Positions 1 to 64,000 of a stretch of 64,000 nucleotides of DNA are shown here, one piece after another. Source of the DNA: Hippea alviniae EP5-r (GTDB taxonomy: Bacteria > Campylobacterota_A > Desulfurellia > Desulfurellales > Hippeaceae); NCBI RefSeq assembly GCF_000420385.1, contig NZ_ATUV01000001.1:248001-312000 (forward strand). The letters are read 5' to 3'. The notes under the pieces were generated by a model, which was not told the origin of the DNA, ran no database searches, and saw only the letters and a program-made list of their open reading frames with translations. Numbering within the stretch: the first letter of the stretch is position 1; every line of letters begins with the position of its first letter. Both the position numbers and the translations under genes were made by a program.

Positions 1-173
1 CAAATCCCTATTACTATAAGGTTTTTTAAAACTCTCGTTTTTTACGTGAGTCTGTTTATTCACTCTTTTGCTTGCATTAGACTTTAGGCGTGAAGCTTGA
101 TCAAGGTTGGAGTTTTTCCTGGTCAGGAAAATGGATTGATGTTTAATGTAAAGCTCTTTGAAGGAGGTTTTTT
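1..173. other. Candidate oriT region upstream of the mobilization genes
   Basis: In TrwABC-type systems oriT lies just upstream of trwA. This stretch has no gene, has several short inverted repeats (for example 114-131 and the palindrome around 95-104), and ends in a strong ribosome binding site. No known nic sequence was recognised, so the assignment rests on position and repeat content only. Confidence 0.3.
114..131. repeat. 8-bp inverted repeat with 2-nt loop
   Basis: TTTTCCTG at 114-121 and its exact complement CAGGAAAA at 124-131 flank a GT loop. It could be a hairpin in the relaxase recognition region or a protein-binding palindrome. No T run follows, so a terminator is less likely. 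Confidence 0.5.
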
Positions 174-257
174 ATGGCTTACCTAACCCGGGATGGAAAG
201 ATGGATGAAACATTTTTAAAGAATCTTGGAAAGGAGAGCATCTATGTCAAAGATTGA
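174..257 (+). CDS. Possible 27-residue peptide upstream of the RHH protein
   Basis: An ATG at 174 follows an excellent Shine-Dalgarno sequence (aaggaggt, 161-168). The frame stays open for 27 codons and overlaps the next gene start by 14 bases. It could be a leader peptide coupling translation to the next gene or a truncated gene. No family was recognised. The ribosome binding site is the main evidence. Confidence 0.35.
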   Translation: MAYLTRDGKMDETFLKNLGKESIYVKD

Positions 258-516
258 TATGCATATTAGTCTGGATAGCTCTTATTTCTCCCTTATGGAG
301 AAAATGAGAGCAAAAAAGACAAGGAGTGCGTTTATTGAAGAACTTCTGGATCACAAAAAAGAGATAAACAGCATTTTAGATCATTTGTCAGCAGTAAAAA
401 ACAACCAGAAGCGCATATTTGCATTGCTGCTTCTGATATCGGAAAAGTGTGAAGTATCGGATGAAAAAATCAAAGCAGTTATGCTCGAAAATAAAGATAA
501 CAAGGAGGAGTTATGA
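244..516 (+). CDS. Small ribbon-helix-helix-like relaxosome accessory protein (TrwA-like position)
   Basis: This 90-residue protein begins with a short β-strand-like segment (KIDMHISLD) followed by two predicted helices containing TRSAFIEELL, as in ribbon-helix-helix DNA-binding proteins. The rest looks helical and charged. The start is taken at 244, behind AAGGAG at 230-235, rather than at the TTG at 226. Its stop overlaps the coupling-protein start by four bases (ATGA). The order small RHH protein, coupling protein, MobF relaxase matches trwA-trwB-trwC of R388-type plasmids, so it probably binds oriT and represses the operon. The fold and role are inferred from position and pattern, not from a clear family match. 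Confidence 0.55.
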   Translation: MSKIDMHISLDSSYFSLMEKMRAKKTRSAFIEELLDHKKEINSILDHLSAVKNNQKRIFALLLLISEKCEVSDEKIKAVMLENKDNKEEL

Positions 517-2357
517 GCAGATCCGTTTTAGGTATAGGTGAAGGATTTGATCTGTTTGTCAACAGGATTAGATACATTGCATACTTTCTTATATACAATA
601 TAGGCCTAACTATCATTGCCTTTTTAGTATCCTTTTTCTATTTTGCGCAGAAGGATTCCAACATAATATTTATTCTCAAATACAGCATAAAATACGGCTT
701 TTACAATCTAAAACTATGGTTCTTTGAAGGACTTGTTAAAAATCAAAAGCTACCTTTTGATTACGGCTTTGCTCAAAATATATACAGAAAATACTTCTCC
801 CTTATACTCCACACCCATGCCTTTTATTATGCTATTGGTATTTCTGTACTCATTTTCCTTATCACCTTCTTTTTAGTCTACAGATATACAAAGAAGTTAT
901 CAGATAAGCGCATAGTAAGAGGCACAAAGATTAAAAATCTGGGCAAAGTTAAAGAGCTCTCCAAGTTCATAAGACCGAAAGATGAAGTAAAGCACACTAT
1001 TGTGATAGGAACGACAGGCTCAGGCAAGACACAGTCCTTACTGAATCTAATGAAAGAAAAAATCACTGAAGGCAAAAATGTCATTTTTGATGCAAAAGGA
1101 GATTTCTTATCCAGGTTTTTTAGAAAGGGAGTAGACATTATTCTAAATCCCCTGGACATAAGGAGCCATAGATGGAACTTTTTGGAAGAAATTGAAGATA
1201 TAGCAGATCTTGAAACTCTCTCCCAATCTCTTATCCAGAAACCAAAGGGAAGCATAAACCATACATCGGATTATTTTATCAAGAATGCGCAACAGATACT
1301 GTTTATGCTCCTTCAACAGCTACTGGAAAAAGGCGTATTAGACAACAGCAAAGTTAGAGAAGCCATACTAAATGAGATATTCTACAAAACAGATTCATCT
1401 TTGCTTTCTGGTTTTAAAAAGGATCTGAATCTTGGCAGCAATGTATCGCTTGCAGATACATTATCCACACTCAGGGTACATCTCTCCTTTGCAAGGGCTA
1501 TAGGTTATGAGCCCGATGTTAATCCAAAGTTTCATATAAAAGAGTGGATAAGCTCTCATGAGAACAGAAATGTGTACATAACCTACGATTTTAGCAAATC
1601 GCCTATAACAGAAGGCTTCTACTCCGCATTCTTAAATATGCTTCTGCTTCGTTTATCATCTATGCCGGATATAAACAGCGCAAACGGCTCAAAGATAAGA
1701 ATCTGGATAGATGAACTTGCAAATCTTCCAACAATACCAAATCTTGGAGAAGCTCTATCTTATGTAAGGAGTAAAGGAGTAGCGTTTTATTTGTCCACCC
1801 AAAGCCTTGAAGGTCTTAAAAGAAGATATAAGACTTTTGAAATTGCAGATATACTTAACAACTGCAACACAATAATCTCCTTTGCTGCCAACGATTCATT
1901 CACGGCAGAAACCATTTCAAAACTGATAGGCCAAACCCAGATAGAGCTGCCCAGTAAGAATAATTTCTCAAGCCCTAAAATCTCTAAAATTGATGGTATA
2001 AACCTTCATAAGGAGAGAACAACAGAAGTGGCCGTTTTGCCTTCAGAGATTATGGCTTTAAAAGATCTTGAGTTTTATGCCAAATTCTCAAGAAGATGGT
2101 ATAAAGGTAAACTAAAATACATAAATATTCCAAAAAATGATATAGAGTTCTTCATAAAAAATACCTCATTCAACCTAAATGCAGACAGCCGTAACCATAA
2201 TAAAAAGAATGAGAACAACGGAGATCCGAAGCCACTTACAACTCATTCAGATGACAACAAAATATCAAAAGAGAAAGACAACCCAAAAGATGAAAACAAG
2301 GACTCAAAGAAACTAAACCAAAACCCGCTTGATATAGCAGATAAATTTATGGAGTAG
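513..2357 (+). CDS. Type IV coupling protein (TrwB/TraD/VirD4 family)
   Basis: This 614-residue membrane ATPase would link the relaxase-DNA complex to a secretion channel. Two hydrophobic segments lie near residues 20-45 and 98-122. A Walker A motif GTTGSGKT is at about 166-173 and a Walker B segment IWIDELANLP near 396-405. AYLSTQ-like downstream motifs (FYLSTQSLEGLKRR) are as in TraD/TraG proteins. The last 60 residues are a hydrophilic Lys/Asn/Asp-rich tail. It overlaps the upstream gene by ATGA and is followed after 3 bases by the relaxase, so the three genes form one operon. Family membership is clear; the secretion partner is not in the window. Confidence 0.88.
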   Translation: MSRSVLGIGEGFDLFVNRIRYIAYFLIYNIGLTIIAFLVSFFYFAQKDSNIIFILKYSIKYGFYNLKLWFFEGLVKNQKLPFDYGFAQNIYRKYFSLILHTHAFYYAIGISVLIFLITFFLVYRYTKKLSDKRIVRGTKIKNLGKVKELSKFIRPKDEVKHTIVIGTTGSGKTQSLLNLMKEKITEGKNVIFDAKGDFLSRFFRKGVDIILNPLDIRSHRWNFLEEIEDIADLETLSQSLIQKPKGSINHTSDYFIKNAQQILFMLLQQLLEKGVLDNSKVREAILNEIFYKTDSSLLSGFKKDLNLGSNVSLADTLSTLRVHLSFARAIGYEPDVNPKFHIKEWISSHENRNVYITYDFSKSPITEGFYSAFLNMLLLRLSSMPDINSANGSKIRIWIDELANLPTIPNLGEALSYVRSKGVAFYLSTQSLEGLKRRYKTFEIADILNNCNTIISFAANDSFTAETISKLIGQTQIELPSKNNFSSPKISKIDGINLHKERTTEVAVLPSEIMALKDLEFYAKFSRRWYKGKLKYINIPKNDIEFFIKNTSFNLNADSRNHNKKNENNGDPKPLTTHSDDNKISKEKDNPKDENKDSKKLNQNPLDIADKFME

Positions 2358-2360
2358 ACT

Positions 2361-5039
2361 ATGTTATCAAAGCCAATCTCAAGAAGCCCCTCTGGGGCTT
2401 CTGCCTATTATTATCAAACAGAAAACAAGACAAACAGCCTATGGGGAGGCAAAGCAGCAGAAGAGCTCGGATTAAGGGATAAAGTGAAACTTGAGCAGTT
2501 TCAAAGAGTCTTGGATGGTTTTCATCCCTATAGGGATGAGAAACTAAGACAGAATGCCAATAAGGAGAATGCTATAGCCGGATGGGATTTTACATTCTCA
2601 CTCTCCAAGAATGCATCCATTTTAGCTTTAGCAGACAGAAGAATAGAAAAGGCATTTCATAAAAGCATTGATGAAGCTTTGTCTATAGCCCAAGAGAGAT
2701 ACGCTCTAACAAGAACAGGCCATGCCGGTATAAACAAAGAGCACACAGGCAACCTTTTATATGCGCGTTTTACACACTACAACTCAAGAGCCAATGACCC
2801 ACAGATTCATGAGCATGTGTTTATTGTCAATACCACCTTAGGAATAGATGGCAAATGGAGAAGCCTTGATAACAGAGAGCTTTACTCACTCTACAAGCAT
2901 ATAGGTCAGATTCAGGAGCATATTTTAGCCCAAGAGCTAAAGAGTCTTGGCTATGAGCTTGAGATAGACAGAAAAAACGGTATGGTTGATATAAAGACAG
3001 CAAGACAAGATGTAAAGGAATTTTTCTCAAAACGCTCTCAGCAGATAAAAGAAGAGTATGAGAAAAACAAAGATAGGTTTGAATATGAAAGAGACGCAAA
3101 GCAGAAGGCAAGCTGGGATACAAGACAAGAGAAGGACCACAACTTCTCATACAAGGAAATGAAGAATAAGGTTAATCTGGAGCTAAAAGAGCATTTTGGA
3201 ATAAACCTGAAGCAGTTCAAAAAACAGGCAGTAGAATTAGCAAGGCAAAACAGCGTGACCCTGCAAGCAAAAACAGCAAAAGAACAATCAGAAGCCACTA
3301 TAGATAAATCTCTCGATACTGCATTGGAAGATTTAACCAAAGCTCAATCCGTTTTTACAAAAGAACAGATTGAAAATCTTATTCTAAAACAGACGCTTGG
3401 TGAAAACATCACTTTAAAACAGATAGACGAAGCTATAGAAAAAGAGATAAAAAACGGAAATATCTTAGCCCTTGATGATAAATATCTAACAACAAGGGCT
3501 ATACAGAGTATAGAAAAAGAAACCGTAAGCATAATAGAGCATAATGTTCAAACAACAGGAATATACGATAAGCAGCAAGCTAAGGAGTTAATAGAGCTCC
3601 AAGAAAGATATCAAAACTTTAAATATACAGATGGACAAAAGGAGTTTATGGAAAAAGCCCTAACTCAAAATAAAAGGTATCTTATCGTTCAGGGTAACGC
3701 AGGAAGTGGAAAAACAGCTTCAATTAAACTTATAAACAGGGCTTATACTCAGGAAGAATGCAAAGTTATTGGCGTTGCTCCAACCGGTAAGGCTGCAAAC
3801 CTACTAAAGGAATCAGGCATTGAGAATGTATTTACAATAGCAAAACTAAAGAACGAGATCCAAAACGGCAATATCAATCTCAACAACTCAAAAACCGTAC
3901 TGATTGTGGATGAATCCAGTATGATTTCAAGCTCTGATATGCACTTTTTGATTAAGCAAGAAACAGCTAAAACTATTCTTGTTGGCGATATAAAGCAGTT
4001 TAAACCCATAGAGCAGGGAAAAGTCTTTGAAGATATACAGAAACACATAAAACCTGAGAACTATGTAGATATGCAACAGACCGTTAGATTCAAGACTCAA
4101 GAACAAAAACAAACAGCTAATCTTATGAACCAGAAGAGATTTGCAGAAGCTATAGACTTGCTTGATAGAAACGGTAGTATAAAAGAGATAGAGGATAAAA
4201 ATGAAAAGATCGAGAAAATCAAGGAGTGCTATATTGAAAATATCAAAAACAACAGAGATGTCCTTTTAATAACAAATACAAATAAGGAAAGGGAAATACT
4301 CAATGAGACAATAAGGGAAAAGCTCAAAGAAGAAGGCTTAGTAGATAAAAAAGACTATAAGGTTTTAGCCTATTCACCCAAGAATTTAGATCCTGCCGAG
4401 AGGAACTTCATAGAAAGCTACCGAAAGACAGACAAACTTATCTTCACAAGCCAAAGCAGAACAGGCCTTGTTGGTGAAGCAAATATTATAGATGTCGATA
4501 AAGATAAAAATACTATAAGAATAGAGCATAATAACAGGATATACGAATTTACTCCGCAGGATTTAAAGGATGCAGCTTTATTTAAACAGAATTATAGAAA
4601 CTTCTCTGTTGGTGATACGATTATCTTTTTAAAGAACGATAAGGGCTTAAATATAGCCAATGGAGAGATAGGCAAAATAGAGAGCATTGAAAAGGACAGA
4701 ATAGGCATAATAAAGCAAAATAGAGAAAATGTAACCATAAACACCAATCAAAACTCAAAAGATGTCTATAACTACATCGACCACGCCTATGCAATAACGA
4801 CCTACAAAAGCCAGGGACAAACAACGAATGTAACAATATATTCTCACAGCTCTGAGACAATCTCAAATCAGGAGTCTTTCTATGTGGCAGCCACAAGGGC
4901 TAAAGAAGAGACTGTTATCTTTACAGACAACAAAGAAATTCTAAAAGAACAATCCCAGATGGAACAGGAGAAGTTGAGCACGATTGATTTTGGAAAGAAA
5001 AGAAGAGATAGAAGAAAAAGAAAAAATGCACCTATCTAA
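2361..5039 (+). CDS. MobF-type conjugative relaxase-helicase (TrwC/TraI family)
   Basis: This 892-residue protein has an N-terminal TrwC relaxase domain and a C-terminal RecD-like helicase. A tyrosine cluster (YYY, 16-18) holds the presumed nicking residue. A metal-binding HUH region includes HEHVFIVN near residues 150-157. The signature WGGKAAEELGL resembles TrwC. The helicase has Walker A GNAGSGKT at about 445-452, Walker B LIVDESS near 514-520 and a YKSQG motif near 814-818. It would nick oriT and unwind the transferred strand. The N-terminus is compact: the tyrosines sit in one triplet rather than in two separated pairs. It ends in a basic tail. Confidence 0.9.
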   Translation: MLSKPISRSPSGASAYYYQTENKTNSLWGGKAAEELGLRDKVKLEQFQRVLDGFHPYRDEKLRQNANKENAIAGWDFTFSLSKNASILALADRRIEKAFHKSIDEALSIAQERYALTRTGHAGINKEHTGNLLYARFTHYNSRANDPQIHEHVFIVNTTLGIDGKWRSLDNRELYSLYKHIGQIQEHILAQELKSLGYELEIDRKNGMVDIKTARQDVKEFFSKRSQQIKEEYEKNKDRFEYERDAKQKASWDTRQEKDHNFSYKEMKNKVNLELKEHFGINLKQFKKQAVELARQNSVTLQAKTAKEQSEATIDKSLDTALEDLTKAQSVFTKEQIENLILKQTLGENITLKQIDEAIEKEIKNGNILALDDKYLTTRAIQSIEKETVSIIEHNVQTTGIYDKQQAKELIELQERYQNFKYTDGQKEFMEKALTQNKRYLIVQGNAGSGKTASIKLINRAYTQEECKVIGVAPTGKAANLLKESGIENVFTIAKLKNEIQNGNINLNNSKTVLIVDESSMISSSDMHFLIKQETAKTILVGDIKQFKPIEQGKVFEDIQKHIKPENYVDMQQTVRFKTQEQKQTANLMNQKRFAEAIDLLDRNGSIKEIEDKNEKIEKIKECYIENIKNNRDVLLITNTNKEREILNETIREKLKEEGLVDKKDYKVLAYSPKNLDPAERNFIESYRKTDKLIFTSQSRTGLVGEANIIDVDKDKNTIRIEHNNRIYEFTPQDLKDAALFKQNYRNFSVGDTIIFLKNDKGLNIANGEIGKIESIEKDRIGIIKQNRENVTINTNQNSKDVYNYIDHAYAITTYKSQGQTTNVTIYSHSSETISNQESFYVAATRAKEETVIFTDNKEILKEQSQMEQEKLSTIDFGKKRRDRRKRKNAPI

Positions 5040-5118
5040 CGAAGAAAAGGCTGATGCAATAGAAAAAACAGAAAGCAAAGAAGAATCAGAAGAGGTGAGC
5101 TTGGGGATTTCGAGATGA
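5026..5118 (+). CDS. Possible 30-residue acidic peptide at the end of the mobilization operon
   Basis: An ATG at 5026 inside the relaxase 3' end opens a 30-codon frame rich in Glu and Lys, ending at 5118. The upstream sequence is purine-rich but has no clear ribosome binding site. It may be a chance frame or the remnant of a longer downstream gene. Confidence 0.2.
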   Translation: MHLSNEEKADAIEKTESKEESEEVSLGISR

Positions 5119-5272
5119 AAAGTTAAAAGTGTAGTTTTATTGTATTTATTCCATTATCCTATTTTTGGCAATCTTGTTGAATATAGGATACTATAAAAAC
5201 CATGTTAGAGAGTTTTTATTACCTGATACCAAGGTTTTTAGTATCAAATTTGAATTATTCTCTTTATTTTTC

Positions 5273-5286
5273 ATATCAATTGATAT
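5273..5286. promoter_or_regulatory. 14-bp perfect palindrome, candidate toxin-antitoxin operator
   Basis: ATATCAATTGATAT is an exact palindrome ending 18 bases before the toxin start codon, and a TATAAT-like stretch follows at 5286-5291. Toxin-antitoxin operons are usually autorepressed by the DNA-binding antitoxin, and the second gene here has an HTH domain. Operator function is inferred. Confidence 0.5.
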
Positions 5287-5304
5287 ATAATAAGGAGGAC
5301 AGCA

Positions 5305-5619
5305 ATGAATGATGGAATGGTAGAAATATTTATTGAGCTATGGAGAGAAGCATGCAAGAACGGAATAGACTTTGTTCCCCGTAGTAAAAACAGGGAGTTT
5401 CTGAGTATGTATAAATTGACTAAAAACCAAGCAATTAAGGCTCTGTGTGGTTTGTCTGCAGAGAATTATCGTTCTGGTCCAAAGAAAGACAGAGATAGAA
5501 AAGGGGATGTTTGGGAATTTAAAATAAACATACATGATATAAGAGATATTTATGTGAAGGTTAAGCTTTACAGCATAAACGGTAAATATTATGCAAAATG
5601 CATAAGCTTTCACAAATAA
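5305..5619 (+). CDS. MqsR-like type II toxin
   Basis: This 104-residue basic protein resembles MqsR-family RNase toxins. Its pattern is LTKNQAIKALCGLSAENY, then GPKKDRDRKGDVWEF, then a β-rich end with YVKVKLY and CISFHK. Known MqsR acts as an mRNA interferase on the RelE-like fold. A strong ribosome binding site (aaggagg, 5292-5298) precedes the ATG. The antitoxin gene follows 14 bases after its stop with its own ribosome binding site. The toxin-first order is that of mqsRA. The family call rests on motif pattern and gene order and is fairly sure. Confidence 0.75.
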   Translation: MNDGMVEIFIELWREACKNGIDFVPRSKNREFLSMYKLTKNQAIKALCGLSAENYRSGPKKDRDRKGDVWEFKINIHDIRDIYVKVKLYSINGKYYAKCISFHK

Positions 5620-5633
5620 CATGGAGGTGCAAT

Positions 5634-6668
5634 ATGAAAAAGGCAATTTGCCCTGTATGCGAGAAAGAAGTAGAAGTTGAACCTATAAAGAAAACAATTA
5701 CTGTAAAAGTTAGAAAAGAAAACATAGAGATACCTGTCACCTTTTTCAAGTGCAAAGAGTGCGGATATGATGAAATAGAAGATAGGGAAAATCCGATTGA
5801 TGAGCTTGACCTTGCTTATAGAGAATATAGAAAGAGACATGGTATGCTTCAACCAGAAGAAATTACCCAATTAAGAAAACAGTATGGCTTAAGCCAAAGA
5901 GAATTGGCAAAAATACTGGGATTAAGTCCAGCAACCTTGAGCAGATACGAAACAGGTGGACTACAAGAGCCAGCCCATGATTATTTACTTCAAATGCTAA
6001 AAAAGCCTGAGAATATGCTTGAAATACTCAATAAAAATAAAGAACTTTTAAAAGAAAAAAAGATAATGGCTCTTAGAGAAATCCTTCTGAATAAAATTAA
6101 CAACAAGGAAAAAGAGAAAGAGATAGAAGAAAGACACAACATAAAGAGTGAAACATTTCGTGGAAACAGAAAATTCTCTGTAGAGAGATTTAAAGATATT
6201 GTCTATTACATAATAAACAAAATGGAGCAGATGAACTATGTAGTAAATAAAACCAAACTTAACAAACTTCTATTTTACGCTGATTTTTTATATTTTAGAA
6301 AATTTGGAGTATCTTTAACAGGTGCAGCCTATGCAAAATTACCTTATGGACCATGCCCTGATGATTTCCAACACCTATTAGACTTAATGGAAAAAGAAAA
6401 TATTATAGTAGTTAAAGAGTTCTACCATCCTATAGGAAATGAAGAGATTGCAGAGAGTAGACTTTATACACCTGCATCAAAAAGAGAGATATCATTAAGC
6501 CAACAGGAAAAAGAGTTTATAGATTCTGTAGTAAAAACAATAGGAAGCAAAAAAGCGTCTGAACTGTCAGACCTTTCTCATAAAGAAAAAGCATATAAAG
6601 AGACAGAAGACTACAAAAATATAGATTATAGATACGCTAAAGATATCATTATTACCAACAATAATTAA
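5634..6668 (+). CDS. Antitoxin: MqsA-like zinc ribbon, HTH and Panacea (DUF4065) domains
   Basis: This 344-residue protein has three parts. An N-terminal zinc ribbon has paired cysteines (CPVC at about 6-9 and CKEC near 40-43). A Cro/Xre-type HTH follows (LSQRELAKILGLSPATLSRYE, about 86-106). The C-terminal half is Panacea-like, with KLNKLLFYADFLYF and LPYGPCPDDF. The first two parts match MqsA; Panacea is a known widespread antitoxin domain. The start is placed at 5634 behind GGAGGTG, not at 5598, which lies inside the toxin gene. It should neutralise the upstream toxin and repress the operon through the palindrome at 5273-5286. The MqsA-Panacea fusion makes it much longer than classical MqsA. 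Confidence 0.8.
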   Translation: MKKAICPVCEKEVEVEPIKKTITVKVRKENIEIPVTFFKCKECGYDEIEDRENPIDELDLAYREYRKRHGMLQPEEITQLRKQYGLSQRELAKILGLSPATLSRYETGGLQEPAHDYLLQMLKKPENMLEILNKNKELLKEKKIMALREILLNKINNKEKEKEIEERHNIKSETFRGNRKFSVERFKDIVYYIINKMEQMNYVVNKTKLNKLLFYADFLYFRKFGVSLTGAAYAKLPYGPCPDDFQHLLDLMEKENIIVVKEFYHPIGNEEIAESRLYTPASKREISLSQQEKEFIDSVVKTIGSKKASELSDLSHKEKAYKETEDYKNIDYRYAKDIIITNNN

Positions 6669-6940
6669 CTCAACCAGAATATCTTTGGATGACCATAACC
6701 AAGCGTTATATATCCATACAAAAAAGCTGATACTGTTTTGCTTATTCTATGAAATATGAAATGCTTTTATCCATAAATGATATAAATAGATGGATTTTAT
6801 AAAATTATTGACATTAATTAAAATTAATATCTTTGATAAAATAATGCCAGAAACATCCATGGAAAGCATCGTGAGGTGCATCTTGCGTCGTTAAGTAAAG
6901 GGTGGATGCTTCTAAAAAAAATTATTTTTTGGGAGGTAGC
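6669..6940. other. Intergenic leader with inverted repeat
   Basis: No gene is seen. A TTGACA box lies at 6808-6813, without a well-spaced -10 box. A 7-bp inverted repeat (AAGCATC 6864-6870, GATGCTT 6905-6911) sits in the likely 5' leader of the next gene and is followed by an A/T-rich stretch. It could be a leader hairpin; no riboswitch class was recognised. Confidence 0.3.
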
Positions 6941-8113
6941 ATGGCTGTAGAGGCTGAAGCTTTGGTTTTGGAAAGGAAGTATGGGGAAATTGTGGATGAA
7001 CTGGACAAAATCATAACATTCCTGGAGAAGTATTACAGCAAAGCAAGCAAAAAACGAAAAAGAATAAGCTACCTCAAAGTTTACAGAAGCATCTACAGAA
7101 AATGCATGGAGAATCCCAAAAATAAATGTTCGGTTTCCTATCAAGATTTTTATAGCATAGCTGCGAAAGAAGAAGAGATATCTGAAGAAATTAAAAAAGA
7201 GAACAAAAAACCTATAAATGACAGAATAAAGAAGATGATAAAAGTGGGCGTTAAAGAATCTATAGACGAGTATTACGCTATAAATCCATTCTCTCGTAAG
7301 ATATTAGATTTTGCTAAATGCTCTAAAGATTCTAACAGCGAGTTATGCTTAGACATAAAGTTCTCAGAAAGCTCACCGGAAATGATAAATAAAAAAGTCA
7401 ACAAGCTTTCTACTGTTGTAGTTGAAGCTAAAGACGATATAAAAGATACAATCAGTGATAAAGTTGGTAGTCTTTCTGAAATTGTTAGCGAAGCCAAAGT
7501 TGATATAAAAAACCTTGTTCAACATCATAAGCTGGAAGAAATCCCTCTTCCAGATCGTGTATTAAAAGATTTCAATAGAAAATATATGACCTTGTATGAA
7601 TGCTTATTAGGCCTGATGTGGGGAATTCCTGTAGGTTTGGCTGTACTGATAATGACTGGATTTTTACAACAATTTATAACTAATCCATCTACTATCCACA
7701 AAATCAATATAATTGCCATCGGTGCTTTACTCTTCTCTGTATTGATAGTAGTTCTTTACCTTGAAAATGGGTTTGATTTTAAAAAGTTAAATAAAAATAA
7801 ACAGAGAGTGCCATCCAAGCTGACAAAGTTTTTGCTCATACCATTTTTCTTTATTTTTGCCTTAATAAAAAGGGAAAAATTTATAAGCCCTACAGTAGAG
7901 AATATCGTTTTATACATTACAAACAAAAATAGTTTGGTTGTGGCAGAAATAAATGAGCAATGCCCTATATGTAAAACTGCTGGGATAGAAAGTAAGTTCA
8001 AATTAAAGAACATGGGAGATTTGGTTGTTGCTGAATGTGAAGAGAACCCTTTGCATACCTATATCTACGATCATGTTACAAAGAAAGGTTACTTTTTAAG
8101 AAAAAGGCGTTAG
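6941..8113 (+). CDS. Unknown membrane protein with helical N-terminus and C-terminal Cys pair
   Basis: The protein has 390 residues; the start at 6941 is chosen for its GGGAGGTAG ribosome binding site. The first 200 residues are charged and helical. They contain two similar segments near 150-190 (LSTVVVEAKDDIKD and LSEIVSEAKVDIKN), as in coiled-coil repeats. Three hydrophobic segments follow near 230-252, 262-281 and 304-318. The C-terminal domain has CPIC near 343-346 and one further cysteine. The layout suggests a membrane-anchored protein with a long N-terminal coil. No family was recognised. The gene stands alone, with a perfect terminator overlapping its stop codon. Confidence 0.7.
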   Translation: MAVEAEALVLERKYGEIVDELDKIITFLEKYYSKASKKRKRISYLKVYRSIYRKCMENPKNKCSVSYQDFYSIAAKEEEISEEIKKENKKPINDRIKKMIKVGVKESIDEYYAINPFSRKILDFAKCSKDSNSELCLDIKFSESSPEMINKKVNKLSTVVVEAKDDIKDTISDKVGSLSEIVSEAKVDIKNLVQHHKLEEIPLPDRVLKDFNRKYMTLYECLLGLMWGIPVGLAVLIMTGFLQQFITNPSTIHKINIIAIGALLFSVLIVVLYLENGFDFKKLNKNKQRVPSKLTKFLLIPFFFIFALIKREKFISPTVENIVLYITNKNSLVVAEINEQCPICKTAGIESKFKLKNMGDLVVAECEENPLHTYIYDHVTKKGYFLRKRR

Positions 8114-8131
8114 GTTTCCTAACGCCTTTTT
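8101..8131 (+). terminator. Rho-independent terminator overlapping the stop codon
   Basis: A perfect 14-bp stem (8101-8114 with 8118-8131) with a 3-nt loop contains the TAG stop of the membrane protein gene. One arm ends in a T run and the other begins with an A run, so it could work in both directions. Confidence 0.9.
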
Positions 8132-8286
8132 CTTAATCGTCTAGATAAAAGTTTTTTTAGTGTCTCAATCTTACAAAACTGATCATGAAAACACATTTTT
8201 TAAGGATAAGTTAGTGTTAGTAAATTTTTACTTTTCTTTTTAAGAGAATTAAGCATGTGTATATCCAAACTGTATTCACTTTGTTC

Positions 8287-8328
8287 TTGTGCTGCAATCT
8301 TTAAATATGTATAATAGTACATATTTAA
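8287..8328 (+). promoter_or_regulatory. σ70-type promoter overlapped by an 11-bp inverted repeat
   Basis: TTGTGC (8287-8292) and TATAAT (8310-8315) are 17 bases apart. The -10 box lies within a perfect inverted repeat: TTAAATATGTA at 8301-8311 and its complement at 8318-8328, with a 6-nt spacer. The arrangement is that of a repressor operator on a promoter. The target is the gene at 8371; the binding protein is unknown. Confidence 0.6.
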
Positions 8329-8370
8329 GGTATTTTTGTTTGATGGGTATTAATCTGCTATTAGAGTCGG

Positions 8371-8955
8371 ATGAGTAACAATTGTTTAGGAAGTAGTAGT
8401 TTTTTGGTTTACAAAGGAAAAAATATTGTCCACACCGAACAACATATAGAAACCATAGACTACTTTAAAATCCCAGAAGACACACTTAAAACCATTCTCA
8501 AAAGAGCAATAGACAAAATGCTTTCAGACGTTCTTTATTGTAACAACTCAGAAACTTATCTCATCTATTCAAAAGAGTTTAACCAAGGCGTTCTGGTTGA
8601 GTTTACATCGGATCTTGACAAATATATCTCACTAAAACTCATTTTGCCACCAGGAAAATATCTAAAAAGCATAAACGGCATGGACAGTTTATACGACGAC
8701 AATTCACTGCCAGGTTCTGAAGATGTGAAAACCTATTTAGTAAATCTATTTTTCAGCGATGATACTTTTGAGATATACCCTAAAACGAAAATACACAGAC
8801 CGAAAACCATTATTGTTGATGAAGATTCAGGTGGTATAAATGACGAAGGTTCTTATTTTGATGTCGAAATAGTGGAAAAATACGGAATGAAATTTATAAC
8901 GGTTGACGGAAAAATTTATGAAATTGTGGATATAGAAGTTCTGGAAGTGGAGTGA
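8371..8955 (+). CDS. Unknown 194-residue acidic protein
   Basis: No family is recognised. The protein is soluble-looking, β-rich in its second half and acidic at the C-terminus, with no membrane segment or cysteine motif. The ATG at 8371 has only a weak purine-rich upstream stretch (agagtcgg). The promoter with operator-like repeat lies 55 bases upstream and a gene-poor kilobase follows. It may be a regulated stand-alone accessory gene of the element. Confidence 0.6.
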   Translation: MSNNCLGSSSFLVYKGKNIVHTEQHIETIDYFKIPEDTLKTILKRAIDKMLSDVLYCNNSETYLIYSKEFNQGVLVEFTSDLDKYISLKLILPPGKYLKSINGMDSLYDDNSLPGSEDVKTYLVNLFFSDDTFEIYPKTKIHRPKTIIVDEDSGGINDEGSYFDVEIVEKYGMKFITVDGKIYEIVDIEVLEVE

Positions 8956-9481
8956 ATACTATAAAAGATAAATAAAAAAGCGCGATCAACTACAAAATAA
9001 AAAATGTTTTATTCTGTGTGATGTAACTATTAGTTACGAAAAGGAAAGCTTGCAAGAACAAAATCTTCTGTTGACTGATACAGAGGAAATCTATCTCTTA
9101 GGTCTAAGCTTTTAAATTATATGCCGACTTACAAATACCACTGTGAAATTTTGGTGGGTCAGCAAGTTTACTTTTTTCAAAAAACGTCCGGACTTGAAGT
9201 TTGCAACGATATAGACAGAGAGTTAGTTAATTCTTAGAGTTTTAAGGAATGAAGAAAAATTCAGTAAGTTTTTACAAATTAGTTTGCTTAATTTCTTACT
9301 CTCGAGAAATATAAGTGGTTTATAGTTATGCGTATGTCTATCTTGGGCGATGAAGTAGCTGAAGTTATAGTCTAAAACTATGAGTGCTAATATGTCATTA
9401 AGGTATTAAAGTGTTTATCTATGACCTGATTTACATCAAATAATGAGTTTGTAAGTTGAACATTTACATTGGAAAAATTGT

Positions 9482-9754
9482 ATGAAAAAACATAACGATA
9501 AGAAAAAAGGTGAATCTCTTTACTTCTCTCTACTTGGGCTCTTCATGCCTTCCTAACAGTAATCAGACCCAAAGGCCCATCAGCGTGAATTTACAGAGTA
9601 AGATCATATAAATTTAGTGGAATGGCTATTGACAAGATACAAAACGGACATAATGTTGTTGGTCTATGACAATGATATATAAAGACATGTAGAAGAAAAT
9701 TTACTAAAATATAAATGTTTCACTATCATAAAACAAGATAAACAAATCTCTTAA
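9482..9754 (+). pseudogene. Possible Toprim-like gene remnant with in-frame stops
   Basis: One frame reads from an ATG at 9482 through four TAA stops to 9754. Between stops it contains a stretch resembling a Toprim core (EWLLTRYKTDIMLLVYDNDI), as in DnaG-like or plasmid Toprim proteins. The stop count is not far below chance for such A+T-rich DNA, so this is a weak call. Confidence 0.22.
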
Positions 9755-9870
9755 GTGCAGGAGCAACACATAAATTTAACCAACAATAACAAAAATGTGT
9801 TTGAGTAAATCATGATGTGCGCAAAAAGAAAAAAACTTTTAGGCTAAATGTGTATTAAACCAAAAAACTT

Positions 9871-9961
9871 AACCCTTAAACCCCACAAAGAATATGTAAA
9901 TTTATCATTTCAATCAGCAATTTCAAATTACTTGTGATTGAGATGAAGGGGTTTAAGGGTT
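9871..9961. repeat. 14-bp perfect inverted repeat with 63-nt spacer
   Basis: AACCCTTAAACCCC at 9871-9884 is exactly complementary to 9948-9961. The spacer is A+T-rich and non-coding. It lies downstream of the minus-strand gene cluster that ends at 9988, so it may act as a transcript end or be an element-specific recombination or protein-binding site. Confidence 0.6.
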
Positions 9962-9987
9962 TTCTGAAAAACTTTAATAGTTAAAAA

Positions 9988-10194
9988 TTAGGCTAAGAAT
10001 CCCCACTTCTGCCATTTACTACAAGAGCCACCCGCTGGTTTTTTAGGGGGAGTTATCTTTGGATTTACCATACATTTTCCGTAAAAACCACTAGGTTCCA
10101 CTATAACCTCTTTTCTGTCGGTTGAAACCTTTCTTTGTCCATCCCAAAACTCACAAGTTGCACACTGGTGATTGTGTGGTAAAAAGGTCGCCAT
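9988..10194 (-). CDS. Small four-cysteine protein
   Basis: The 68-residue protein has the pattern C-x2-C-x-F-W-x-G-x-R, then G-x-C about 28 residues on, then a final C followed by KWQKWG. Four cysteines of this kind can hold zinc or an iron-sulfur cluster. A clear ribosome binding site (ggaggtg on the minus strand, just upstream of 10194) supports the start. It is the last gene of a minus-strand cluster of unknown genes. No function can be named. Confidence 0.65.
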   Translation of the reverse strand: MATFLPHNHQCATCEFWDGQRKVSTDRKEVIVEPSGFYGKCMVNPKITPPKKPAGGSCSKWQKWGFLA

Positions 10195-10445
10195 ACTACA
10201 CCTCCTCTATCTTTTCTTCCCCTTTTCCAACCTTTCCTCTAAAGCAACCACATCCACGTCTGGGGGTTAGGGGCATTTCCCTTTTTTCTACTCTGATAAC
10301 ACAACTGTTACCTGTAGAAACCAGAACAATAGCTATTTACCCATCTGGCAGCTTCTCAGGGAGCACCCTTACCAGATAAGGTGGCTCTGAATAACGCACT
10401 GCACACCGCCCTCCTTCTCTATCTTCCTCTCTTCATCCTATATCC
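10195..10445 (-). other. Interrupted minus-strand reading frame
   Basis: On the minus strand one frame reads coding-like sequence (including PYLVRVLPEKLPDG and VSTGNSCVIRVEKRE). It is broken by one TAA and ends at 10196, one base before the cysteine-protein start. It may be a decayed gene of the same operon. No ATG start with a ribosome binding site is visible. Confidence 0.3.
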
Positions 10446-10770
10446 TCAGCGGAAAGCAAAACTCCTTTGGAAAGGGCGGTTGGTGTCATTCACCAACCTT
10501 ACATAGAAGTCTTGTTGGTTAACAAGGAAATCTTCTATGTGTTTGTAGAGCGTTTCTGAAAAATTCCTTTCGATAAGGTCAACTGGCTTAGCTGCAAACA
10601 CGGCTTGCATAGATATTCCCTCAGAGCTCTTCCCAAACCAAGTCTTCACTTAACACAAAACCCATCACACCATAGTGATCCAGAGAGAGTTCGTTTTTGT
10701 CTATTTCCTCTACAACGATGAAGTTTTTGAGAAGTTTATTATTGCTGTTTACCCAGCAATCTTTTATCAA
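10446..10770 (-). pseudogene. Unknown small gene, apparently frameshifted
   Basis: A 49-codon frame starts at TTG 10770, overlapping the upstream stop as TTGA, and stops at 10621. A second frame covers 10649-10446. Removing one G from the GGG run near 10636 joins them into about 105 residues: LSEDLVW runs on into SSEGISMQAVFAAKPVDLIERNF. The TTGA overlap suggests translational coupling to the upstream paralogue gene. Alternatively these are two tiny genes, the second starting at ATG 10610. No family was recognised. Confidence 0.45.
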
Positions 10771-11339
10771 TGGTTTTTTTTGGCTTCATCGCTCTCAATC
10801 TGTTCATATATCGTGTCCAAATCCTCATCTGAGCAAGAGTTGCAGTATACTGCACCAATAATGAAAGTTAAATCACTCTCAAGTATTTCCATGCTTGTCA
10901 AATCGCAGTTGACAAAGTAGAAATTATCCCTATAGAATTTCTTATTGATCTCCAGTTCCAAGGACCCCCACCTACCATCGTAGATTGACACAACGGCTAT
11001 GAGTTTTTTGCCAGCAGGGACCTTGTCTACTCTACTCTTCGGAGAACAAGCAGGACGAAGCGAGGAAACAGTAAAAGATTGGACATCCTCTCCAGAAAAC
11101 TCATCTACTACATTGTAATTCTCATCATAAACTGTGATAGAACTGTCATACAAAGACGGTGCGTAGCAGGAAAACAAGTCCAAGTCATGCCAACCCACAT
11201 CGTTCTCTCCTAGCTCCAGTTCGTCGTCTATGTAAGCCTCGACACCTCTTTCTTTGATCTGCTGAAAGAGTTTTTCGCTCACAGCACCAATATGGAACTC
11301 AGCCCCTCTACCTTCAATTTCAAGCGTGTACTTTGGCAT
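10767..11339 (-). CDS. Unknown protein, paralogue A of a tandem pair
   Basis: This 190-residue acidic protein is colinear with the next upstream gene product. The N-termini share the pattern M-x-x-Y-x-LE-x2-G-x-G-x-E with a following IG or VG. Both have DL-x-SC near residues 53-60 and end in a similar block (FIIGAVYC here, LVLGAFYC in the partner). It has no membrane segment or catalytic motif that I recognise. A GAGGGG ribosome binding site precedes 11339. It is the second gene of a minus-strand operon in the mobile element. The function is unknown. Confidence 0.7.
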   Translation of the reverse strand: MPKYTLEIEGRGAEFHIGAVSEKLFQQIKERGVEAYIDDELELGENDVGWHDLDLFSCYAPSLYDSSITVYDENYNVVDEFSGEDVQSFTVSSLRPACSPKSRVDKVPAGKKLIAVVSIYDGRWGSLELEINKKFYRDNFYFVNCDLTSMEILESDLTFIIGAVYCNSCSDEDLDTIYEQIESDEAKKNH

Positions 11340-11354
11340 AGATACCCCTCTTTT

Positions 11355-12101
11355 CTATATTTCCTCCCAACCATTTTCTGTTAACACATTACAATACATA
11401 TCTTTTCCTTCTGTTTCTATCTCATCACCGAAGTTAACAGCTATCATGTTGGGATTATTGCTGGCTAATCCAAAAACCTTCCTTTTATCCAGTTCGTGTT
11501 CAGGTAGTAGATTTTTATCTATATCCATTTCTTCCAAGTCTTCTAAGTATTCTTTAGCTTCATCGTTTTTACAGTAGAAAGCTCCCAGCACCAGAGAAAT
11601 TCCGTCTTCTCCGAATATCATCTCTGGAAAAAACGCAGACATAACAACCAATTTATTTACATCAAATTTCTCATCCAACTCAAAGGGTTCACTGCTCCAG
11701 AATCCTTTTTCTTCTGAGAATACAGCTATGATATTTTCCTTGTAAGAGGACTCATCTTTTTTGTGAAGTTTGTCAAATATAAGCGCAGAATCACATGCAA
11801 CGGTGACTACATTTAAGTCATCATACGGAATGGTTGCTATATTCTCAATTTCCCTGTTATTTTTATCTAACCTAACAATCTTCACCTCTAATCCACTGTA
11901 GTCTCCATAAGGAACATTGCAAGATACTAAATCGTTGTTTTCGTAATAAGGATACTCATCCGAATCTTCATCCAACGGGATTTCATCCGCCAAATAATCT
12001 TCACAACCATGAGATTTAATCTTCTCGTATAAACTATCTGGAATAGTCCCTACTAAAAGCTCTCCACCATTGCCTACAAACTCAAGTTTATATCTTGCCA
12101 T
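11355..12101 (-). CDS. Unknown protein, paralogue B of a tandem pair
   Basis: This 248-residue, strongly acidic protein is related along its first 190 residues to paralogue A, with the same N-terminal pattern (RYKLEFVGNGGELLVG) and a conserved FYC near residue 176. It adds a C-terminal extension of about 55 residues rich in Glu and Asp. AGGAGG lies upstream of the ATG at 12101. It leads the minus-strand cluster that continues to 9988. The duplication followed by divergence is seen directly; the role is unknown. The high acidity and cargo position leave room for an anti-defence or immunity role, but nothing in the sequence proves it. Confidence 0.7.
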   Translation of the reverse strand: MARYKLEFVGNGGELLVGTIPDSLYEKIKSHGCEDYLADEIPLDEDSDEYPYYENNDLVSCNVPYGDYSGLEVKIVRLDKNNREIENIATIPYDDLNVVTVACDSALIFDKLHKKDESSYKENIIAVFSEEKGFWSSEPFELDEKFDVNKLVVMSAFFPEMIFGEDGISLVLGAFYCKNDEAKEYLEDLEEMDIDKNLLPEHELDKRKVFGLASNNPNMIAVNFGDEIETEGKDMYCNVLTENGWEEI

Positions 12102-12536
12102 AAACCAATTCCTCCTCTTTAGATTGTTTTTCTAATTGAATGTCTTATTGAAAGTTTAATTTGTACTACCCCTCTTGTCAAGCATTTTTCAGATTTTGTC
12201 TCTAGATAGGTATACACATATTTATCATCCTAAAGAATTAACAGAAAAAGAAAAATTTAAAACAATCTTGTGTCTAACCCTGTGATCAATGGAATAGTGA
12301 AACAAACTCAGTTAGCAAAGGAGGTTGTCCCAACATGAACAGATAAATGCTAAACGAGATTCTTTTTATATCCCCTGTTTATCGATTTCTTCCTTTTGTT
12401 AAATATAGAAAGTTTTTAGAGTAGACACAAATTTTAAACCCTATATTTAGAAGTTTGGAATATTATAAACTTATCTAAATCGGATTTGACATAAAAAGTG
12501 AAGGTAATATAAAACATATAATGAGGGATATTTTCT
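12102..12536. other. Intergenic region between divergent transcription units
   Basis: No gene is seen. A strong ribosome binding site near 12321-12326 is followed by an ATG that meets a stop after two codons, which suggests a destroyed gene. A plus-strand promoter candidate TTGACA (12486-12491), 16-base spacer, TATAAA (12508-12513) points toward the HerA remnant and McrBC. Confidence 0.35.
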
Positions 12537-12852
12537 ATGGAGGCTCAAATGAAGTTTATAAATAGCAATAGCATTCATAAAGAAACCGAAAAGCTAATCA
12601 AACAGGAGAAAATTCAACCTTGGTCTTATCGTCATAACCCAAAGGCCAGCTCAGGTGAGCAAATATGTTTTATCTCAAGCAGACACTCAAACAATGTTTA
12701 GAAAGATGAACTCAGCCGATTTGGTAGAAATCGAAAGCTATGTCGAATTTGCCGGTAGGGATATGATTAAACTTTTACCGTTGCTTCAAACAGACGTGGG
12801 AATATCGAGTGGATTGGGTGTGTCATTTTTGATGGTGGTGGAGATAAAGTAA
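12537..12852 (+). pseudogene. C-terminal remnant of a HerA-type (DUF87) ATPase
   Basis: Two adjoining frames together give the last 100 or so residues of a HerA-like translocase. The first frame (from 12537) reads through HKETEKLIKQ. After a frameshift near 12603, the second reads RKFNLGLIVITQRPAQVSK, VLSQADTQTMF, and ends in a G-rich β segment (ISSGLGVSF) at 12852. HerA proteins have a conserved GL-IVI-SQRP, LSQ-NTQ block and a final SG-x-V-x-FP strand. The N-terminal domain and Walker A are gone. HerA ATPases occur in several anti-phage systems, usually with a nuclease or SIR2 partner. McrB starts 19 bases downstream. Confidence 0.65.
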
Positions 12853-12870
12853 AAAGTGTGGGAGATGTGT

Positions 12871-14826
12871 ATGAATGTAAAAATTGATTTAGAAAGATTC
12901 TTGGAATTGTATGAATTTTACAAAAGCAAATACAGGCAGAGATACCCCAAAGGTGATAATGAAACTAGAGAAAAATTAAAGGAGTTTTGGAAGCTATTTG
13001 GAGAATTTTCAGATGATGTTTGTCATGAATGTGAATCTGTCGGTAAAGGGCGCTGGCAAATTTCAGGCAGAATACCTAATTATATTTGGAACAGATATAA
13101 ACCATTTGAAAACAATACACATTTGGTTATTTATGTCACTATTTATAACAATGAAGAAGGTTTGATAATTGGTATAGGCTTAATAGACGATAAGTTAGAC
13201 GAATTTGAGAAAAAAAATAGTAAAAAAATCTACAATTTTTTAGAGAAAGAATTAAAAATTATACAAAAAACTGATGAATGCAAGAATTACAAATTAGGTT
13301 CCAATAAGCATTCATTTAAGGTTCCTATTGAAAGAATAGATGAATTAAATCTGGATTGCATCATAAAAAATTTAAAGGAAATTTATAAAAAAACAATAGA
13401 AACATTCTATAGTAACCGCGAAGAAAATCTTGTAGAAATTAATGATAATCAATACAATCAACACATAAATCCTTTAAATCAAATCCTATACGGTCCACCT
13501 GGGACAGGGAAGACATATAGCGTAATTGAAAAAAGCTTGCAGATTATTGCAATGAAAGATGAAAAATTGAGGGATTTTTTGAGTCAAAATCCAAGCAGGG
13601 AAGAGTTACAGAAAAAGTTTAAAGAATATAGAGACAATGGGCAAATTGAATTTATCACCTTTCATCAAAATTATTCTTATGAAGAGTTTGTGGAAGGATT
13701 AAAAGCTAGAACAGATGCAGAAGGAAACATTTTTTATGAAATAGAAAACGGAATATTTAAAGAAATTTGCAATAAGGCAAAGAAAAACTTGGATGTGTCT
13801 CAAAGTAAAAAGATGAAAATGTCTTTTGAAGATGTGTTTAAAAGAAAAATTCTTGATAAATTAGAAGAAAGCGAAAAGATAACAATTCCTTTGAAAAGAA
13901 AGAATATTTATATATATGAAGTTACAGATAGAAGCGTCAAATTTGAGAAGGAGAGTGGTGATAAAAGCCATACTCTGTCAATAAAAACTTTAAAAGAGAT
14001 TTATGATTCAGAAGATGTAAAATCAAGAATAACAGGAGGGTTAGAACCATATTATCGAGGATTATTTGATTATTTAAAAGAAGGCTCAGAAATAGAAATC
14101 AACGAAGAGTTAGAAAACTTCATCCTAATAATCGACGAGATAAACCGCGGAAATATATCAAAAATCTTTGGCGAGTTGATTACGCTTGTTGAAGAGAGCA
14201 AAAGAATTGGAAACGAAGAAGAAACAATCGTAACCTTGCCTTACAGCAAAGAGCCTTTTGGTGTGCCGAAGAATCTTTACATCATAGGAACGATGAATAC
14301 GGCAGATAGAAGTATTGCTTTGCTTGATACGGCTTTAAGAAGGAGATTTACATTTATCGAAATGATGCCAAAACCCGAACTTTTGAGAGATATAAAAATA
14401 GAAGGTGATATTAATTTAGAAAAGCTGCTTAAAACAATAAATGACAGGATTGAGTATCTTTATGATAGAGACCATACAATAGGACATGCATATTTTTTGA
14501 GTATTAAAAGTTTTGATGATTTAAAAAATATATTCAGAAATAAAATAATTCCACTTCTTGCAGAGTATTTTTATGATGATTGGAAGAAAATTAGACTTGT
14601 TTTGGGAGATAATAGAAAGGAAAATAAAGATTATCGGTTTGTTAAAATTAAAGAACTATCGGCTGAAAATCTTTTTGGAGAAGATATTGATTTTGAGAAT
14701 GAAGTTTATGAGATAAACGAAAGTGCCTTTGATAAACCTGAAAGTTATAGACAGATATATGAAATAAAAAAAGAAGAAGAAAAACAGGAAAACAATGAAG
14801 AATCAACAATTGAAAACGGTAATTGA
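12871..14826 (+). CDS. mcrB: McrB-type GTPase/AAA+ subunit of a McrBC restriction system
   Basis: The 651-residue product has an unrecognised N-terminal domain (about 1-190), presumably for target recognition. The AAA+ core follows: Walker A GPPGTGKT at about 208-215, Walker B LIIDEINRGN near 418-427, sensor region GTMNTADRSI near 472-481 and arginines in ALRRRF near 486-491. The NTADR and INRGN signatures are those of McrB, which hydrolyses GTP and drives DNA translocation for cleavage by McrC. The start at 12871 is preferred because GGAG lies seven bases before it. The gene overlaps mcrC by 32 bases. Known McrBC cuts modified DNA; the modification recognised here cannot be read from the sequence. 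Confidence 0.88.
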   Translation: MNVKIDLERFLELYEFYKSKYRQRYPKGDNETREKLKEFWKLFGEFSDDVCHECESVGKGRWQISGRIPNYIWNRYKPFENNTHLVIYVTIYNNEEGLIIGIGLIDDKLDEFEKKNSKKIYNFLEKELKIIQKTDECKNYKLGSNKHSFKVPIERIDELNLDCIIKNLKEIYKKTIETFYSNREENLVEINDNQYNQHINPLNQILYGPPGTGKTYSVIEKSLQIIAMKDEKLRDFLSQNPSREELQKKFKEYRDNGQIEFITFHQNYSYEEFVEGLKARTDAEGNIFYEIENGIFKEICNKAKKNLDVSQSKKMKMSFEDVFKRKILDKLEESEKITIPLKRKNIYIYEVTDRSVKFEKESGDKSHTLSIKTLKEIYDSEDVKSRITGGLEPYYRGLFDYLKEGSEIEINEELENFILIIDEINRGNISKIFGELITLVEESKRIGNEEETIVTLPYSKEPFGVPKNLYIIGTMNTADRSIALLDTALRRRFTFIEMMPKPELLRDIKIEGDINLEKLLKTINDRIEYLYDRDHTIGHAYFLSIKSFDDLKNIFRNKIIPLLAEYFYDDWKKIRLVLGDNRKENKDYRFVKIKELSAENLFGEDIDFENEVYEINESAFDKPESYRQIYEIKKEEEKQENNEESTIENGN

Positions 14827-15973
14827 ATACGAAGAGATTAAACCTTCTGAAATTGGCGATCCGTTTAAAGAGTTAGAAGAATTCGCCAAGCAAAATCCGA
14901 CCGTCTTGAGTTTTACAAGAAACGGCAACTTGAAGTCCCAAAACTATGTAGGAATTATTCAAACAAAATTGGGATTTGTTTTAGAAATTTTGCCCAAAAT
15001 TTCCGACGAAGAAGATAAAGATAAATCAAAAGCAGTGCTTTTGAGAATGTTAAAAACTTTAAGGGATAGCCCGTTTAGAAATTATCAAATGGCCAACTTA
15101 AAAATAGAAAAATTACCGATTTTTGAAATTTTTATTAAGATGTTTTTGGACGAGCTGGGCATTTTAATAAGAAAAGGCATAAAAAATGATTATGTCTTAC
15201 AAGAAGAGAATCTGCCTTATTTGAAAGGTAAGTTAAAGATATCAGAACACATTATTAAAAATTTAATTCACAAAGAGAAATTTTTTGTGGAATATAATGA
15301 ATATATGCAAAATAGGGTTGAAAATCAAATCATTAAAACCACACTTCTCTTCCTACAGAAAAAAACTAAAAGGTTTCAAAAACTGATAAGAAAGTATCTG
15401 TTTGTGTTTGATGATGTTGACGAAATATATGATGTAAAGTCTGCGTTTGCAAAAATAAGCTTAGATAGAACTATAAAATATTATGAAAATGTGTTAATCT
15501 TTTGCAAAATCTTTTTGTTAAATAGATCTTTTTCTCCATATAAGGGCGATAGTGTGGCTTTTGCTTTGCTTTTTGATATGAATAGATTATTTGAAGATTA
15601 TGTAGGTAGTTATTTCAAGAAGCATTATAAAAACGTAGTGCTCCAACACAGAGAATATCATCTTCTAAGACAGGGAGGCGAAAAATTCTTTAATCTCAGA
15701 CCTGATATATACATGGAAGACGAAAATATCATACTCGATACGAAATGGAAAATTATTAAGGAAGAGAAAGACATCTCTCAAGATGATTTATATCAGATGT
15801 TTACCTATGCCATGAGATACAACAGTCATAAAGTATATTTAATATATCCTAAAATACAAGATTTGAAAATAGACGATTTTGAATTTTGCGGAACAGATAA
15901 TAAAAAACTTTATATTAGGTTTTTTGATGTTGACGGTGATTTTGAGAGAGAAGATTTAATAAGGCTTAATTAA
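14795..15973 (+). CDS. mcrC: McrC-type nuclease subunit
   Basis: The 392-residue protein has the McrC layout. An N-terminal β-rich part (GNLKSQNYVGIIQTKLG, LEILPKI) binds McrB. A C-terminal PD-(D/E)xK nuclease has LRPDIYMED and ILDTKWK near residues 303-322. It lies downstream of and overlapping mcrB, so the two are probably translationally coupled. The catalytic residues appear intact, so the system may be active although the HerA gene before it is broken. Confidence 0.88.
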   Translation: MKNQQLKTVIEYEEIKPSEIGDPFKELEEFAKQNPTVLSFTRNGNLKSQNYVGIIQTKLGFVLEILPKISDEEDKDKSKAVLLRMLKTLRDSPFRNYQMANLKIEKLPIFEIFIKMFLDELGILIRKGIKNDYVLQEENLPYLKGKLKISEHIIKNLIHKEKFFVEYNEYMQNRVENQIIKTTLLFLQKKTKRFQKLIRKYLFVFDDVDEIYDVKSAFAKISLDRTIKYYENVLIFCKIFLLNRSFSPYKGDSVAFALLFDMNRLFEDYVGSYFKKHYKNVVLQHREYHLLRQGGEKFFNLRPDIYMEDENIILDTKWKIIKEEKDISQDDLYQMFTYAMRYNSHKVYLIYPKIQDLKIDDFEFCGTDNKKLYIRFFDVDGDFEREDLIRLN

Positions 15974-16277
15974 GAAAAGGGCAAATTATCTCTTTTGCTT
16001 AACCTAAAATACTCTGGGTATACACCAATCGGCGACTTAAATAAAAAGCTTACAACGGACCATGCTTAAACTTTTGGTAGGTATTTATGGGTTAATTGGA
16101 AATACAGAATACACAAAAAAGTTGACATTTCCTGACATTGCTATGGTTTGTTAAGGCTTAATATTTTAATTAATATTGACTATATTGGAAATCTCAGTGT
16201 AAACTATTCTTGTTTACTGAAGTATATGGAGCTTAGGTTTGAGAAATTGAGCAACTGATTTAGGAGGTAAAATAAGA
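15974..16277. other. Intergenic region with a promoter for the metallopeptidase/vWA genes
   Basis: No gene is seen. TTGACT (16176-16181) and TAAACT (16200-16205) are spaced 18 bases apart, about 70 bases before the next start codon. A good ribosome binding site (aggaggt, 16262-16268) follows. This gives the next gene its own promoter, separate from mcrBC. Confidence 0.4.
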
Positions 16278-17159
16278 ATGAGCATCCCTTCAAAAATAGT
16301 ATCAGCGGATATAAATTTTAAAGATCCATCTTCAAAACAATATAAACCAATATTAGATGAAGTAATTAATTTAGTTGCAAAAGAAACTAATAAACCAAAA
16401 GAAGAAATTGAAAAATTATTTGATAAAATTTATACTAAAGCAAAAAGCAATCCTGGTATTGCATTTCCATTAAGAAGTTCTGTTTTTCAATTAATAGATT
16501 TATTACCACCTGATAAAATACCAATTGAAATTTCCTTAGATGAAATCGATAAAGTTTATAATTACATTAGAATTTACATACAAATGTTTAGAAGAATTAG
16601 AGACATATTTTCAGGTAAAATTATCAGACCTGTTGTAATATTTGTTCCTAATCCTTTATTAGATGAAAATTCATCCTTCAATTCAGTTACAACTGGTTCT
16701 GCATCACCAAATGGAGATTTAATCTTTAATGTGAATTTTATAAAAAAATTGGTTTATATTGCTGAATTAGAGTTAAAATATAAAATCATCAAGATAAAAT
16801 CGAAAATATTTGAATCTAATGGTGGGAAAATTCAAGATAAATATGTATATGTAGCATTTTTAATAATACATGAATTGTTCCATTTAGTACAATCAGATGT
16901 TGAATATTTAGATAAAAGAGCAATTCAATATATTTGTAAAAATAAAGAAAAATATAAAGCAACTAAAAATATTCCAAAAACAAACTGTGAAAATAATCCT
17001 CTTACTCTTCAAATTGCAAATCAAATTCAAAATATAGTTGCAGATTATTTTAATAATTATAATATCTGCAGATTAGGACTTCCAGCATTACCAATTGGTT
17101 TATTTTCAAATGAAATAAATTTAGAACATATGACTTATGAACAAGCATATGATGTATGA
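16278..17159 (+). CDS. Putative metallopeptidase-like domain protein (N-terminal half of a DUF2201-like gene)
   Basis: The 293-residue product contains HELFHLVQSDVEY near residues 199-211, a zincin-type HExxH motif. This resembles the putative metallopeptidase domain found N-terminal to vWA domains in DUF2201-type proteins. The reading frame ends at EQAYDV within a 7-bp tandem duplication. Removing one repeat unit joins it in frame to the next gene (EQAYDEVLKEM). The codons are visibly richer in A+T than those of neighbouring chromosomal genes. In related systems such proteins accompany a MoxR-like AAA+ ATPase; none is adjacent here. The peptidase activity is unproven. Confidence 0.65.
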   Translation: MSIPSKIVSADINFKDPSSKQYKPILDEVINLVAKETNKPKEEIEKLFDKIYTKAKSNPGIAFPLRSSVFQLIDLLPPDKIPIEISLDEIDKVYNYIRIYIQMFRRIRDIFSGKIIRPVVIFVPNPLLDENSSFNSVTTGSASPNGDLIFNVNFIKKLVYIAELELKYKIIKIKSKIFESNGGKIQDKYVYVAFLIIHELFHLVQSDVEYLDKRAIQYICKNKEKYKATKNIPKTNCENNPLTLQIANQIQNIVADYFNNYNICRLGLPALPIGLFSNEINLEHMTYEQAYDV

Positions 17160-18315
17160 TGAAGTGTTAAAAGAAATGGATAATATGACACAAGAACAAA
17201 TTGATCAAATGATGAATCAACAAGATAATCATATGGATTCAAATGAAAATGTAAGAAATCAACCACAAAATCAACAAGGAACCGAAAAAAAATCATCCGG
17301 AGAAAATCAAGGAGAAAATAATAACTCCTTATCTGCGCAAAATACACCGCAAGCAGATGTTTCAGGTAAATTAGACCAAAAAAGAGAAGAAATTCAAATA
17401 GATATTGATGAAAGTGCAAAAGATGCAATTACTAAAAAAATGTCAAAAGATGAAATTGAAAGAGCAAAAGAAGAAATGAAAAATCAAAAAAAATTAGATA
17501 GGGAAGCATTAAAAAGAATTGCAGATAAAATAAAAAAAGAAATGGAATCTTCTGAAGAAGGTGTTAATTTTGAAAATGTAAGACCAAAATATAATTGGAA
17601 AATTCTTTTGAAAAAAATGAAACCTTCTGAAAAGAAAGAAGAAGAAACCTATTCAAGAATTTCAAGGAAATCTGCCGCAAGATTATTGCAGACAAAACAA
17701 ACGGGAGTGGCATTATTAATAAGACCGGGTACTAAAGAAGAAGATGTTGGGAAAGGGAGTGTGCTATTTATTCTTGATAGAAGTGATTCAATGAGTAATG
17801 TTTTTGGAATTATCAATGCTGAGATAAAAAAATTACTTACCAAAGATATGCAAAAATATTTTGATGAATTTTATCTTATTAAATTTGATAATGAATTTAG
17901 TTTTTATCAAGTTGATTTTCAAGAAAATAAAATTTTTGAAATTCCACAAATAATGACTTTTATAAAGAAGATGAAATCTAAATGGAATCCTCAAGTATTT
18001 ACAAAAGCAAATAAAAAACCTTATCCATTAATACATTTCTTTGATGCAACAAATTGGGGTGGTGGAACTGATTTTTCAAAAGAAATGTATGATATAACAA
18101 CTTTATTTTTAAAAAATGATAGAAATAATGCTATTTTGATTACTGATGAAGATATTTTATGGAAAGAAAATAAAAAGAAAATAAATTCATTAATTGTAAG
18201 ATATGGTAGAAAACCATTTAAATTTAATATAATACTGAAAGATAGAAGAACATATATAACATTTATTAAAAATTTTAGAGGTTTCAGATATTTGACTTAT
18301 TTTTTGGAGAATTGA
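17137..18315 (+). CDS. vWA-like domain protein (C-terminal half of a DUF2201-like gene)
   Basis: This protein is up to 392 residues long. The first third is a charged, Gln/Asn/Lys-rich linker. The C-terminal part is a von Willebrand A-like domain with the metal-site motif ILDRSDSMSNVFG, in which DxSxS is complete near residues 212-216. GGGTDFSKEM and ILITDEDILW follow. ATGs at 17137, 17149 and 17152 are possible starts; none has a good ribosome binding site. This fits the idea that it was once the continuation of the upstream frame. If translated separately, it would depend on coupling or re-initiation across the overlap. Confidence 0.65.
   Translation: MNKHMMYDEVLKEMDNMTQEQIDQMMNQQDNHMDSNENVRNQPQNQQGTEKKSSGENQGENNNSLSAQNTPQADVSGKLDQKREEIQIDIDESAKDAITKKMSKDEIERAKEEMKNQKKLDREALKRIADKIKKEMESSEEGVNFENVRPKYNWKILLKKMKPSEKKEEETYSRISRKSAARLLQTKQTGVALLIRPGTKEEDVGKGSVLFILDRSDSMSNVFGIINAEIKKLLTKDMQKYFDEFYLIKFDNEFSFYQVDFQENKIFEIPQIMTFIKKMKSKWNPQVFTKANKKPYPLIHFFDATNWGGGTDFSKEMYDITTLFLKNDRNNAILITDEDILWKENKKKINSLIVRYGRKPFKFNIILKDRRTYITFIKNFRGFRYLTYFLEN
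17148..17161 (+). repeat. 7-bp tandem duplication that breaks a reading frame
   Basis: TATGATG occurs twice in direct succession (17148-17154 and 17155-17161). With two copies the metallopeptidase-like frame stops at 17159. With one copy the sequence reads GCA TAT GAT GAA GTG and continues in frame into the vWA domain. This is seen directly in the bases. Confidence 0.9.
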
Positions 18316-18812
18316 AAAGTTTATAACTGAGACCTTTTGAGAATGAGTTAGAGCAAGAAAGAATAAATGGAATGTAGGCGCAATGGAAGACAAAAAGTAA
18401 AAGTTTTAGAAACGGCTCACCTCAAAAAACTGTGTAAACCCTTAAAAAAGCCGTTAGTAAAGATTTTTGCAGTATCCATGCTAGTCCTTTCTTGGCTTAT
18501 CTATACCAACAAATATATGCTATTAAGCCTATGAATCAAGTTAATATTAGTGTGTGACGATATGACGATTGTGACGGTATGTTTTATGATTTATTTTAAC
18601 AGGTAATAAACTTGAGAAAATGCTTAGTTTCGTGAGAACAAACTAATTCAGATATCCCATATTTAACCCTTTTTATTCAAGCGGAATTGACTTTCTGGCA
18701 AACGAATTTGGATTTCTTGTTTTTTCTGAATAACTGGGTTATTTTTAAGCCAATGCACTAATATTTCTGTTTTTAGTGCACATTTCTAAAACATGCACTG
18801 ACTTAGTGCATG
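18316..18812. other. Non-coding stretch between convergent genes
   Basis: No gene is seen on either strand. Apart from the TGCACTAA-type repeat cluster at its right end, it is unstructured A+T-rich sequence with short repeated words (gacgat, gtgacg) near 18555-18580. Confidence 0.5.
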
Positions 18813-18814
18813 TT
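18754..18814. repeat. Cluster of four TGCACTAA-type 8-mers forming nested hairpins
   Basis: TGCACTAA (18754-18761), its complement (18773-18780), TGCACTGA (18794-18801) and TTAGTGCA again (18803-18810) alternate in orientation. The right pair extends to a perfect 10-bp stem (18790-18799 with 18805-18814) that overlaps the fic stop codon. Only a short T run follows on the minus strand, so it is a weak terminator candidate. It could also be a binding-site array or a REP-like repeat. Confidence 0.6.
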
Positions 18815-19901
18815 ATTGACTCTTAAGTATCTCAAAAAGTCTACTGTTAATAAAAATCTTTTCTTTGCCAACCTTCTCACTTTTAACTATGCCAATTTTT
18901 TCAAGTTCTTTTAAGTATCTGGCAGCTATATTTCTTGATGCTATCTTATTGTCAACAAGCATAGAGATTTTTGTATATACATTGGAATATAAAATCTCGA
19001 CAAGTTCTTTTGAATATATCTTGGGTATCTGAGATTTTATCTTTTCTGAAGTCTCGTTCATAGCTTCCACAATCTTTTTGCTTAAATTCAGCGTTCTAAA
19101 AGATGTCTCTTCTATAGCCTTCAGCATAAAGACAACCCACTCTTCCCATTCGTTTTTGTAGGTAACATTTCTCAACAATCTGTAATATTCGCTTTTATGT
19201 TCTGTTAAATACCCACTCAAGTATAAAAAGGGTTCGCTTAAAAGGTTTTTTAACACTAAATATAAAACATTTATAATCCTGCCTGTTCTGCCATTTGCAT
19301 CATAGAATGGCTGAATTGCCTCAAACTGATAATGTATTAATGCGAGTTTGGTTAAAGGGTCGAATCCATCTTCGTCAGAGTTTATAAACTCTTCCAAGTT
19401 CTTTAAAAGATTCAAAATAATCTCTTCTCTATCTGGTGGTGTATAGTACACTTCATTTGTTTTATCGTTGATAAGCTTTGTTCCAGGGAGTTTTCTAATG
19501 CCGGCGCTATTGCCTTCTATCTCTTTCTGAATTTCTATAATGATATTCGTGGTTAACAGCCAATGCTTTTTAATCAAGTTATACCCTTTGTAAATGGCTT
19601 TTCTGTAGTTGATTACTTCTTTAACTTCAGGTTTTGTGATATTTTTCCTCAAAATAAGGGATTTATAAAGTTCATCGTGAGTTGTTATTATATTTTCAAT
19701 CTCAGAGCTGTCTTTGGCTTCCTTTATCGTTATTGAGCTTAATATTATATCCTTGTTAGGCAAAAGCTCTGAATAACCTTTTAACTCAGCCAAAGCTTTA
19801 TGTGTTTTTATTAACTGTTTTAAAATTACATCAGTTTCTGAAAAATCCTTAGGTGGCAGGAAAGGTAAATTATTAAAAGGCTTATTGGGGTCAGGTTTCA
19901 T
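18813..19901 (-). CDS. Fic family protein with altered catalytic motif
   Basis: The 362-residue protein has an N-terminal inhibitory-helix motif S-x3-E-N (65-70) and a Fic core (about 90-250). A C-terminal winged-helix region lies near 290-360 (ASRNIAARYLKELEKIGIV). Fic enzymes transfer AMP or related groups using the His of HPFx2(A/G)NGRxxR. Here the segment is IQPFYDANGRTGR, with Gln197 at the position of the catalytic His, while N203, G204, R205 and R208 are kept. A single base (CAG versus CAT/CAC) separates the two. The protein may be inactive or have lost AMPylation but kept DNA-binding regulation. Confidence 0.8.
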   Translation of the reverse strand: MKPDPNKPFNNLPFLPPKDFSETDVILKQLIKTHKALAELKGYSELLPNKDIILSSITIKEAKDSSEIENIITTHDELYKSLILRKNITKPEVKEVINYRKAIYKGYNLIKKHWLLTTNIIIEIQKEIEGNSAGIRKLPGTKLINDKTNEVYYTPPDREEIILNLLKNLEEFINSDEDGFDPLTKLALIHYQFEAIQPFYDANGRTGRIINVLYLVLKNLLSEPFLYLSGYLTEHKSEYYRLLRNVTYKNEWEEWVVFMLKAIEETSFRTLNLSKKIVEAMNETSEKIKSQIPKIYSKELVEILYSNVYTKISMLVDNKIASRNIAARYLKELEKIGIVKSEKVGKEKIFINSRLFEILKSQ

Positions 19902-20037
19902 TGCTTTTTAACTCCAAACCTTTGACATAAATTCAAACATACAGTTTTTATTCTTAGCTTTAAAATGCTATACCATTTTACGCAAGAAATCTATCTTATA
20001 ATTGTAAGTAGTAGCTGTAATGCTTATTTTTCATGTT

Positions 20038-21225
20038 TTAGCTACTTTTATTTGATTTTATTTTGTCTTCTGTTTTGGAATTTAAATCTCTGCTTACATT
20101 TTCAAGGTCTTCTACGGCTTTCCTTTTTATATCCGGTATAAGGTGAGAGTAGCGCTCTGTCATAGCTAAGGTTTTGTGTCCCATAAGCTCTTTAATTGTA
20201 TAGATAGGTGTTCCTTTTATGGCAAGCCAGGAAGCAAAAGTGTGCCTAAGGGTGTGGAAAACAACTCTATCTTTTCTATCAACTACATTATCATTCAACC
20301 CTAAAGCATTGACTGCTCTAAAGAATGAGTGTGATATTTTGGTTATCTTTTCACCCTTGGAGCTTTTAAATACAAGGCCACTCTCTTCTTTTAAGTCTCT
20401 CTTTTTATCAAGCAGCATTTCTTTAACGCCATCTGTCATATATGCAACCCTGTCGGTTTTGTTTTTAGAGTTTTTTATGTATATTATCCCATTATCAAAA
20501 TCTATATCTTCCCACTTGAGATTGAATATCTCACCTGCTCTCATGCCAGTGTATAGGCTCAAATACGCCATTTCGTAGGTCTGTTTGCTATGTTTCTTTA
20601 GCTCTTCAAGCAAATTGCCTGCTTCTTCAGGTGATAAAAATCTAATTCTTTTATTGTCTTCTTTTGGTTTTTTAACCTTAGTTGCTGGGTTTATCCCTGA
20701 ATATATTCCCCAGTTTATTGCCATATTGAATGCCTGTCTGACAACAGCTAAAGCATACTCTATTGTTCTTGGAGCTTTACCTTCTTCTTTCATTTCTTTT
20801 TTTACTTTCTCAAGGTCAAAGGGAGATATATCCTTCAGAGTTTTTTCTCCTATAATTGGCTTAATCCATGCGTTGTATAACTGATACTCCCTTTGATAGC
20901 TTGAGCTGTTTTTGTTGTCTTTAGAGTAGGGCAGATACTTCTCACTCATAAACTCATCAAATGTAATTTTTTGTTTTTTCTTCTTTTGGATAGGTATTAC
21001 TTCTTCTCCAAGTCTTATATTTCTTAGCCTTTCGTTTCTTATCTCAAAGGCATATTTGGCAGTTATACCTTCGCTTTCCCATCCTATTTTCTCCCTTATG
21101 CGCTTACCAGAAGGATCAACATATCTGATGTAGTAACACCTATCTGGTTTTCCGTTAAATCTTCTCTCACTGCTTTCGTAATATGTCACTCCAGGATACT
21201 TCTTCATGCTAAAAAATTTAGCCAT
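20038..21225 (-). CDS. Tyrosine integrase of the mobile element
   Basis: The 395-residue protein has an N-terminal arm-binding region, a SAM-like core-binding domain (about 85-175) and a tyrosine recombinase catalytic domain. The catalytic set is complete: R229, H324-x2-R327, H350 and Y359, in GMRAGEIF, HTLRHTF, GHK and ERYSH. GGAGG precedes the start. The gene sits 190 bases from the tRNA-Phe 3' fragment and reads away from it, so it almost certainly catalyses integration and, with a helper, excision at that site. Confidence 0.93.
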   Translation of the reverse strand: MAKFFSMKKYPGVTYYESSERRFNGKPDRCYYIRYVDPSGKRIREKIGWESEGITAKYAFEIRNERLRNIRLGEEVIPIQKKKKQKITFDEFMSEKYLPYSKDNKNSSSYQREYQLYNAWIKPIIGEKTLKDISPFDLEKVKKEMKEEGKAPRTIEYALAVVRQAFNMAINWGIYSGINPATKVKKPKEDNKRIRFLSPEEAGNLLEELKKHSKQTYEMAYLSLYTGMRAGEIFNLKWEDIDFDNGIIYIKNSKNKTDRVAYMTDGVKEMLLDKKRDLKEESGLVFKSSKGEKITKISHSFFRAVNALGLNDNVVDRKDRVVFHTLRHTFASWLAIKGTPIYTIKELMGHKTLAMTERYSHLIPDIKRKAVEDLENVSRDLNSKTEDKIKSNKSS

Positions 21226-21269
21226 AACTCCTCCTTTTTATTAATAAAACAACAAATCCGTGTGCCATG

Positions 21270-21289
21270 ATTAGTCCACTATTAGTCCA
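21270..21289. repeat. Two direct 9-bp repeats with 11-bp period near the attachment site
   Basis: ATTAGTCCA occurs at 21270-21278 and 21281-21289, between the integrase start and the tRNA fragment. Direct repeats at about one helical turn are typical of integrase arm-type or excisionase sites; that role is inferred. Confidence 0.5.
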
Positions 21290-21414
21290 TAAATGTGGAA
21301 AAATTAGAGATTTTAAGGGAAATCCAAGGAACATTGAAATCTTCATAATTACTTATATAACAAGGAAAAATGAAAGTCAAGGAAAAGTGGGGAAGAGAGC
21401 AGAAATAGTGCGGA

Positions 21415-21464
21415 AGGGACTGAAAATCCCTGTGTCGGCGGTTCGATTCCGTCTCTCGGCACCA
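21415..21464 (+). other. attR: 3' half of a tRNA-Phe gene
   Basis: The sequence runs from the anticodon arm (stem AGGGA/TCCCT, loop CTGAAAA, anticodon GAA) through variable region, T arm (GGCGG TTCGATT CCGTC) and acceptor strand TCTCGGC to ACCA. The expected 5' half (a complement GCCGAGA and a D arm) is missing upstream, so this is not a working tRNA. It is the duplicated end left by integration into tRNA-Phe. Confidence 0.85.
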
Positions 21465-21588
21465 TTTTTCTTTTTGTGGGATACAAGGATAGAGTTTTGT
21501 AATTAGCTTTATTTTTTATTTTCAAGGATAGATAAAAAGGGATTTTGCTCTTTCTTTAGGCATTCGTTGAAAATTTACTGCTTGGATA

Positions 21589-21618
21589 TTGATAAAATCA
21601 AAACGAAAATGATATAAT
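21589..21618 (+). promoter_or_regulatory. σ70 promoter giving a probable leaderless transcript
   Basis: TTGATA (21589-21594) and TATAAT (21613-21618) are spaced 18 bases apart. Transcription would start near 21625, the first base of the GTG start codon, and no ribosome binding site is seen. Confidence 0.65.
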
Positions 21619-21624
21619 TTAAAA

Positions 21625-22584
21625 GTGAAATCAAAGATTGTGTGGGGCATTATTATATTATTTTTTTTCGGGTTTTGGCAAACTGCTTTTTCTGAGAGAG
21701 TTTTTACTTTTATTCCACAGTGGCGTCCACAGGCACAGTTTGCAGGATTTTATGTTGCTTACGATAAGGGCTTTTATAAAAAATATGGTATAGATGTTAA
21801 ATTTTTATCAGGTGGGCCTGATGCACCTTCTGAAGAGTATCTAAAAGAAGGTAAAGCTGATTTTGCCACAATGTGGCTTTCGACAGCAATAAAACTTAAA
21901 GCCAACGGTGTTGACCTTGTAAATATAGCTCAAATCTTTCAACGCTCATCGCTTGTTTTGGTTGCATGGAAAAACAAGGTTAAATCAATAAGAGATTTAA
22001 ATGGAAAAAAGATAGGCGTATGGGGCTCATCCTTTATGGTCCCTTTTAGAGCATTTCTAAACAAATACAAGATAAAGTGTAAGATAGTTCCAAAAATGAG
22101 CTCTATAAACCTGTTTTTGATGGGCGGTGTAGATGCTGCAACTGCCATGTGGTATAACGAATACAACGAGATTATAAACTCAGGAGTTCAACCAGACCAG
22201 CTGACGATTTTTATGTTTTACAAGTATGGTTTAAATTTTCCTGAAGATGGCATATATGTGTTGAGAAAGACTTATGATAGATACCCTACGCAGTGCAGGG
22301 CTTTTGTAAAGGCAAGTATAGAAGGATGGCTGTATGCGTTTAAGCATCCAGAAGAAGCAGTGAGAATAGTAATGAAATATATGTTTAAAGCTCATGTTCC
22401 AACAAATAGAGCTCATCAAGAGTGGATGTTAAAAAGTGTGAAAAAAGCATTCTTTTATGGTGGTAAGATAGGGATTTTAAATAAAAAAGAGTATGAGTTT
22501 GTGGCAAAGACTTTAAAGAGACAGGGTTTAATAGATAAAATTCCGCCTTTCGACTCGTTTTATAAAGGCTGTTATGGGAAATAA
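21625..22584 (+). CDS. Periplasmic NMT1/SsuA-type substrate-binding protein
   Basis: The 319-residue protein starts with a signal peptide (residues 1-23, cleavage near AFS-E). An NMT1/THI5-like binding fold follows, with WRPQAQFAGFYVAYDKGFY near 33-51, GKADFATMW near 75-83 and LNGKKIGVWG near 123-132. Such proteins bind nitrate, sulfonates, pyrimidine precursors or similar small molecules for ABC importers. No permease or ATPase gene follows. Instead its stop overlaps a sensor phosphatase gene by 11 bases, so it may act as a ligand-presenting subunit for signalling. The GTG start is supported by the signal peptide and the promoter position. The ligand is unknown. Confidence 0.8.
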   Translation: MKSKIVWGIIILFFFGFWQTAFSERVFTFIPQWRPQAQFAGFYVAYDKGFYKKYGIDVKFLSGGPDAPSEEYLKEGKADFATMWLSTAIKLKANGVDLVNIAQIFQRSSLVLVAWKNKVKSIRDLNGKKIGVWGSSFMVPFRAFLNKYKIKCKIVPKMSSINLFLMGGVDAATAMWYNEYNEIINSGVQPDQLTIFMFYKYGLNFPEDGIYVLRKTYDRYPTQCRAFVKASIEGWLYAFKHPEEAVRIVMKYMFKAHVPTNRAHQEWMLKSVKKAFFYGGKIGILNKKEYEFVAKTLKRQGLIDKIPPFDSFYKGCYGK

Positions 22585-24514
22585 AAGCATTGCGTTTAAA
22601 TTTGCATCTTACATTATAGCTACAACATCTCTAATTCTTGCGTTAATGTTTACATATAGCTATATCTATTCGACAAGAATAATAAAGGAAAAAATAGAAG
22701 AGAATGCTAAAAACTTGACTCAATCCGTTGTAAACAAAATAGATGCCATTCTGCTTCCTATTCAAAAGATTCCAAGCTCTCTTGCCATATTTCTTGAAAA
22801 CTCTGATTTGTCGGAGAAAGAGTTATTAAAGCTTATAAAAGAGACGGTTGAAAACAATCCAGACATATACGGATGCACGGTTGCATTTGAGCCGTATAAA
22901 TTCGATAGAGCAAAGCTCTATTTTGCACCATACTACTACAGGTCGGGCAATAAAATAAAGTTCAAATATGTAGGAAGCAGCTCTTACAGGTACTTTTACT
23001 GGGATTGGTATCAAATACCCAAAGAGCTCGGTAAAGCCGTGTGGAGTGAACCATACTATGGCAAGGGTAGTCAAAGTATAATGTCAACATATTCCGTTCC
23101 CTTTTATAAGGTTGAAAATGGGAAAAAGATTTTTATGGGTGTTGTTGCAGTTGATGTATCGTTGGATTGGCTAAAAAAGATGATATCTTCAATAAAAATA
23201 GGAGAGAGTGGCTATGCTTTTTTAATCTCAAAATACGGAAGGTTCATAACCTATCCAAAAAAGAGATTCATAATGAACGAAACAATCTTCACAGTGGCAG
23301 AAGAATACAACAATCCCCATATCAGAAAAATCGGAATGATGATGATACACGGCAAAACTGGTCTCGTTCTTACAAAAAGCATCTTAACAGGCAAAGAGTG
23401 TTGGCTCTCTTTTGCTCCAATCTCATCAAACGGCTGGTCAGTGGGAGTCATGTTCCCAAAACAAGAGCTCCTTTTGCCTATAAAAAAGCTCAACATAAAC
23501 CTTCTGCTTCTTGGTGTATTTGGCTTTGGAATGCTGGTTATGTTAATCTTTATAATATCCCGCTCAATAACAAAACCCATCGTGGCTTTAGGTGAAATAA
23601 CAAAAGATGTATCAAAAGGCAGGCTCGACATAGAGATTCCATACACACATTTAAAAGACGAAATCGGCGGGCTTGCAAAATCCTTCGAACAGATGAAAAA
23701 ATCCTTAAAGCTCTATATAGAAAACTTAAAAGAAACAACAGCCGCAAAAGAAAGAATAGAAAGCGAGCTCGACATAGCCTCAAAAATACAGTCAAGCATG
23801 TTGCCATGCTCATTCCTTCCAGACATAAAAGAGTTCGACATATACGCTGTGATGAAACCAGCAAGAAAGGTTGGTGGTGATTTTTATGATTTTTTCTTTG
23901 TGGAAAAGAATAAACTCTGTTTTCTTATAGGCGATGTATCGGGTAAAGGCGTTCCTGCTTCTTTGTTTATGGCAATAATAAGGTATCTAATAAAAACGGA
24001 TGCGTTAAGAGGGCTCTCACCAGCAGAAACCTTAACCCGAGTAAACAGAATCATAGCTCAAGATAACGAAAGGTGTATGTTTGCGACTGTTTTTATGGGT
24101 ATTTTAAATACCGAAAATGGCGAAATAGAGTTTGCCAACGCAGGGCATTTGCCACCTGTTGTATGCTATTCTGAATCTACGGGTTTTATTAAAGTTAAAA
24201 ACGGATTTGTTGTTGGAGTGATGAAAGAAGCACACTTTGAGAACCAGTCGATTAAGCTTAACAAGAACGACACAATCTTTTTATATACAGATGGCGTAAC
24301 AGAAGCGATAAATAAGAACAGTGAGCAGTTTGGTAAAGATAGATTGATTAAAGCTTTGTCTGAAAATTGCTCCAAAGATACTCAAGGGATGGTAAAAGAT
24401 ATATTAAACAGAATAAACGAATTTGCTCAAGGTGTGAATCAATACGATGATATAACGATGCTTGCTTTGAAGTATATAGGTTTAGTCGATAAACCATCTC
24501 CTTCTAAAGAGTGA
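22574..24514 (+). CDS. Membrane sensor PP2C/SpoIIE-type phosphatase (Cache-HAMP-SpoIIE)
   Basis: The 646-residue protein has a transmembrane helix (about 9-30) and a large periplasmic Cache-like sensor (about 35-295, with YRYFYWDWY and GYAFLISKYGRFI). A second helix (about 300-322), a HAMP domain and a short coiled coil lead to a SpoIIE-type PP2C domain. Metal-binding motifs are GGDFYDFF, IGDVSGKGVPASL, LYTDGVTEA and YDDITMLALK. Such phosphatases usually act on anti-anti-sigma proteins in partner-switching pathways. The start overlaps the stop of the upstream binding-protein gene, suggesting coupled synthesis. Its 3' end overlaps the convergent modB-like gene by 33 bases. Confidence 0.88.
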   Translation: MGNKSIAFKFASYIIATTSLILALMFTYSYIYSTRIIKEKIEENAKNLTQSVVNKIDAILLPIQKIPSSLAIFLENSDLSEKELLKLIKETVENNPDIYGCTVAFEPYKFDRAKLYFAPYYYRSGNKIKFKYVGSSSYRYFYWDWYQIPKELGKAVWSEPYYGKGSQSIMSTYSVPFYKVENGKKIFMGVVAVDVSLDWLKKMISSIKIGESGYAFLISKYGRFITYPKKRFIMNETIFTVAEEYNNPHIRKIGMMMIHGKTGLVLTKSILTGKECWLSFAPISSNGWSVGVMFPKQELLLPIKKLNINLLLLGVFGFGMLVMLIFIISRSITKPIVALGEITKDVSKGRLDIEIPYTHLKDEIGGLAKSFEQMKKSLKLYIENLKETTAAKERIESELDIASKIQSSMLPCSFLPDIKEFDIYAVMKPARKVGGDFYDFFFVEKNKLCFLIGDVSGKGVPASLFMAIIRYLIKTDALRGLSPAETLTRVNRIIAQDNERCMFATVFMGILNTENGEIEFANAGHLPPVVCYSESTGFIKVKNGFVVGVMKEAHFENQSIKLNKNDTIFLYTDGVTEAINKNSEQFGKDRLIKALSENCSKDTQGMVKDILNRINEFAQGVNQYDDITMLALKYIGLVDKPSPSKE

Positions 24515-25249
24515 TTTTATAACTATAACGGCTACAAAAGATACTACCACGATTAAAATACTTGCTGCGAGTCCTTCGTTAAAGTTGCCTTCTGTCATTT
24601 TAAGATAAATGTTTATCGGTATGTTTGCCGTCTTGTAAGCTATACCGCCACCAACCATTAATGTTGCTCCGAATTCACCTAAGCTTCTAAGCCATGTTAA
24701 CATTAGCCCAGACATAATACTGCTAAAGGCGAGCTTGAAAGTTGTGTCGTAAAAGGAAGAGAAGTTTGAAGCGCCAAGAGTCATAGCAATTCTTTCGTAT
24801 GTTGGTGGTATGAGTTCAAAGGCATTTTTTGATGCTTTAACACTGAATGGAAAAGCGACGAAGAATTGAGCTATAGTTGCACCAGCCGTTGTAAATATAA
24901 AAGAGTAAAAGGATTTAATGAATGGTGCGTTGAAGAGTGTAAGAAGTAAGGTTCCAACGATTAAAGGCGGAATTATAAGTGGTATATCAAAAAACGAGTC
25001 CAATATGCGAGAAAACATGCTGTTGCTTCTTGCTAAAAAGAAGCCAGAAGGTATGCCGAAAACAGCAGAGAGCATTGTCGCCATTGAAGAAGTTTTCAAT
25101 CCAAACCATACTGCACTTAGAAATTCTCCATCGCCAAACAGCGCAACAATATCTTTTGGATTAACCTTAATAAAACCATAAGCAATTATGCTTACAAGAA
25201 ACAGTGTTAGAATTATGGTAAAAACAAAGGATATCTGCGTCAATCTCAT
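24482..25249 (-). CDS. modB: Molybdate/tungstate-type ABC transporter permease (ModB-like)
   Basis: The 255-residue protein has five to six transmembrane segments and the cytoplasmic loop EAA-like motif (MTLGASNFSSFYDTTF, then RSLGEFGATLMVGG) of ModB/TupB/CysTW-type permeases. It is the last gene of the minus-strand modC-modA-modB order, overlapping modA by 4 bases. The oxyanion (molybdate, tungstate or sulfate) cannot be settled from the permease; the riboswitch upstream of modC favours molybdate or tungstate. Confidence 0.8.
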   Translation of the reverse strand: MRLTQISFVFTIILTLFLVSIIAYGFIKVNPKDIVALFGDGEFLSAVWFGLKTSSMATMLSAVFGIPSGFFLARSNSMFSRILDSFFDIPLIIPPLIVGTLLLTLFNAPFIKSFYSFIFTTAGATIAQFFVAFPFSVKASKNAFELIPPTYERIAMTLGASNFSSFYDTTFKLAFSSIMSGLMLTWLRSLGEFGATLMVGGGIAYKTANIPINIYLKMTEGNFNEGLAASILIVVVSFVAVIVIKSLFRRRWFID

Positions 25250-26001
25250 TGCAAGATTACCTTGTATCCGTATTTTTCAAATACATATAAATGTTTCAAG
25301 ATGAAGTTAAATAGCTCATCTTTTGCCTTTTTGTTTTTGCCAAACACCATCTCTGCAAGATAAGCCGTTTTTATCTTGTTGTATTCTGAAGGTATGTTTA
25401 CATATTTGATATGGTTTACTTTGGCTGTTGCCCTAAACAGTATGCCTGCATCGACGATACCCATCTTTATGTAGTTGATGATTTGAGATATATTGACTGC
25501 TTCTATTTTTACATTCTGTTTCATCCTTTCTCTTAAATTCTCTGGTAATCTGTTCAATATAAACAGATATGTTTTTCCTAATGCCATAGTCTTTGGGTTT
25601 CCTGCTGCTATTTTTATGTCGTTTTTAAACAGGTCATAAAATGTGTGTATTTTGTCTTTGGCTTTTTCTGATACTCCGAATACAGGGATGAGCTTTAAAA
25701 ATTTCTTATATTTAACCACGAGCCCTTTTGATTTTGCAATCTGAAAGAATTTAGGGTCCATGCAACCATAGACATCGCCTTTGTTTGAGAGTATCATCTG
25801 CTGAAGGACTTGTCCTGTCCCGCCAGCTATGACGATAACCTTGTTTTTGCGTGTTTTGTTAAACATGTCTGCTATCTCGAGCGTTGGTTTTTTAACTGCA
25901 GCACCTGTAAACCAGTAAAGTGTCTCGGCTAAAGCTGATGTTTTAGCTATTAAAAAGGTAAAAAGTAAAACAGTTAGGATTTTTAGAGTTTGTTTAAGCA
26001 T
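25246..26001 (-). CDS. modA: Periplasmic molybdate/tungstate-type binding protein (ModA-like)
   Basis: The 251-residue protein has a signal peptide (about 1-27, ending ALA) and the ModA-type pattern. TGAAVKKPTLEIADMFN is followed by GGTGQVLQQM and the hinge regions GNPKTMALG and VDAGILFRA. It would deliver the anion to the ModB-like permease. It overlaps modC by 8 bases and modB by 4. Binding residues resemble those of molybdate/tungstate proteins, but the exact anion is inferred from the riboswitch. Confidence 0.78.
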   Translation of the reverse strand: MLKQTLKILTVLLFTFLIAKTSALAETLYWFTGAAVKKPTLEIADMFNKTRKNKVIVIAGGTGQVLQQMILSNKGDVYGCMDPKFFQIAKSKGLVVKYKKFLKLIPVFGVSEKAKDKIHTFYDLFKNDIKIAAGNPKTMALGKTYLFILNRLPENLRERMKQNVKIEAVNISQIINYIKMGIVDAGILFRATAKVNHIKYVNIPSEYNKIKTAYLAEMVFGKNKKAKDELFNFILKHLYVFEKYGYKVILQ

Positions 26002-27055
26002 CGTTAAACCTCCTGCAGAAGATTAGGGAATCTTTTTTTAAAGATACCGTTATAGAATCACCCTTTTTTAATTTCATCTTATCCAAGACATGTGGCGGTA
26101 TGTTAATTTTTATTTTAAAGCCGTTTTCTGTTTTTGTGGTAAGGTTTATGTATCGGCCCCTGAAATTGATTTTTTCTATAATGACATCAATTCTGTTTTC
26201 TTTGTTGCTTGTATCTATATCCTTTCTTAAAATCATTACATTTTCTGGTTTTATGCAACAGAACTCTGCTTTTTTAATTGGATTGCATACAAGTTTAAGG
26301 TTGTTTTCAAGTCTTACGGTTGAGCTGTCTATTCTTTTGATTTTCCATATGTTTGAAAAGTCCAATAGCTCTGCCGTATCAATGAATAAAGGCTCATTAA
26401 AGATTTTGTTCTTTTTTCCATACTCTATAACTTTTCCATCTTTTATAACCACCACTTCGTCGCCAAAGACGAATGCTTCTTCGGAATCGTGAGTTACGAA
26501 TAGAACAGGGATTGAGAAACTATCGGCTATTTCAGAAACGAGCTCTCTTAACTCTTCTCTTGTAGGTTTATCAAGTGCACTGAATGGTTCGTCAAGCAGA
26601 AGCAGGTTTGGTTTTGCAATTAACGCTCGCGCTAAAGCAGTTCTCTGTTTTTGACCACCAGAGATTTGGTAAGGATATTTGTTTAAACAGTCAAAAATTC
26701 CAAACTTTTTAGCAATCTGTTCGATACCAATTTCGTCTTTAATTTTGCGTTTTTTTAATCCATACTCTATGTTTTCCCTTATGCTCATGTTTGGAAATAG
26801 TGTATATTCTTGCGGCAGATAACCGACACTTCTTGCCTGAATAGACAGAGAAATCTTATCTTTTTTTGAGAAAAAGGTTTTGTTGTTTATTATGATATGA
26901 CCATCATCCGGGTCGTAAAATCCTGCTATCATTTTAAGCAGCGATGATTTGCCGCTTCCAGATGCTCCAAAGATGATATTTTTGAAAGCTTTTAGCTCAA
27001 ACTTTAACGATAGATTAAAATTCCCAAGTCTCTTTTTGATGTTGATAGAAATCAC
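25994..27055 (-). CDS. modC: ABC transporter ATPase (ModC-like) with TOBE-type C-terminus
   Basis: The 353-residue protein has Walker A GASGSGKSS (30-38), signature ISGGQKQRTALARAL near 132-146, Walker B LLLLDEPFSALD near 153-164 and switch His in VTHD. A C-terminal β-rich TOBE-like domain (about 290-350) is as in ModC/PotA. The start is a GTG behind AAAGGAG. It is the first gene after the Moco-like riboswitch, so the order modC-modA-modB, unusual compared with modABC, is set by one leader. Confidence 0.85.
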   Translation of the reverse strand: MISINIKKRLGNFNLSLKFELKAFKNIIFGASGSGKSSLLKMIAGFYDPDDGHIIINNKTFFSKKDKISLSIQARSVGYLPQEYTLFPNMSIRENIEYGLKKRKIKDEIGIEQIAKKFGIFDCLNKYPYQISGGQKQRTALARALIAKPNLLLLDEPFSALDKPTREELRELVSEIADSFSIPVLFVTHDSEEAFVFGDEVVVIKDGKVIEYGKKNKIFNEPLFIDTAELLDFSNIWKIKRIDSSTVRLENNLKLVCNPIKKAEFCCIKPENVMILRKDIDTSNKENRIDVIIEKINFRGRYINLTTKTENGFKIKINIPPHVLDKMKLKKGDSITVSLKKDSLIFCRRFNDA

Positions 27056-27127
27056 TTTTTCTCCTTTGATGGTTTTAGTCTGGATATGTTAGTGATTTTT
27101 AAGAAGAAGGCGAGATATACATAATCA

Positions 27128-27224
27128 GCACTCCTTTCCAATCACGGGAGGCATAAGCGTTTCCACTTATACCCTATCGGCCTTTAGCCGTAGCTTCTTG
27201 CCTTAGGCCAAAAGGCTCGGAGAT
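27128..27224 (-). promoter_or_regulatory. Moco/tungsten-cofactor-like riboswitch (Moco RNA motif)
   Basis: The leader of the minus-strand mod operon contains, in transcript order, CTCCGAGCC near 27223, internal paired segments (GGCCTAAGGC, GGCTAAAGGCC), and the 3' hallmark GCCTCCC with GGAAAGGAG near 27152-27130. This matches my recollection of the Moco RNA motif, which controls molybdopterin and mod genes. Position upstream of a ModABC-type operon agrees. A covariance-model search was not possible. Confidence 0.6.
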
Positions 27225-27284
27225 TTTTTACAATTATTACAAGTTTTTGAGCGTAAGTAAAGGTATTTATGCTTCTATATTCTC

Positions 27285-27313
27285 TTGACAAAGAAAGACT
27301 AAAATGATAACAA
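27285..27313 (+). promoter_or_regulatory. σ70 promoter of the tRNA-Val-thrS operon
   Basis: TTGACA (27285-27290), a 17-base spacer and TAACAA (27308-27313) lie 24 bases before the tRNA 5' end. The -35 box is perfect and the -10 box is modest. Confidence 0.55.
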
Positions 27314-27336
27314 AAAGCCAGATTTTTGGATGATGT

Positions 27337-27411
27337 GGGCGCATAGCTCAGGGGGAGAGCGCTTGCTTGACGCGCAAGAGGTCAGTGGTTCGAAACCACT
27401 TGCGCCCACCA
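27337..27411 (+). tRNA. tRNA-Val (GAC)
   Basis: The full cloverleaf is readable. The acceptor GGGCGCA pairs with TGCGCCC. The D arm is GCTC/GAGC. The anticodon stem CTTGC/GCAAG carries loop TTGACGC (anticodon GAC). The T arm is AGTGG/CCACT with TTCGAAA, and CCA is encoded. It lies 22 bases before the thrS start and is probably co-transcribed with it. Confidence 0.95.
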
Positions 27412-27433
27412 TTTTTTATTTTTGGAGAAAATA

Positions 27434-29296
27434 ATGAAAATAGAAAAAGGCACCAATCTTTTGGAGTATGTTAAAAAGAATAAATTAAAGGATATTATTG
27501 CGGCTAAAATAGACGGCAAGATAATAGACCTTGATAGTACGCTTGATGAAGATAAAGAAGTTGAGTTTATAAGTGTAAATTCCGAAGAGGGCCTTGAGAT
27601 TTTGAGACACTCTGCAGCTCATATAATGGCTCAGGCTGTCCAGCATGTTTTCGGTAATGCCAAGTTTGCCATAGGTCCTGCAATTGAAAACGGCTTTTAT
27701 TACGATATGGATGTGGGCAGGACTATAACCGATGAAGATTTGAAGAAGATAGAAAAAGAGATGAAAAAGATAGTCGGTGCGAATTACAAGTTTGAGCGCA
27801 CCGAGATGCCAAAGGAAGAAGCGATTAAGCTCTTTGAAGAGAAGGGCGATGAGTATAAAGTTGAGATTTTGAAGGATATAGATGAAGATGTTGTGAGCCT
27901 GTATCAGCAGGGCGATTTTGTTGATTTATGTAGAGGCCCACACATACCTTCAACGGGTTATCTTAAACACTTTAAGCTTCTGAGTGTTGCGGGTGCTTAT
28001 TTTAAGGGTGATGAGACTCGCCCAATGCTTCAGCGCATTTATGGTGCGGCTTTTGCAACAAAAGAAGATTTGGACAAGTATCTTAAGTTTTTGGAAGAAG
28101 TCAAAAAAAGAGACCACAGAAAGCTGGGTAGACAGCTCGATTTATTCAGTATAAACGATGAAGTCGGACCCGGACTTATCATATGGCATCCAAAAGGTGC
28201 TATGCTCAGGTATCTAATAGAGGAGTTTGAAAGAAAAGAGCATCTAAAGAGAGGTTATGAGTTTGTCAAAGGTCCTGAGATATTGAGAACGGAGCTATGG
28301 AAGAGAAGCGGCCATTTTGACCATTACAGAGAGAATATGTATTTTACCGAGATAGACGGGCAGAGCTTTGGCATAAAGCCGATGAACTGTCTGGGGCATA
28401 TTCAGGTTTACAAGTCGAAAAAGAGAAGCTATAGAGAGTTGCCAAAGCGTTATTTTGAACTTGGCGTTGTTCATAGACACGAAAAGAGCGGTGTATTGCA
28501 CGGGCTTTTAAGAGTTAGGGAGTTTACACAGGATGATGCCCATATCTTCTGCAGGCCTGACCAGTTGAACGATGAGATAATAGGCGTTCTTGAGTTTGTT
28601 CAAGATGTTATGGATATATTTGGTTTTGAGTATGAGCTTGAGATTTCAACAAGGCCTGAGAACTCCATAGGAACGGATGAGCAGTGGGAGCTTGCAACCA
28701 ATGCTTTGATAAATGCACTTGAGAATACAGGAAGAAAGTATGAGATAAACGAAGGCGATGGTGCGTTTTATGGGCCTAAGATTGATGTTAAGCTGAAAGA
28801 TGCCATAGGGAGAAAGTGGCAGTGTGCAACGATTCAGTGTGATTTTACATTGCCTGAAAGGTTTGAGTTGACATATATAGATGAAGATGGCAAAGAGAAG
28901 CAACCCGTTATGGTGCATAGGGTTATTTTAGGCTCGATTGAGCGCTTTATTGCTATTCTGATTGAGAATTATGAAGGTGATTTTCCACTCTGGATTGCAC
29001 CAGTGCAGGGCAGGATAATACCAGTTTCAGAGAAGCATCTTGACTATGCACATAGGCTTTATGAAGAACTGAAGGATAAAGGATTTAGGATTGAGCTTGA
29101 AGAGAGAAATGAAACTGTTGGTAAGAAGATAAGGTTTGCAGAAACGGAGAAGATTCCTTATGCTTTGATTGTTGGAGATAAGGAAGTTGAAAGCAACACG
29201 GTCTCTGTAAGGAGAAGAAAAGAAGGCGATCTGGGCTGTATGGATATAGATTCGCTTGTAGAGAAATGGAATAAGGAAATAGCAGACAGGAGGTGA
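27434..29296 (+). CDS. thrS: Threonyl-tRNA synthetase
   Basis: The 620-residue class II synthetase has an N-terminal TGS domain and an editing domain with [11 protein letters not shown]. The catalytic core has motif 2 ([32 protein letters not shown]) and motif 3 ([16 protein letters not shown]). An anticodon-binding domain closes the protein. The ATG at 27434 is chosen over a TTG at 27422 because GGAG lies six bases before it. It heads the thrS-infC-rpmI-rplT cluster common in bacteria; infC follows after 4 bases and shares the ribosome binding site region with the thrS stop. Confidence 0.97.
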
Positions 29297-29300
29297 TGCT

Positions 29301-29828
29301 ATAAGAGGCGATTTTAGAAAAAAGGATATCCCGCCAATAAACGAGAATATTAAAGCCGATAAGGTTAGGCTTGTTGATGAGAATGGTAAGCAGGTGGGAA
29401 TAGTTCCTTTGGCTGAAGCATTAAGAAGGGCTCAAGATGTTGGACTTGACCTTGTGTTGGTAAGTCCTAACAGTGACCCTGTTGTTTGCCGTATAATGGA
29501 TTACGGCAAGTATAATTATGAAAAGAAGAAAAAGCAGCAGAAGAGCAAGAAATCTCAAAAAACGATTAAGGTTAAGGAGCTTAAGTTAAGGCCGAGGATT
29601 GCAGACAACGATTATCAGACAAAATTAAAAATGGCGCGAAGCTTTCTTGAAGATAAGAATAAGGTAAAGTTCAATATCTTTTTAAGGGGAAGAGAGATAG
29701 ACAAAAAAGAGCTCGTGGAAGAGCTGATAGAAAGATTGAAGCTTGATTTGGCTGATCTGGGTCAGATTGAAGGCAAGCCAGACTATCAAGGAAGAAGGGT
29801 GTCTGTATCTTTTATTCCGCACAGTTAG
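29301..29828 (+). CDS. infC: Translation initiation factor IF-3, with AUA start codon
   Basis: IF-3 N-domain sequence (PPINENIKADKVRLVDENGKQVG) lies upstream of the first standard start (GTG 29394), so translation must begin earlier. The frame has no ATG, GTG or TTG there, but ATA at 29301 sits six bases after a near-perfect AGGAGGTGA (29288-29296). The 175-residue product then has the normal IF-3 length. The C-domain with LRPRIADNDYQTK is complete. IF-3 genes are known to use rare start codons (AUU in E. coli) for autoregulation, because IF-3 rejects them. AUA would work the same way. Confidence 0.92.
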   Translation: MRGDFRKKDIPPINENIKADKVRLVDENGKQVGIVPLAEALRRAQDVGLDLVLVSPNSDPVVCRIMDYGKYNYEKKKKQQKSKKSQKTIKVKELKLRPRIADNDYQTKLKMARSFLEDKNKVKFNIFLRGREIDKKELVEELIERLKLDLADLGQIEGKPDYQGRRVSVSFIPHS

Positions 29829-29841
29829 GAGGAGTAATTAA

Positions 29842-30042
29842 ATGAAACTAAAGACAAGAAGGGCAGCAGCTAAAAGGTTTTACAAAAAAACAGAGAAGGG
29901 CTATTTTAAGCATGCAAGGGCAAACAAAAGCCACTTGTTGTTTGATAAACCGAGAAAGAGAAAGAGAAATCTGAAGAGAGCTCATTATGTAAAAAGCGGA
30001 GCAGTTCATCACAATCTAAAAGAGCTGATGCCGTGGGGTTAA
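29842..30042 (+). CDS. rpmI: Ribosomal protein bL35
   Basis: The 66-residue basic protein has the L35 pattern KLKTRRAAAKRFYKKTEKG and a KRNLKRAHYV segment. A strong ribosome binding site (aggaggag) lies ahead of the ATG. It sits between infC and rplT, the conserved order. Confidence 0.96.
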   Translation: MKLKTRRAAAKRFYKKTEKGYFKHARANKSHLLFDKPRKRKRNLKRAHYVKSGAVHHNLKELMPWG

Positions 30043-30055
30043 TTAGGGAGGAAAA

Positions 30056-30400
30056 ATGAGAGTAAAGACAGGATACACAAGAAGAAGAAGACATAAGAAG
30101 ATTTTAAAACTTGCAAAAGGCTATTATCAGAGAAGACACTCGACATACAAGAATGCTGAAGAGAGTGTAAGAAGGGCACTTCAGTATGCATATAGGGATA
30201 GAAAGGTAAGGAAAAGAGAGTTTAGAAGATTGTGGATTGCAAGGATAAATGCTGCTGTTAGAGAGTATGGTTTGAGTTATAGTAAGTTTATGCATCTGTT
30301 GAAGGAAAAAGGTATCGATTTAAACAGGAAGATGTTAAGTGAGCTTGCAATTAGAGAGCCAGAGAGCTTCAAAAAGCTTGTCGAGTCTGTAAAGGCTTAA
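30056..30400 (+). CDS. rplT: Ribosomal protein bL20
   Basis: The 114-residue basic protein has [23 protein letters not shown] at the start, and [21 protein letters not shown] and [24 protein letters not shown] further on. It is typical in length. It ends the IF-3 operon, and a hairpin with T run follows 28 bases later. In other bacteria L20 represses this operon at the mRNA level; no such structure was examined here. Confidence 0.96.
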
Positions 30401-30427
30401 GAGTAAAAAACCAAAAGGCCTGTATAG

Positions 30428-30470
30428 ATGCGGAAAAATGTCCTAAAAGGGCATTCTTCCGCATTTTTTT
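30428..30470 (+). terminator. Terminator or pheST attenuator
   Basis: ATGCGGAA (30428-30435) pairs with TTCCGCAT (30457-30464). An inner stem AATGTCC/GGGCATT is included, and a run of seven T follows. It lies between rplT and pheS. It may end the IF-3 operon or act as an attenuator for pheST, which is attenuated in enterobacteria. No Phe-rich leader peptide was seen. Confidence 0.8.
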
Positions 30471-30487
30471 AATATTGGGAGAGAGCA

Positions 30488-31513
30488 ATGGAAGAGCTAA
30501 AAAAAGAGTTTGAAGAAGCGCTAAAAAGGATAAGCAATCAGGAAGAGCTAAAGCAACTTAAAGCCGCATTTGTTGGTAAGAAGGGTAAGATAACTGCTCT
30601 GTTTAAAAAGTTAAAAGAGCTATCAGACGATGAGAAGAAAGAGTTTGGCAAAAGGATTAACGAGCTTAAAGAGTTCGTTGAAGAGAAGGTAAAAGAGAAA
30701 CAGGACGAGCTTTTTAGGAAAGCAAAACTTGAGTCTTTGCAGAAAGAAGCAATAGACATAACGCTGCCAGGCAGAACACCTTTTGGTGGCGGTATTCATC
30801 CAATAACCAAGACGATAATGGAGATTGAAGATATATTCAGGTCTATGGGTTTTTCTGTTGAAGTTGGCCCTGAAATAGAGCTTGATTTGTTCAATTTTGA
30901 GCTTTTGAACATTCCAAAGGAACATCCTGCACGAGATATGCAGGATACATTTTATATAAATGACAATGTAGTTTTAAGGACTCATACTTCGCCAACGCAG
31001 ATTCGCGTAATGAAAAGAGAAAAACCACCCGTTATGTTTATCTCACCGGGCAGGGTCTATAGAAGAGACTCAGACTTAACACACTCTCCGATGTTTCATC
31101 AGGTTGAAGGCTTGCTCGTTGATAGAAATGTAAGATTTTCTGATTTGAAAGGCGTTTTGATAGAGTTTCTAAGAAAGTTTTTTGGAGATGTGCCCGTAAG
31201 GTTTAGGCCGAGTTATTTCCCATTTACAGAGCCATCAGCGGAAGTTGATATAGGCTGCGTTATTTGTGGCGGTAAAGGTTGCAGAGTCTGTTCATATACT
31301 GGCTATCTTGAAGTGTTGGGATGCGGAATGGTGCATCCAAATGTTTTGAAGAATGTGGGATACGATACAGATAGGTTTAATGGGTTTGCCTTTGGGCTTG
31401 GTGTTGAGCGCTTTGCAATGCTGAAGTACGGCATAGACAATATAAGGCTCTTTTTTGAAAACGATATCAGGTTTCTTGAACAATTCTCTTTTGCGAAGGG
31501 TAGGGTGCTATGA
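30488..31513 (+). CDS. pheS: Phenylalanyl-tRNA synthetase alpha subunit
   Basis: The 341-residue class II catalytic subunit has an N-terminal coiled coil (about 1-90). Motif 2 region RTHTSPTQIRVM, FISPGRVYRRDSDLTHSPMFHQVEG, and motif 3 GFAFGLGVERFAMLKYGI follow. The ribosome binding site is GGGAGAG. Its stop overlaps the pheT start (ATGA). It forms the α2β2 enzyme with PheT. Confidence 0.96.
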   Translation: MEELKKEFEEALKRISNQEELKQLKAAFVGKKGKITALFKKLKELSDDEKKEFGKRINELKEFVEEKVKEKQDELFRKAKLESLQKEAIDITLPGRTPFGGGIHPITKTIMEIEDIFRSMGFSVEVGPEIELDLFNFELLNIPKEHPARDMQDTFYINDNVVLRTHTSPTQIRVMKREKPPVMFISPGRVYRRDSDLTHSPMFHQVEGLLVDRNVRFSDLKGVLIEFLRKFFGDVPVRFRPSYFPFTEPSAEVDIGCVICGGKGCRVCSYTGYLEVLGCGMVHPNVLKNVGYDTDRFNGFAFGLGVERFAMLKYGIDNIRLFFENDIRFLEQFSFAKGRVL

Positions 31514-33873
31514 GAATATCTTACAGGTGGCTTAAAGAGTTTGTTGATATAGATGTTTCGGCTGAAGAGTTAGCCGATAGAATAACAATGGCTGGTCTTG
31601 AAGTTGATTCAGTTGAGAAGATTGATACTTATGGTGCTTTAGTTTCTAAAGTTGTGGATATAAAAAGAGATGGGAAGCTTCTCTTATGTAAGGCTGACAT
31701 AGGCGATAGAACTGTAAATGTTGCAACAGCCGACAGCACGGTTGAAGTTGGCGAGAAATTTCCATTGGTTTTGGCTGGTGGTGTTGTTGGTGATAGGAAG
31801 ATAGAAAAGAGAAAGTTTGGTGATTTTATTAGTGAAGGTATGTTTTTAAGTGCCGAAGAGCTTGGGCTTGAAGATGCATCATCTGAGCTGTTTAGGCTTG
31901 ATGAGTCGTTTAAAAATGGAACGCCACTTGTTGAACTTGATGAGTTTGACGACTCCATAATCGAGATAGAGCTTACGCCAAACAGAGCCGATGCTTTGAG
32001 CATTCTTGGTGTAGCAAGGGATGTAGCTGCTTTGTATTCTAAAAAGGTAAAAATGCCAGAGATAGAGTTTAATCAGACAGATAAAAGCGTTGAGGATTTG
32101 ATAAGTGTCAAAGTTGAAGATTTTGAAAATTGTCCACGATATACACTTGCTGCTGCAGATGTCTTAGTTAAACGCTCGCCGTTCTTTATGAGAATCAGGC
32201 TTTTGAAATGCGGTGTTAGAGCTATAAACAACATAGTCGATATAACAAACTATGTGCTTTTGGCTTTGGGTCAGCCGATGCACGCATTCGATATAAACAA
32301 GCTCAACGGCGGCATTCTTGTAAGAAAAGCAAGAAATGGTGAAAAAATCGTTGCACTTGACGGCAAAGAGTACAAACTTGATGAGACGATGCTTGCGATA
32401 ACTGATGAGAAAGGCCCTATTGCTATTGCCGGTGTTATGGGTGGTGAATTTTCAAGTGTTGATAACTCAACAAAAACGATAGCACTTGAGAGTGCATTCT
32501 TTAATCCTGTTAGTGTAAGGCTTACAGCAAGAAGGCTCAAGCTTCATACAGAATCATCCCACAGGTTTGAAAGGGGAGTTGACCCTAATCTGCCACTTGT
32601 GGCAAGCAGATACGCTTTAAGCTTAATTGAAAAATATGGAGATGGCAAGATATACAAAGGCATTATTGATGTTAAAGAGAAGGAGTTTAAGCCCAAAAAG
32701 ATAATTGCAAACTTTGACAATATAAACGCTCTTCTTGGCAGTAATTACTCATCATCTGAGATGGTTGAAGTGCTGGTTGGCCTTGGTTTTGATGTTGAGC
32801 AGGTTGAAAAAAACACCATAGAGATAACAGCGCCAACATACAGGTTTGATATTGAAGGCGAGCATGATATAGCAGAAGAGATTGCACGCATCAAGGGTTA
32901 TGAAACGATAGAGCCGACTTTTCCTGTTGTTGAAACAAAAATAAAATCTGAAGATAAAACTGAAAAGTTGGCAAAGGATATTACAAGGCTGCTTGCCGAT
33001 TCTGGCCTTTTTGAGACAAAGAATTACTCATTTGTTGATAGCAGAAAATTGAAGCTTTTTGATAAAGATGAGAATAGCTTTGTTTATCTTAAAAATCCTT
33101 TAATAGATTTGCAAGATGTGATGAGAACAACACTTGTTGTCTCTTTGATGGATGCTCTTGTCTTTAATGTGAATAAAGGTGTAAGAAGCATACCTATCTT
33201 TGAAGTGGGAAGGGTATTTTTTAAAGATAATGATTTTGCCAAAGAAAGTGTTAATGTTGGATTTTTGCTGTATGGTGTTTCCAATTTTAGCTGGTATGAG
33301 AAGGGTAGGTTTTTTGACTTCTATGATGCTAAGGGTGTTGTCGAACTTATAGCTTCTCTTGTAAATGCTGAGTTTGATTTTGAGCCATCAAACAGGGAGT
33401 TTCTGCATCCTAAACGCAGTGCGGATGTCTTTTATAAAGGCGATAAAATAGGCTTTGTTGGTGAAGTTCATCCAGATATTTACCCATTTTATGATTTAAA
33501 GTTTGAAAAGAAATCAAGAATAGTTGTTGGAGAGATAGATTTAACACATCTTACAGAGCTTAAAACCGAAACGGTTAAATACTCATCCATACCGACTCTT
33601 CCAACTGTTTATAGAGATTTGGCTGTTGTTGTATCAAAAGATGTTAGATGGGCTGATATAGAGAAGGAGATTTTAAAGACTGAGTTTGTCTATAAGGTTG
33701 GCTTGTTTGATGTCTATGATAAGCTTGAAGATGAAGATAAAGTAAGTCTTGCCTTTAGGGTTGTGCTGAGAAACGATGAGAAGACATTTACAGACGATGA
33801 GATTGAAAGTATTGTGAGCGAAATATATACAAGATTAAAAGATAAATTTTCTGCCAAACTCAGGGGGGAATAG
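31510..33873 (+). CDS. pheT: Phenylalanyl-tRNA synthetase beta subunit
   Basis: The 787-residue protein has an N-terminal OB/EMAP-like tRNA-binding domain (about 40-150) and the B3/B4 editing domain (RIRLLKCGVRAINNIVDITNYV). B5 and a catalytic-like core follow, with a C-terminal ferredoxin-fold anticodon-binding domain (PTVYRDLAVVV). The length is normal for bacterial PheT. It is translationally coupled to pheS. Confidence 0.96.
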   Translation: MRISYRWLKEFVDIDVSAEELADRITMAGLEVDSVEKIDTYGALVSKVVDIKRDGKLLLCKADIGDRTVNVATADSTVEVGEKFPLVLAGGVVGDRKIEKRKFGDFISEGMFLSAEELGLEDASSELFRLDESFKNGTPLVELDEFDDSIIEIELTPNRADALSILGVARDVAALYSKKVKMPEIEFNQTDKSVEDLISVKVEDFENCPRYTLAAADVLVKRSPFFMRIRLLKCGVRAINNIVDITNYVLLALGQPMHAFDINKLNGGILVRKARNGEKIVALDGKEYKLDETMLAITDEKGPIAIAGVMGGEFSSVDNSTKTIALESAFFNPVSVRLTARRLKLHTESSHRFERGVDPNLPLVASRYALSLIEKYGDGKIYKGIIDVKEKEFKPKKIIANFDNINALLGSNYSSSEMVEVLVGLGFDVEQVEKNTIEITAPTYRFDIEGEHDIAEEIARIKGYETIEPTFPVVETKIKSEDKTEKLAKDITRLLADSGLFETKNYSFVDSRKLKLFDKDENSFVYLKNPLIDLQDVMRTTLVVSLMDALVFNVNKGVRSIPIFEVGRVFFKDNDFAKESVNVGFLLYGVSNFSWYEKGRFFDFYDAKGVVELIASLVNAEFDFEPSNREFLHPKRSADVFYKGDKIGFVGEVHPDIYPFYDLKFEKKSRIVVGEIDLTHLTELKTETVKYSSIPTLPTVYRDLAVVVSKDVRWADIEKEILKTEFVYKVGLFDVYDKLEDEDKVSLAFRVVLRNDEKTFTDDEIESIVSEIYTRLKDKFSAKLRGE

Positions 33874-33876
33874 AAG

Positions 33877-36663
33877 ATGGATTACAAAGATACACTTCTT
33901 CTGCCAAAAACAGATTTTCCTATGAAGGCCAATCTGGTTCAGAAAGAACCACAGATGCTCAAAGAGTGGGATGAAAAAGACATTTATCATAAAATTTTAA
34001 AGGATAGGGAAGGCAGAGAGGTTTTCATTCTTCATGATGGTCCGCCTTATGCAAACGGCCATATTCACATGGGACATGTTTTGAATAAGGTGCTAAAAGA
34101 CATAGTGATAAAATCGAAAACAATGATGGGTTATAAATGCCCCTATGTGCCCGGATGGGATTGTCATGGTTTACCTATTGAACATAACATCGAAAAAGAG
34201 ATAGGTAAGGGTAAAAAGAACTCAATGCCTAAGTCTGAGTTTAGAAAACTATGCAGAGATTACGCAAAGAAGTATATAGAGATACAAAAAGAAGAGTTTA
34301 AAAGGCTTGGTGTATTTGGTGATTGGGAGAATCCCTATCTTACAATGGATTTTAAATACGAAGCAGATACATTAAGAGAGCTTGGCAAGTTTGTTGAGAA
34401 GGATTTGCTTTACAAACAAAAGAAACCTGTTTACTGGTGTTCTTCTTGTAAAACCGCTCTTGCTATGGCTGAAGTTGAGTATCAGGATGATGAGAGCGAC
34501 TCCATCTATGTTAGGTTTGATTTTATAGACGATTTAGCAAGCGAAGATAGAAGGTTTTTAGGCAAAGGAGTGTCTGCTATTATCTGGACAACAACTCCCT
34601 GGACTCTGCCTGCAAACTTAGCCGTTGCAGTAAATCCAGAGTTTGAGTATGCGTTTGTTCAGATTCAACCAAGACATGTCTATCTTGTTGCAAAAGAGTT
34701 GGTCGAGCCGTTAATGAAGAAGTTTGAGATAGAGAATTACGAAATCATAAAGACGGTAAAAGGCAAAGAACTTGAAGGCTATATACTTGCCCATCCGTTT
34801 TACGATAGGGAGTCAAGGATAATTCTGGGTGAACATGTTACGCTTGATGCTGGAACAGGCCTTGTTCATACTGCTCCCGGTCATGGTGAAGAAGACTATG
34901 TTGTTGGTATGAAGTATCACCTTTCGATATATTCGCCGGTTGATGATGATGGCAAGTTCTTGCCAAATGTTGAGTATTTTGGCGGAATGCATGTGTTTGA
35001 AGCCAACCCTAAGGTTATAGAGCTTCTAAAACAGAAAGAGATGTTAGTAAAAGAAGAAAAGATTACTCACTCTTATCCGCATTGCTGGAGATGTAAAAGC
35101 CCGATAATCTTTAGAGCCACCGAGCAGTGGTTTATCAGTGTTGATAAGGATAATTTAAGAAAGAAGGCTTTAAAGGCTATAGATGAGACAAAGTGGATTC
35201 CATCATGGGGAAGAAACAGGATTTACTCAATGATGGAGACACGCCCAGACTGGTGTATATCGCGCCAAAGGGCATGGGGTGTTCCTATAGCTCTGTTCAA
35301 GTGTAAAAAATGCGGAAGGGTTCAGTTTGATAAAGAGCTAATAGATAGGGTTGCCGATGAGATAGAAAAACATGGTGCTGATATCTGGTTTGAAAAAGAC
35401 GCTGAATACTTCTTGCCTGAAGGGTATAAGTGTAAATGCGGAAGTGATGAGTTTGAGAAGGAGAACGACATACTTGATGTCTGGTTCGATTCGGGTGTTT
35501 CTCATGCTGCAGTTTTAGAGAGAAGAGACGATTTGAGATGGCCTGCTGATATGTATCTTGAAGGAAGTGACCAACATCGCGGTTGGTTCCATTCTTCGTT
35601 GCTTGAATCGATAGGAACAAGAGACAGGGCACCCTACAACGAAGTGCTAACGCATGGGTTTGTTGTTGACTCAAAGGGCAGGAAGATGTCTAAATCCTTA
35701 GGCAATGTCATACAGCCAGAGAAGATAATTAAAAAATACGGTGCTGAGCTTTTAAGACTCTGGGCATCTGCGACTGATTATAAGGAAGATGTTAGGCTTT
35801 CTGATGAGATAATGAGAAGATTGGTTGATAACTATAGAAAAATAAGAAACACGATTAGATTCCTGCTTGGCAATTTGAACGATTTTGATGAGTCTAAGGC
35901 TTTAAAATACGATGAACTTGAAGAGATAGATAAGTGGGTGCTTGCAGAGACTGAGCTTTTGAAGGAGAAGCTTTTGAAAGCTTATGAAGATTACGAGTTT
36001 CATGTGATTTACAGAAATATGACAAACTTCTGCATACTTGTACTTTCTCAGTTCTATTTGGATATTCTTAAGGATAGGCTTTACTGCGAAGCGAAGGATT
36101 CAAAGAAAAGGCTCTCTGCACAGACAGCAATGAATGAGATTTTAAAGGTGATTGTTTTCTATATGGCTCCCATTCTTTCCTTTACAGCAGAAGAAGCATA
36201 CTCTTACATGAATGGTTCAAAAGAGAGCGTCCATATGGAAGAGTTTGTGCCGTTAAAGGAAGAGTATAGAGATGATGCTCTCATTGAGAAGTGGAATAAT
36301 TTAAGAAAGCTTAAATCTGCAACGGATAAAGCACTTGAGTTAGCCCGAAGCAACAAGCAGATAGGAAACTCTTTAGAAGCTGGTGTTGTTGTTAATATAA
36401 AGAGCGATAAGATGCAGAAGGTTATTGAAGGGTTTGATAAGGACGAGCTTGCTGATATCTGCATCGTTTCATATTTTGATTTTGGCTCACTTGACGATTC
36501 TTTGGTTAAATATTATGATGAAGAAACGGGTATTGAAGTTAGTGTGATAAAAGCACCGGGCAAGAAGTGTCTAAGGTGCTGGAAGTATTCTGAAACGGTT
36601 GGAGATAATCCGACAAATGAAGAGATTTGTGCAAGGTGTTATGGCGTTGTGCATAAGGAGTGA
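33877..36663 (+). CDS. ileS: Isoleucyl-tRNA synthetase
   Basis: The 928-residue class I synthetase has the HIGH motif variant in PPYANGHIHMGH near 57-68. The CP1 editing domain contains TTTPWTLPANLAVAV. The KMSKS motif (GRKMSKSLGN) is near residue 607. A C-terminal zinc-binding cysteine set (CLRCWKYSETVG, EEICARC) indicates the short bacterial type. It starts 3 bases after pheT and is followed 3 bases later by the AMMECR1 gene. Confidence 0.97.
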   Translation: MDYKDTLLLPKTDFPMKANLVQKEPQMLKEWDEKDIYHKILKDREGREVFILHDGPPYANGHIHMGHVLNKVLKDIVIKSKTMMGYKCPYVPGWDCHGLPIEHNIEKEIGKGKKNSMPKSEFRKLCRDYAKKYIEIQKEEFKRLGVFGDWENPYLTMDFKYEADTLRELGKFVEKDLLYKQKKPVYWCSSCKTALAMAEVEYQDDESDSIYVRFDFIDDLASEDRRFLGKGVSAIIWTTTPWTLPANLAVAVNPEFEYAFVQIQPRHVYLVAKELVEPLMKKFEIENYEIIKTVKGKELEGYILAHPFYDRESRIILGEHVTLDAGTGLVHTAPGHGEEDYVVGMKYHLSIYSPVDDDGKFLPNVEYFGGMHVFEANPKVIELLKQKEMLVKEEKITHSYPHCWRCKSPIIFRATEQWFISVDKDNLRKKALKAIDETKWIPSWGRNRIYSMMETRPDWCISRQRAWGVPIALFKCKKCGRVQFDKELIDRVADEIEKHGADIWFEKDAEYFLPEGYKCKCGSDEFEKENDILDVWFDSGVSHAAVLERRDDLRWPADMYLEGSDQHRGWFHSSLLESIGTRDRAPYNEVLTHGFVVDSKGRKMSKSLGNVIQPEKIIKKYGAELLRLWASATDYKEDVRLSDEIMRRLVDNYRKIRNTIRFLLGNLNDFDESKALKYDELEEIDKWVLAETELLKEKLLKAYEDYEFHVIYRNMTNFCILVLSQFYLDILKDRLYCEAKDSKKRLSAQTAMNEILKVIVFYMAPILSFTAEEAYSYMNGSKESVHMEEFVPLKEEYRDDALIEKWNNLRKLKSATDKALELARSNKQIGNSLEAGVVVNIKSDKMQKVIEGFDKDELADICIVSYFDFGSLDDSLVKYYDEETGIEVSVIKAPGKKCLRCWKYSETVGDNPTNEEICARCYGVVHKE

Positions 36664-36666
36664 GAG

Positions 36667-37278
36667 ATGGATTTGTCAATAAAGGAAGGTGAGTTTTTAG
36701 TTAGGCTTGCAAGGGAAGCTATAGCGTATTTCTTTGAGCATAAAGATATAATGCCGCTGCCTGATGAGTATCCTGAAATCTTAAATCAAAAAAGAGGGGT
36801 TTTTGTAACATTAAACACATACCCAGAGAAGAATTTAAGGGGGTGTATAGGCTATCCTTTACCGATAGAGCCTGTTATAAAGGGAACAATATCTTCTGCC
36901 ATATCCGCTGCATTTGGCGACCCGAGATTTCAGCCACTTGAGATGCCAGAACTCGATAAGGTTGTTGTTGAAGTGACTGTTCTCTCTCCAATGAAGATGC
37001 TCGACAGAACAAAACCTTATGCAGAGCAGATTAAGGTTGGAAGAGACGGCCTGTATGTTGTCTGCGGTGCAAACTCTGGTTTGCTTCTTCCACAGGTGCC
37101 TGTTGAGTGGGGTTGGGATGAGGAAGCATTCCTTGCCAATGTGTGTCATAAGGCTGGCTTGAATTACACCTGCTATGAAGATGATGCCTGCACATTTTAC
37201 AGTTTTACAGGCCAGATTTTTGAAGAAGAGGAACCCAATGGAAGAGTTGTAGAAAAGAAAATTGAGGAGGTTTTGTAA
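36667..37278 (+). CDS. AMMECR1-domain protein (AmmeMemoRadiSam system protein A)
   Basis: The 203-residue protein matches the AMMECR1 fold. KRGVFVTLNTYPEKNLRGCIGYPLP contains the family LRGCIG hexapeptide. FQPLEMPELDKVVVEVTVLSP and LLLPQVPVEWGWDEEAFL are typical family blocks. Family members are conserved but without a settled biochemical role; they often occur with Memo-like and radical SAM genes, none of which is adjacent here. The stop overlaps the next start as TAATG. Confidence 0.92.
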   Translation: MDLSIKEGEFLVRLAREAIAYFFEHKDIMPLPDEYPEILNQKRGVFVTLNTYPEKNLRGCIGYPLPIEPVIKGTISSAISAAFGDPRFQPLEMPELDKVVVEVTVLSPMKMLDRTKPYAEQIKVGRDGLYVVCGANSGLLLPQVPVEWGWDEEAFLANVCHKAGLNYTCYEDDACTFYSFTGQIFEEEEPNGRVVEKKIEEVL

Positions 37279-37832
37279 TGGAAAAGGTTTTAAAAGCTTA
37301 TCTTGACAAACTTATGGATGAGATTTCAAAAAAGAAGGCGGAAGTCAGACTCTCAAGGGATTTCGAAGGAATTTTAGACAAAGTTAGAGATGACCTGAGT
37401 GCTATCGGAAAAAATCTTTTATCTATGTTTTTTATGGAACTTAAGGGTTACATAGAAAGAAATAAGCCTGAATTTATAGAGAACAACAAGGAAAAGTGGC
37501 AGGATATGTTGGATAGAGCTGAAGCTTTAACAGAGTATGGTCTTTATGTTGCACCAGTTGATATATTGAAAGAACAAACTAAGATAACACCAACTTATCT
37601 TGGTGCTGGGGTTCTTGTTGCAACAGGTCTTATAAGTAAGTTGCTTACCAAAAAGGTTAGGGTTTTACCTGCGTTTGCTTTGGCTTTGGCAAGTGGTGTA
37701 GTTTACTCTAATTTCTATGATGACAAAGAGAAAAAACAGAAAGATGTGCTTGAAGAATACATCAACGATGCTTACGACTGGATTAAAACGGCACTTGAGA
37801 ATATGTATAAGATTTTCAAGGATGCTTTATAA
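37278..37832 (+). CDS. Unknown protein with C-terminal hydrophobic hairpin
   Basis: In this 184-residue protein the first 100 residues are charged and helical. Two hydrophobic segments lie near 105-122 (YLGAGVLVATGLISKLL) and 128-145 (VLPAFALALASGVVYSNF), followed by an acidic amphipathic helix. It could be a small inner-membrane protein. It is coupled at both ends: TAATG with AMMECR1 and an 11-base overlap with the lipoprotein gene. No family was recognised. Confidence 0.75.
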   Translation: MEKVLKAYLDKLMDEISKKKAEVRLSRDFEGILDKVRDDLSAIGKNLLSMFFMELKGYIERNKPEFIENNKEKWQDMLDRAEALTEYGLYVAPVDILKEQTKITPTYLGAGVLVATGLISKLLTKKVRVLPAFALALASGVVYSNFYDDKEKKQKDVLEEYINDAYDWIKTALENMYKIFKDAL

Positions 37833-38325
37833 TTTTCTAATCCTGCTTGTTGTTTTTGCGCTTGCAAGCTGTAGTGGGCAGGGTGTTAAGTATCCTGCCC
37901 CTTCTGCTTTAAGAACACACAAGACAAAGCCCATCTATAAGCAGACAGAAAAACCCAAACCCAAGCCTGTTGTAAAAGAATCAGAGTTTAAAAGCGTATC
38001 AGAAGCAATAAGATTTTACTCATTAAAAGGTGATATAAACTCTCAAATCTGTCTTGCAGTTTATTATTTGAAAGCTGGTAAGATTTATAAAGCAAGGTCT
38101 ATCGTATCTTCGCTTGAGAAGAAGAGCTTGTCGTTTAAAGAGTATGCAAAGGTTTATGCTATAGCTGGTTTGATAAGGTTTAAAGAGAAAAAAGGTTCTA
38201 AGGACTATTTTGAGCTTGCCTATGCTTATGATGAGAAAAACTCAGTCGCAAAATATATGCTCTCATCAAAATCTAAATCGCTAAGCGTTGCTTTGAAAAA
38301 GGCTGAGAAGTGGTGCAAAAGATGA
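37822..38325 (+). CDS. Small lipoprotein with TPR-like helices
   Basis: The ATG at 37822 is chosen because it begins a lipoprotein signal peptide ending in the lipobox LASC (Cys about residue 16); longer frames from 37717 are inside the upstream gene. The mature 150-residue part has a Pro/Lys-rich linker, then helices with A-x4-Y patterns like SEL1/TPR units. It would be anchored in the cell envelope. It overlaps the next gene by ATGA. The precise role is unknown. Confidence 0.75.
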   Translation: MLYNFLILLVVFALASCSGQGVKYPAPSALRTHKTKPIYKQTEKPKPKPVVKESEFKSVSEAIRFYSLKGDINSQICLAVYYLKAGKIYKARSIVSSLEKKSLSFKEYAKVYAIAGLIRFKEKKGSKDYFELAYAYDEKNSVAKYMLSSKSKSLSVALKKAEKWCKR

Positions 38326-38624
38326 TTGATGAGAAGACGGTTTTGGATAAGCTCTCTGAGATTTATGAACCTTGCGCACCGATTATAAATATCGTTGAGA
38401 TGGGTTTGATATACGATGTAAAAATCGATAACAACAATGTTAGTATATTGATGACATTCTCAACTCCGCACTGTCCGGCCGGTTTGAAGATGGTGAAAAT
38501 GGTTAAGGATAAGCTGAAAGAGATTGAAGGTATTGGTGAAATTGAAGTTGAGCTAACCTTCGACCCGCCGTGGAGTCCTGATAGGCTTTCTGAAGAGAAT
38601 AGAAAAAAGCTCGGCTTTATCTAA
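38322..38624 (+). CDS. MIP18/DUF59 family iron-sulfur assembly factor (SufT/PaaD-like)
   Basis: The 100-residue protein has the DUF59 pattern: VLDKLSEIYEP near the start, NIVEMGLIYDV, and FSTPHCPAG with the conserved Cys. VELTFDPPWSPDRLSEE closes the domain. Family members help mature Fe-S proteins. The start is set at the ATGA overlap with the lipoprotein stop rather than at the upstream GTGs. It ends in an 8-base convergent overlap with the minus-strand gate-domain gene. Confidence 0.88.
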   Translation: MIDEKTVLDKLSEIYEPCAPIINIVEMGLIYDVKIDNNNVSILMTFSTPHCPAGLKMVKMVKDKLKEIEGIGEIEVELTFDPPWSPDRLSEENRKKLGFI

Positions 38625-39057
38625 GCTTGTTCTTAAAGTATATAAAAAATAGATAAGTGATTATAGTTGCGATGATTATTCGTGTTCCGAGTATGTAAAA
38701 GCCGTTTCCGCCTATTGCAACGAATAGAAGTGTATCTTCGATTACGGCATGACACATTGAGAGATAAACAGCCGTAAGCAGTATATCAAGCTTTGTGAGT
38801 CTGTTTTTTTCGCTTTGTGCAAGCAGTATACCTGAACCATAAGTTATACCTAAGAATATTCCAACAAGCATTGAGACGCTTGCATCTTTTGAAAATCCGA
38901 GTGGTTTAAGTAAAATGTGCAAAGTATCAAGAATTTTTTTAAATGTTTTGCTGTTTTCTAAAAACTCGTAGGCTATCATCAATGGGACAATTATAAGAAT
39001 AAGCTTAACCGAAAGCTTTAGGCTTCCTAAAACGGCATGAATTAAAGCACTATCCAT
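38617..39057 (-). CDS. Gate-domain (nucleoside-recognition family) membrane protein B
   Basis: The 146-residue membrane protein has about four hydrophobic segments and the SpmA/SpmB-like gate pattern (LVGIFLGITYGSGILLAQ, then MCHAVIEDTLLFVAIGG). It is a close counterpart of the next gene upstream, overlapping it by 8 bases. The two probably form one heteromeric membrane complex. Substrate or function is unknown; the nucleoside label is a family name only. Confidence 0.8.
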   Translation of the reverse strand: MDSALIHAVLGSLKLSVKLILIIVPLMIAYEFLENSKTFKKILDTLHILLKPLGFSKDASVSMLVGIFLGITYGSGILLAQSEKNRLTKLDILLTAVYLSMCHAVIEDTLLFVAIGGNGFYILGTRIIIATIITYLFFIYFKNKLR

Positions 39058-39490
39058 AGACTGCCTTAAAAAACAGGTTTAGAAGCAATCCTGCTATTAG
39101 TGATACGATAACCCTAAATGTTATGGTGAAGGCTACGTTTGTACCGGTTTTGTGCAGGATTGCACCTTCAATTATAAGGTTGTGTGATATCCCTGTCATT
39201 AAGCCTATTATGGTTACCTGCTGCCAGTTGGGATGCAGCGGAACTAAAGAAGCTATCGCCGCATATATGTTTACAAGGTATCCACTAATTAGAGCAACGG
39301 CCATTTTGCCTGTTAATCCAAACGGTTTCATAAAAGGAGCCAAAAAGTTGCCTATGGTGTTTGCTGCTTGAGTGTGTGCAACAAGGTCAACGATTATGTA
39401 GAATGGAATAATAACCTTTATGAGCTTTATTGAGACTTTAAATCCGTTTTTTGTGCCATTTATAATGTTCTCTTTAGCTTGGCTTAACAT
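39050..39490 (-). CDS. Gate-domain (nucleoside-recognition family) membrane protein A
   Basis: The 146-residue protein has the gate-domain pattern GLTGKMAVALISGYLVNIYAAIAS and SHNLIIEGAILHKTG. Four hydrophobic stretches are seen. It lies between mscS and its paralogue with overlaps of 17 and 8 bases, so the three genes are one operon. The paired short gate proteins resemble the SpmA/SpmB arrangement of Firmicutes, here in a non-sporulating context as far as the window shows. Confidence 0.8.
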   Translation of the reverse strand: MLSQAKENIINGTKNGFKVSIKLIKVIIPFYIIVDLVAHTQAANTIGNFLAPFMKPFGLTGKMAVALISGYLVNIYAAIASLVPLHPNWQQVTIIGLMTGISHNLIIEGAILHKTGTNVAFTITFRVIVSLIAGLLLNLFFKAVYG

Positions 39491-40568
39491 TCTTTTCTAT
39501 ATAGACGGACATTGACGGGAATGCAAACTCTATACCCAGCTCTTCCATTATCTTCATTATTCTTAGGTTTACATCTTCTCTAATCTTTAAGTAGCTATCC
39601 CAGACAGCCGTGTTTGTGAAGCAGTAAACGAATATGTTTAAAGAGCTGTCTGCAAACTCTGTAAAATAGACAAGCAGAGTTGCTTCTTTTGAGATGTTTG
39701 GATGATTTATGAGCATCTCTCTTATTTTATCAACGGCTTCTTTTACTTTATCTGGCGGTGTATCGTATGTTATGCCGATTTTGTATGTGATTCTTCTTAT
39801 GCCTCTTCTTGAGAAGTTTTCAATAGCTGTATTTGCAATGACGGAGTTTGGCATGCTTATTAAAGATTTTTCAAATGTCCTGATGCGTGTGCTTCTGAAT
39901 CCTATATCTTCAACAATGCCTTCAATATCACCTATCTTTACCCAATCGCCCAATTTGAATGGCCTGTCTAAAATAATCGTTAATCCACCAAACATGTTTG
40001 CAAGTGTATCTTTGGCAGCCAGAGCAACAGCCAAACCACCAATACCCAATCCTGTTATGATTGCTCCTATGTTGTATCCCCACAGTTGGACGATTAAAAT
40101 AAATCCAACAACAACAATGGTTGTTTTTATGAATTTATTGAAGAATGGAACAAAACTTAAACCTATCTCCGAATTTTTCTTTTTAAAGAAGGCTTCCATG
40201 CTGCGCGAAAAGATTACTTCTGCCCTGTAAAAAGCCCAGCTTGCAAAGAATATGGCAAACGAGAAGAATATTTTTGATGCTATGATGTTGTATTCGTAAG
40301 GCAGACTCAAGACAAGAAATGATACATAGAAGCAGAGAACGGTAAGAAAAGAGTTTAGTGGCGGCTCTATGATGTTTAAAATCTCATCGTCTATTTTGGT
40401 TTTTGTCTTCTTTGTAAATGCTTTGGCTGTTTTTAATATGGTTTTTGTTAATATCTTTTTTGTGAAAAGAAGTACGAACAGAACAAGAAGGGCTATTAGA
40501 AGATTCTTTACAGATATGCCAAGCAGTGTTTGGCTTATGAAGTCCTGAAATTCTTTAAAGGTAATCAT
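39474..40568 (-). CDS. MscS-family mechanosensitive channel
   Basis: The 364-residue protein has several N-terminal membrane helices and the pore helix region with Gly/Ala spacing (GLGIGGLAVALAAKDTLANMFGG, near 174-196). The MscS β domain follows (FKLGDWVKIGDIEGIVEDIGFRSTRIR), then the α/β C-terminal domain. It would release solutes on osmotic down-shock. The start codon has no ribosome binding site, but a promoter ends 6 bases upstream, suggesting a leaderless message. Confidence 0.92.
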   Translation of the reverse strand: MITFKEFQDFISQTLLGISVKNLLIALLVLFVLLFTKKILTKTILKTAKAFTKKTKTKIDDEILNIIEPPLNSFLTVLCFYVSFLVLSLPYEYNIIASKIFFSFAIFFASWAFYRAEVIFSRSMEAFFKKKNSEIGLSFVPFFNKFIKTTIVVVGFILIVQLWGYNIGAIITGLGIGGLAVALAAKDTLANMFGGLTIILDRPFKLGDWVKIGDIEGIVEDIGFRSTRIRTFEKSLISMPNSVIANTAIENFSRRGIRRITYKIGITYDTPPDKVKEAVDKIREMLINHPNISKEATLLVYFTEFADSSLNIFVYCFTNTAVWDSYLKIREDVNLRIMKIMEELGIEFAFPSMSVYIEKNVKPS

Positions 40569-40574
40569 AACTAT

Positions 40575-40603
40575 TTTGTAAGATTATTTGCCGATAAAGT
40601 CAA
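40575..40603 (-). promoter_or_regulatory. Promoter of the mscS operon
   Basis: On the minus strand TTGACT (40603-40598), a 17-base spacer and TACAAA (40580-40575) end 6 bases before the ATG. This fits transcription starting at or next to the start codon. Confidence 0.5.
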
Positions 40604-40610
40604 GGATAAC

Positions 40611-43307
40611 TTATCTCAAATAGTCGAATAGATTTTGACTTGTCAGTTTTGCGCCAACTTCCAATGTTGCCTGCATTACTATCTGATTACGTTTGAACTC
40701 TGAGAATACATCGGCTATGTTTGCATCTTCAAGCTCTGAGATTGTCTTGTCGTTCGAGAGCTTTATATAGCTTATTCTCTCTTTTGCAAGCTGGAATCTG
40801 TTTGTCCTTGCACCTATGATTGAGCGGTTTGCTAAAACCTGGTCAAGGGCTTCCTTTACTTTGCCCAGTGATTGCTGAATAGCGTTTGAAAGATTAAATG
40901 AAAAACTGTCACCTTTTTGTAGTCTTGCAGGTATGTCATTGTTGGATGGTGGTATAAGGTTTATTCTGACACCAGGTGTTCCGTTTACAGTGCCTGAAAA
41001 ACTACCGTCTGTTATAGGGTCTTTTGTTTGGATAACTATGTTAGTTAAATTGTTTATTAATGCTTTTGATACATCCGATGCAGTTGAAAATCCGGAAGAT
41101 GAAGTTGAGTATATTACAGTTCCATTAATTTGTTGAAGAGATTCTATGCCAGAAAAATCTATTTTCTTGTCAGGATCAGAAGGGGTTTTTGTTTGAATAG
41201 AATAGGAATAGTATCCTGTTGAACTTTTACTCACTTTTAAACCTATAAGAGCTATAGTTTTACCTTCCTTATTTGTTATTTGAAATATTCCGACCGTTTT
41301 TGATTCTCCGTCTGAGAGTGTTGATGCTATACTCTCTATTTGTTCTTTTGATATAGCAGTATATTTGGAGTCGTTACCTACTTTTGCAACTGTGAGCGTC
41401 CATGTATCATCTTTGTCTCCAAGATATTTGCCGCTTAATGTCGGTGTAAATGTTGATATGTCTTTCCAGTTGGTTGGTTTTGATATTTGACTTAAAGAAT
41501 AGGGATTTTTTAAATCATAGCTTGCATCTCTTAACGCTCTAAACGCATCCACGCCTTTTCCTAAGGTTGTTGTGTTAAATACCCCGAAAATGTTGGGTTT
41601 TGGGTTTTTTGAAGGGTCTTCTATTGAGAAGGATATGTTGAATTTGCTGTTAGAAGGTCTTTTGTCTATTAGCTCTATTTTTCCATTCTCTACTTTTGCT
41701 TCAACATCTTTAAATCCTCCGCTTCCTCCGTGCGATGTTTCTACGAAACTTCCAAAAATTGGTATGTTGCTATTTTTTGTGTACGCATATATCTCTAATT
41801 TACTGTCTCCTGATAATTTGTCTTCTATTTCTATTTTTCCGTGATTTGTATATGTATTTACATTGAAAGTGGATGAAATTAGATTTGCAATAGATGAGAT
41901 AGTTGTTGTTGAGTGAATTGCTATGCTTGTTGCTTCAGATGTCCCATCGTGTTTAAAACCCTTAATTATTAAAGTTGAACCTATGGCGTTGTGTATATTG
42001 GGGTCGTTTATTTCTCCTATTGTTGTTGATGATGTTATAGGGCTATCAGTATATGTTTTAAAGGTTTTGTTTGTGTCCAAAATTTCTGTTGAATCAAGCG
42101 TTTTTATAAAACTTAGAAGATTGTTAATAGTAGCATTGGATGACACCGTGTATGAACCTTTTACCAAATTACCATCGTGGTCTGTTCCTGTTATTTTTAT
42201 AACATCTTTGGCATTTAGTTTATAACCTGTTTCATCTGCTGCTTTCTGTATAGCTTCTTTTAAATCTGGTGGTAAGTCTATATTTATGAGTTTTGAGCTA
42301 CCAGTAATGGGGTCTTCAGTCGTGTCGTCTATTAACTCGTTATTGCTCGTTAGAGTCTGATTTGTTGGTTTAAAGATATCTTTGGCTGTTATGTTTATTG
42401 GACTTGTTAGTTTGTCTGAGTATTCTATGTTTCTTTTGCCTTCATTTCCCTGATAGATATCTATACCGCCTGCTTTATAGTTTACTGTAAGTGATGCATT
42501 AATGGAACTTAGTGCTGTATTTGGATTTGAAAGCTCTATTTTTATTTTTAAACCTCTACCTGTATCTATCCATTCTCCGTTTAGAATTTTCTCTTTTACT
42601 CTGGGGTTATTTAAGTCGATAAAATTTGATACTTTATTACCACCCACATCTGATTCATCAGATGAATCTGCATCTATTGGTATGACATTTGCTGGATTTG
42701 AGCAATCTCCTTTACATACCATTAGCTTTCCATTTTCAATAGAAACTTGATAGTTTCCGCTATCCAGTTGATTTATGTCGGTAAAGTTCTCTCCCGCCGC
42801 TACTTTTATGTTTTCAATGTTGTTGTCTTTTGTTATATTGACTATGGTAGCTTCGTTTTGTATGTTTTGAATTGGTTTTGTGTCTGTTTTTGTGCCAGAA
42901 AAGAGATATTTTCCTTGGAATATAGTATTTGCTGCATCTACAAGTTCGTCCTTTATTGAGTCTAAATTTTCTGCTATAGCTGTTCTGCTTGCAAGGTCGT
43001 TGTTTATGCTGTTTGCACCGTCAACCAACAGTGAACCTGCTTTGTGCAAAAGGTCGTCTGCCGTTGAAAGGGCTGTATCTTCTGCGTTTAGGTATGCTGT
43101 GGCAGAATTTATATTGGTCGTGTATTGCTCGAATCTAAGATTTATATCTTTTAATGATAATACCTTAGATAAGGATATTGGGTCGCTATCAAGATTTAGA
43201 AGCCTTTTGCCGCTTGCCATCTTCTCGTTGTTTATGTATGTTTTCTCATTTATCTTATTGATGTTGTATAGAAAATTGTTAAACAGAATATTATCTGTTA
43301 TTCTCAT
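40611..43307 (-). CDS. flgL: Flagellar hook-filament junction protein FlgL (HAP3), very long
   Basis: The N-terminus is flagellin-like (MRITDNILFNNFLYNINK, then the D0/D1 helices with GKRLLNLDSDPISLSKVLSLKD). The C-terminus has the matching helices (IGARTNRFQLAKERI, QATLEVGAKLTSQNLFDYLR). At 898 residues it is about three times as long as enterobacterial FlgL. The extra 600 residues form a β-rich surface insertion, as known for long FlgL proteins of Campylobacter relatives. It ends the flgM-flgN-flgK-flgL operon; only 8 bases separate it from flgK. Confidence 0.9.
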   Translation of the reverse strand: MRITDNILFNNFLYNINKINEKTYINNEKMASGKRLLNLDSDPISLSKVLSLKDINLRFEQYTTNINSATAYLNAEDTALSTADDLLHKAGSLLVDGANSINNDLASRTAIAENLDSIKDELVDAANTIFQGKYLFSGTKTDTKPIQNIQNEATIVNITKDNNIENIKVAAGENFTDINQLDSGNYQVSIENGKLMVCKGDCSNPANVIPIDADSSDESDVGGNKVSNFIDLNNPRVKEKILNGEWIDTGRGLKIKIELSNPNTALSSINASLTVNYKAGGIDIYQGNEGKRNIEYSDKLTSPINITAKDIFKPTNQTLTSNNELIDDTTEDPITGSSKLINIDLPPDLKEAIQKAADETGYKLNAKDVIKITGTDHDGNLVKGSYTVSSNATINNLLSFIKTLDSTEILDTNKTFKTYTDSPITSSTTIGEINDPNIHNAIGSTLIIKGFKHDGTSEATSIAIHSTTTISSIANLISSTFNVNTYTNHGKIEIEDKLSGDSKLEIYAYTKNSNIPIFGSFVETSHGGSGGFKDVEAKVENGKIELIDKRPSNSKFNISFSIEDPSKNPKPNIFGVFNTTTLGKGVDAFRALRDASYDLKNPYSLSQISKPTNWKDISTFTPTLSGKYLGDKDDTWTLTVAKVGNDSKYTAISKEQIESIASTLSDGESKTVGIFQITNKEGKTIALIGLKVSKSSTGYYSYSIQTKTPSDPDKKIDFSGIESLQQINGTVIYSTSSSGFSTASDVSKALINNLTNIVIQTKDPITDGSFSGTVNGTPGVRINLIPPSNNDIPARLQKGDSFSFNLSNAIQQSLGKVKEALDQVLANRSIIGARTNRFQLAKERISYIKLSNDKTISELEDANIADVFSEFKRNQIVMQATLEVGAKLTSQNLFDYLR

Positions 43308-43315
43308 CTTTCACC

Positions 43316-45058
43316 TTATACCATGTTTATTAATGTTTCTGTCATCTGGTCAACAACAGATATGAATCGTGCATTTGCCTGATAAGCCCTTTGAAACTTA
43401 ATTAAATTGGCTGCTTCTTCGTCTAAGGATACACCTTCTTGAGATTGCTGGGTTGTTTTAAGTTGCTGATATATAGCTTGTTTTGCTTTATATATTTCAT
43501 CGTATCTTTGTTTTGTTGAACCTATTGTTCCTAAGAATGCATTGTAGTATTCATCTATTGTCTGAGTGTTGTTTACCATAACTTTGTCAAGTTGAACCTG
43601 GGCTATTGCTTCGGCATTTGAGCTGTCGCCTGGGTCGAGTGTTTTTCCTGCTGCTATTTTACTCGGGTCATTTTGTAATACGGAATTTACTCCAATGTCG
43701 GATGCTCCATGACCTGTAAAAAATGTATTTATGCCAACGGCTGCAAGAAAATTAGATGAATCGTATGTAAATGCAAATTTGTAACCGTTTTCTGCCGTTA
43801 TTTGAACATTGCCGGCAGGCGAAATACTCATTTGAGCGTATCCTTGCATTACTTTATTAAATTTTTCTATTATTGAGTGTGTATCGGATGGGTCTTTTTG
43901 TGCTATATGGTCATCAGCGTTTACTGGTATTGTAAAGGTTCCTACATCGTTACCTTGGGAGTCTATTACTTTAATTTTGAAAGAACCTGTTTTTACCGCC
44001 ATATCAAGTCCTGTTGCTTCTGGTATATTCAAAGAAGCATATGGGTCTGCTGTATATATGCCTTCAACTTGCGAGTATGCCGTAAGACCAGCTCCTTGTG
44101 AGTGTATTTTGTTGACTTCCTGAATGAGTGTTTTTGCTATATTGTTAACTTTATCTTGATACTCTGGAATAACTTTATCTCTCAAGTATAAGGTTGCACC
44201 TAATGTTCCATTGGTTATTCTGTTCGTTATATCGGTTTTTGAGCCAGAAGCGTCAACAAAATACACTCTGTAGTATTGAGCTCCGTTTAGCTTTTCTGCA
44301 CTGATTTCATTGTAGTCTTTGCCTGATACAATTGGCATTCCACCAAGTAAAATGGTCATTTCTGGCTTTGTGTTGTCATCAGGAGATGGATTATCCAAAA
44401 TTGTAACATTTGCAAGATTTGAAAGTTTTTCTAACAAAACACTTCTTTCGTCTCTTAATGTGTTTGCGTGGTCTTTGTCTCCAAGCTCTGCCTTTTTAAT
44501 CTCATAATTTAATTGGGCTATCCTCTTCGATAGTGAGTTTATCTCTGTAACTGTTGATTGAACCTGGTCATCTAAGTTGTTTCTTATCTGATTTAGAGAG
44601 AAATCTGCATCTTTTAATGCCTTTGATAGTGTTAAACCTTTCTCTATAACCTGCTGTCTTGCGGTTTCTAAATCTGGATTTAGACTTAAAGCATGCCATG
44701 CGTTAAAAAACTGTTCCATTGCACCCTTTAATCCTACGCCATTTTCTTCGTTAAAGATACTTTGCACTTCGTCCAAAGTTGAATTTAGTTTGTCATAATA
44801 GTTCATCTCTTGATCGGCTGTTCTAACTCTTTTGTCTATTAAATCGTTTCTTAGGCTTATGACTTGACTAACTTCAGCACCAGTTCCAAATACACCTGCA
44901 TATGAAACCAATGGCATAGATGGGAGAATATCGACCCTCTCTCTGCTGTATCCGGGTGTGTTTACATTTGCGACATTGTTGCCTATTACATTTACTGCTG
45001 CTTTGCTGACATATAGTCCGCTTACGCCAATGTTTAAAGCATCAAAAATCGTAGGCAT
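43316..45058 (-). CDS. flgK: Flagellar hook-associated protein FlgK (HAP1)
   Basis: The 580-residue protein starts with IFDALNIGVSGLYVSKAAVNVIGNNVANVNTPGYSRERV, the rod/hook-family N-motif with the FlgK-specific TPGYSR. It ends with EEAANLIKFQRAYQANARFISVVDQMTETLINMV. It forms the first junction ring between hook and filament. It starts one base after the flgN-like stop, whose product is probably its chaperone. Confidence 0.95.
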   Translation of the reverse strand: MPTIFDALNIGVSGLYVSKAAVNVIGNNVANVNTPGYSRERVDILPSMPLVSYAGVFGTGAEVSQVISLRNDLIDKRVRTADQEMNYYDKLNSTLDEVQSIFNEENGVGLKGAMEQFFNAWHALSLNPDLETARQQVIEKGLTLSKALKDADFSLNQIRNNLDDQVQSTVTEINSLSKRIAQLNYEIKKAELGDKDHANTLRDERSVLLEKLSNLANVTILDNPSPDDNTKPEMTILLGGMPIVSGKDYNEISAEKLNGAQYYRVYFVDASGSKTDITNRITNGTLGATLYLRDKVIPEYQDKVNNIAKTLIQEVNKIHSQGAGLTAYSQVEGIYTADPYASLNIPEATGLDMAVKTGSFKIKVIDSQGNDVGTFTIPVNADDHIAQKDPSDTHSIIEKFNKVMQGYAQMSISPAGNVQITAENGYKFAFTYDSSNFLAAVGINTFFTGHGASDIGVNSVLQNDPSKIAAGKTLDPGDSSNAEAIAQVQLDKVMVNNTQTIDEYYNAFLGTIGSTKQRYDEIYKAKQAIYQQLKTTQQSQEGVSLDEEAANLIKFQRAYQANARFISVVDQMTETLINMV

Positions 45059-45059
45059 C

Positions 45060-45530
45060 TTAAACCCTTACGCTCATAATGTTTGTTTTTATATTTCTTG
45101 TTGCGTTTTTATCGTAATTTTCACCCGTTAAAAGGTTTGCATAAACATTTAAAAGTCCACTGAAGAATCTTAGATGTTCCGTTGCTATCATTCTGTTGAC
45201 TTCTTCTTTTATCTTAAACTCTTTTATCTTTTCCTTAAGCTTGCCATTTAAAACCCTTAAATCGTCAACAAAGTTGTTTTCTGAAGCAAAAAATAGAAAC
45301 TCATTTATGCTGTCAACATTGTATATGTCGAGTAGTTGCTTTAACTTCTCTTCGCTTTTTATAAGTTCGTTGATGAGTTTCTCTTTTTCTTGAATTACTT
45401 CAACCATTTTGTCGCTGTCAACTTCTATAAGGTGTTTTCTCTCTTTTTCTGCAATCTCTATCATCTTCTCGTAGCCTTTAATAAGGTTTGAAAGTATCTC
45501 TTTTAATTGGCATAAAACAGCATCATTCAC
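45060..45530 (-). CDS. flgN: FlgN-like flagellar export chaperone
   Basis: This 156-residue all-helical protein has heptad-like charged sequence (EKLINELIKSEEKLKQLLDIY) and the FlgN pattern of a long N-terminal helix pair. FlgN binds FlgK and FlgL before export. Position between flgM and flgK, with an 8-base overlap with flgM, is the usual one. Sequence conservation in this family is low, so position carries much of the call. Confidence 0.8.
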   Translation of the reverse strand: MNDAVLCQLKEILSNLIKGYEKMIEIAEKERKHLIEVDSDKMVEVIQEKEKLINELIKSEEKLKQLLDIYNVDSINEFLFFASENNFVDDLRVLNGKLKEKIKEFKIKEEVNRMIATEHLRFFSGLLNVYANLLTGENYDKNATRNIKTNIMSVRV

Positions 45531-45822
45531 CTTTCCACTCCTTTAAGATTGACTTTGCTATCTCATCGATGTTTGGCTTGTATGTGCCGTTTTCTATTTG
45601 AGCTTTAATTCTTGCTATCTTTTCTGCTTTGGAAGATGAATCATCTTGAAGCTCTGCCAATAGCTTTGCCTGTGGAGATATCTCAACCTTGTCGAGTTCA
45701 CCTGTTTGAGCTTGCTGTTCGTTTCTCTCTTCTGTCTTTATGTCAACCTTTTTTGCTTGCTCGGTTTTTGACTGTTTGATGTATTTGTCTAAGACCCCGC
45801 TTAGGTATGCATCTATTTTCAT
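45523..45822 (-). CDS. flgM: Anti-sigma-28 factor FlgM
   Basis: The 99-residue protein has a disordered N-terminal half rich in Gln, Glu and Lys. Its C-terminal σ28-binding part contains DKVEISPQAKLLAEL and KAEKIARIKAQIENGTYKPNIDEIAKSIL, the FlgM family signature. A GGGAGGTG ribosome binding site and a σ28 promoter stand directly upstream. It would hold FliA inactive until hook completion and export. Confidence 0.9.
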   Translation of the reverse strand: MKIDAYLSGVLDKYIKQSKTEQAKKVDIKTEERNEQQAQTGELDKVEISPQAKLLAELQDDSSSKAEKIARIKAQIENGTYKPNIDEIAKSILKEWKGE

Positions 45823-45854
45823 TGCGACACCTCCCTACTTCTTCTTACTTACCT

Positions 45855-45881
45855 TAATCGGCTAAAACGCTTAAAACTTTA
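45855..45881 (-). promoter_or_regulatory. σ28 (FliA) promoter of flgM-flgN-flgK-flgL
   Basis: On the minus strand TAAAGTTT, an 11-base spacer and GCCGATTA match the σ28 consensus (TAAAGTTT-N11-GCCGATAA) at all but one position. The -35 box includes the TAA stop of flgJ. flgM is a classical FliA target. Confidence 0.88.
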
Positions 45882-46664
45882 GTATTTTGAGTTAAGGTAA
45901 GCAAGAACTTTTTTAACATAATTTTGAGTCTCCCTAAACGGGGGAATACCATTGTATTTTTTAACATTGCCAGGTCCTGCATTGTAGGCTGCTATAGCTT
46001 TTTTATAATCCTTAAACTCGTTTATGAGTTTTGATAGGTATTTTGCACCGCCCAGTATGTTTTCTCTTATATCCCAGATATTTTTCACACCCATCTCTAA
46101 AGCCGTCTGTGGCATAAGCTGCATTAAGCCAACTGCTCCTGCCTTTGATATTGCCTTTGGATTGAACGATGATTCGGCTTTTATAATGCTGAATATCAAC
46201 TTTTTGGGTATATGGTATCTTTTTGATGCTTCATCTACGGCCTTTTTTATTAGTTCCATTTTTTCTGTTTTCTCTTTGAGTGGCTTAAACTTTTCGCTCT
46301 TTATTGGTTTAAATTTTATCTGGTTGTCTAATTTTATAGGTTCTTTATTGAATTTCTTGGGAATCTGGGTTTTATATGTCAAATACTCTTTCAAAGAGTC
46401 AAAAAGTGTTGTTGCTATTGAAAACGGTGAAGTCTCTGAAATCTTTTGACTTAAGGCATTTATATACATGAATTTATACATAGAGTTTGCTGCATTGTTT
46501 TTTACGATTGGGTCTTGTGGCACAGTTTTTTCCATTTCGGTAAGTAATTGAGATATAAATAAAGCTTCGAACGACCTGCATGCTTTCTTAAGCCTATAGA
46601 GATTTTCGACATCTTCTATCTTGTTCTTTATTGGCATAAACATATCTGTTTTTAGTGCTATCAT
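45879..46664 (-). CDS. flgJ: FlgJ-like rod protein fused to a lytic transglycosylase (SLT) domain
   Basis: The 261-residue protein has an N-terminal rod-binding domain (about 25-95, with ACRSFEALFISQLLTEMEKT) and a Lys/Pro linker. The C-terminal goose-lysozyme-like SLT domain has IIKAESSFNP with the catalytic Glu near 164, AVGLMQLMPQTA and AIAAYNAGPGNV. The enterobacterial FlgJ carries a glucosaminidase instead, so the hydrolase module differs. The start is at 46664, where the flgI stop TGA and ATG share a base and GGAG is well spaced. It would open peptidoglycan for the rod. Confidence 0.88.
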   Translation of the reverse strand: MIALKTDMFMPIKNKIEDVENLYRLKKACRSFEALFISQLLTEMEKTVPQDPIVKNNAANSMYKFMYINALSQKISETSPFSIATTLFDSLKEYLTYKTQIPKKFNKEPIKLDNQIKFKPIKSEKFKPLKEKTEKMELIKKAVDEASKRYHIPKKLIFSIIKAESSFNPKAISKAGAVGLMQLMPQTALEMGVKNIWDIRENILGGAKYLSKLINEFKDYKKAIAAYNAGPGNVKKYNGIPPFRETQNYVKKVLAYLNSKY

Positions 46665-47773
46665 CACATCATCTCCAGCTTTGCGTTTAATGCACCTGCT
46701 GCTTTTATTGCCTGAAAGATTGCCATCATGTCTCTTGGTGTTGCACCAGCTTTGTTTAGAGCCTGAATAAGCTCTGCCACTGTTGCTCCTTTCGGGAATG
46801 TTATGAACTTGCCTTTGCCTTCACTTACCGTTATCTTTTTGTTTGTTATTGTTGTTGTCTTACCTTTTGCTAATGGGTTTGGCTGGGATACTTCTTTTGT
46901 GCTTGTTATTGTTACGGTTAGATTTCCATGAGAGATGCTGATGGGTTCTATTGTTACATCACCACCCACGACAACCGTTCCAGTCTTTTCATCCAGAACG
47001 ACTACAGGCACAGACTCTTTGTTTACAGAGAGCTGGTCTATCTGAGAGATTAGCTCAACCACATTGCCCTTGTATAGTGGTGGAACGATGACTTTTACGC
47101 TTCCACCATCCATAGGAAATGCAATCTGCTTTCTATAGAAACTGTTTATCGTCTTTGCAATTCTTTCTGCCATTATGAAGCTTGGACTTTTTAAAGCAAG
47201 AACGAAGCTATCCTTTGAGTTTATGTCAACATTTACTTGATTTTCAACTATTGCTCCATTTGGAATTCTGCCAACTGTTGGGTGGTTTTTTCTTACTTTT
47301 GTTCCACCACCACTTGCATTATATCCACCTATGGATATGGGTCCTTGAGCAACTGCATATACTTTGCCATCAGGGCCTAAAAGTGGTGTCATTATAAGTG
47401 TTCCACCCTGAAGGCTTTTTGCATCACCTATAGAAGATACCGTAACATCAATCGTATCTCCCTGTTTTGCGAATGGTGGTAGGTTTGCTGTAACCATAAC
47501 GGCTGCTATGTTTTTTACCTGAAGATTTTGGGTTGCACTTGCCGGTAGGGTTATGCCGAATCTTTTTAGGGCATTTACTATTGATTGAATGGTAAATGAT
47601 GCGCTTGAGCTGTCTCCTGTTCCTGCCAATCCAACAACAAGTCCATAACCAACAAGTTGATTGTATCTCACACCGACAACATCGGTTAAATCCCTTATCT
47701 TTACTTCAAATGCTAATGCAGATGGCATTAGTATCGCAACCATAAGAATTGTTAAAACTGTTTTCTTTAGCAT
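46664..47773 (-). CDS. flgI: Flagellar P-ring protein FlgI
   Basis: The start at 47773 gives a 369-residue product beginning with a signal peptide (MLKKTVLTILMVAILMPSALA). The start follows a GGGAGAGAG ribosome binding site, and the longer frame to 47827 lies inside flgH. The family blocks RDLTDVVGVRYNQLVGYGLVVGLAGTGDS and NIAAVMVTANLPPFAKQGDTIDVTVSSIGDA are complete. It forms the periplasmic P ring, implying an outer membrane. Confidence 0.95.
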   Translation of the reverse strand: MLKKTVLTILMVAILMPSALAFEVKIRDLTDVVGVRYNQLVGYGLVVGLAGTGDSSSASFTIQSIVNALKRFGITLPASATQNLQVKNIAAVMVTANLPPFAKQGDTIDVTVSSIGDAKSLQGGTLIMTPLLGPDGKVYAVAQGPISIGGYNASGGGTKVRKNHPTVGRIPNGAIVENQVNVDINSKDSFVLALKSPSFIMAERIAKTINSFYRKQIAFPMDGGSVKVIVPPLYKGNVVELISQIDQLSVNKESVPVVVLDEKTGTVVVGGDVTIEPISISHGNLTVTITSTKEVSQPNPLAKGKTTTITNKKITVSEGKGKFITFPKGATVAELIQALNKAGATPRDMMAIFQAIKAAGALNAKLEMM

Positions 47774-47787
47774 CTTTTCTCTCTCCC

Positions 47788-48483
47788 TTAGAATGGTCTT
47801 ATAAGCTGCCACAGTTTTGCAAGCCACCCTTCGTTTCTTGTTGAACTTACTATGCCTTTGCCGTTGTAGAATATTTTGGCATCAGATATGTATTGGGAGT
47901 CTATTGTGTTGTCTGATGATATCTGATACTCATCAACAATACCTGTTATAATAAGCGTATTCTCTTCACCATTTGTGTAAATTTGTTTTTCTCCTCTTAT
48001 GAAGAGTTTGTGGTTAGGAAGAACTTTGATAACCCTTGCTGTTATTGTTGCTGTAAGTTTATTGTTTACTTTGTTTTCACCACTTCCTGCATAGCTGCTT
48101 GAAGATGATGTATCCCAAAGTCCACCTTCGCCCGTTGTTAGGTGAAGTCTTGGCAGAATTTTTGTCTGGAATCCAAGAATGTTGTTTAAACCGCTTGAAG
48201 CTGATGACTCTCTTGAAGTTTTTACATCAGAGCTATATGCACTTGCTGCTTCTTCGCTAACAACTATAGTCAAGATGTCTCCAACATGTCTTGCCTTTAT
48301 GTCTGAAAAGAGATTGTCTGAAGTGTTGTTCCACAAAGAGCCTTCATGATGAACAGGCTGCTGATATACTGCTGGTTGCTCTTTTACATACTCTGGCATC
48401 ATTGCATATCTTCTTTCAACGCTTGATGTCGTGCATCCGTATGTTAAAACCAAAGCCAAAGTAGGAATGAGCCATTTTTTCAT
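47788..48483 (-). CDS. flgH: Flagellar L-ring lipoprotein FlgH
   Basis: The 231-residue protein is started at 48483, where MKKWLIPTLALVLTYGC forms a lipoprotein signal with its lipobox Cys at 17; the frame up to 48522 overlaps the promoter. FlgH features include SLWNNTSDNLFSDIKARHVGDILTIVV and IRGEKQIYTNGEENTLIITGIV. It forms the outer-membrane L ring. It is the first gene of flgH-flgI-flgJ behind a σ54-type promoter. Confidence 0.94.
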   Translation of the reverse strand: MKKWLIPTLALVLTYGCTTSSVERRYAMMPEYVKEQPAVYQQPVHHEGSLWNNTSDNLFSDIKARHVGDILTIVVSEEAASAYSSDVKTSRESSASSGLNNILGFQTKILPRLHLTTGEGGLWDTSSSSSYAGSGENKVNNKLTATITARVIKVLPNHKLFIRGEKQIYTNGEENTLIITGIVDEYQISSDNTIDSQYISDAKIFYNGKGIVSSTRNEGWLAKLWQLIRPF

Positions 48484-48517
48484 CTTTTGCCCTCCATAGT
48501 CATTCTGTATGAGTTTT

Positions 48518-48533
48518 AGCAAAACCCGTTCCT
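48518..48533 (-). promoter_or_regulatory. σ54 promoter of flgH-flgI-flgJ
   Basis: On the minus strand AGGAACGGGTTTTGCT aligns with the σ54 consensus TGGCACG-N4-TTGCW. The GG and GC elements are at the exact spacing; only two bases of the -24 element differ. The ATG lies 35 bases downstream. Rod, ring and hook genes are σ54-dependent in many flagellated bacteria. Confidence 0.75.
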
Positions 48534-48544
48534 AAAAAGGCAGG

Positions 48545-49939
48545 CTAAATCATCTTCTTTACTATGGATATCGCTTCTTCTTTGCTTTTTAGGGCGTTTG
48601 CTATTTGTAGTTTTTTGATGTTTGTTAGGATGGGTTTGAGTTTTTTCTTATCGAGTGTTGGGTATAGGTTTAGTATCTCTTCGGCTGATAGGATGGGTTT
48701 CTCTTTTAGTTTTTTCTCTATGGAATAATAATAGTTTGCCATCTCTTGTAAGAACATTATATAAACTTCCCTTTTTGACGCGCTTATTTTGCCTTTTGCA
48801 AGTGTATCTGCAAGTGCGAATATGAGCAAGTCTATACCATTTTCACCGTAATTAACGAAGAAATCTGCTTTGTTTAGTTCTTCCAACTCGTTTAAACTCC
48901 ATGCTTTGTATAGGTTTGCCGGTTCTATGTGTTTTTCTATAAAGAACTTTGTCAATTTTGCTATTTTCTTTCCGAATGGGTATATCTCTGCGTATTTTTC
49001 GAAGAGCTTGGCGCTCTCTATCTCGTGCATCGGGAATTTTGCATCACCGTCAACAACAATTTTACAGAATGGTTTTCCAGCATCGTGGAACAGGGCTGCA
49101 AGCTTAAAGGCAACAAGCAGAATATCTTTTTCCATTGTGTAATGTATAAGATACTTTTTGAAAGCTTTGCCAAGCACCCTTTCGAGTCTATTTAAAGCCC
49201 ATTCTATATAGTTATAGACACTTAATGAGTGTGTTTTTACATCGTATAGATGCCTTGAACTTTGGATACACGCATTTGTAAGAACAAGGTCGTCAAACAG
49301 TGTATCTATCACGCCGACCCTATCCATAATCAAAAGATAGGTAAATGTTTCATTCAAAAGGAAGAATAGCTTTAGCTCTTCGGTTATTCTTTCTGGAGAT
49401 ATTTTTTTAAGGAGCTTAACTTTATCTCTAAAGAGAGTAATTGTCTCTGCTTCTATGTCAAATCTGAATGTTGCTGCAAGTCTAAATCCGCGCAGTATCC
49501 TTAAAGGGTCGTCATCTATGGCTCTGTCTGTATTTATTCGGATTATGCCCTTTTTTAAATCCTTTCGGCCGTTTAATGGGTCTATCAGTTTTAAAGAATC
49601 TAAATCGACAGCCATTGAGTTTATTGTGAAGTCTCTCTTTTTTAGGTCTTCTTCTATGGTTTGGGCTCTTGGTTCGGATAGGTCTATCGTTTTTGCTCTG
49701 CAAAAAACCCTGTAAGTTTTGAGTTTTTTCTCATACAGAATGTATTTGCACAAGAATCGAGATGAGACTTCTTTGGCTAATCTTTTTAAATCCCCAAAAA
49801 TGACAAAATCGTAATCGTTTGCCTGTCTGTTTAAAAATATGTCCCTTATTGCACCGCCAACTAAGTATATTTTGCTGTTGAGTTTAGAAGCTGTAAGATA
49901 CAGCTGCTCTATGTAAGGGTCTTCCCTTATGTTTTCCAT
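48545..49939 (-). CDS. cca: CCA-adding enzyme/poly(A) polymerase family nucleotidyltransferase with HD domain
   Basis: In this 464-residue protein the N-terminal class II nucleotidyltransferase head has YLVGGAIRDIFLNRQANDYDFVIFG with the DxD pair. RAQTIEEDLKKRDFTINSMA and DPLRILRGFRLAATF complete the head. A central HD-type motif (ALFHDAGKPFCK) is in the C-terminal half. CCA addition versus poly(A) synthesis cannot be separated here; the tRNA genes seen encode CCA, so it may mainly repair ends. The start codon has no ribosome binding site but a -10 box 6 bases before it. Confidence 0.85.
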   Translation of the reverse strand: MENIREDPYIEQLYLTASKLNSKIYLVGGAIRDIFLNRQANDYDFVIFGDLKRLAKEVSSRFLCKYILYEKKLKTYRVFCRAKTIDLSEPRAQTIEEDLKKRDFTINSMAVDLDSLKLIDPLNGRKDLKKGIIRINTDRAIDDDPLRILRGFRLAATFRFDIEAETITLFRDKVKLLKKISPERITEELKLFFLLNETFTYLLIMDRVGVIDTLFDDLVLTNACIQSSRHLYDVKTHSLSVYNYIEWALNRLERVLGKAFKKYLIHYTMEKDILLVAFKLAALFHDAGKPFCKIVVDGDAKFPMHEIESAKLFEKYAEIYPFGKKIAKLTKFFIEKHIEPANLYKAWSLNELEELNKADFFVNYGENGIDLLIFALADTLAKGKISASKREVYIMFLQEMANYYYSIEKKLKEKPILSAEEILNLYPTLDKKKLKPILTNIKKLQIANALKSKEEAISIVKKMI

Positions 49940-49945
49940 AGCCAG

Positions 49946-49973
49946 ATTATATAAAAATTTTTTAAAAAGTTAA
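49946..49973 (-). promoter_or_regulatory. Promoter of the nucleotidyltransferase gene, probably leaderless
   Basis: On the minus strand TTAACT (49973-49968), a 16-base spacer and TATAAT (49951-49946) lie 6 bases before the ATG. The expected transcription start is at the start codon. Confidence 0.55.
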
Positions 49974-49980
49974 GTAAAAT

Positions 49981-50718
49981 TTACTCTTTCTGAGATATGC
50001 TTCTTAGCAGGTCTAAAGGTATAGGTAGAATTGTCGTTGTGTTGTTTTTGGCTGATATCTCATTTAGGGTTTGTAAATATCTAAGCTGCAGGGCTTGTGG
50101 GTATTCTGAGATAATTTGGGCTGCTTCTTTTAGTTTTTGTGCTGCCTGATACTCACCTTCTGCACTGATTATTTTTGCTCTCCTATCTCTTTCTGCTTCT
50201 GCCTGTCTTGCCATTGCACGCTGCATATCCTGTGGTAAGTCTATCTGCTTTAGCTCAACGAGTGTGACTTTGACGCCCCAGCTGTCTGAGTGTTTATCCA
50301 AGATTGACTGTATCTCTGCATTTACATGCTCCCTTTCGGATAGAAGCCTGTCAAGTTCCATCTGACCGCATACGCTTCTGAGTGTCGTTTGGGCGAGCTG
50401 TTCGATTGCATAGAAATAGTTATTTACCTGAATGACGCTTTTTACCGGGTCTATAACCTTAAAATATACAACTGCACTGATTTTTATCGTTACATTATCC
50501 TTTGTTATTACATCCTGTGGTTGTATCTCGACAGTTATAAGTCTTAGGTTAACCTTTATCATCGTGTCGATGATAGGCCATAAGAAGAATATGCCAGGCC
50601 CTTTTGCTCCTATGACGCGGCCGAGTCTGAATATTACGGCTCTCTCATACTCCTTTACTATTCTTATTGATGTCAAAAAAATGACGAGCACTATCGCGAC
50701 GATTACAAATGTAAACAT
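49981..50718 (-). CDS. Stomatin/slipin-like SPFH membrane protein
   Basis: The 245-residue protein has one N-terminal membrane helix (about 2-18). The SPFH domain follows ([29 protein letters not shown], then [21 protein letters not shown]). A C-terminal coiled coil carries [23 protein letters not shown]. It probably oligomerises on the inner face of the membrane. It follows the NfeD-like gene by 3 bases, the usual slipin-NfeD partnership in membrane quality control. Confidence 0.92.
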
Positions 50719-50721
50719 CTT

Positions 50722-51165
50722 TTATTCTCCTTTCTTTACTGTTAATTTTAAAGAGTTCTGTTCGATTACCCTTATTCTTTCGCCCTTTTTTATCTCTTCA
50801 TCTGAAGTTGCTTCCCATATCTCACCGTCTATCTCAACCTGGCCGTATCTGTTGGGTTTTATTGTCTTTGTGCAGATGCCTATCTTATCAACCATTGGTT
50901 TGTCTGATATGATGGGTTTTTGTTTGTGGGCTTTGTATGCAAGAATTATGACGACTATGCTTAGGATAAAAAGAACAATGAATGTTGGGATTGTGATTTT
51001 CAAAAATAGTGGCGGTATGTTGAGCTTCATAATAAATATTAAAGCCAAAGCCATGAAGAAAGAGACAAGGCCGGCAAATGCCGATATACCGCCGGTTGTT
51101 AGTATAAACTCAACCAAAACCAGTATGATTGAAAGAAGTAGTAATACTTCAACAAACGAACACAT
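50722..51165 (-). CDS. Short NfeD-like protein
   Basis: The 147-residue protein has three or four hydrophobic segments in the first 85 residues, then an OB-fold (GICTKTIKPNRYGQVEIDGEIWEATSDEEIKKGERIRVIE), the NfeD C-terminal domain. It lacks the ClpP-like protease part of long NfeD. It leads the operon with the stomatin-like gene. The ATG has no ribosome binding site; a promoter ends 7 bases before it. Confidence 0.88.
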   Translation of the reverse strand: MCSFVEVLLLLSIILVLVEFILTTGGISAFAGLVSFFMALALIFIMKLNIPPLFLKITIPTFIVLFILSIVVIILAYKAHKQKPIISDKPMVDKIGICTKTIKPNRYGQVEIDGEIWEATSDEEIKKGERIRVIEQNSLKLTVKKGE

Positions 51166-51172
51166 CTTTTAC

Positions 51173-51200
51173 ATTATATTAATTTTTTACATTCAAGCAA
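51173..51200 (-). promoter_or_regulatory. Promoter of the NfeD-slipin operon, probably leaderless
   Basis: On the minus strand TTGCTT (51200-51195), a 16-base spacer and TATAAT (51178-51173) end 7 bases before the ATG at 51165. A TTGACT box for the opposite direction lies at 51208-51213, so this is a divergent promoter region. Confidence 0.55.
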
Positions 51201-51245
51201 AAACTATTTGACTTTACAGGAAGCTTTTGAAAAATTATTGCTGCT

Positions 51246-51437
51246 ATGGTTGAAGTGAGCGTTGAAGGTAAAGTATTTAAGTTTGATACACCTATCTCTG
51301 TTGGCAAGATTTTGAAGAAGTTGGGTTTTTTACCGATGGAAGTGCTTGTTATAGATAACGATAAACTGCTTACCCGAGATGTGGTGTTAAGGGAAGATAA
51401 AAAGATAACGATTAAGGTGGTCTATTCTAAGGGATGA
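51246..51437 (+). CDS. Ubiquitin-like sulfur carrier protein (TtuB/ThiS/MoaD type)
   Basis: The 63-residue protein has the β-grasp pattern of ThiS/MoaD carriers (VEVSVEGKVFKFDTPISVGKILKKLG, VLVIDNDKLL). Its stop overlaps the start of a TtuA-like thiolase gene (ATGA), which points to the tRNA 2-thiolation carrier TtuB. It ends in Ser-Lys-Gly rather than Gly-Gly. The terminal Gly needed for adenylation and thiocarboxylation is present, but the penultimate one is not. No ribosome binding site is seen before the ATG. Confidence 0.75.
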   Translation: MVEVSVEGKVFKFDTPISVGKILKKLGFLPMEVLVIDNDKLLTRDVVLREDKKITIKVVYSKG

Positions 51438-52315
51438 AGTGCACAAGGTGTAAAAAAGAAGCCGAAGTCGAACTGAAGAGTCATAACGCAGCATTCTGCA
51501 GAGACTGTTTTCTTGAGTTTTTTTACAGGCAGATTACAAAGGGCATAAAGCAGTTTAAGATGTTCTCAAAGAAGGATAGGCTTCTTGTTGCTGTATCGGG
51601 TGGCAAGGATTCGATGGCACTTTGGGATGCTTTAATTGAGCTTGGTTATAATGTTGAAGGCCTGTTTATAAACTTGGGTATTGATAAATTTAGCGATGCA
51701 GCTGAAGAAAAGGTTAAAGCATTTGCCAGCTCGAAGGGTGTAAAGCTCAATATTGTCGATTTGAAAAAGGAAGGGATACCGATACCCGAAGTTGTCAAAA
51801 AGACAAGAAAGGTGCCTTGTGCTATATGTGGTCAGATTAAGCGTTATTATTTTAATAAAGTTGGTTTAGATGGTGGGTTTGATGTTTTGATAACAGGCCA
51901 CAATTTAGACGATGAGACAAGCAGGCTCTTTTCAAATACGCTGCATTGGAAGATTGAGTATCTGCAAGACCAAAAACCCTTACTTCCAAGTGAGAATGGT
52001 CTATTGAGGAAGGCAAAGCCAATGTGGAGATTGACAGAGTTTGAAACTGCCGTTTATGCTTTTTTTAGAAAGATAGATTATCTTGAGATGAGTTGTCCGT
52101 TTAGCAAGGGTGCAACATTTAGCCAGTATAAAAGGCATCTTAATGCCATAGAGTATGAGTCGCCAGGAACAAAGATAGACTTTTATCAGAGTTTTTTTAA
52201 AAATATGTTGCCGATTTTGGAAGAGAAGAGAGAAAAAGTGGTGAATTTCTGTAAAAATTGCGGTTATCCTACATTTGGTGAACTTTGCACGGTTTGCAGA
52301 TTGAAGATGCTGTAG
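51434..52315 (+). CDS. ttuA: TtuA-like tRNA 2-thiolation enzyme
   Basis: The 293-residue protein belongs to the TtcA/TtuA group. It has an N-terminal zinc-binding set (CTRC, CRDC within residues 2-29) and the PP-loop VAVSGGKDSMALW near 52-64. Cluster-binding cysteines lie in PCAICG near 132-137 and in SCPFSK near 219-224. A C-terminal zinc ribbon (CKNCGYP, CTVC) closes it. TtuA uses a [4Fe-4S] cluster to put sulfur on U54 of tRNA, stabilising it in thermophiles. Pairing with the carrier gene supports TtuA over TtcA or Ncs6-type roles. Confidence 0.85.
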   Translation: MKCTRCKKEAEVELKSHNAAFCRDCFLEFFYRQITKGIKQFKMFSKKDRLLVAVSGGKDSMALWDALIELGYNVEGLFINLGIDKFSDAAEEKVKAFASSKGVKLNIVDLKKEGIPIPEVVKKTRKVPCAICGQIKRYYFNKVGLDGGFDVLITGHNLDDETSRLFSNTLHWKIEYLQDQKPLLPSENGLLRKAKPMWRLTEFETAVYAFFRKIDYLEMSCPFSKGATFSQYKRHLNAIEYESPGTKIDFYQSFFKNMLPILEEKREKVVNFCKNCGYPTFGELCTVCRLKML

Positions 52316-54232
52316 ATGTTTTACTATTATGTCCTTTTTCCTTTGGCTATAAATGGTGGATTTGTATATGAGTCTAAACAAGAGATAGAGCTCGGCAGAA
52401 GGGTTGTTGTTGATTTTAAATCAAAGAAGCGTATCGGTATCGTATGGAAGGAGAGCCAAAAACCCGAATATGAGACAAAAGAGATTCTTAGTCTGCTCGA
52501 TGATAGGGCGATTTTGAACGAAGAATTCATTGAGACGCTTAAGTTTTTCTCATTTTACTATTTAAGCTATGAAGGTTTGCTTCTTAGAAGTTCGCTTCCG
52601 AAAAGGATTTTTTCGACATTTGAAGATATTGAGCTTAAAAAAGAGAGTGTTGAAGTTAGTATAAACCCTTCTGCTTTTGAACTTACAGAAGAGCAGAAAA
52701 AGATTGTTGAAAGTATAAGTCTTAACAGTTTCAGTGTTAATCTAATTTTTGGTGTTACTGGTTCTGGTAAGACAGAAGTTTATTTAAGGCTTATTGATAA
52801 GGTTTTAGAAAGTGGCAAAAAGGCTATAGTTCTTGTGCCTGAGATAGCTTTAACACCGCAGTATATTGAGATTTTTAAAGAGAGATTCGATGAAAGCTTA
52901 ATAAGTGTTATTCATTCAAGATTGACACCAAGGCAGCGATTTTTAAACTGGATAGAGTTTAATAATTCAAGAAAAAGGATTCTTATAGGCACAAGGTCTG
53001 CCGTATTTGTTAATTTTTCCGATGTCGGGATAGTTGTTGTTGATGAAGAGAATGACGAGTCGTATAAACAGGAGAGTGAGCCAACATATAACGCTAAGGA
53101 TATTGCCATATACAGGGCAAAAAAGCTTAATATTCCTGTTGTGTTGAGTTCAGCAACGCCTTCGGTTGAGAGTTTCTATAAGGCAGAAGAAGGAAAATTT
53201 AGGTTATTTAGGCTTACAAAACGGGTGATGGAGTTGGAATTGCCGAAGGTTGAATTTGTTAAGTTGGAAGATAAAGAGATGTTTAGTGATTACACAATTG
53301 AAGCTATAAAAGAGACGCTAAAAGAGAACAAAACCGTTGCCGTTTTAGTCAACAGAAGGGGCTTTGCCGAATATATGGTTTGTGAAGATTGTGGTTATGT
53401 TTTTTTGTGTCCGAACTGCAGCGTCTCTTTGACATACCACAAAGAAGATAATTCTCTAAGATGCCACTGGTGTGAAGCAAGGTTTGATATTCCTTCTGTT
53501 TGTCCTAAATGCGGCTCAGCCAACCTATCTATTCGTGGTGTCGGTTCTGAGAAGGTTGTTGAAGCTTTAAAATCCATTTTTCCAGACAAAACAATAGAGC
53601 GTTTCGATAGGGATTCAACTTCCAAAAAAGGTGAATTTGAAAGGATTATAACAGCTTTAAGGGAAGGCAGGATAGATATACTCGTTGGAACTCAGATGCT
53701 ATCAAAAGGTCATGATATATCTAAAATAGGTCTTGTTGTTGTAGCAGAGCTTGAGTCTTTGTTTGTTATGCCGGATTTTAGGGCAACAGAAAGAGCTTTA
53801 TCGCTTATTATTCAAACGGCTGGTAGAAGCGGAAGGAGAGAAGCAGGACAGGTTATAATTCAAACAGTATCGGATAGTCCGCCTTTTGAAGAGTATATAA
53901 GAAACCACGATTTTGAATCTTTTTTGAAGAGTGAGATTGCAACAAGAAAAGCGTTTCTTTATCCGCCTTTTAGCAGGATTATAAGAATTATTGCAGAGAA
54001 GAGAAAAAAGGATGCTGCTTATGAGCTAATCTGCGATGTAAAGTCAAAGATAGAAGGAAAGCTCAATGTTGTTGGCCCAACAAGGTGTCCTATATTTAAG
54101 TTGAGAAACAGATACAGGTATCATCTGTTGATAAAGAGTTTCTCTGCTCTTAAGGATATATCCATTCTAAGGGAGATTATTGGTTTTAAAGATGGCATCC
54201 ATTTTGATGTTGACCCAGTAAATTTTTTTTAA
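52316..54232 (+). CDS. priA: Primosomal replication restart helicase PriA
   Basis: The 638-residue helicase starts directly after the ttuA stop. A short N-terminal 3'-end-binding domain is followed by Walker [15 protein letters not shown] near 143-156 and Walker B VVVDEEND near 240-247. The zinc-binding cysteine block ([25 protein letters not shown]) is near 358-405. Motif VI is TAGRSGR. It is about 90 residues shorter than E. coli PriA, mostly at the N-terminus, but helicase and zinc parts are complete. Confidence 0.93.
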
Positions 54233-54279
54233 TAGAATTAAAAGCTGAAATAAAAATTATTGAAAGCGGGGTGATTTTA

Positions 54280-54480
54280 TTGCCAGGCGTTATCGTCGGT
54301 GAGAATGAGAGTTTTGAAGAAGCTCTCAAAAGATTTAAGAAGCAGTGTGAAAGGGCTGGGATTCTCTCTGAGATTAAGAAGAGAGAAAGGTATGAGAAAC
54401 CCAGTGAGAGAAGGAAGAAGAAACTATTAGCTGCACGCAAGAAGCTTCTTAAACGCCTTAAAATGATGAAGAAAAGGTAG
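54280..54480 (+). CDS. rpsU: Ribosomal protein bS21, TTG start
   Basis: The 66-residue protein has the S21 pattern [47 protein letters not shown], which is lysine and arginine rich. S21 proteins begin M-P-x-V, so the start is the TTG at 54280, seven bases after GGGGTGA, rather than the GTG at 54271 that lies inside the ribosome binding site. A terminator overlaps the stop codon. Confidence 0.93.
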
Positions 54481-54504
54481 CGCTTAGCTGCCTTTTCTTT
54501 TCTT
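54469..54504 (+). terminator. Terminator overlapping the rpsU stop
   Basis: A 13-bp stem (54469-54481 with 54487-54499, one G-U pair) has a 5-nt loop and is followed by TTCTT. It includes the TAG stop codon of rpsU. It sits just before the NFACT start at 54508. Confidence 0.8.
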
Positions 54505-54507
54505 GTC

Positions 54508-56082
54508 ATGAATCATTACCTTTTTAAATACGCAATAGAGAAAAGCAAAAATCTTTTTTTAAATAAGCGCATAAGTTCAATTACCGTTCACACATCTTCG
54601 CTTTTTAGTATAGGTTTTAAAGATAGCGACTATTTTCTATTTGCCAATCTTTCGACAAATAACAGTTTTATTTATCCGTTTAAGAATAGGTATGGGAAGA
54701 GAAAAAAGGACGAAGTTGCATTTTTTTCGTTTCTGAAGAAGAAACTTGTAGGCTGTAGGCTTTTGAAAATAGAGCAGAGTTTCTCTGAGCGTGTTGCTCG
54801 GTTTGTTTTTGAAGATGTGCGTGGCAGTATCGTGAATAGATTTAACTTGATTTTTGAGATAATGGATAGAAATACAAATGCTGTGATTACAAATGATGAT
54901 GGTATTGTTCTATTTGCCTTTAAATCGACAGATAGGATTCAAGCAAAAAAGGTCTATGAGATGCCTGCTGTTGATATGCCTGATTTACTTAAGGATGATA
55001 TAGATATACTGCTGAAAAGGTATCGACATGGCGAAGATATTTTGGGTTTTGGTCTTGGATTGAGAAGGCTTGTTAAATCCAAAGAAGAGTTTGTTGAGTT
55101 TGTAATAAGATTAAGGGATGCTTTCAAAAAGGGAAGATTTGAACTGTGTAAATACGGCAAAGATGTGTATCCGTTCTGCTTTTTTGAAGGTGGAATAAGG
55201 GTTGATGATAATTTTCTGTTTGGTCTATTTGTTTTGAAACCAGAAGAGCAGGAGTTTGGGAATGCTAAGAATAATCTGCTGCGCATTTTAAAAAGGCGAT
55301 TGAATTCTTTGATTAGGAGACTTAAAAAGATTGACAGAGAGCTGAAAACTGCAGAAGATTTTGATAAATACAGGATATATGCAGAGAATCTGATGGCCAA
55401 TCCAAACTTGAATGTTAAGTATAAAGATTTTGTTGAAATTAGAGATATATACACCTCTTCTGTTTTTAAGATTCCACTAAACCCTGATTTGGATTTGTTT
55501 GAGAATGCTCAACACTATTTTAAAAAGTATAAAAAGGCAAAAAACAGTGTTGAGATAGTCAAAAAGAGAAGAGAAGAGACGCAGATTGAGATAGAGTTTG
55601 TTGAGCAGCTTATATTTGACTTGGAAAGGGCTTCGAATTATGATGAGCTTGAAGACGTTAGAAATATAGCGATAGGAGAGAAAATAATAAGGGAGCAGCT
55701 GAAGAGAAGAAGGGCTAAGTTTGAACCGTATGAGCATATAAAGGTCGAAGGTTTTGATGCCTATGTGGGAAAGAATGCAAGGGGGAACGATATAGTTGCC
55801 TTGAAGCTCTCATCAAAAAACGACTTGTGGTTTCATGCAAAAAATAGACCTTCGGCACACCTTGTGCTAAAGTTACCGTCAAAGTTGAAAGATGTTTCGG
55901 ATAGTGTTAAAATCGAAGCAGCCAAGCAGGTGGCATGCAGGACAAAGGCTGCAAGTGGAGAGAAGATAGAAGTGGATTATACTTTTGTTAAGAATTTAAG
56001 GAAACCTAAGGGTTTTAAAACGGGAATGGTTATCTATACGAACTTTAAAACCATAACGGTGGAGAAAAATGAGTGTAATTGA
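54508..56082 (+). CDS. NFACT/RqcH-like ribosome quality control protein
   Basis: This 524-residue protein has NFACT-N at the start, a long central coiled coil (about 250-400, with ENLMANPNLNVKYKDF and LDLFENAQHYFKKYKKAK), and a C-terminal NFACT-R domain. NFACT-R is recognisable by NDLWFHAKNRPSAHLVLKL and GEKIEVDYTFVKNLRKPKGFKTGMV. Family members (RqcH, Rqc2, formerly fibronectin-binding proteins) bind stalled 50S-peptidyl-tRNA complexes and add alanine tails. No ribosome binding site is seen. It overlaps the next gene by 14 bases. Confidence 0.9.
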   Translation: MNHYLFKYAIEKSKNLFLNKRISSITVHTSSLFSIGFKDSDYFLFANLSTNNSFIYPFKNRYGKRKKDEVAFFSFLKKKLVGCRLLKIEQSFSERVARFVFEDVRGSIVNRFNLIFEIMDRNTNAVITNDDGIVLFAFKSTDRIQAKKVYEMPAVDMPDLLKDDIDILLKRYRHGEDILGFGLGLRRLVKSKEEFVEFVIRLRDAFKKGRFELCKYGKDVYPFCFFEGGIRVDDNFLFGLFVLKPEEQEFGNAKNNLLRILKRRLNSLIRRLKKIDRELKTAEDFDKYRIYAENLMANPNLNVKYKDFVEIRDIYTSSVFKIPLNPDLDLFENAQHYFKKYKKAKNSVEIVKKRREETQIEIEFVEQLIFDLERASNYDELEDVRNIAIGEKIIREQLKRRRAKFEPYEHIKVEGFDAYVGKNARGNDIVALKLSSKNDLWFHAKNRPSAHLVLKLPSKLKDVSDSVKIEAAKQVACRTKAASGEKIEVDYTFVKNLRKPKGFKTGMVIYTNFKTITVEKNECN

Positions 56083-56620
56083 TATAGCGCTTGGCATTTT
56101 TATACTTGTTTTGGCAATAAGGGGAATGATAAGAGGTATCGTTAGAGAAGTGTTCGGCCTTGCTGCTTTGATTTTGGGTGTTGTTGCTTCTAATATGTTT
56201 GGAAGGAGTTTTGGTCATTACATAGCAACTCATCTTACTGTTACGCCTACCGTTGCTTATGCTTTTGGTTTTTTTGTTATGTTTATTGTGGTTTATCTTG
56301 TTCTTCTTCTTGTTGGTTATGTTATCTCTTCAATCCTTAAAAAGATAGAGTTGGGTTGGCTTGATAGACTGCTTGGCCTTGCCTTTGGTTCTGCCAAAGC
56401 CTTGTTTTTTATAGCTATTGTGGTGTTTCTGTGCGAGAGTTTTCCGTTTTTGAAGGGCTTTGGAGAGCAGTTTAGGAAGGATTCACAGATTTATGCCTTT
56501 GTGAAGGGAAATATCGTTGATAAAACGGATGTTATGAGAGTTATAAACGGTTTAAAAATAAAAGGATTTAAAAGTTCAAAAAGCAACCTTGAGCTTATAG
56601 TGGAGGAGAAAGATGCGTAA
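56069..56620 (+). CDS. CvpA family membrane protein
   Basis: The 183-residue protein has four hydrophobic segments in the first 125 residues and the CvpA pattern (IDIALGIFILVLAIRGMIRGIVREVFGLAALILGV, GWLDRLLGLAFGSAKALFF). Known members affect colicin V export and envelope homeostasis. The start follows GGAG within the NFACT gene. It is followed by an M23 peptidase with an 8-base overlap, which suggests envelope work. Confidence 0.88.
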   Translation: MSVIDIALGIFILVLAIRGMIRGIVREVFGLAALILGVVASNMFGRSFGHYIATHLTVTPTVAYAFGFFVMFIVVYLVLLLVGYVISSILKKIELGWLDRLLGLAFGSAKALFFIAIVVFLCESFPFLKGFGEQFRKDSQIYAFVKGNIVDKTDVMRVINGLKIKGFKSSKSNLELIVEEKDA

Positions 56621-57983
56621 AGGAAGGGTTCTTGTTCTTCTTATATTTCTTGTTGCTTTGGGATATGCTCTTTATCAATATACGCCTATAATTAAAAAGA
56701 ATGGGATTTCCGTGATTGTTTATAGTCCAAAGGGCTATTTCTCTGCGAATAAGGAGATAAAAATTCATGTTTCAGATGGAAACGCTGGAATTAAGAGCAT
56801 CGAAGTTAAGCTTGTTGCTATGAATACGACTATTGAGCTTGCAAAGAAGGAGTTTTCTGACAATTTTGTTAAGGAGTTTGACTTAAATTTTAAGACAAAT
56901 AAAGTTGTGCCTGAAGGAAGGGCGACATTTGTTGTTATTGTTAAAGATTACAGCAAAAACAACTATCTTAATGGCTTTGAAAAGATTGTTAAGTTTCCTG
57001 TTGTTGTGGATTCAACACCACCACAGGTTATTCTTTTGAGTGGAACTGGTAGGATTGCGATAGGTGGAACGGCTTTAGCTGTGTTTTATGCAAAGGATAA
57101 AGATTTAAAAAGTGTGTTTTTGGGTGTTAGACATGATGGTAAGTTGGAAAAGTTTAAAGCTTATCCTGCAGAGAACATCTTTGGAAACAGGCATGTCTAT
57201 ATGGCTTTTTTCACATATCCACTTTCAAAACTTAAAGACTATTCAACGGATATCTATGCAGAAGATATGGCTGGCAATTTAACCATTGTTCACATACCGG
57301 TTTACTATAGTTCTTGGAAACAGAAGGTTAGCAGGATAAACATAACAGATGCATTTATTAGGGATAAAGTTTTTGCCATCTTACAAAGAGAGAATTTACC
57401 ATTAAAGGAGAACCTTTTATCTGATTTTCTTTATGTTAACGATGTTGTTAGGGCAAATAATACAAAAAGAATAAGAGAAATATGTTCTCAATCCGTTGAT
57501 AAGATTTTGTGGAAAGGTAGGTTTGAACAGCTTAGAAATTCAGAAGTTACTGCAACTTTCAATGACAAAAGGATGTATTATTACAAAGGTAAACTTGTTG
57601 ATATTAAGTATCACAAGGGATATGACCTTGCAAGTATAAGAAATGCAAAAGTTAATGCTGCAAATTCTGGTATTGTTGTTTTTGAAGGATACTTAGGTGT
57701 TTATGGCAATGCTATGATAATAGACCATGGTATGGGTGTATTTACTCTTTACGGTCATCTTCAAAGTTTTTTGGCTAAAAAGGGTGAATTTGTAAGAAAA
57801 GGACAAATTATAGCAATTACAGACACAACGGGTCTTGCAGGCGGAGATCATTTACATTTCGATGTTCTTGTTGATGGGTATTATGTGAATCCTATAGAAT
57901 GGTGGGATTCTCATTGGATAAAAACTCATATATTGAGTGTAATTGACGAATCAAAGACCCGTTTATCGCTTATAAATCAGTGA
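56613..57983 (+). CDS. M23 (LytM-type) murein peptidase, membrane anchored
   Basis: The 456-residue protein has one N-terminal membrane helix (about 5-22). β-rich extracytoplasmic domains follow, with Ig-like pattern (STPPQVILLSGTGRI, AEDMAGNL). The C-terminal LytM domain has YHKGYDLAS with the metal-binding His and Asp near 330, TLYGHLQSF, and the HLHFDV motif near 416. It would cut peptide cross-links in the cell wall. The metal ligands are all present, so it is likely active. Confidence 0.9.
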   Translation: MRKGRVLVLLIFLVALGYALYQYTPIIKKNGISVIVYSPKGYFSANKEIKIHVSDGNAGIKSIEVKLVAMNTTIELAKKEFSDNFVKEFDLNFKTNKVVPEGRATFVVIVKDYSKNNYLNGFEKIVKFPVVVDSTPPQVILLSGTGRIAIGGTALAVFYAKDKDLKSVFLGVRHDGKLEKFKAYPAENIFGNRHVYMAFFTYPLSKLKDYSTDIYAEDMAGNLTIVHIPVYYSSWKQKVSRINITDAFIRDKVFAILQRENLPLKENLLSDFLYVNDVVRANNTKRIREICSQSVDKILWKGRFEQLRNSEVTATFNDKRMYYYKGKLVDIKYHKGYDLASIRNAKVNAANSGIVVFEGYLGVYGNAMIIDHGMGVFTLYGHLQSFLAKKGEFVRKGQIIAITDTTGLAGGDHLHFDVLVDGYYVNPIEWWDSHWIKTHILSVIDESKTRLSLINQ

Positions 57984-57988
57984 TTTAG

Positions 57989-59320
57989 ATGCTTTTTAAA
58001 AGGGTTGACCCTACAAAAGACCCTATTTTCAAAAGCATTCTCTTTTTGTCCATACCGATGATATTAGAAATGGTAGCTCAAAATATATTCAATCTTGTCG
58101 ATATGTATTTTGTGTCCCGTATTGCTTATCAGGCTATTGGTGCTTTGGTTAGCTCAAGTCTTACGATAATGCTTCTGTTTTCTGTATCCGTGGGCATATC
58201 GACAGCAACGGGTATGTATGTCGCATCACTCTGGGGGGCAAAGGAGTTTAAAAAAGCGTCTCTCTTTTTCTCTAATGTCATACTGTTTGTGATTCTGTTT
58301 GGTGCTTTTTTAAGTATCGTGTTTTATATTTTTCTTTCTGACATAGTAAGATTTGTTGGTCTTGAAGGTTTAACAGCTCAATATGCTAAGGAGTATTTAT
58401 CAGTAGCAAGTATTGGTTTTATCTTTAATTTTGTCTTTAATTTGAACAATTCAACCCTAAGGTCCATTTCTCTTCCGTCTGTTGTGCTTGGCATTATGAT
58501 ATTGAGTAATCTGTTGAATATTGTTTTAGACCCTTTGTTTATCTTTTATTTTAAGATGGGCATAAAAGGAGCGGCTCTTTCAACAATTGTTTCGGTTATT
58601 ATTGGCATTGCAATTCAGTTTTTCTATCTGTCTAAGAATAGTTTTTATGTTAAACTTAAAATGAAGGCAAAAGTTATAAAGAAGGTTTTAAAAAAGGGCA
58701 TCTTTGCATCTTTGCATCTATTGTATAGGATAGGAAGTATGCTTGTTTTGATAAAATTTGTTGGCACTATTTCACAAGAAGCTATCTCGAGTTATTCGGT
58801 TGTTATAAGGATATATCAGATACTGCTTTTTATGGTTTTTGGGCTTGCAAACACATCATTTGTTATTGTTGGTCAGAATTACGGAGCAAAAAATTATGAC
58901 AGAGCAAAGAGTGGTGCTTTCTCTGTTATTCTGTTTGGAATTTTGCTTGTTGGTGGCTTGAATGTTTTGATATATCTGTTTAAAGAGCCGATTTTATCTG
59001 TGTTTGTTGAAAACACAGAAGTCAAAAGAATAGCAGAGAGCGTTATGTTCTTTTACTTTATCAGTTATCCATTTGTTGTTGCATCAACTATTGCCGCAAG
59101 GTCTTCAATGGCTTTACATGATACGAAAAGACCGAGTATGGTTAATCTTGTAAACTTATGGTTTTTTATGCTGCCGCTTGCCTATATTCTGCAGAAGTTT
59201 TATGGCCTTGACGGTATCTGGTCTGCAATAGCTATATCGAATTTTACATCTTTTATAGCAAATGGAATGATATTAATCTTTAATCTTAAAAGGGTTAGAG
59301 ATGAAGGTTTTGTTATCTGA
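57989..59320 (+). CDS. MATE-family multidrug/cation antiporter
   Basis: The 443-residue protein has twelve membrane segments in two homologous halves. FLSIPMILEMVAQNIFNLVDMYFVSRI opens the first half and TSFVIVGQNYGAKNYDRAKSG appears in the second half, both MATE signatures. It likely exports cationic compounds using a Na+ or H+ gradient. It starts 5 bases after the peptidase stop and overlaps the deaminase gene by 20 bases. Confidence 0.92.
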   Translation: MLFKRVDPTKDPIFKSILFLSIPMILEMVAQNIFNLVDMYFVSRIAYQAIGALVSSSLTIMLLFSVSVGISTATGMYVASLWGAKEFKKASLFFSNVILFVILFGAFLSIVFYIFLSDIVRFVGLEGLTAQYAKEYLSVASIGFIFNFVFNLNNSTLRSISLPSVVLGIMILSNLLNIVLDPLFIFYFKMGIKGAALSTIVSVIIGIAIQFFYLSKNSFYVKLKMKAKVIKKVLKKGIFASLHLLYRIGSMLVLIKFVGTISQEAISSYSVVIRIYQILLFMVFGLANTSFVIVGQNYGAKNYDRAKSGAFSVILFGILLVGGLNVLIYLFKEPILSVFVENTEVKRIAESVMFFYFISYPFVVASTIAARSSMALHDTKRPSMVNLVNLWFFMLPLAYILQKFYGLDGIWSAIAISNFTSFIANGMILIFNLKRVRDEGFVI

Positions 59321-60461
59321 TTACATATTCGACGGTGAAAGGTTACTTAGGGATAAGGCTGTTGTTGTAAACAGTGGAGTTGTTGTTGATATAGATAACT
59401 TTAAAATTATAAGGAAAGCTTATCCTGAAGTTGAAGTTAAAGAGTTTTTTGGCGGTGTACTGTTTCCTGGTTTTGTTAATGCTCATGTTCACCTTGAGCT
59501 TGGTTATCTAAAGGGTAAGACAAAAAAATCCAAAGGGTTTGTTGAGTGGCTAAAGAGTATAATGGCAGCAAAAAGTGAAGATGAAAATGTGATTAGAGAG
59601 TCGATAAAGAGCGGAATAGATGAACTTCTAAAAAGCGGTGTTGGTCTTGTTGGTGATATATCGAACACACTTTTGAGTGTTGAGTATCTTGATATACACA
59701 TGCCGCAGTCGGTTGTTTTTTACGAGAATTACTCTTTGAATAGAAAAAGGGCTTGTGATGTTGTTGAAAAACTAAGAAGTAAAAGATTACTATCAAAAAG
59801 CGTTCATATCTCTGTTGTTATTCATGCTGTCTATTCAACGCATCCATGTCTTGCAGAATTCGTTTGCTCTCTTGATGATGCCTTATTCTCTATTCATTTT
59901 CTTGAGAGTGAGTTTGAGAATCAGTTTTTGAGAAATAGTGGAGAGCTGTTTGATTTTCTTGAAGGTGTTGGTCTTGTATCTGATAGATTTTACTTTGATG
60001 ATGTGTGGGATTTTCTTGAAAATACTTCATGTTTAAAGAGAAATACCATTTTCGTTCACTGCGTTGAAGCAAAAAACTATGATTTAGAAAGGATAAAAGA
60101 GCTCAACGGCACTGTCTGTTTGTGTTTGAAAAGTAATGAGTTTATCTCTTCGAAGTTGCCTGATGTTTATGGAATTTGTGCAAGTGGTGTAAATATAGCA
60201 TTTGGAACGGATAGTCTTGCAAGCAACGATAATCTAAATTTTCTTGAAGAGTTAAGGTTTACCCATAAATCTTTTCCACTTATTGAACCGGAGAAGATTT
60301 TTTCATGGTCTATATCTGGTGGTGCAAAGGCTTTGGGTGTAAAGTGGGGATTTTATAAAGGTGCTTTTTGCAAGCCCGTATTTATTTCATCAAAGATATA
60401 TTCACCACTTGCTTATATTTTAGAAGAAAAGGGGGAAGGCCCCCTTATAATTAACGCTTGA
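59301..60461 (+). CDS. Amidohydrolase, probable aminofutalosine deaminase
   Basis: This 386-residue metal-dependent hydrolase of the chlorohydrolase/ATZ-TRZ group has GFVNAHVHLELGYLKG with the HxH pair near 56-58, IHFLESE, VHC and FGTDSLASNDNL with the catalytic Asp near 303. Proteins of this length and pattern act as aminodeoxyfutalosine deaminase in the menaquinone futalosine route, but the same family also holds guanine and methylthioadenosine deaminases. No other mqn gene is in the window. The stop overlaps the convergent flgE end by 11 bases. Confidence 0.75.
   Translation: MKVLLSDYIFDGERLLRDKAVVVNSGVVVDIDNFKIIRKAYPEVEVKEFFGGVLFPGFVNAHVHLELGYLKGKTKKSKGFVEWLKSIMAAKSEDENVIRESIKSGIDELLKSGVGLVGDISNTLLSVEYLDIHMPQSVVFYENYSLNRKRACDVVEKLRSKRLLSKSVHISVVIHAVYSTHPCLAEFVCSLDDALFSIHFLESEFENQFLRNSGELFDFLEGVGLVSDRFYFDDVWDFLENTSCLKRNTIFVHCVEAKNYDLERIKELNGTVCLCLKSNEFISSKLPDVYGICASGVNIAFGTDSLASNDNLNFLEELRFTHKSFPLIEPEKIFSWSISGGAKALGVKWGFYKGAFCKPVFISSKIYSPLAYILEEKGEGPLIINA
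60429..60446 (-). terminator. Hairpin near the end of the flgE operon
   Basis: AAGGGGG (60429-60435), loop AAGG and CCCCCTT (60440-60446) form a 7-bp G+C-rich stem. Read on the minus strand it is followed by TTCTTCT, so it can terminate the flgE transcript. It lies inside the 3' end of the convergent deaminase gene. Confidence 0.55.
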
Positions 60462-62613
60462 GATTTAGAAGTTCCTGAATCATCTGGTCTGATGTTGTGA
60501 TACTTCTTGAGTTTGCCTGGAAGGCTCTCTCGTATATAATCATGTTGGTAAATGATTGAGCTAAATCTACATTACTCATTTCAAGATGACTTGGTGCGAA
60601 GGTTCCTCTTCCACCTGTGCCAGCTGTTCCGATGAGTGGGGCTCCAGAGTTTGCTGTTTCCGAATACATTGATTCTCCTTCTTTCATAAGGCCTTCGTTG
60701 TTTGCAAATTTTGCAAGTGCAACTTGAGCTAATGGGTAGGATTTTCCATTTGAGAATATGCCAATTATTACTCCGTCTTGGTTTATCATTATTCTTTGTA
60801 GGCTTCCGCCTGGATATCCATCCTGGGATTGAGCGGTTGTTTGAGATGGCAAAGAAAATTGGGTTAAGCCATCAAATGTGCCTATGTCTCCGAAGTGTAG
60901 ATTTATTACTTGTTTTGCTGTTCCGTTTTTCCAATCTACTGTTATGGCTAACGGGCTTGAGAGATATACTAATTTTCCTGTTTGGTCGAACTTTACTATG
61001 CCCGAATCGTTAGATACGACACCCGGTTGTGGTACAGATGCTGTCCAGGTCCATGTAGTGTATCCTGTGCTCTTATCGTAGCCAGTTTTTCTAAATGTAA
61101 ATGTTACTGTATGTTTATTTCCTAAAGAGTCATATACATCTATGGATGTTACATGCACGGCGGCTTCAAATGGCTGTGATGTAACAGTTGACCCTGAATT
61201 TACAAGTCCTGATAATGTTCCCATTATTGTGGCAAATTTTATATTGTTAGAATACACCTTTCCTATAGTGTGGTTGTTATTTGGGTCGTTGTTTTTTATT
61301 ACTATCTCACCCGTTTGTGGGTCTATAGTGGCTGTTCCCCAACCTATATCGCTGTTTATATCATTTACCAAATCTTGAAGGGTGCGGAATTCACTACTGT
61401 TTTGGGGATTTGTAGAGTATATGTAAGAATAATAGTTAGCTCCATTGTCATAGCTTAATGCTATCACATCACCTGGTTTTGATAAAAATGTCAAGCTTGT
61501 TCTACTTTGCGTTCCATTTCTACTCAGGGTAGCTGTTTGTCCTTCTCCTCCTTCTAGGTTTATTAAGGCGTGTTTGAAATAACTATTTAGGTCTCCTGTA
61601 GTGTTTATACCACCTATTGTTATAGTTTGAGTGCTTGTAGCGTTCGCAGTTATTGATGCTTTTATTTCTCCGTCACTGGTTGTGTAAAATTTTATTACTT
61701 GACTTCCAAAAGCTGCGGATGCTTGTTTTGTTAGGTTTGATGCTAAATTGCCGAGGGTACTGAATTTACTATAGCTTAAAGTTATATACGCAGTTGAGGT
61801 TGTGCTCGGAGATATGTTGTATTTTATTACCATAGACAAAGTAGCGTTGCTGGACAGGTTTATCTGGTTCCCATTTACGTCATATATACCATTGTTAGTT
61901 TTTGTTATTGAGAATGAACTATTAGCATCTGCAAACGTTGCTAATTCCTTACCAAGGTTAAGTGCTTCTCCGTTAACATCAAATAGTACAGCCATATCAT
62001 CAGGCTCTACCTTTTTACCATCAGAGTCTACATCTCCATGGGCAGGTGCCATTTCTTCTATTTTGTCACCACCATTTAAATTTGCTTTTATTGTTATATT
62101 TTTTGTTTCTCCTGCTGGGACTGTCTTGTCCTGAGGAACAACGATATTTTCTATGCTAGCTGCGGTATTTATTTTATGCGTCTCATCATTTGCCATCCAA
62201 CCTTGGACTATAAACCCTTCAGGATTTACTAAATTACCTTTTGCGTCAAAAGAGAAATCTCCAGCTCTTGTGTATCTGTAAGTTTTTCCACCATCATCAC
62301 TTACGATAAAGAATCCGTCTCCTTGAATTGCAAGGTCGGTTATTTTACTCGTTGACTGTAAACTTCCCTGAGAAAATATGTTGTTTATTGCTCCTACTGT
62401 TACACCAAGTCCTATCTGAGCTGCGTTTTTTCCTCCTATGTCTCCTTCGGGTCCTGTAGCTGCTGCCATAGTTTGACTTAAAACATCAACAAATGTTATT
62501 CTTCCTTTTTTGAATCCTATTGTGTTTACATTGGCTACATTGTTTCCTACGACATCCATTGCTTCCTGTTCTGCTTTTAATCCAGAAACTCCGCTCCATA
62601 AGGACCTAAGCAT
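60451..62613 (-). CDS. flgE: Flagellar hook protein FlgE (copy 1, complete)
   Basis: The 720-residue protein has the N-terminal rod/hook motif (LWSGVSGLKAEQEAMDVVGNNVANVNTIGFKKGRITF) and FlgE-specific GDGFFIVSDDGGKTYRYTRAGDFSFDAKGNLVNPEGFIVQGW. The C-terminal helix has NVDLAQSFTNMIIYERAFQANSRSI. The middle 450 residues are β-rich surface domains, longer than in enterobacteria (about 400 residues total). GGAGGT precedes the ATG. It lies 15 bases after a second hook-type gene, so the two are co-transcribed. Confidence 0.93.
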   Translation of the reverse strand: MLRSLWSGVSGLKAEQEAMDVVGNNVANVNTIGFKKGRITFVDVLSQTMAAATGPEGDIGGKNAAQIGLGVTVGAINNIFSQGSLQSTSKITDLAIQGDGFFIVSDDGGKTYRYTRAGDFSFDAKGNLVNPEGFIVQGWMANDETHKINTAASIENIVVPQDKTVPAGETKNITIKANLNGGDKIEEMAPAHGDVDSDGKKVEPDDMAVLFDVNGEALNLGKELATFADANSSFSITKTNNGIYDVNGNQINLSSNATLSMVIKYNISPSTTSTAYITLSYSKFSTLGNLASNLTKQASAAFGSQVIKFYTTSDGEIKASITANATSTQTITIGGINTTGDLNSYFKHALINLEGGEGQTATLSRNGTQSRTSLTFLSKPGDVIALSYDNGANYYSYIYSTNPQNSSEFRTLQDLVNDINSDIGWGTATIDPQTGEIVIKNNDPNNNHTIGKVYSNNIKFATIMGTLSGLVNSGSTVTSQPFEAAVHVTSIDVYDSLGNKHTVTFTFRKTGYDKSTGYTTWTWTASVPQPGVVSNDSGIVKFDQTGKLVYLSSPLAITVDWKNGTAKQVINLHFGDIGTFDGLTQFSLPSQTTAQSQDGYPGGSLQRIMINQDGVIIGIFSNGKSYPLAQVALAKFANNEGLMKEGESMYSETANSGAPLIGTAGTGGRGTFAPSHLEMSNVDLAQSFTNMIIYERAFQANSRSITTSDQMIQELLNLKR

Positions 62614-62628
62614 AGTTACTACCTCCTA

Positions 62629-64000
62629 TTATCTTTTTAGTTGAATGGCTGTTTGAAGCATTTGGTCTGCTGTTGTTACACCCTTTGAGTTTGCTTCAAA
62701 TCCCCTTTGGTATTCTATTAAATTCACGAATGCTTCTCCTAAATCCACATTGCTTTCTTCCAAATGGCGTGGTAAAATTTTTCCTCTTCCATCTTCTCCC
62801 GCGACACCTATAAAAGAATTTGAAGAAATTACCTGAGCAGAATCTGCGTTTTGAGTTATTTTGAATAGTGTATTTCCTACCCTTTTTAATCCTTGAGGGT
62901 TCATAAACTTTGATATTGCTACTATGGCTATAGGATAGGATTTTCCGTTTGAGTAATCTCCAATAAGTGTTCCATTGTTGTCTACATCTATTTTTTGTAG
63001 TATTCCAGAAGGCGAACCATCTTGAGTCTGAAAACTTGTGTCTGACGGCAGTGCGAATTGAGTGAGTCCTGTGAACTGGTTACCATCATATTCTCCGTTG
63101 TCTGTATTCCATAAATTTATCAAAAGTTGCTTTGGCTCTGCTCCATTATTTAAATTTATGTTAACTATTGGTGATTTAGTGTTTGGGTCAAGTCCACCAT
63201 TTTGATCAAAGTTTATTACTCCTGTATTGTTGGCTAAAGTACCACCGCCATCTGGCAATGTTATTTCATAAGACCACCGGTTTTGATTTATTCTTTTGAA
63301 AGTTATATCTATTTTATGTTTATCTCCTGTAGAATCGTAAAAGAAAGAGTGTACAACATGGGTTGCCACTTCCATAGGTTGTGTAGATGCTGTTTTGTTA
63401 GGATCCACTACTTGATTTAGATTTTCGAATATAGTAGTGAGTTTTTGATTTTCTTTGGGTGTAGAAAAGTTAGGGTCTTCGCTTGTTGGTCTTACCCTTA
63501 TGTTAATAGAAGTATTTTCGTTGTTTTTTATGACTATTTGTCCATTTTCTAAACTGACAGTGGCGTTTATATTTTCGGAATTTAGGTCGTTTTGCATGTC
63601 TGATATTAAATCTTCTACGGTTGTGAAACCTTCTGCTCCTTGGGATACTTGCCCATCACTGTCGTATTCGTATGTATGCCATGTGTTACCACCATCAAAA
63701 CTTATTTGAAAGTTGTCGCCATCTTTTACATCCAATAGTTTACCATCGTCATTAAAAATAGAGTTAAAATTTACTCTCGTTTCTGAATTGGTGTATGTGG
63801 TAAGAGGAGTGTATTCTTCTACACTATCAGAAGAGTTTAAGTTAGCCTTAAATCTTATATATGTTGATGCAACAGCAGGTACACTTTGATAATTTGATAT
63901 GTTTATCGCTTCTATGTTGCCTGTAGGCATACCTGTTGTTGGGTCTGTTGGTATGTAGTATCCTGTACCACTTTGAGATTGCTCTGCAAGCCATCCAACC
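62629..64000 (-). CDS. flgE: Second FlgE-like hook protein, N-terminus beyond the window
   Basis: The frame continues upstream of the internal ATG at 63930 to the window edge (GWLAEQSQSGTGYYIP is encoded there). It is therefore a partial gene of at least 456 residues. Its C-terminus (NVDLGEAFVNLIEYQRGFEANSKGVTTADQMLQTA) and the ALPSD-QTQDG-PSG-LQ block are FlgE-type and parallel to copy 1. The two differ clearly along the middle. It is either a second hook subunit or a hook-like protein with a related role. Confidence 0.88.
   Translation of the reverse strand, partial: VGWLAEQSQSGTGYYIPTDPTTGMPTGNIEAINISNYQSVPAVASTYIRFKANLNSSDSVEEYTPLTTYTNSETRVNFNSIFNDDGKLLDVKDGDNFQISFDGGNTWHTYEYDSDGQVSQGAEGFTTVEDLISDMQNDLNSENINATVSLENGQIVIKNNENTSINIRVRPTSEDPNFSTPKENQKLTTIFENLNQVVDPNKTASTQPMEVATHVVHSFFYDSTGDKHKIDITFKRINQNRWSYEITLPDGGGTLANNTGVINFDQNGGLDPNTKSPIVNINLNNGAEPKQLLINLWNTDNGEYDGNQFTGLTQFALPSDTSFQTQDGSPSGILQKIDVDNNGTLIGDYSNGKSYPIAIVAISKFMNPQGLKRVGNTLFKITQNADSAQVISSNSFIGVAGEDGRGKILPRHLEESNVDLGEAFVNLIEYQRGFEANSKGVTTADQMLQTAIQLKR

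Follow-up and report, generated by a model that had tools for sequence, protein, structure and literature searches.

A 7-bp tandem duplication appears to have split a single phage-derived gene into two overlapping open reading frames in Hippea alviniae EP5-r. The gene is carried by a mobilizable element that lies partly within the 64,000-nt stretch of contig NZ_ATUV01000001.1 that we analyzed (hereafter, the window). We consider it the most probable reading that a phage morphogenesis gene was acquired and recently lost its function through a frameshift, with a probability of roughly 0.78; the loss of function itself, and the origin of the duplication by slippage, are what we infer from the arrangement described below.

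The upstream frame (positions 16278 to 17159, forward strand) encodes 293 amino acids, ending in EQAYDV followed by TGA, and contains a metallopeptidase-like domain with an HELFH (HExxH) motif. The downstream frame (17137 to 18315, forward strand) encodes 392 amino acids, comprising a linker and a vWA domain with the MIDAS elements DRSDS, T (in GGTDFS), and D. Two tandem copies of TATGATG, and no part of a third, occupy 17148 to 17161 on the forward strand (TATGATGTATGATG), making up 14 nt of exact period 7. The second copy shifts the frame by +1 and brings in the TGA at 17157 to 17159 that ends the upstream frame, just as the first-pass annotation had described. The vWA frame lies one base ahead of the upstream frame and, in agreement with the same annotation's remark that the duplication puts ATG codons into it, has in-frame ATGs at 17137, 17149, and 17152. 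By itself, the doublet is unremarkable and within chance: nine 7-bp tandem doublets are seen in the 64-kb window, and Markov simulations predict 5.7 to 6.1 ± 2.3. It stands out from chance because its position coincides exactly with the frame break.

A search with the metallopeptidase half matched one viral contig, IMGVR_UViG_3300026488_000058, in which the homologue is one 739-residue protein covering both halves, with 62% identity for the joined halves overall and 66% for the N-terminal half. Through the junction this viral relative reads EEAYDRVLKEFDNM, aligned to EQAYD-EVLKEMDNM of the window; when the junction is read with a single repeat copy, giving ...EQAYDEVLKEMDNM, it matches the viral protein gap-free. 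The DNA alignment across the junction has exactly one gap, of 7 nt, and the viral relative lacks the repeat entirely at this point. Two phages, PA5oct of Pseudomonas and D497 of Vibrio, and a genome of the same class also carry single-polypeptide homologues. Every homologue examined is in a single frame, while the window gene is split at 17159. Alignment of homologues across the junction had been set beforehand as a test of the first-pass annotation; its outcome, single polypeptides that run through the boundary rather than dividing or ending at it, upholds the claims that one repeat copy joins the two frames and that one ancestral DUF2201-type metallopeptidase-vWA gene was split by the duplication. 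A second 7-bp doublet, AAAGCAA twice at 16437 to 16450, lies within the same split gene and leaves the frame unbroken; the viral relative aligns gap-free over it.

The ancestral state deduced for the junction depends on a single close homologue and several remote ones. No further close relatives emerged with the viral relative, a two-sequence alignment, or the relative's ATPase as seeds, and a search with the vWA half gave no match in genome contigs, viral contigs, plasmids, or phages. The gene was not found in any of the other genomes of the phylum set. PDB sequence searches gave no match, and the AlphaFold model of the gene (pLDDT of 42) was too poor to use.

For profile searches, the unaltered window DNA was translated with a +1 read-through at the junction to give the joined protein. 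It matched PHROG 1314 in one stretch (E value of 9.2e-10, residues 146 to 544) and, weakly, DUF2201_N (PF13203; E value of 0.0015, residues 248 to 467, with a score of 18.7 bits, under the 23.2 cutoff); both matches run across residue 293. The PF09967 profile found no match in the joined halves. When searched alone, the N-terminal half matched neither PHROG 1314 nor DUF2201_N, and the C-terminal half matched phrog_1314 only at an E value of 0.019 and VWA_2 weakly (E value of 0.016); neither half had a significant match to any metallopeptidase-vWA family, and PADLOC assigned neither to a defense family. In a four-sequence alignment that includes the PA5oct and D497 homologues, the H, E, H, and D of the HELFH and ADYFNN columns are invariant, as are the MIDAS columns DRSDS, GGTD, and D (DxSxS...T...D). 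We read the ORF pair as a single DUF2201-type gene, of the kind present in phages and cells, with a predicted zincin-like metallopeptidase, a linker, and a vWA domain with a MIDAS. The PHROG 1314 members PA5oct gp144 (L015:3353-4537) and D497_0041 (L017:5078-6202) both match PF13203 and PF09967. The records of these two proteins, and the PHROG 1314 label, read "HNH endonuclease." This family name is likely wrong, as the members examined are DUF2201 metallopeptidases with a vWA domain.

The ratios of nonsynonymous to synonymous change (dN/dS) relative to the viral relative are 0.24 for the N-terminal half and 0.34 for the C-terminal half, rough values with Ks near 1; they mostly reflect the history before the break and indicate that the gene was constrained up to that point. 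A random point change would introduce a stop in about 6% of cases, and over the ~2 kb of both halves there are zero further stops; unconstrained divergence since the break is put at less than ~0.024 substitutions per site. The break is probably recent, because no second stop or frameshift is present. This agrees with the proposals that the gene is freshly broken (at most ~2.4% substitution if unconstrained) and that both halves are otherwise intact.

Translation would start at 16278, where a strong Shine-Dalgarno sequence, AGGAGGT (-11.6 kcal/mol), precedes the start codon, and stop at 17159. The three ATGs of the vWA frame have no Shine-Dalgarno sequence (-0.8 to -1.2 kcal/mol at all of them), and the vWA half would be made poorly, if at all, through re-initiation at these overlapping ATGs. 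Since the ATG at 17152 to 17154 is separated from the TGA at 17157 to 17159 by only 2 nt, some coupled translation is permitted; weak coupled re-initiation at this codon is possible. The proximity of this ATG to the stop, together with the fact that both halves remain open, weighs against taking loss of function as certain, and the same features, with no other lesion in either half, would be expected if the duplication had made separate metallopeptidase and vWA subunits that are produced through stop-start coupling and function as a complex. A cobT-like gene of halovirus HHTV-2 has been reported as two separate ORFs with the vWA domain apart (PMC8651126), and the HHTV-2 record annotates a separate vWA ORF, gp3. 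However, a functional split is improbable in the window gene: all three candidate starts lack the signal that the first half has, the partner ATPase is missing, and the peptidase domain itself is truncated, since the DUF2201_N match runs past the cut.

Full-length protein could also be produced by recoding, either through a +1 shift at GTA-TGA or through a hop of 7 nt that takes the ribosome from one GAT to the other. The shift needed is indeed +1, the take-off and landing words (TATGAT) are identical, and in chlD, a cobT-related gene, programmed frameshifting gives two products (PMC9227772). Yet the junction has no obvious slippery site, no Shine-Dalgarno-like stimulator, and no downstream stimulatory fold better than that of shuffled sequence (z of +1.0), and the viral relative, which is unshifted and carries no such signal, needs none. 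We rejected programmed frameshifting because its signals are missing, and recoding of any kind appears extremely improbable. As precedents for such genes yielding two products, chlD (PMC9227772) and the split HHTV-2 cobT (PMC8651126) come closest; neither resembles the window junction in detail.

There is one assembly only, and the halves are otherwise open and lesion-free, as they would be if the true genome had a single copy and the second were an error of sequencing or assembly. The assembly is, however, 99.6% complete in 4 contigs and, to our knowledge, a 7-bp duplication outside a homopolymer is not a typical error of the common platforms; we regard such an error as quite improbable. The loss-of-function frameshift remains our preferred reading, in which the gene would have been inactivated recently by the 7-bp tandem duplication, itself most likely the result of slippage during replication.

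The first-pass annotation had also raised the possibility of a phase-variable switch, in which the TATGATG tract slips from one copy to two and back, toggling the fused protein. A change in copy number by one does restore or break the frame, but the one-copy fusion lends no special support to a switch, because any frameshifting duplication would behave likewise. Heptanucleotide slippage switches are known in E. coli neuO (PMC9659370) and meningococcal pglE (PMC7157529), where, as in the window gene, the frame depends on how many copies of a 7-bp unit are present; the window gene differs from them in having two copies only and no evidence of variation. Among the pentanucleotide tracts of meningococcal opa, those with ≥9 repeats mutate or switch at 0.16 per month, compared with 0.007 per month for those with ≤5 (PMC7157529), and a tract of two copies is expected to mutate or revert below the rate for ≤5 repeats, that is, rarely. 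The count of 7-bp doublets in the window is near chance (9 versus ~6 expected), which argues against the switch. Slippage switches usually rest on longer repeat tracts, and the TATGATG tract, with its two copies, is not a many-copy one. Neither a one-copy allele nor a second isolate turned up, and an exact-junction scan of viral contigs gave nothing. It also speaks against a switch that the gene is an orphan with no ATPase and that the viral relative lacks the repeat. We conclude that a phase switch is unlikely, indeed very much so for slippage between one and two copies, and the proposal of phase variability was not borne out.

The split gene resides on a 28.8-kb mobilizable element integrated at a tRNA-Phe gene (C1:240676-269436), which corresponds to window positions 1 to 21436 plus 7.3 kb upstream. 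The left attachment site, attL, is the tRNA-Phe gene at C1:240676, 28.8 kb left of attR; the attR core (AAGGGACTGAAAATCCCTGTGTC, positions 21414 to 21436) is a 23-bp exact copy of part of that gene. The element encodes a tyrosine integrase (20038 to 21225, reverse strand) and a TrwB-like coupling protein with a TrwC-type relaxase (513 to 5039, forward strand). Its cargo includes a McrB-like AAA ATPase with McrC for defense (12856 to 15973, forward strand) and a SoFic-like Fic protein (18813 to 19901, reverse strand), both neighbors of the split gene. It also carries a primase and an AbiE-like gene. The split gene is an orphan cargo gene on this integrative mobilizable element, beside McrBC and Fic.

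Several further features of the element were observed. Most genomes of the genus contain related integrases. At 5598 to 6668, one ORF joins an MqsA/HTH antitoxin-like N terminus to a SocA/Panacea antitoxin domain. The adjacent reverse-strand ORFs at 10767 to 11339 and 11355 to 12101 encode proteins with no Pfam match whose N termini look related (YTLEIEGRGAEFHIG and YKLEFVGNGGELLVG), in a stretch with a GC content of ~40%, unusually high for the element.

The split gene (25.0% GC) matches the viral contig (25.2%) and lies far below the host sequence in the window (37%); we infer that the split gene was acquired from a phage. The gene of the viral relative lies directly behind that of a 1008-amino-acid protein with two AAA+ modules, with T4-like baseplate and tail-tube genes close by. 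The usual neighbor of the DUF2201 metallopeptidase-vWA family is a MoxR-like ATPase, and an AAA+ ATPase partner is present in the viral relative, in D497, where the metallopeptidase-vWA gene comes after a PHROG 1297 ATPase, and in S-SCSM1, where it is a few genes away. No phage-type AAA+ partner is found beside the split gene, and the whole genome gave only one very weak match, over fewer than 60 residues. The McrB-like neighbor was set aside as a substitute MoxR partner, since it is paired with McrC. A search for the T4 baseplate family in the host clade found none, and control genomes gave no signal either. The DUF2201-like gene model of the first-pass annotation is upheld. That annotation missed that the gene is an orphan of phage type, lacking its ATPase and located on a mobilizable element that has integrated.

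The closest known system is the pair described in a survey of jumbo phages, in which a MoxR ATPase accompanies a vWA cochaperone that has a metallopeptidase fused at its N terminus, and for which a role in virion assembly was proposed (PMC7824862). The group 2.2 jumbo phage pair (PHROG 1297 and PHROG 1314, the latter with PF13203 and PF09967) has the domain order of the window gene, and the viral relative likewise sits behind a double AAA+ ATPase, near T4-like baseplate genes. In contrast to this pair, the window gene is split and has no ATPase; it is also longer (~677 residues versus 374 to 394) and resides in a bacterial integrative element. The CobS/CobT-like pairs of cyanophages and haloviruses (PMC8651126), such as the S-SCSM1 peptidase and cobS, also combine an AAA+ ATPase with a peptidase-like/vWA protein of similar length (711 amino acids), but the S-SCSM1 peptidase belongs to PHROG 459, unlike the window gene, which matches PHROG 1314. 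The HHTV-2 cobT resembles the window gene in being naturally split, with the vWA domain in its own ORF (PMC8651126); however, gp3 is ~220 bp from the preceding ORF, unlike the overlapping frameshift in the window.

The intact protein would be a co-chaperone/peptidase acting with a MoxR-like AAA+ ATPase, possibly in virion assembly, as proposed in phages. The gene would have been captured with no ATPase, as cargo of the mobilizable element in tRNA-Phe, where it adjoins McrBC and Fic, and selection to keep it is probably weak for this reason. It is conceivable, though very improbable, that the element instead keeps the captured, ATPase-less phage co-chaperone among its defense cargo, split or switchable, with the free peptidase or vWA part serving as a decoy that spoils the assembly of related phages that infect the cell. 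If the orphan gene were functional, it would offer a lead on mobile elements that turn phage assembly factors against phages. The analysis of the gene further suggests that the databases probably misname PHROG 1314 as "HNH endonuclease." Finally, one short duplication has made two convincing genes out of one, and automated annotation would list two proteins here.

What the first reader, a model, noticed from the sequence alone, without database searches (positions are those of the whole stretch)
19299..19347. Fic protein with Gln in place of the catalytic His
The motif reads QPFYDANGRTGR where Fic enzymes have HPF-x2-(A/G)NGR-x2-R. The ATP-site residues and the inhibitory S-x3-E-N helix remain. 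The loss should abolish AMPylation by the usual mechanism, leaving either a dead gene, a regulator acting through its winged helix, or a different chemistry.
Basis: partly seen in the sequence, partly recalled or inferred. Interest (0 to 1): 0.6.

Follow-up and report, generated by a model that had tools for sequence, protein, structure and literature searches.

The report
SoFic defence protein lacking catalytic histidine
A phage-defence protein carried on a mobile DNA island has lost the amino acid it should need to work, a rare and repeated natural change that most likely marks a silenced toxin rather than a new enzyme.

Summary
The protein at window 18813-19901 (minus strand, 362 aa) is a class II Fic protein of the SoFic family and reads Q197-PFYDANGRTGR where the family has HPFxDGNGRTGR. 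The motif lies at 19278-19313, about 20 bases from the coordinates given. Gln is not a fixed subfamily. In three pattern surveys, 264 of 267 motif stretches carry His, and the three Gln ones are genomes already known to carry it. Gln occurs as scattered singletons in four other lineages. Of those four, two have lost the C-terminal domain, one is frameshifted there, and one sits on a very long branch with excess damage at conserved sites. The window copy is otherwise well conserved; its one non-conservative break at sites invariant in its relatives, besides Q197, is G202A, inside the same motif. The gene is cargo of a roughly 29-kb tRNA-Phe integrative element. SoFic is a published abortive-infection toxin whose His-to-Ala mutant is non-toxic. 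Best reading: a recently silenced (dead or nearly dead) toxin allele. A retained non-catalytic role, or weak or altered chemistry, is not excluded. A His-to-Gln Doc clade (D2) has been in print since 2015, so the substitution itself is not new.

The parts
18813..19901 (-). SoFic-type class II Fic protein, 362 aa (Fic_N, Fic, SoFic-like_C domains); GGAG ribosome-binding-site-like stretch 10 nt before ATG
   Evidence: ORF; Pfam; NCBIfam SoFic 408 bits, under its 550 cut-off; PADLOC SoFic 353.7 bits; upstream sequence
19278..19313 (-). Fic signature motif Q197-P-F-Y-D-A202-N-G-R-T-G-R208, with His replaced by Gln and the first Gly by Ala
   Evidence: sequence; alignments
19311..19313 (-). codon CAG for Gln197 at the catalytic His position, one base from a His codon
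   Evidence: sequence; survey of the codon in other genomes
19692..19709 (-). inhibitory helix motif S-x3-E-N (residues S65 to N70)
   Evidence: sequence; conserved in relatives
18837..19061 (-). SoFic-like C-terminal winged-helix-like domain (residues 281-355)
   Evidence: Pfam PF21248, 1.3e-28
20038..21225 (-). tyrosine integrase directly upstream of fic on the same strand
   Evidence: Pfam Phage_integrase 1.4e-33
21414..21465 (+). 3' remnant of tRNA-Phe = probable right attachment site of the integrative element; the intact tRNA-Phe lies at G000:C1:240651-240726, left of the window
   Evidence: search against own genome and direct comparison; ARAGORN finds the intact tRNA-Phe on L081 and none at the right end
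12856..15973 (+). McrB-like and McrC-like genes on the same element
   Evidence: Pfam and NCBIfam; both below the NCBIfam equivalog cut-offs
513..5039 (+). TrwB-like coupling protein and TrwC-like relaxase of the element
   Evidence: Pfam

Best explanation
It is a naturally silenced allele of a SoFic-type abortive-infection toxin, carried as cargo beside the integrase of a mobilisable tRNA-Phe element. In an active SoFic the motif His takes the proton from a target hydroxyl so that AMP can be transferred from ATP, which harms the host cell during phage infection. Here Gln197 cannot act as that base in the usual way, so the protein should fold, bind nucleotide and stay autoinhibited but transfer little or no AMP. 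Because unregulated SoFic is toxic, cells that knock out its chemistry are repeatedly favoured, and His-to-Gln is one base away. Shown here: the substitution, its rarity and scattered occurrence, the otherwise intact protein, the element. Inferred: loss of activity, selection for loss, recency.
For: Full SoFic architecture, predicted fold nearest SoFic 3zcn/3zec/3eqx, best sequence matches to Sofic/SoFic structures. His is nearly universal: 139 of 140 motif stretches in 386 genomes, the exception being this gene; no codon beginning A, G or T at this place in the same 386 genomes. Gln carriers are isolated: 1 of 25 genomes of its phylum, and 1 of 119, 1 of 296, 1 of 151 and 1 of 149 genomes around the other four carriers, in each case only the carrier itself. 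The two full-length Gln genes are apart in a tree of 21. Other Gln copies look decayed: C-terminal domain missing in L021 and L022 and frameshifted in L023; by one same length criterion 2 of 5 Gln against 0 of 50 His genes lack it; L020 breaks 6 of 53 invariant sites and has an end branch of 2.15 against a median of 0.59. Literature: EcSofic H194A is non-toxic, the C-terminal domain is needed for toxicity, and wild-type genes are hard to clone; Fic3 H147A is non-toxic.
Against: The window copy shows no decay outside the motif: 2 of 49 invariant sites broken (L53I, G202A), within the 0-3 range of the 19 His relatives, with an intact frame. A dead gene should show more damage unless it died recently, and recency is not measured. 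His-to-Gln itself has not been tested in the SoFic papers I read. IbpA His-to-Ala keeps some activity. The comparison of decay rests on five Gln genes, four of them from metagenome assemblies, found with a pattern that included HYQFEAIQ.
Confidence: 0.6

Rival explanations
1. A kept pseudo-enzyme: catalysis is gone but the protein is maintained as an autoinhibited nucleotide-binding dimer with a winged helix. It would act as a transcriptional autoregulator, as a decoy for phage anti-Fic factors, or as a partner that damps an active Fic protein.
For: Only motif residues and one conservative site are changed while 47 of 49 invariant sites hold. Flap, inhibitory helix and C-terminal domain are kept. 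Fic-Fic neutralisation in trans is published for Campylobacter fetus Fic1/Fic2. The same genome carries a His-type Fic protein on contig C2.
Against: No related gene with Gln is conserved in any clade. The own-genome His-type Fic is only about 28% identical over the alignment, so a mixed dimer is unlikely. No DNA-binding or partner evidence exists.
Confidence: 0.2
2. A still active enzyme with weaker or different chemistry: Gln197 orients the target or water, possibly with A202 reshaping the phosphate nest, giving slow AMPylation, deAMPylation, or another transfer.
For: A Doc clade (D2, 45 sequences) has Gln fixed, and its authors argue it may not be dead. D201, N203, R205 and R208 are all retained. 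The two motif changes occur together, which might be an adapted pair.
Against: Gln has no suitable pKa for a general base (established chemistry, recalled). EcSofic H194A is non-toxic. Gln is not conserved in any SoFic clade found here. A202 also occurs in one His-type gene (G927), so it is not tied to Gln.
Confidence: 0.13
3. A base-calling error or a mutation fixed during laboratory culture of the sequenced strain; the natural gene has His.
For: Single-base difference. Toxic SoFic genes are hard to clone and the SoFic structure is of a G109C form.
Against: The assembly is good (4 contigs, 99.61% complete). A second rare change, G202A, needs its own base change. Four other genomes carry Gln at the same place.
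Confidence: 0.07

Closest known systems
SoFic / EcSofic (class II Fic protein, single-gene anti-phage defence; PDB 3eqx, 3zcn, 3zec; 9vjc is the best sequence match)
   Same: Same three domains, S-x3-E-N inhibitory motif, retained ATP-contact residues, 41-43% identity in the structural alignments to SoFic; found on mobile DNA.
   Different: Catalytic His replaced by Gln, and first motif Gly replaced by Ala. No neighbouring small gene could be matched to the AS1 antitoxin.
Doc clade D2, motif Qx[F/Y]x[D/E][G/V]NKR (PMC4454073, 2015)
   Same: Gln in place of the catalytic His, in print since 2015 (section read).
   Different: D2 are usually single-domain Doc-like proteins with NKR and form a clade of 45. 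The window protein is three-domain, NGR, and a singleton.
Campylobacter fetus Fic2 and Bartonella Bep variants (degenerate or non-canonical Fic proteins)
   Same: Fic folds without full AMPylation competence that still have biological effects (passages read).
   Different: Different motif positions are changed in Fic2 (the second Gly and the last Arg), and these belong to other subfamilies.

Membership tests
SoFic (class II Fic, Fic_N + Fic + SoFic-like_C) | three-domain architecture | tested here: met
   all three Pfam models over cut-off
SoFic (class II Fic, Fic_N + Fic + SoFic-like_C) | N-terminal inhibitory motif (S/T)xxxE(G/N) | tested here: met
   S65-SEI-E69-N70, conserved in relatives
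SoFic (class II Fic, Fic_N + Fic + SoFic-like_C) | NCBIfam equivalog cut-off of 550 bits | tested here: not met
   408 bits; PADLOC SoFic model 353.7 bits, E 3.2e-106
SoFic (class II Fic, Fic_N + Fic + SoFic-like_C) | canonical motif HxFx(D/E)GNGRxxR with catalytic His | tested here: not met
   QPFYDANGRTGR. It is a homologue of SoFic by descent; membership as an active AMP-transferase is not claimed.
SoFic (class II Fic, Fic_N + Fic + SoFic-like_C) | AMPylation, toxicity, phage protection | not testable with these tools
   needs bench work
Doc clade D2 (Gln-type) | Doc-like single domain with NKR motif | tested here: not met
   NGR motif and three domains
integrative mobilisable element at tRNA-Phe | tyrosine integrase next to a tRNA-derived direct repeat | tested here: met
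   integrase; intact tRNA-Phe and 3' remnant about 28.7 kb apart
integrative mobilisable element at tRNA-Phe | empty site in a close relative | not tested
   same-genus genomes show only short partial matches to the 19-kb stretch, but the junction was not compared

The most novel reading that the evidence does not exclude
A SoFic pseudo-enzyme kept by selection after losing its catalytic base: an autoinhibited, nucleotide-binding dimer with a winged helix, on a mobile element, that senses or damps Fic-based defence instead of executing it.
Probability: 0.15. Interest if true: 0.55.

Novelty: new variant of a known kind. Interest (0 to 1): 0.3.

Why it matters
SoFic is among the commonest defence genes in environmental metagenome assemblies (passages), and annotation pipelines would count this copy as an active system. 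If the reading is right, it is a natural example of a one-base silencing of a costly abortive-infection toxin, seen at least in five unrelated genomes. A check of the motif residue would tell live systems from dead ones. If the rival reading is right, it would be a rare intact Fic pseudo-enzyme.

Tried and rejected
Fixed Gln subfamily: rejected; no second Gln carrier in 25 phylum genomes, 386 wider genomes, or around the other four carriers. Relatives in viral contigs by peptide search: none confirmed. His substitutions other than Gln: codons starting A, G or T gave 0 of 386 genomes; codons starting CC, CG or CT were not searched. General decay of the window gene: not seen. A neighbouring AS1-like antitoxin: small ORFs listed, none could be matched because no AS1 sequence was at hand. 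Active-site geometry from the AlphaFold2 model: not used, since residues 65-75 and 132-155 have pLDDT under 50. Literature: (five terms) found nothing; some searches gave the papers cited; in these searches and the passages read I saw no report of Gln in a SoFic-type protein, and most subscription papers are not held.

Full report
Observation. The minus-strand ORF 18813-19901 encodes 362 aa with the motif EAIQPFYDANGRTGR. The protein has Fic_N, Fic and SoFic-like_C domains, scores on the PADLOC SoFic model and on the NCBIfam SoFic model below its cut-off. Its best solved relatives are Sofic/SoFic entries. A model from a three-sequence alignment has mean pLDDT 75.3 and finds SoFic entries first; its active-site parts are of low confidence and were not interpreted.

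How rare is it? A degenerate DNA pattern that admits His or Gln at the catalytic codon was run on 386 genomes (the 25 of the phylum plus genomes spread over the domain): 140 stretches in 105 genomes, of which 139 are His and one is this gene (rows counted by hand and checked against the per-genome sums). Codons beginning A, G or T at that place gave none in the same 386 genomes. The same His-or-Gln pattern gave 73 His and 1 Gln in 151 genomes around the Armatimonadetes carrier, and 52 His and 1 Gln in 149 around the Acidobacteria carrier; each Gln was the carrier itself. Over these three surveys 264 of 267 are His and the other three were known in advance. A Gln-only pattern gave only the carrier in 25 genomes of the window's phylum, in 119 of the order of the Microbacteriaceae carrier and in 296 of the phylum of the Flavobacteriales carrier; these three have no His denominator. 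The motif pattern is strict and also catches Fic proteins other than SoFic.

Other carriers. A scan of genome contigs with six peptide patterns, one of them HYQFEAIQ, returned eight loci. Four have Gln: L020 Flavobacteriales, L021 Microbacteriaceae, L022 Armatimonadetes and L023 Acidobacteria, all metagenome assemblies; one (L019) has His; three show no full motif. The scan was biased to Gln and reported exactly 80 matching stretches, perhaps a limit, so it gives no frequency. One search found the Gln codon again in the four genomes.

Are the Gln genes decaying? L021 ends 58 residues after the motif, with no C-terminal domain found downstream; L022 stops at 59 residues; L023 changes frame in the C-terminal domain. 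By the same length test, 0 of 50 His genes with enough flanking DNA are short, against 2 of 5 Gln genes (simple combinatorics gives about 0.007, with small and unequally sampled sets). The frameshift in L023 was seen by hand, and frameshifts were not sought in the His genes. L020 is full length but breaks 6 of 53 sites invariant in the other 20 sequences and has an end branch of 2.15 against a median of 0.59.

The window gene. In the same 21-sequence set it breaks 2 of 49 invariant sites, L53I and G202A (the His column is not invariant there, since L020 shares the Gln), within the 0-3 of the 19 His relatives. At the 90% level it breaks 6 of 94, H197Q included, and His relatives break 2-8. So the non-conservative damage is confined to the active-site motif. 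Its nearest relatives are His-type at 55% (L057), 53% (an Ilyobacter plasmid, L067) and 51% (Fusibacter, L019). In the tree the two full-length Gln genes are apart (two changes; one origin in 0% of 200 bootstrap trees), though starred branches alone do not exclude one origin, and L020 is a long branch of unsure place. A202 occurs in one His-type stretch, G927, so it is tolerated.

Surroundings. The gene follows a tyrosine integrase on the same strand. Window 21414-21465 repeats the 3' part of an intact tRNA-Phe at G000:C1:240651-240726. The stretch between, about 28.8 kb, holds a primase-like gene, AbiEii and PIN genes, TrwB and TrwC homologues, and McrB- and McrC-like genes. Window 1-21466 has GC 0.329 against 0.371 for the rest of the window. 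A broken SoFic remnant with five stops lies in a genome of the same family (G009).

Mechanism. Read from papers: the His deprotonates the target hydroxyl (passages). EcSofic is toxic, H194A is not, deleting the C-terminal domain abolishes toxicity, and the wild type is hard to clone (parts 1-2 of 4 read). C. fetus Fic3 H147A is non-toxic (passages). I infer that Q197 removes most or all AMP transfer and that loss is favoured when the toxin is a burden. The counter-case is the 2015 Doc D2 clade with Gln, whose authors cite residual activity of other His mutants (section read), and the clean conservation of this copy.

Verdict. A rare, recurrent, scattered active-site loss in a known defence family. 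Probably a silenced toxin (0.6); a kept pseudo-enzyme (0.2), altered chemistry (0.13) and an artefact (0.07) remain.

Noticed in passing
window 16278-18315 (+): Two overlapping genes next to the McrB/McrC-like pair, one with a HELFH metallopeptidase-like stretch and one with a DxSxS vWA-like stretch (motifs recognised by eye, recalled). Neither matches Pfam, NCBIfam or PADLOC.
   Followed up: partly
G000:C1:240651-269466 (window 1-21465 is its right part): Integrative element of about 28.8 kb between an intact tRNA-Phe and a 3' tRNA-Phe remnant, with relaxase, coupling protein and several defence-like genes.
   Followed up: partly
G000:C2:415950-416927 and C2:63868-64035: Two further Fic matches in the same genome: a full His-type one (HPFLDGNGRVGR) and a 106-aa open frame matching only part of the Fic model.
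   Followed up: no
L016/L024 (genome G009, Desulfurellales): SoFic remnant with five in-frame stops in a genome of the same family: independent loss of a SoFic gene.
   Followed up: no
L087 256-1338; L091; L067: SoFic genes on plasmids lie between a DNA methyltransferase and an hsdS-like gene (Azotobacter), right after a tyrosine integrase (Pantoea, same order as in the window), or beside a second, oppositely oriented Fic gene (Ilyobacter).
   Followed up: no
window 5598-6668 (+): Protein combining MqsA-like and SocA/Panacea antitoxin domains; a possible orphan antitoxin on the element.
   Followed up: no
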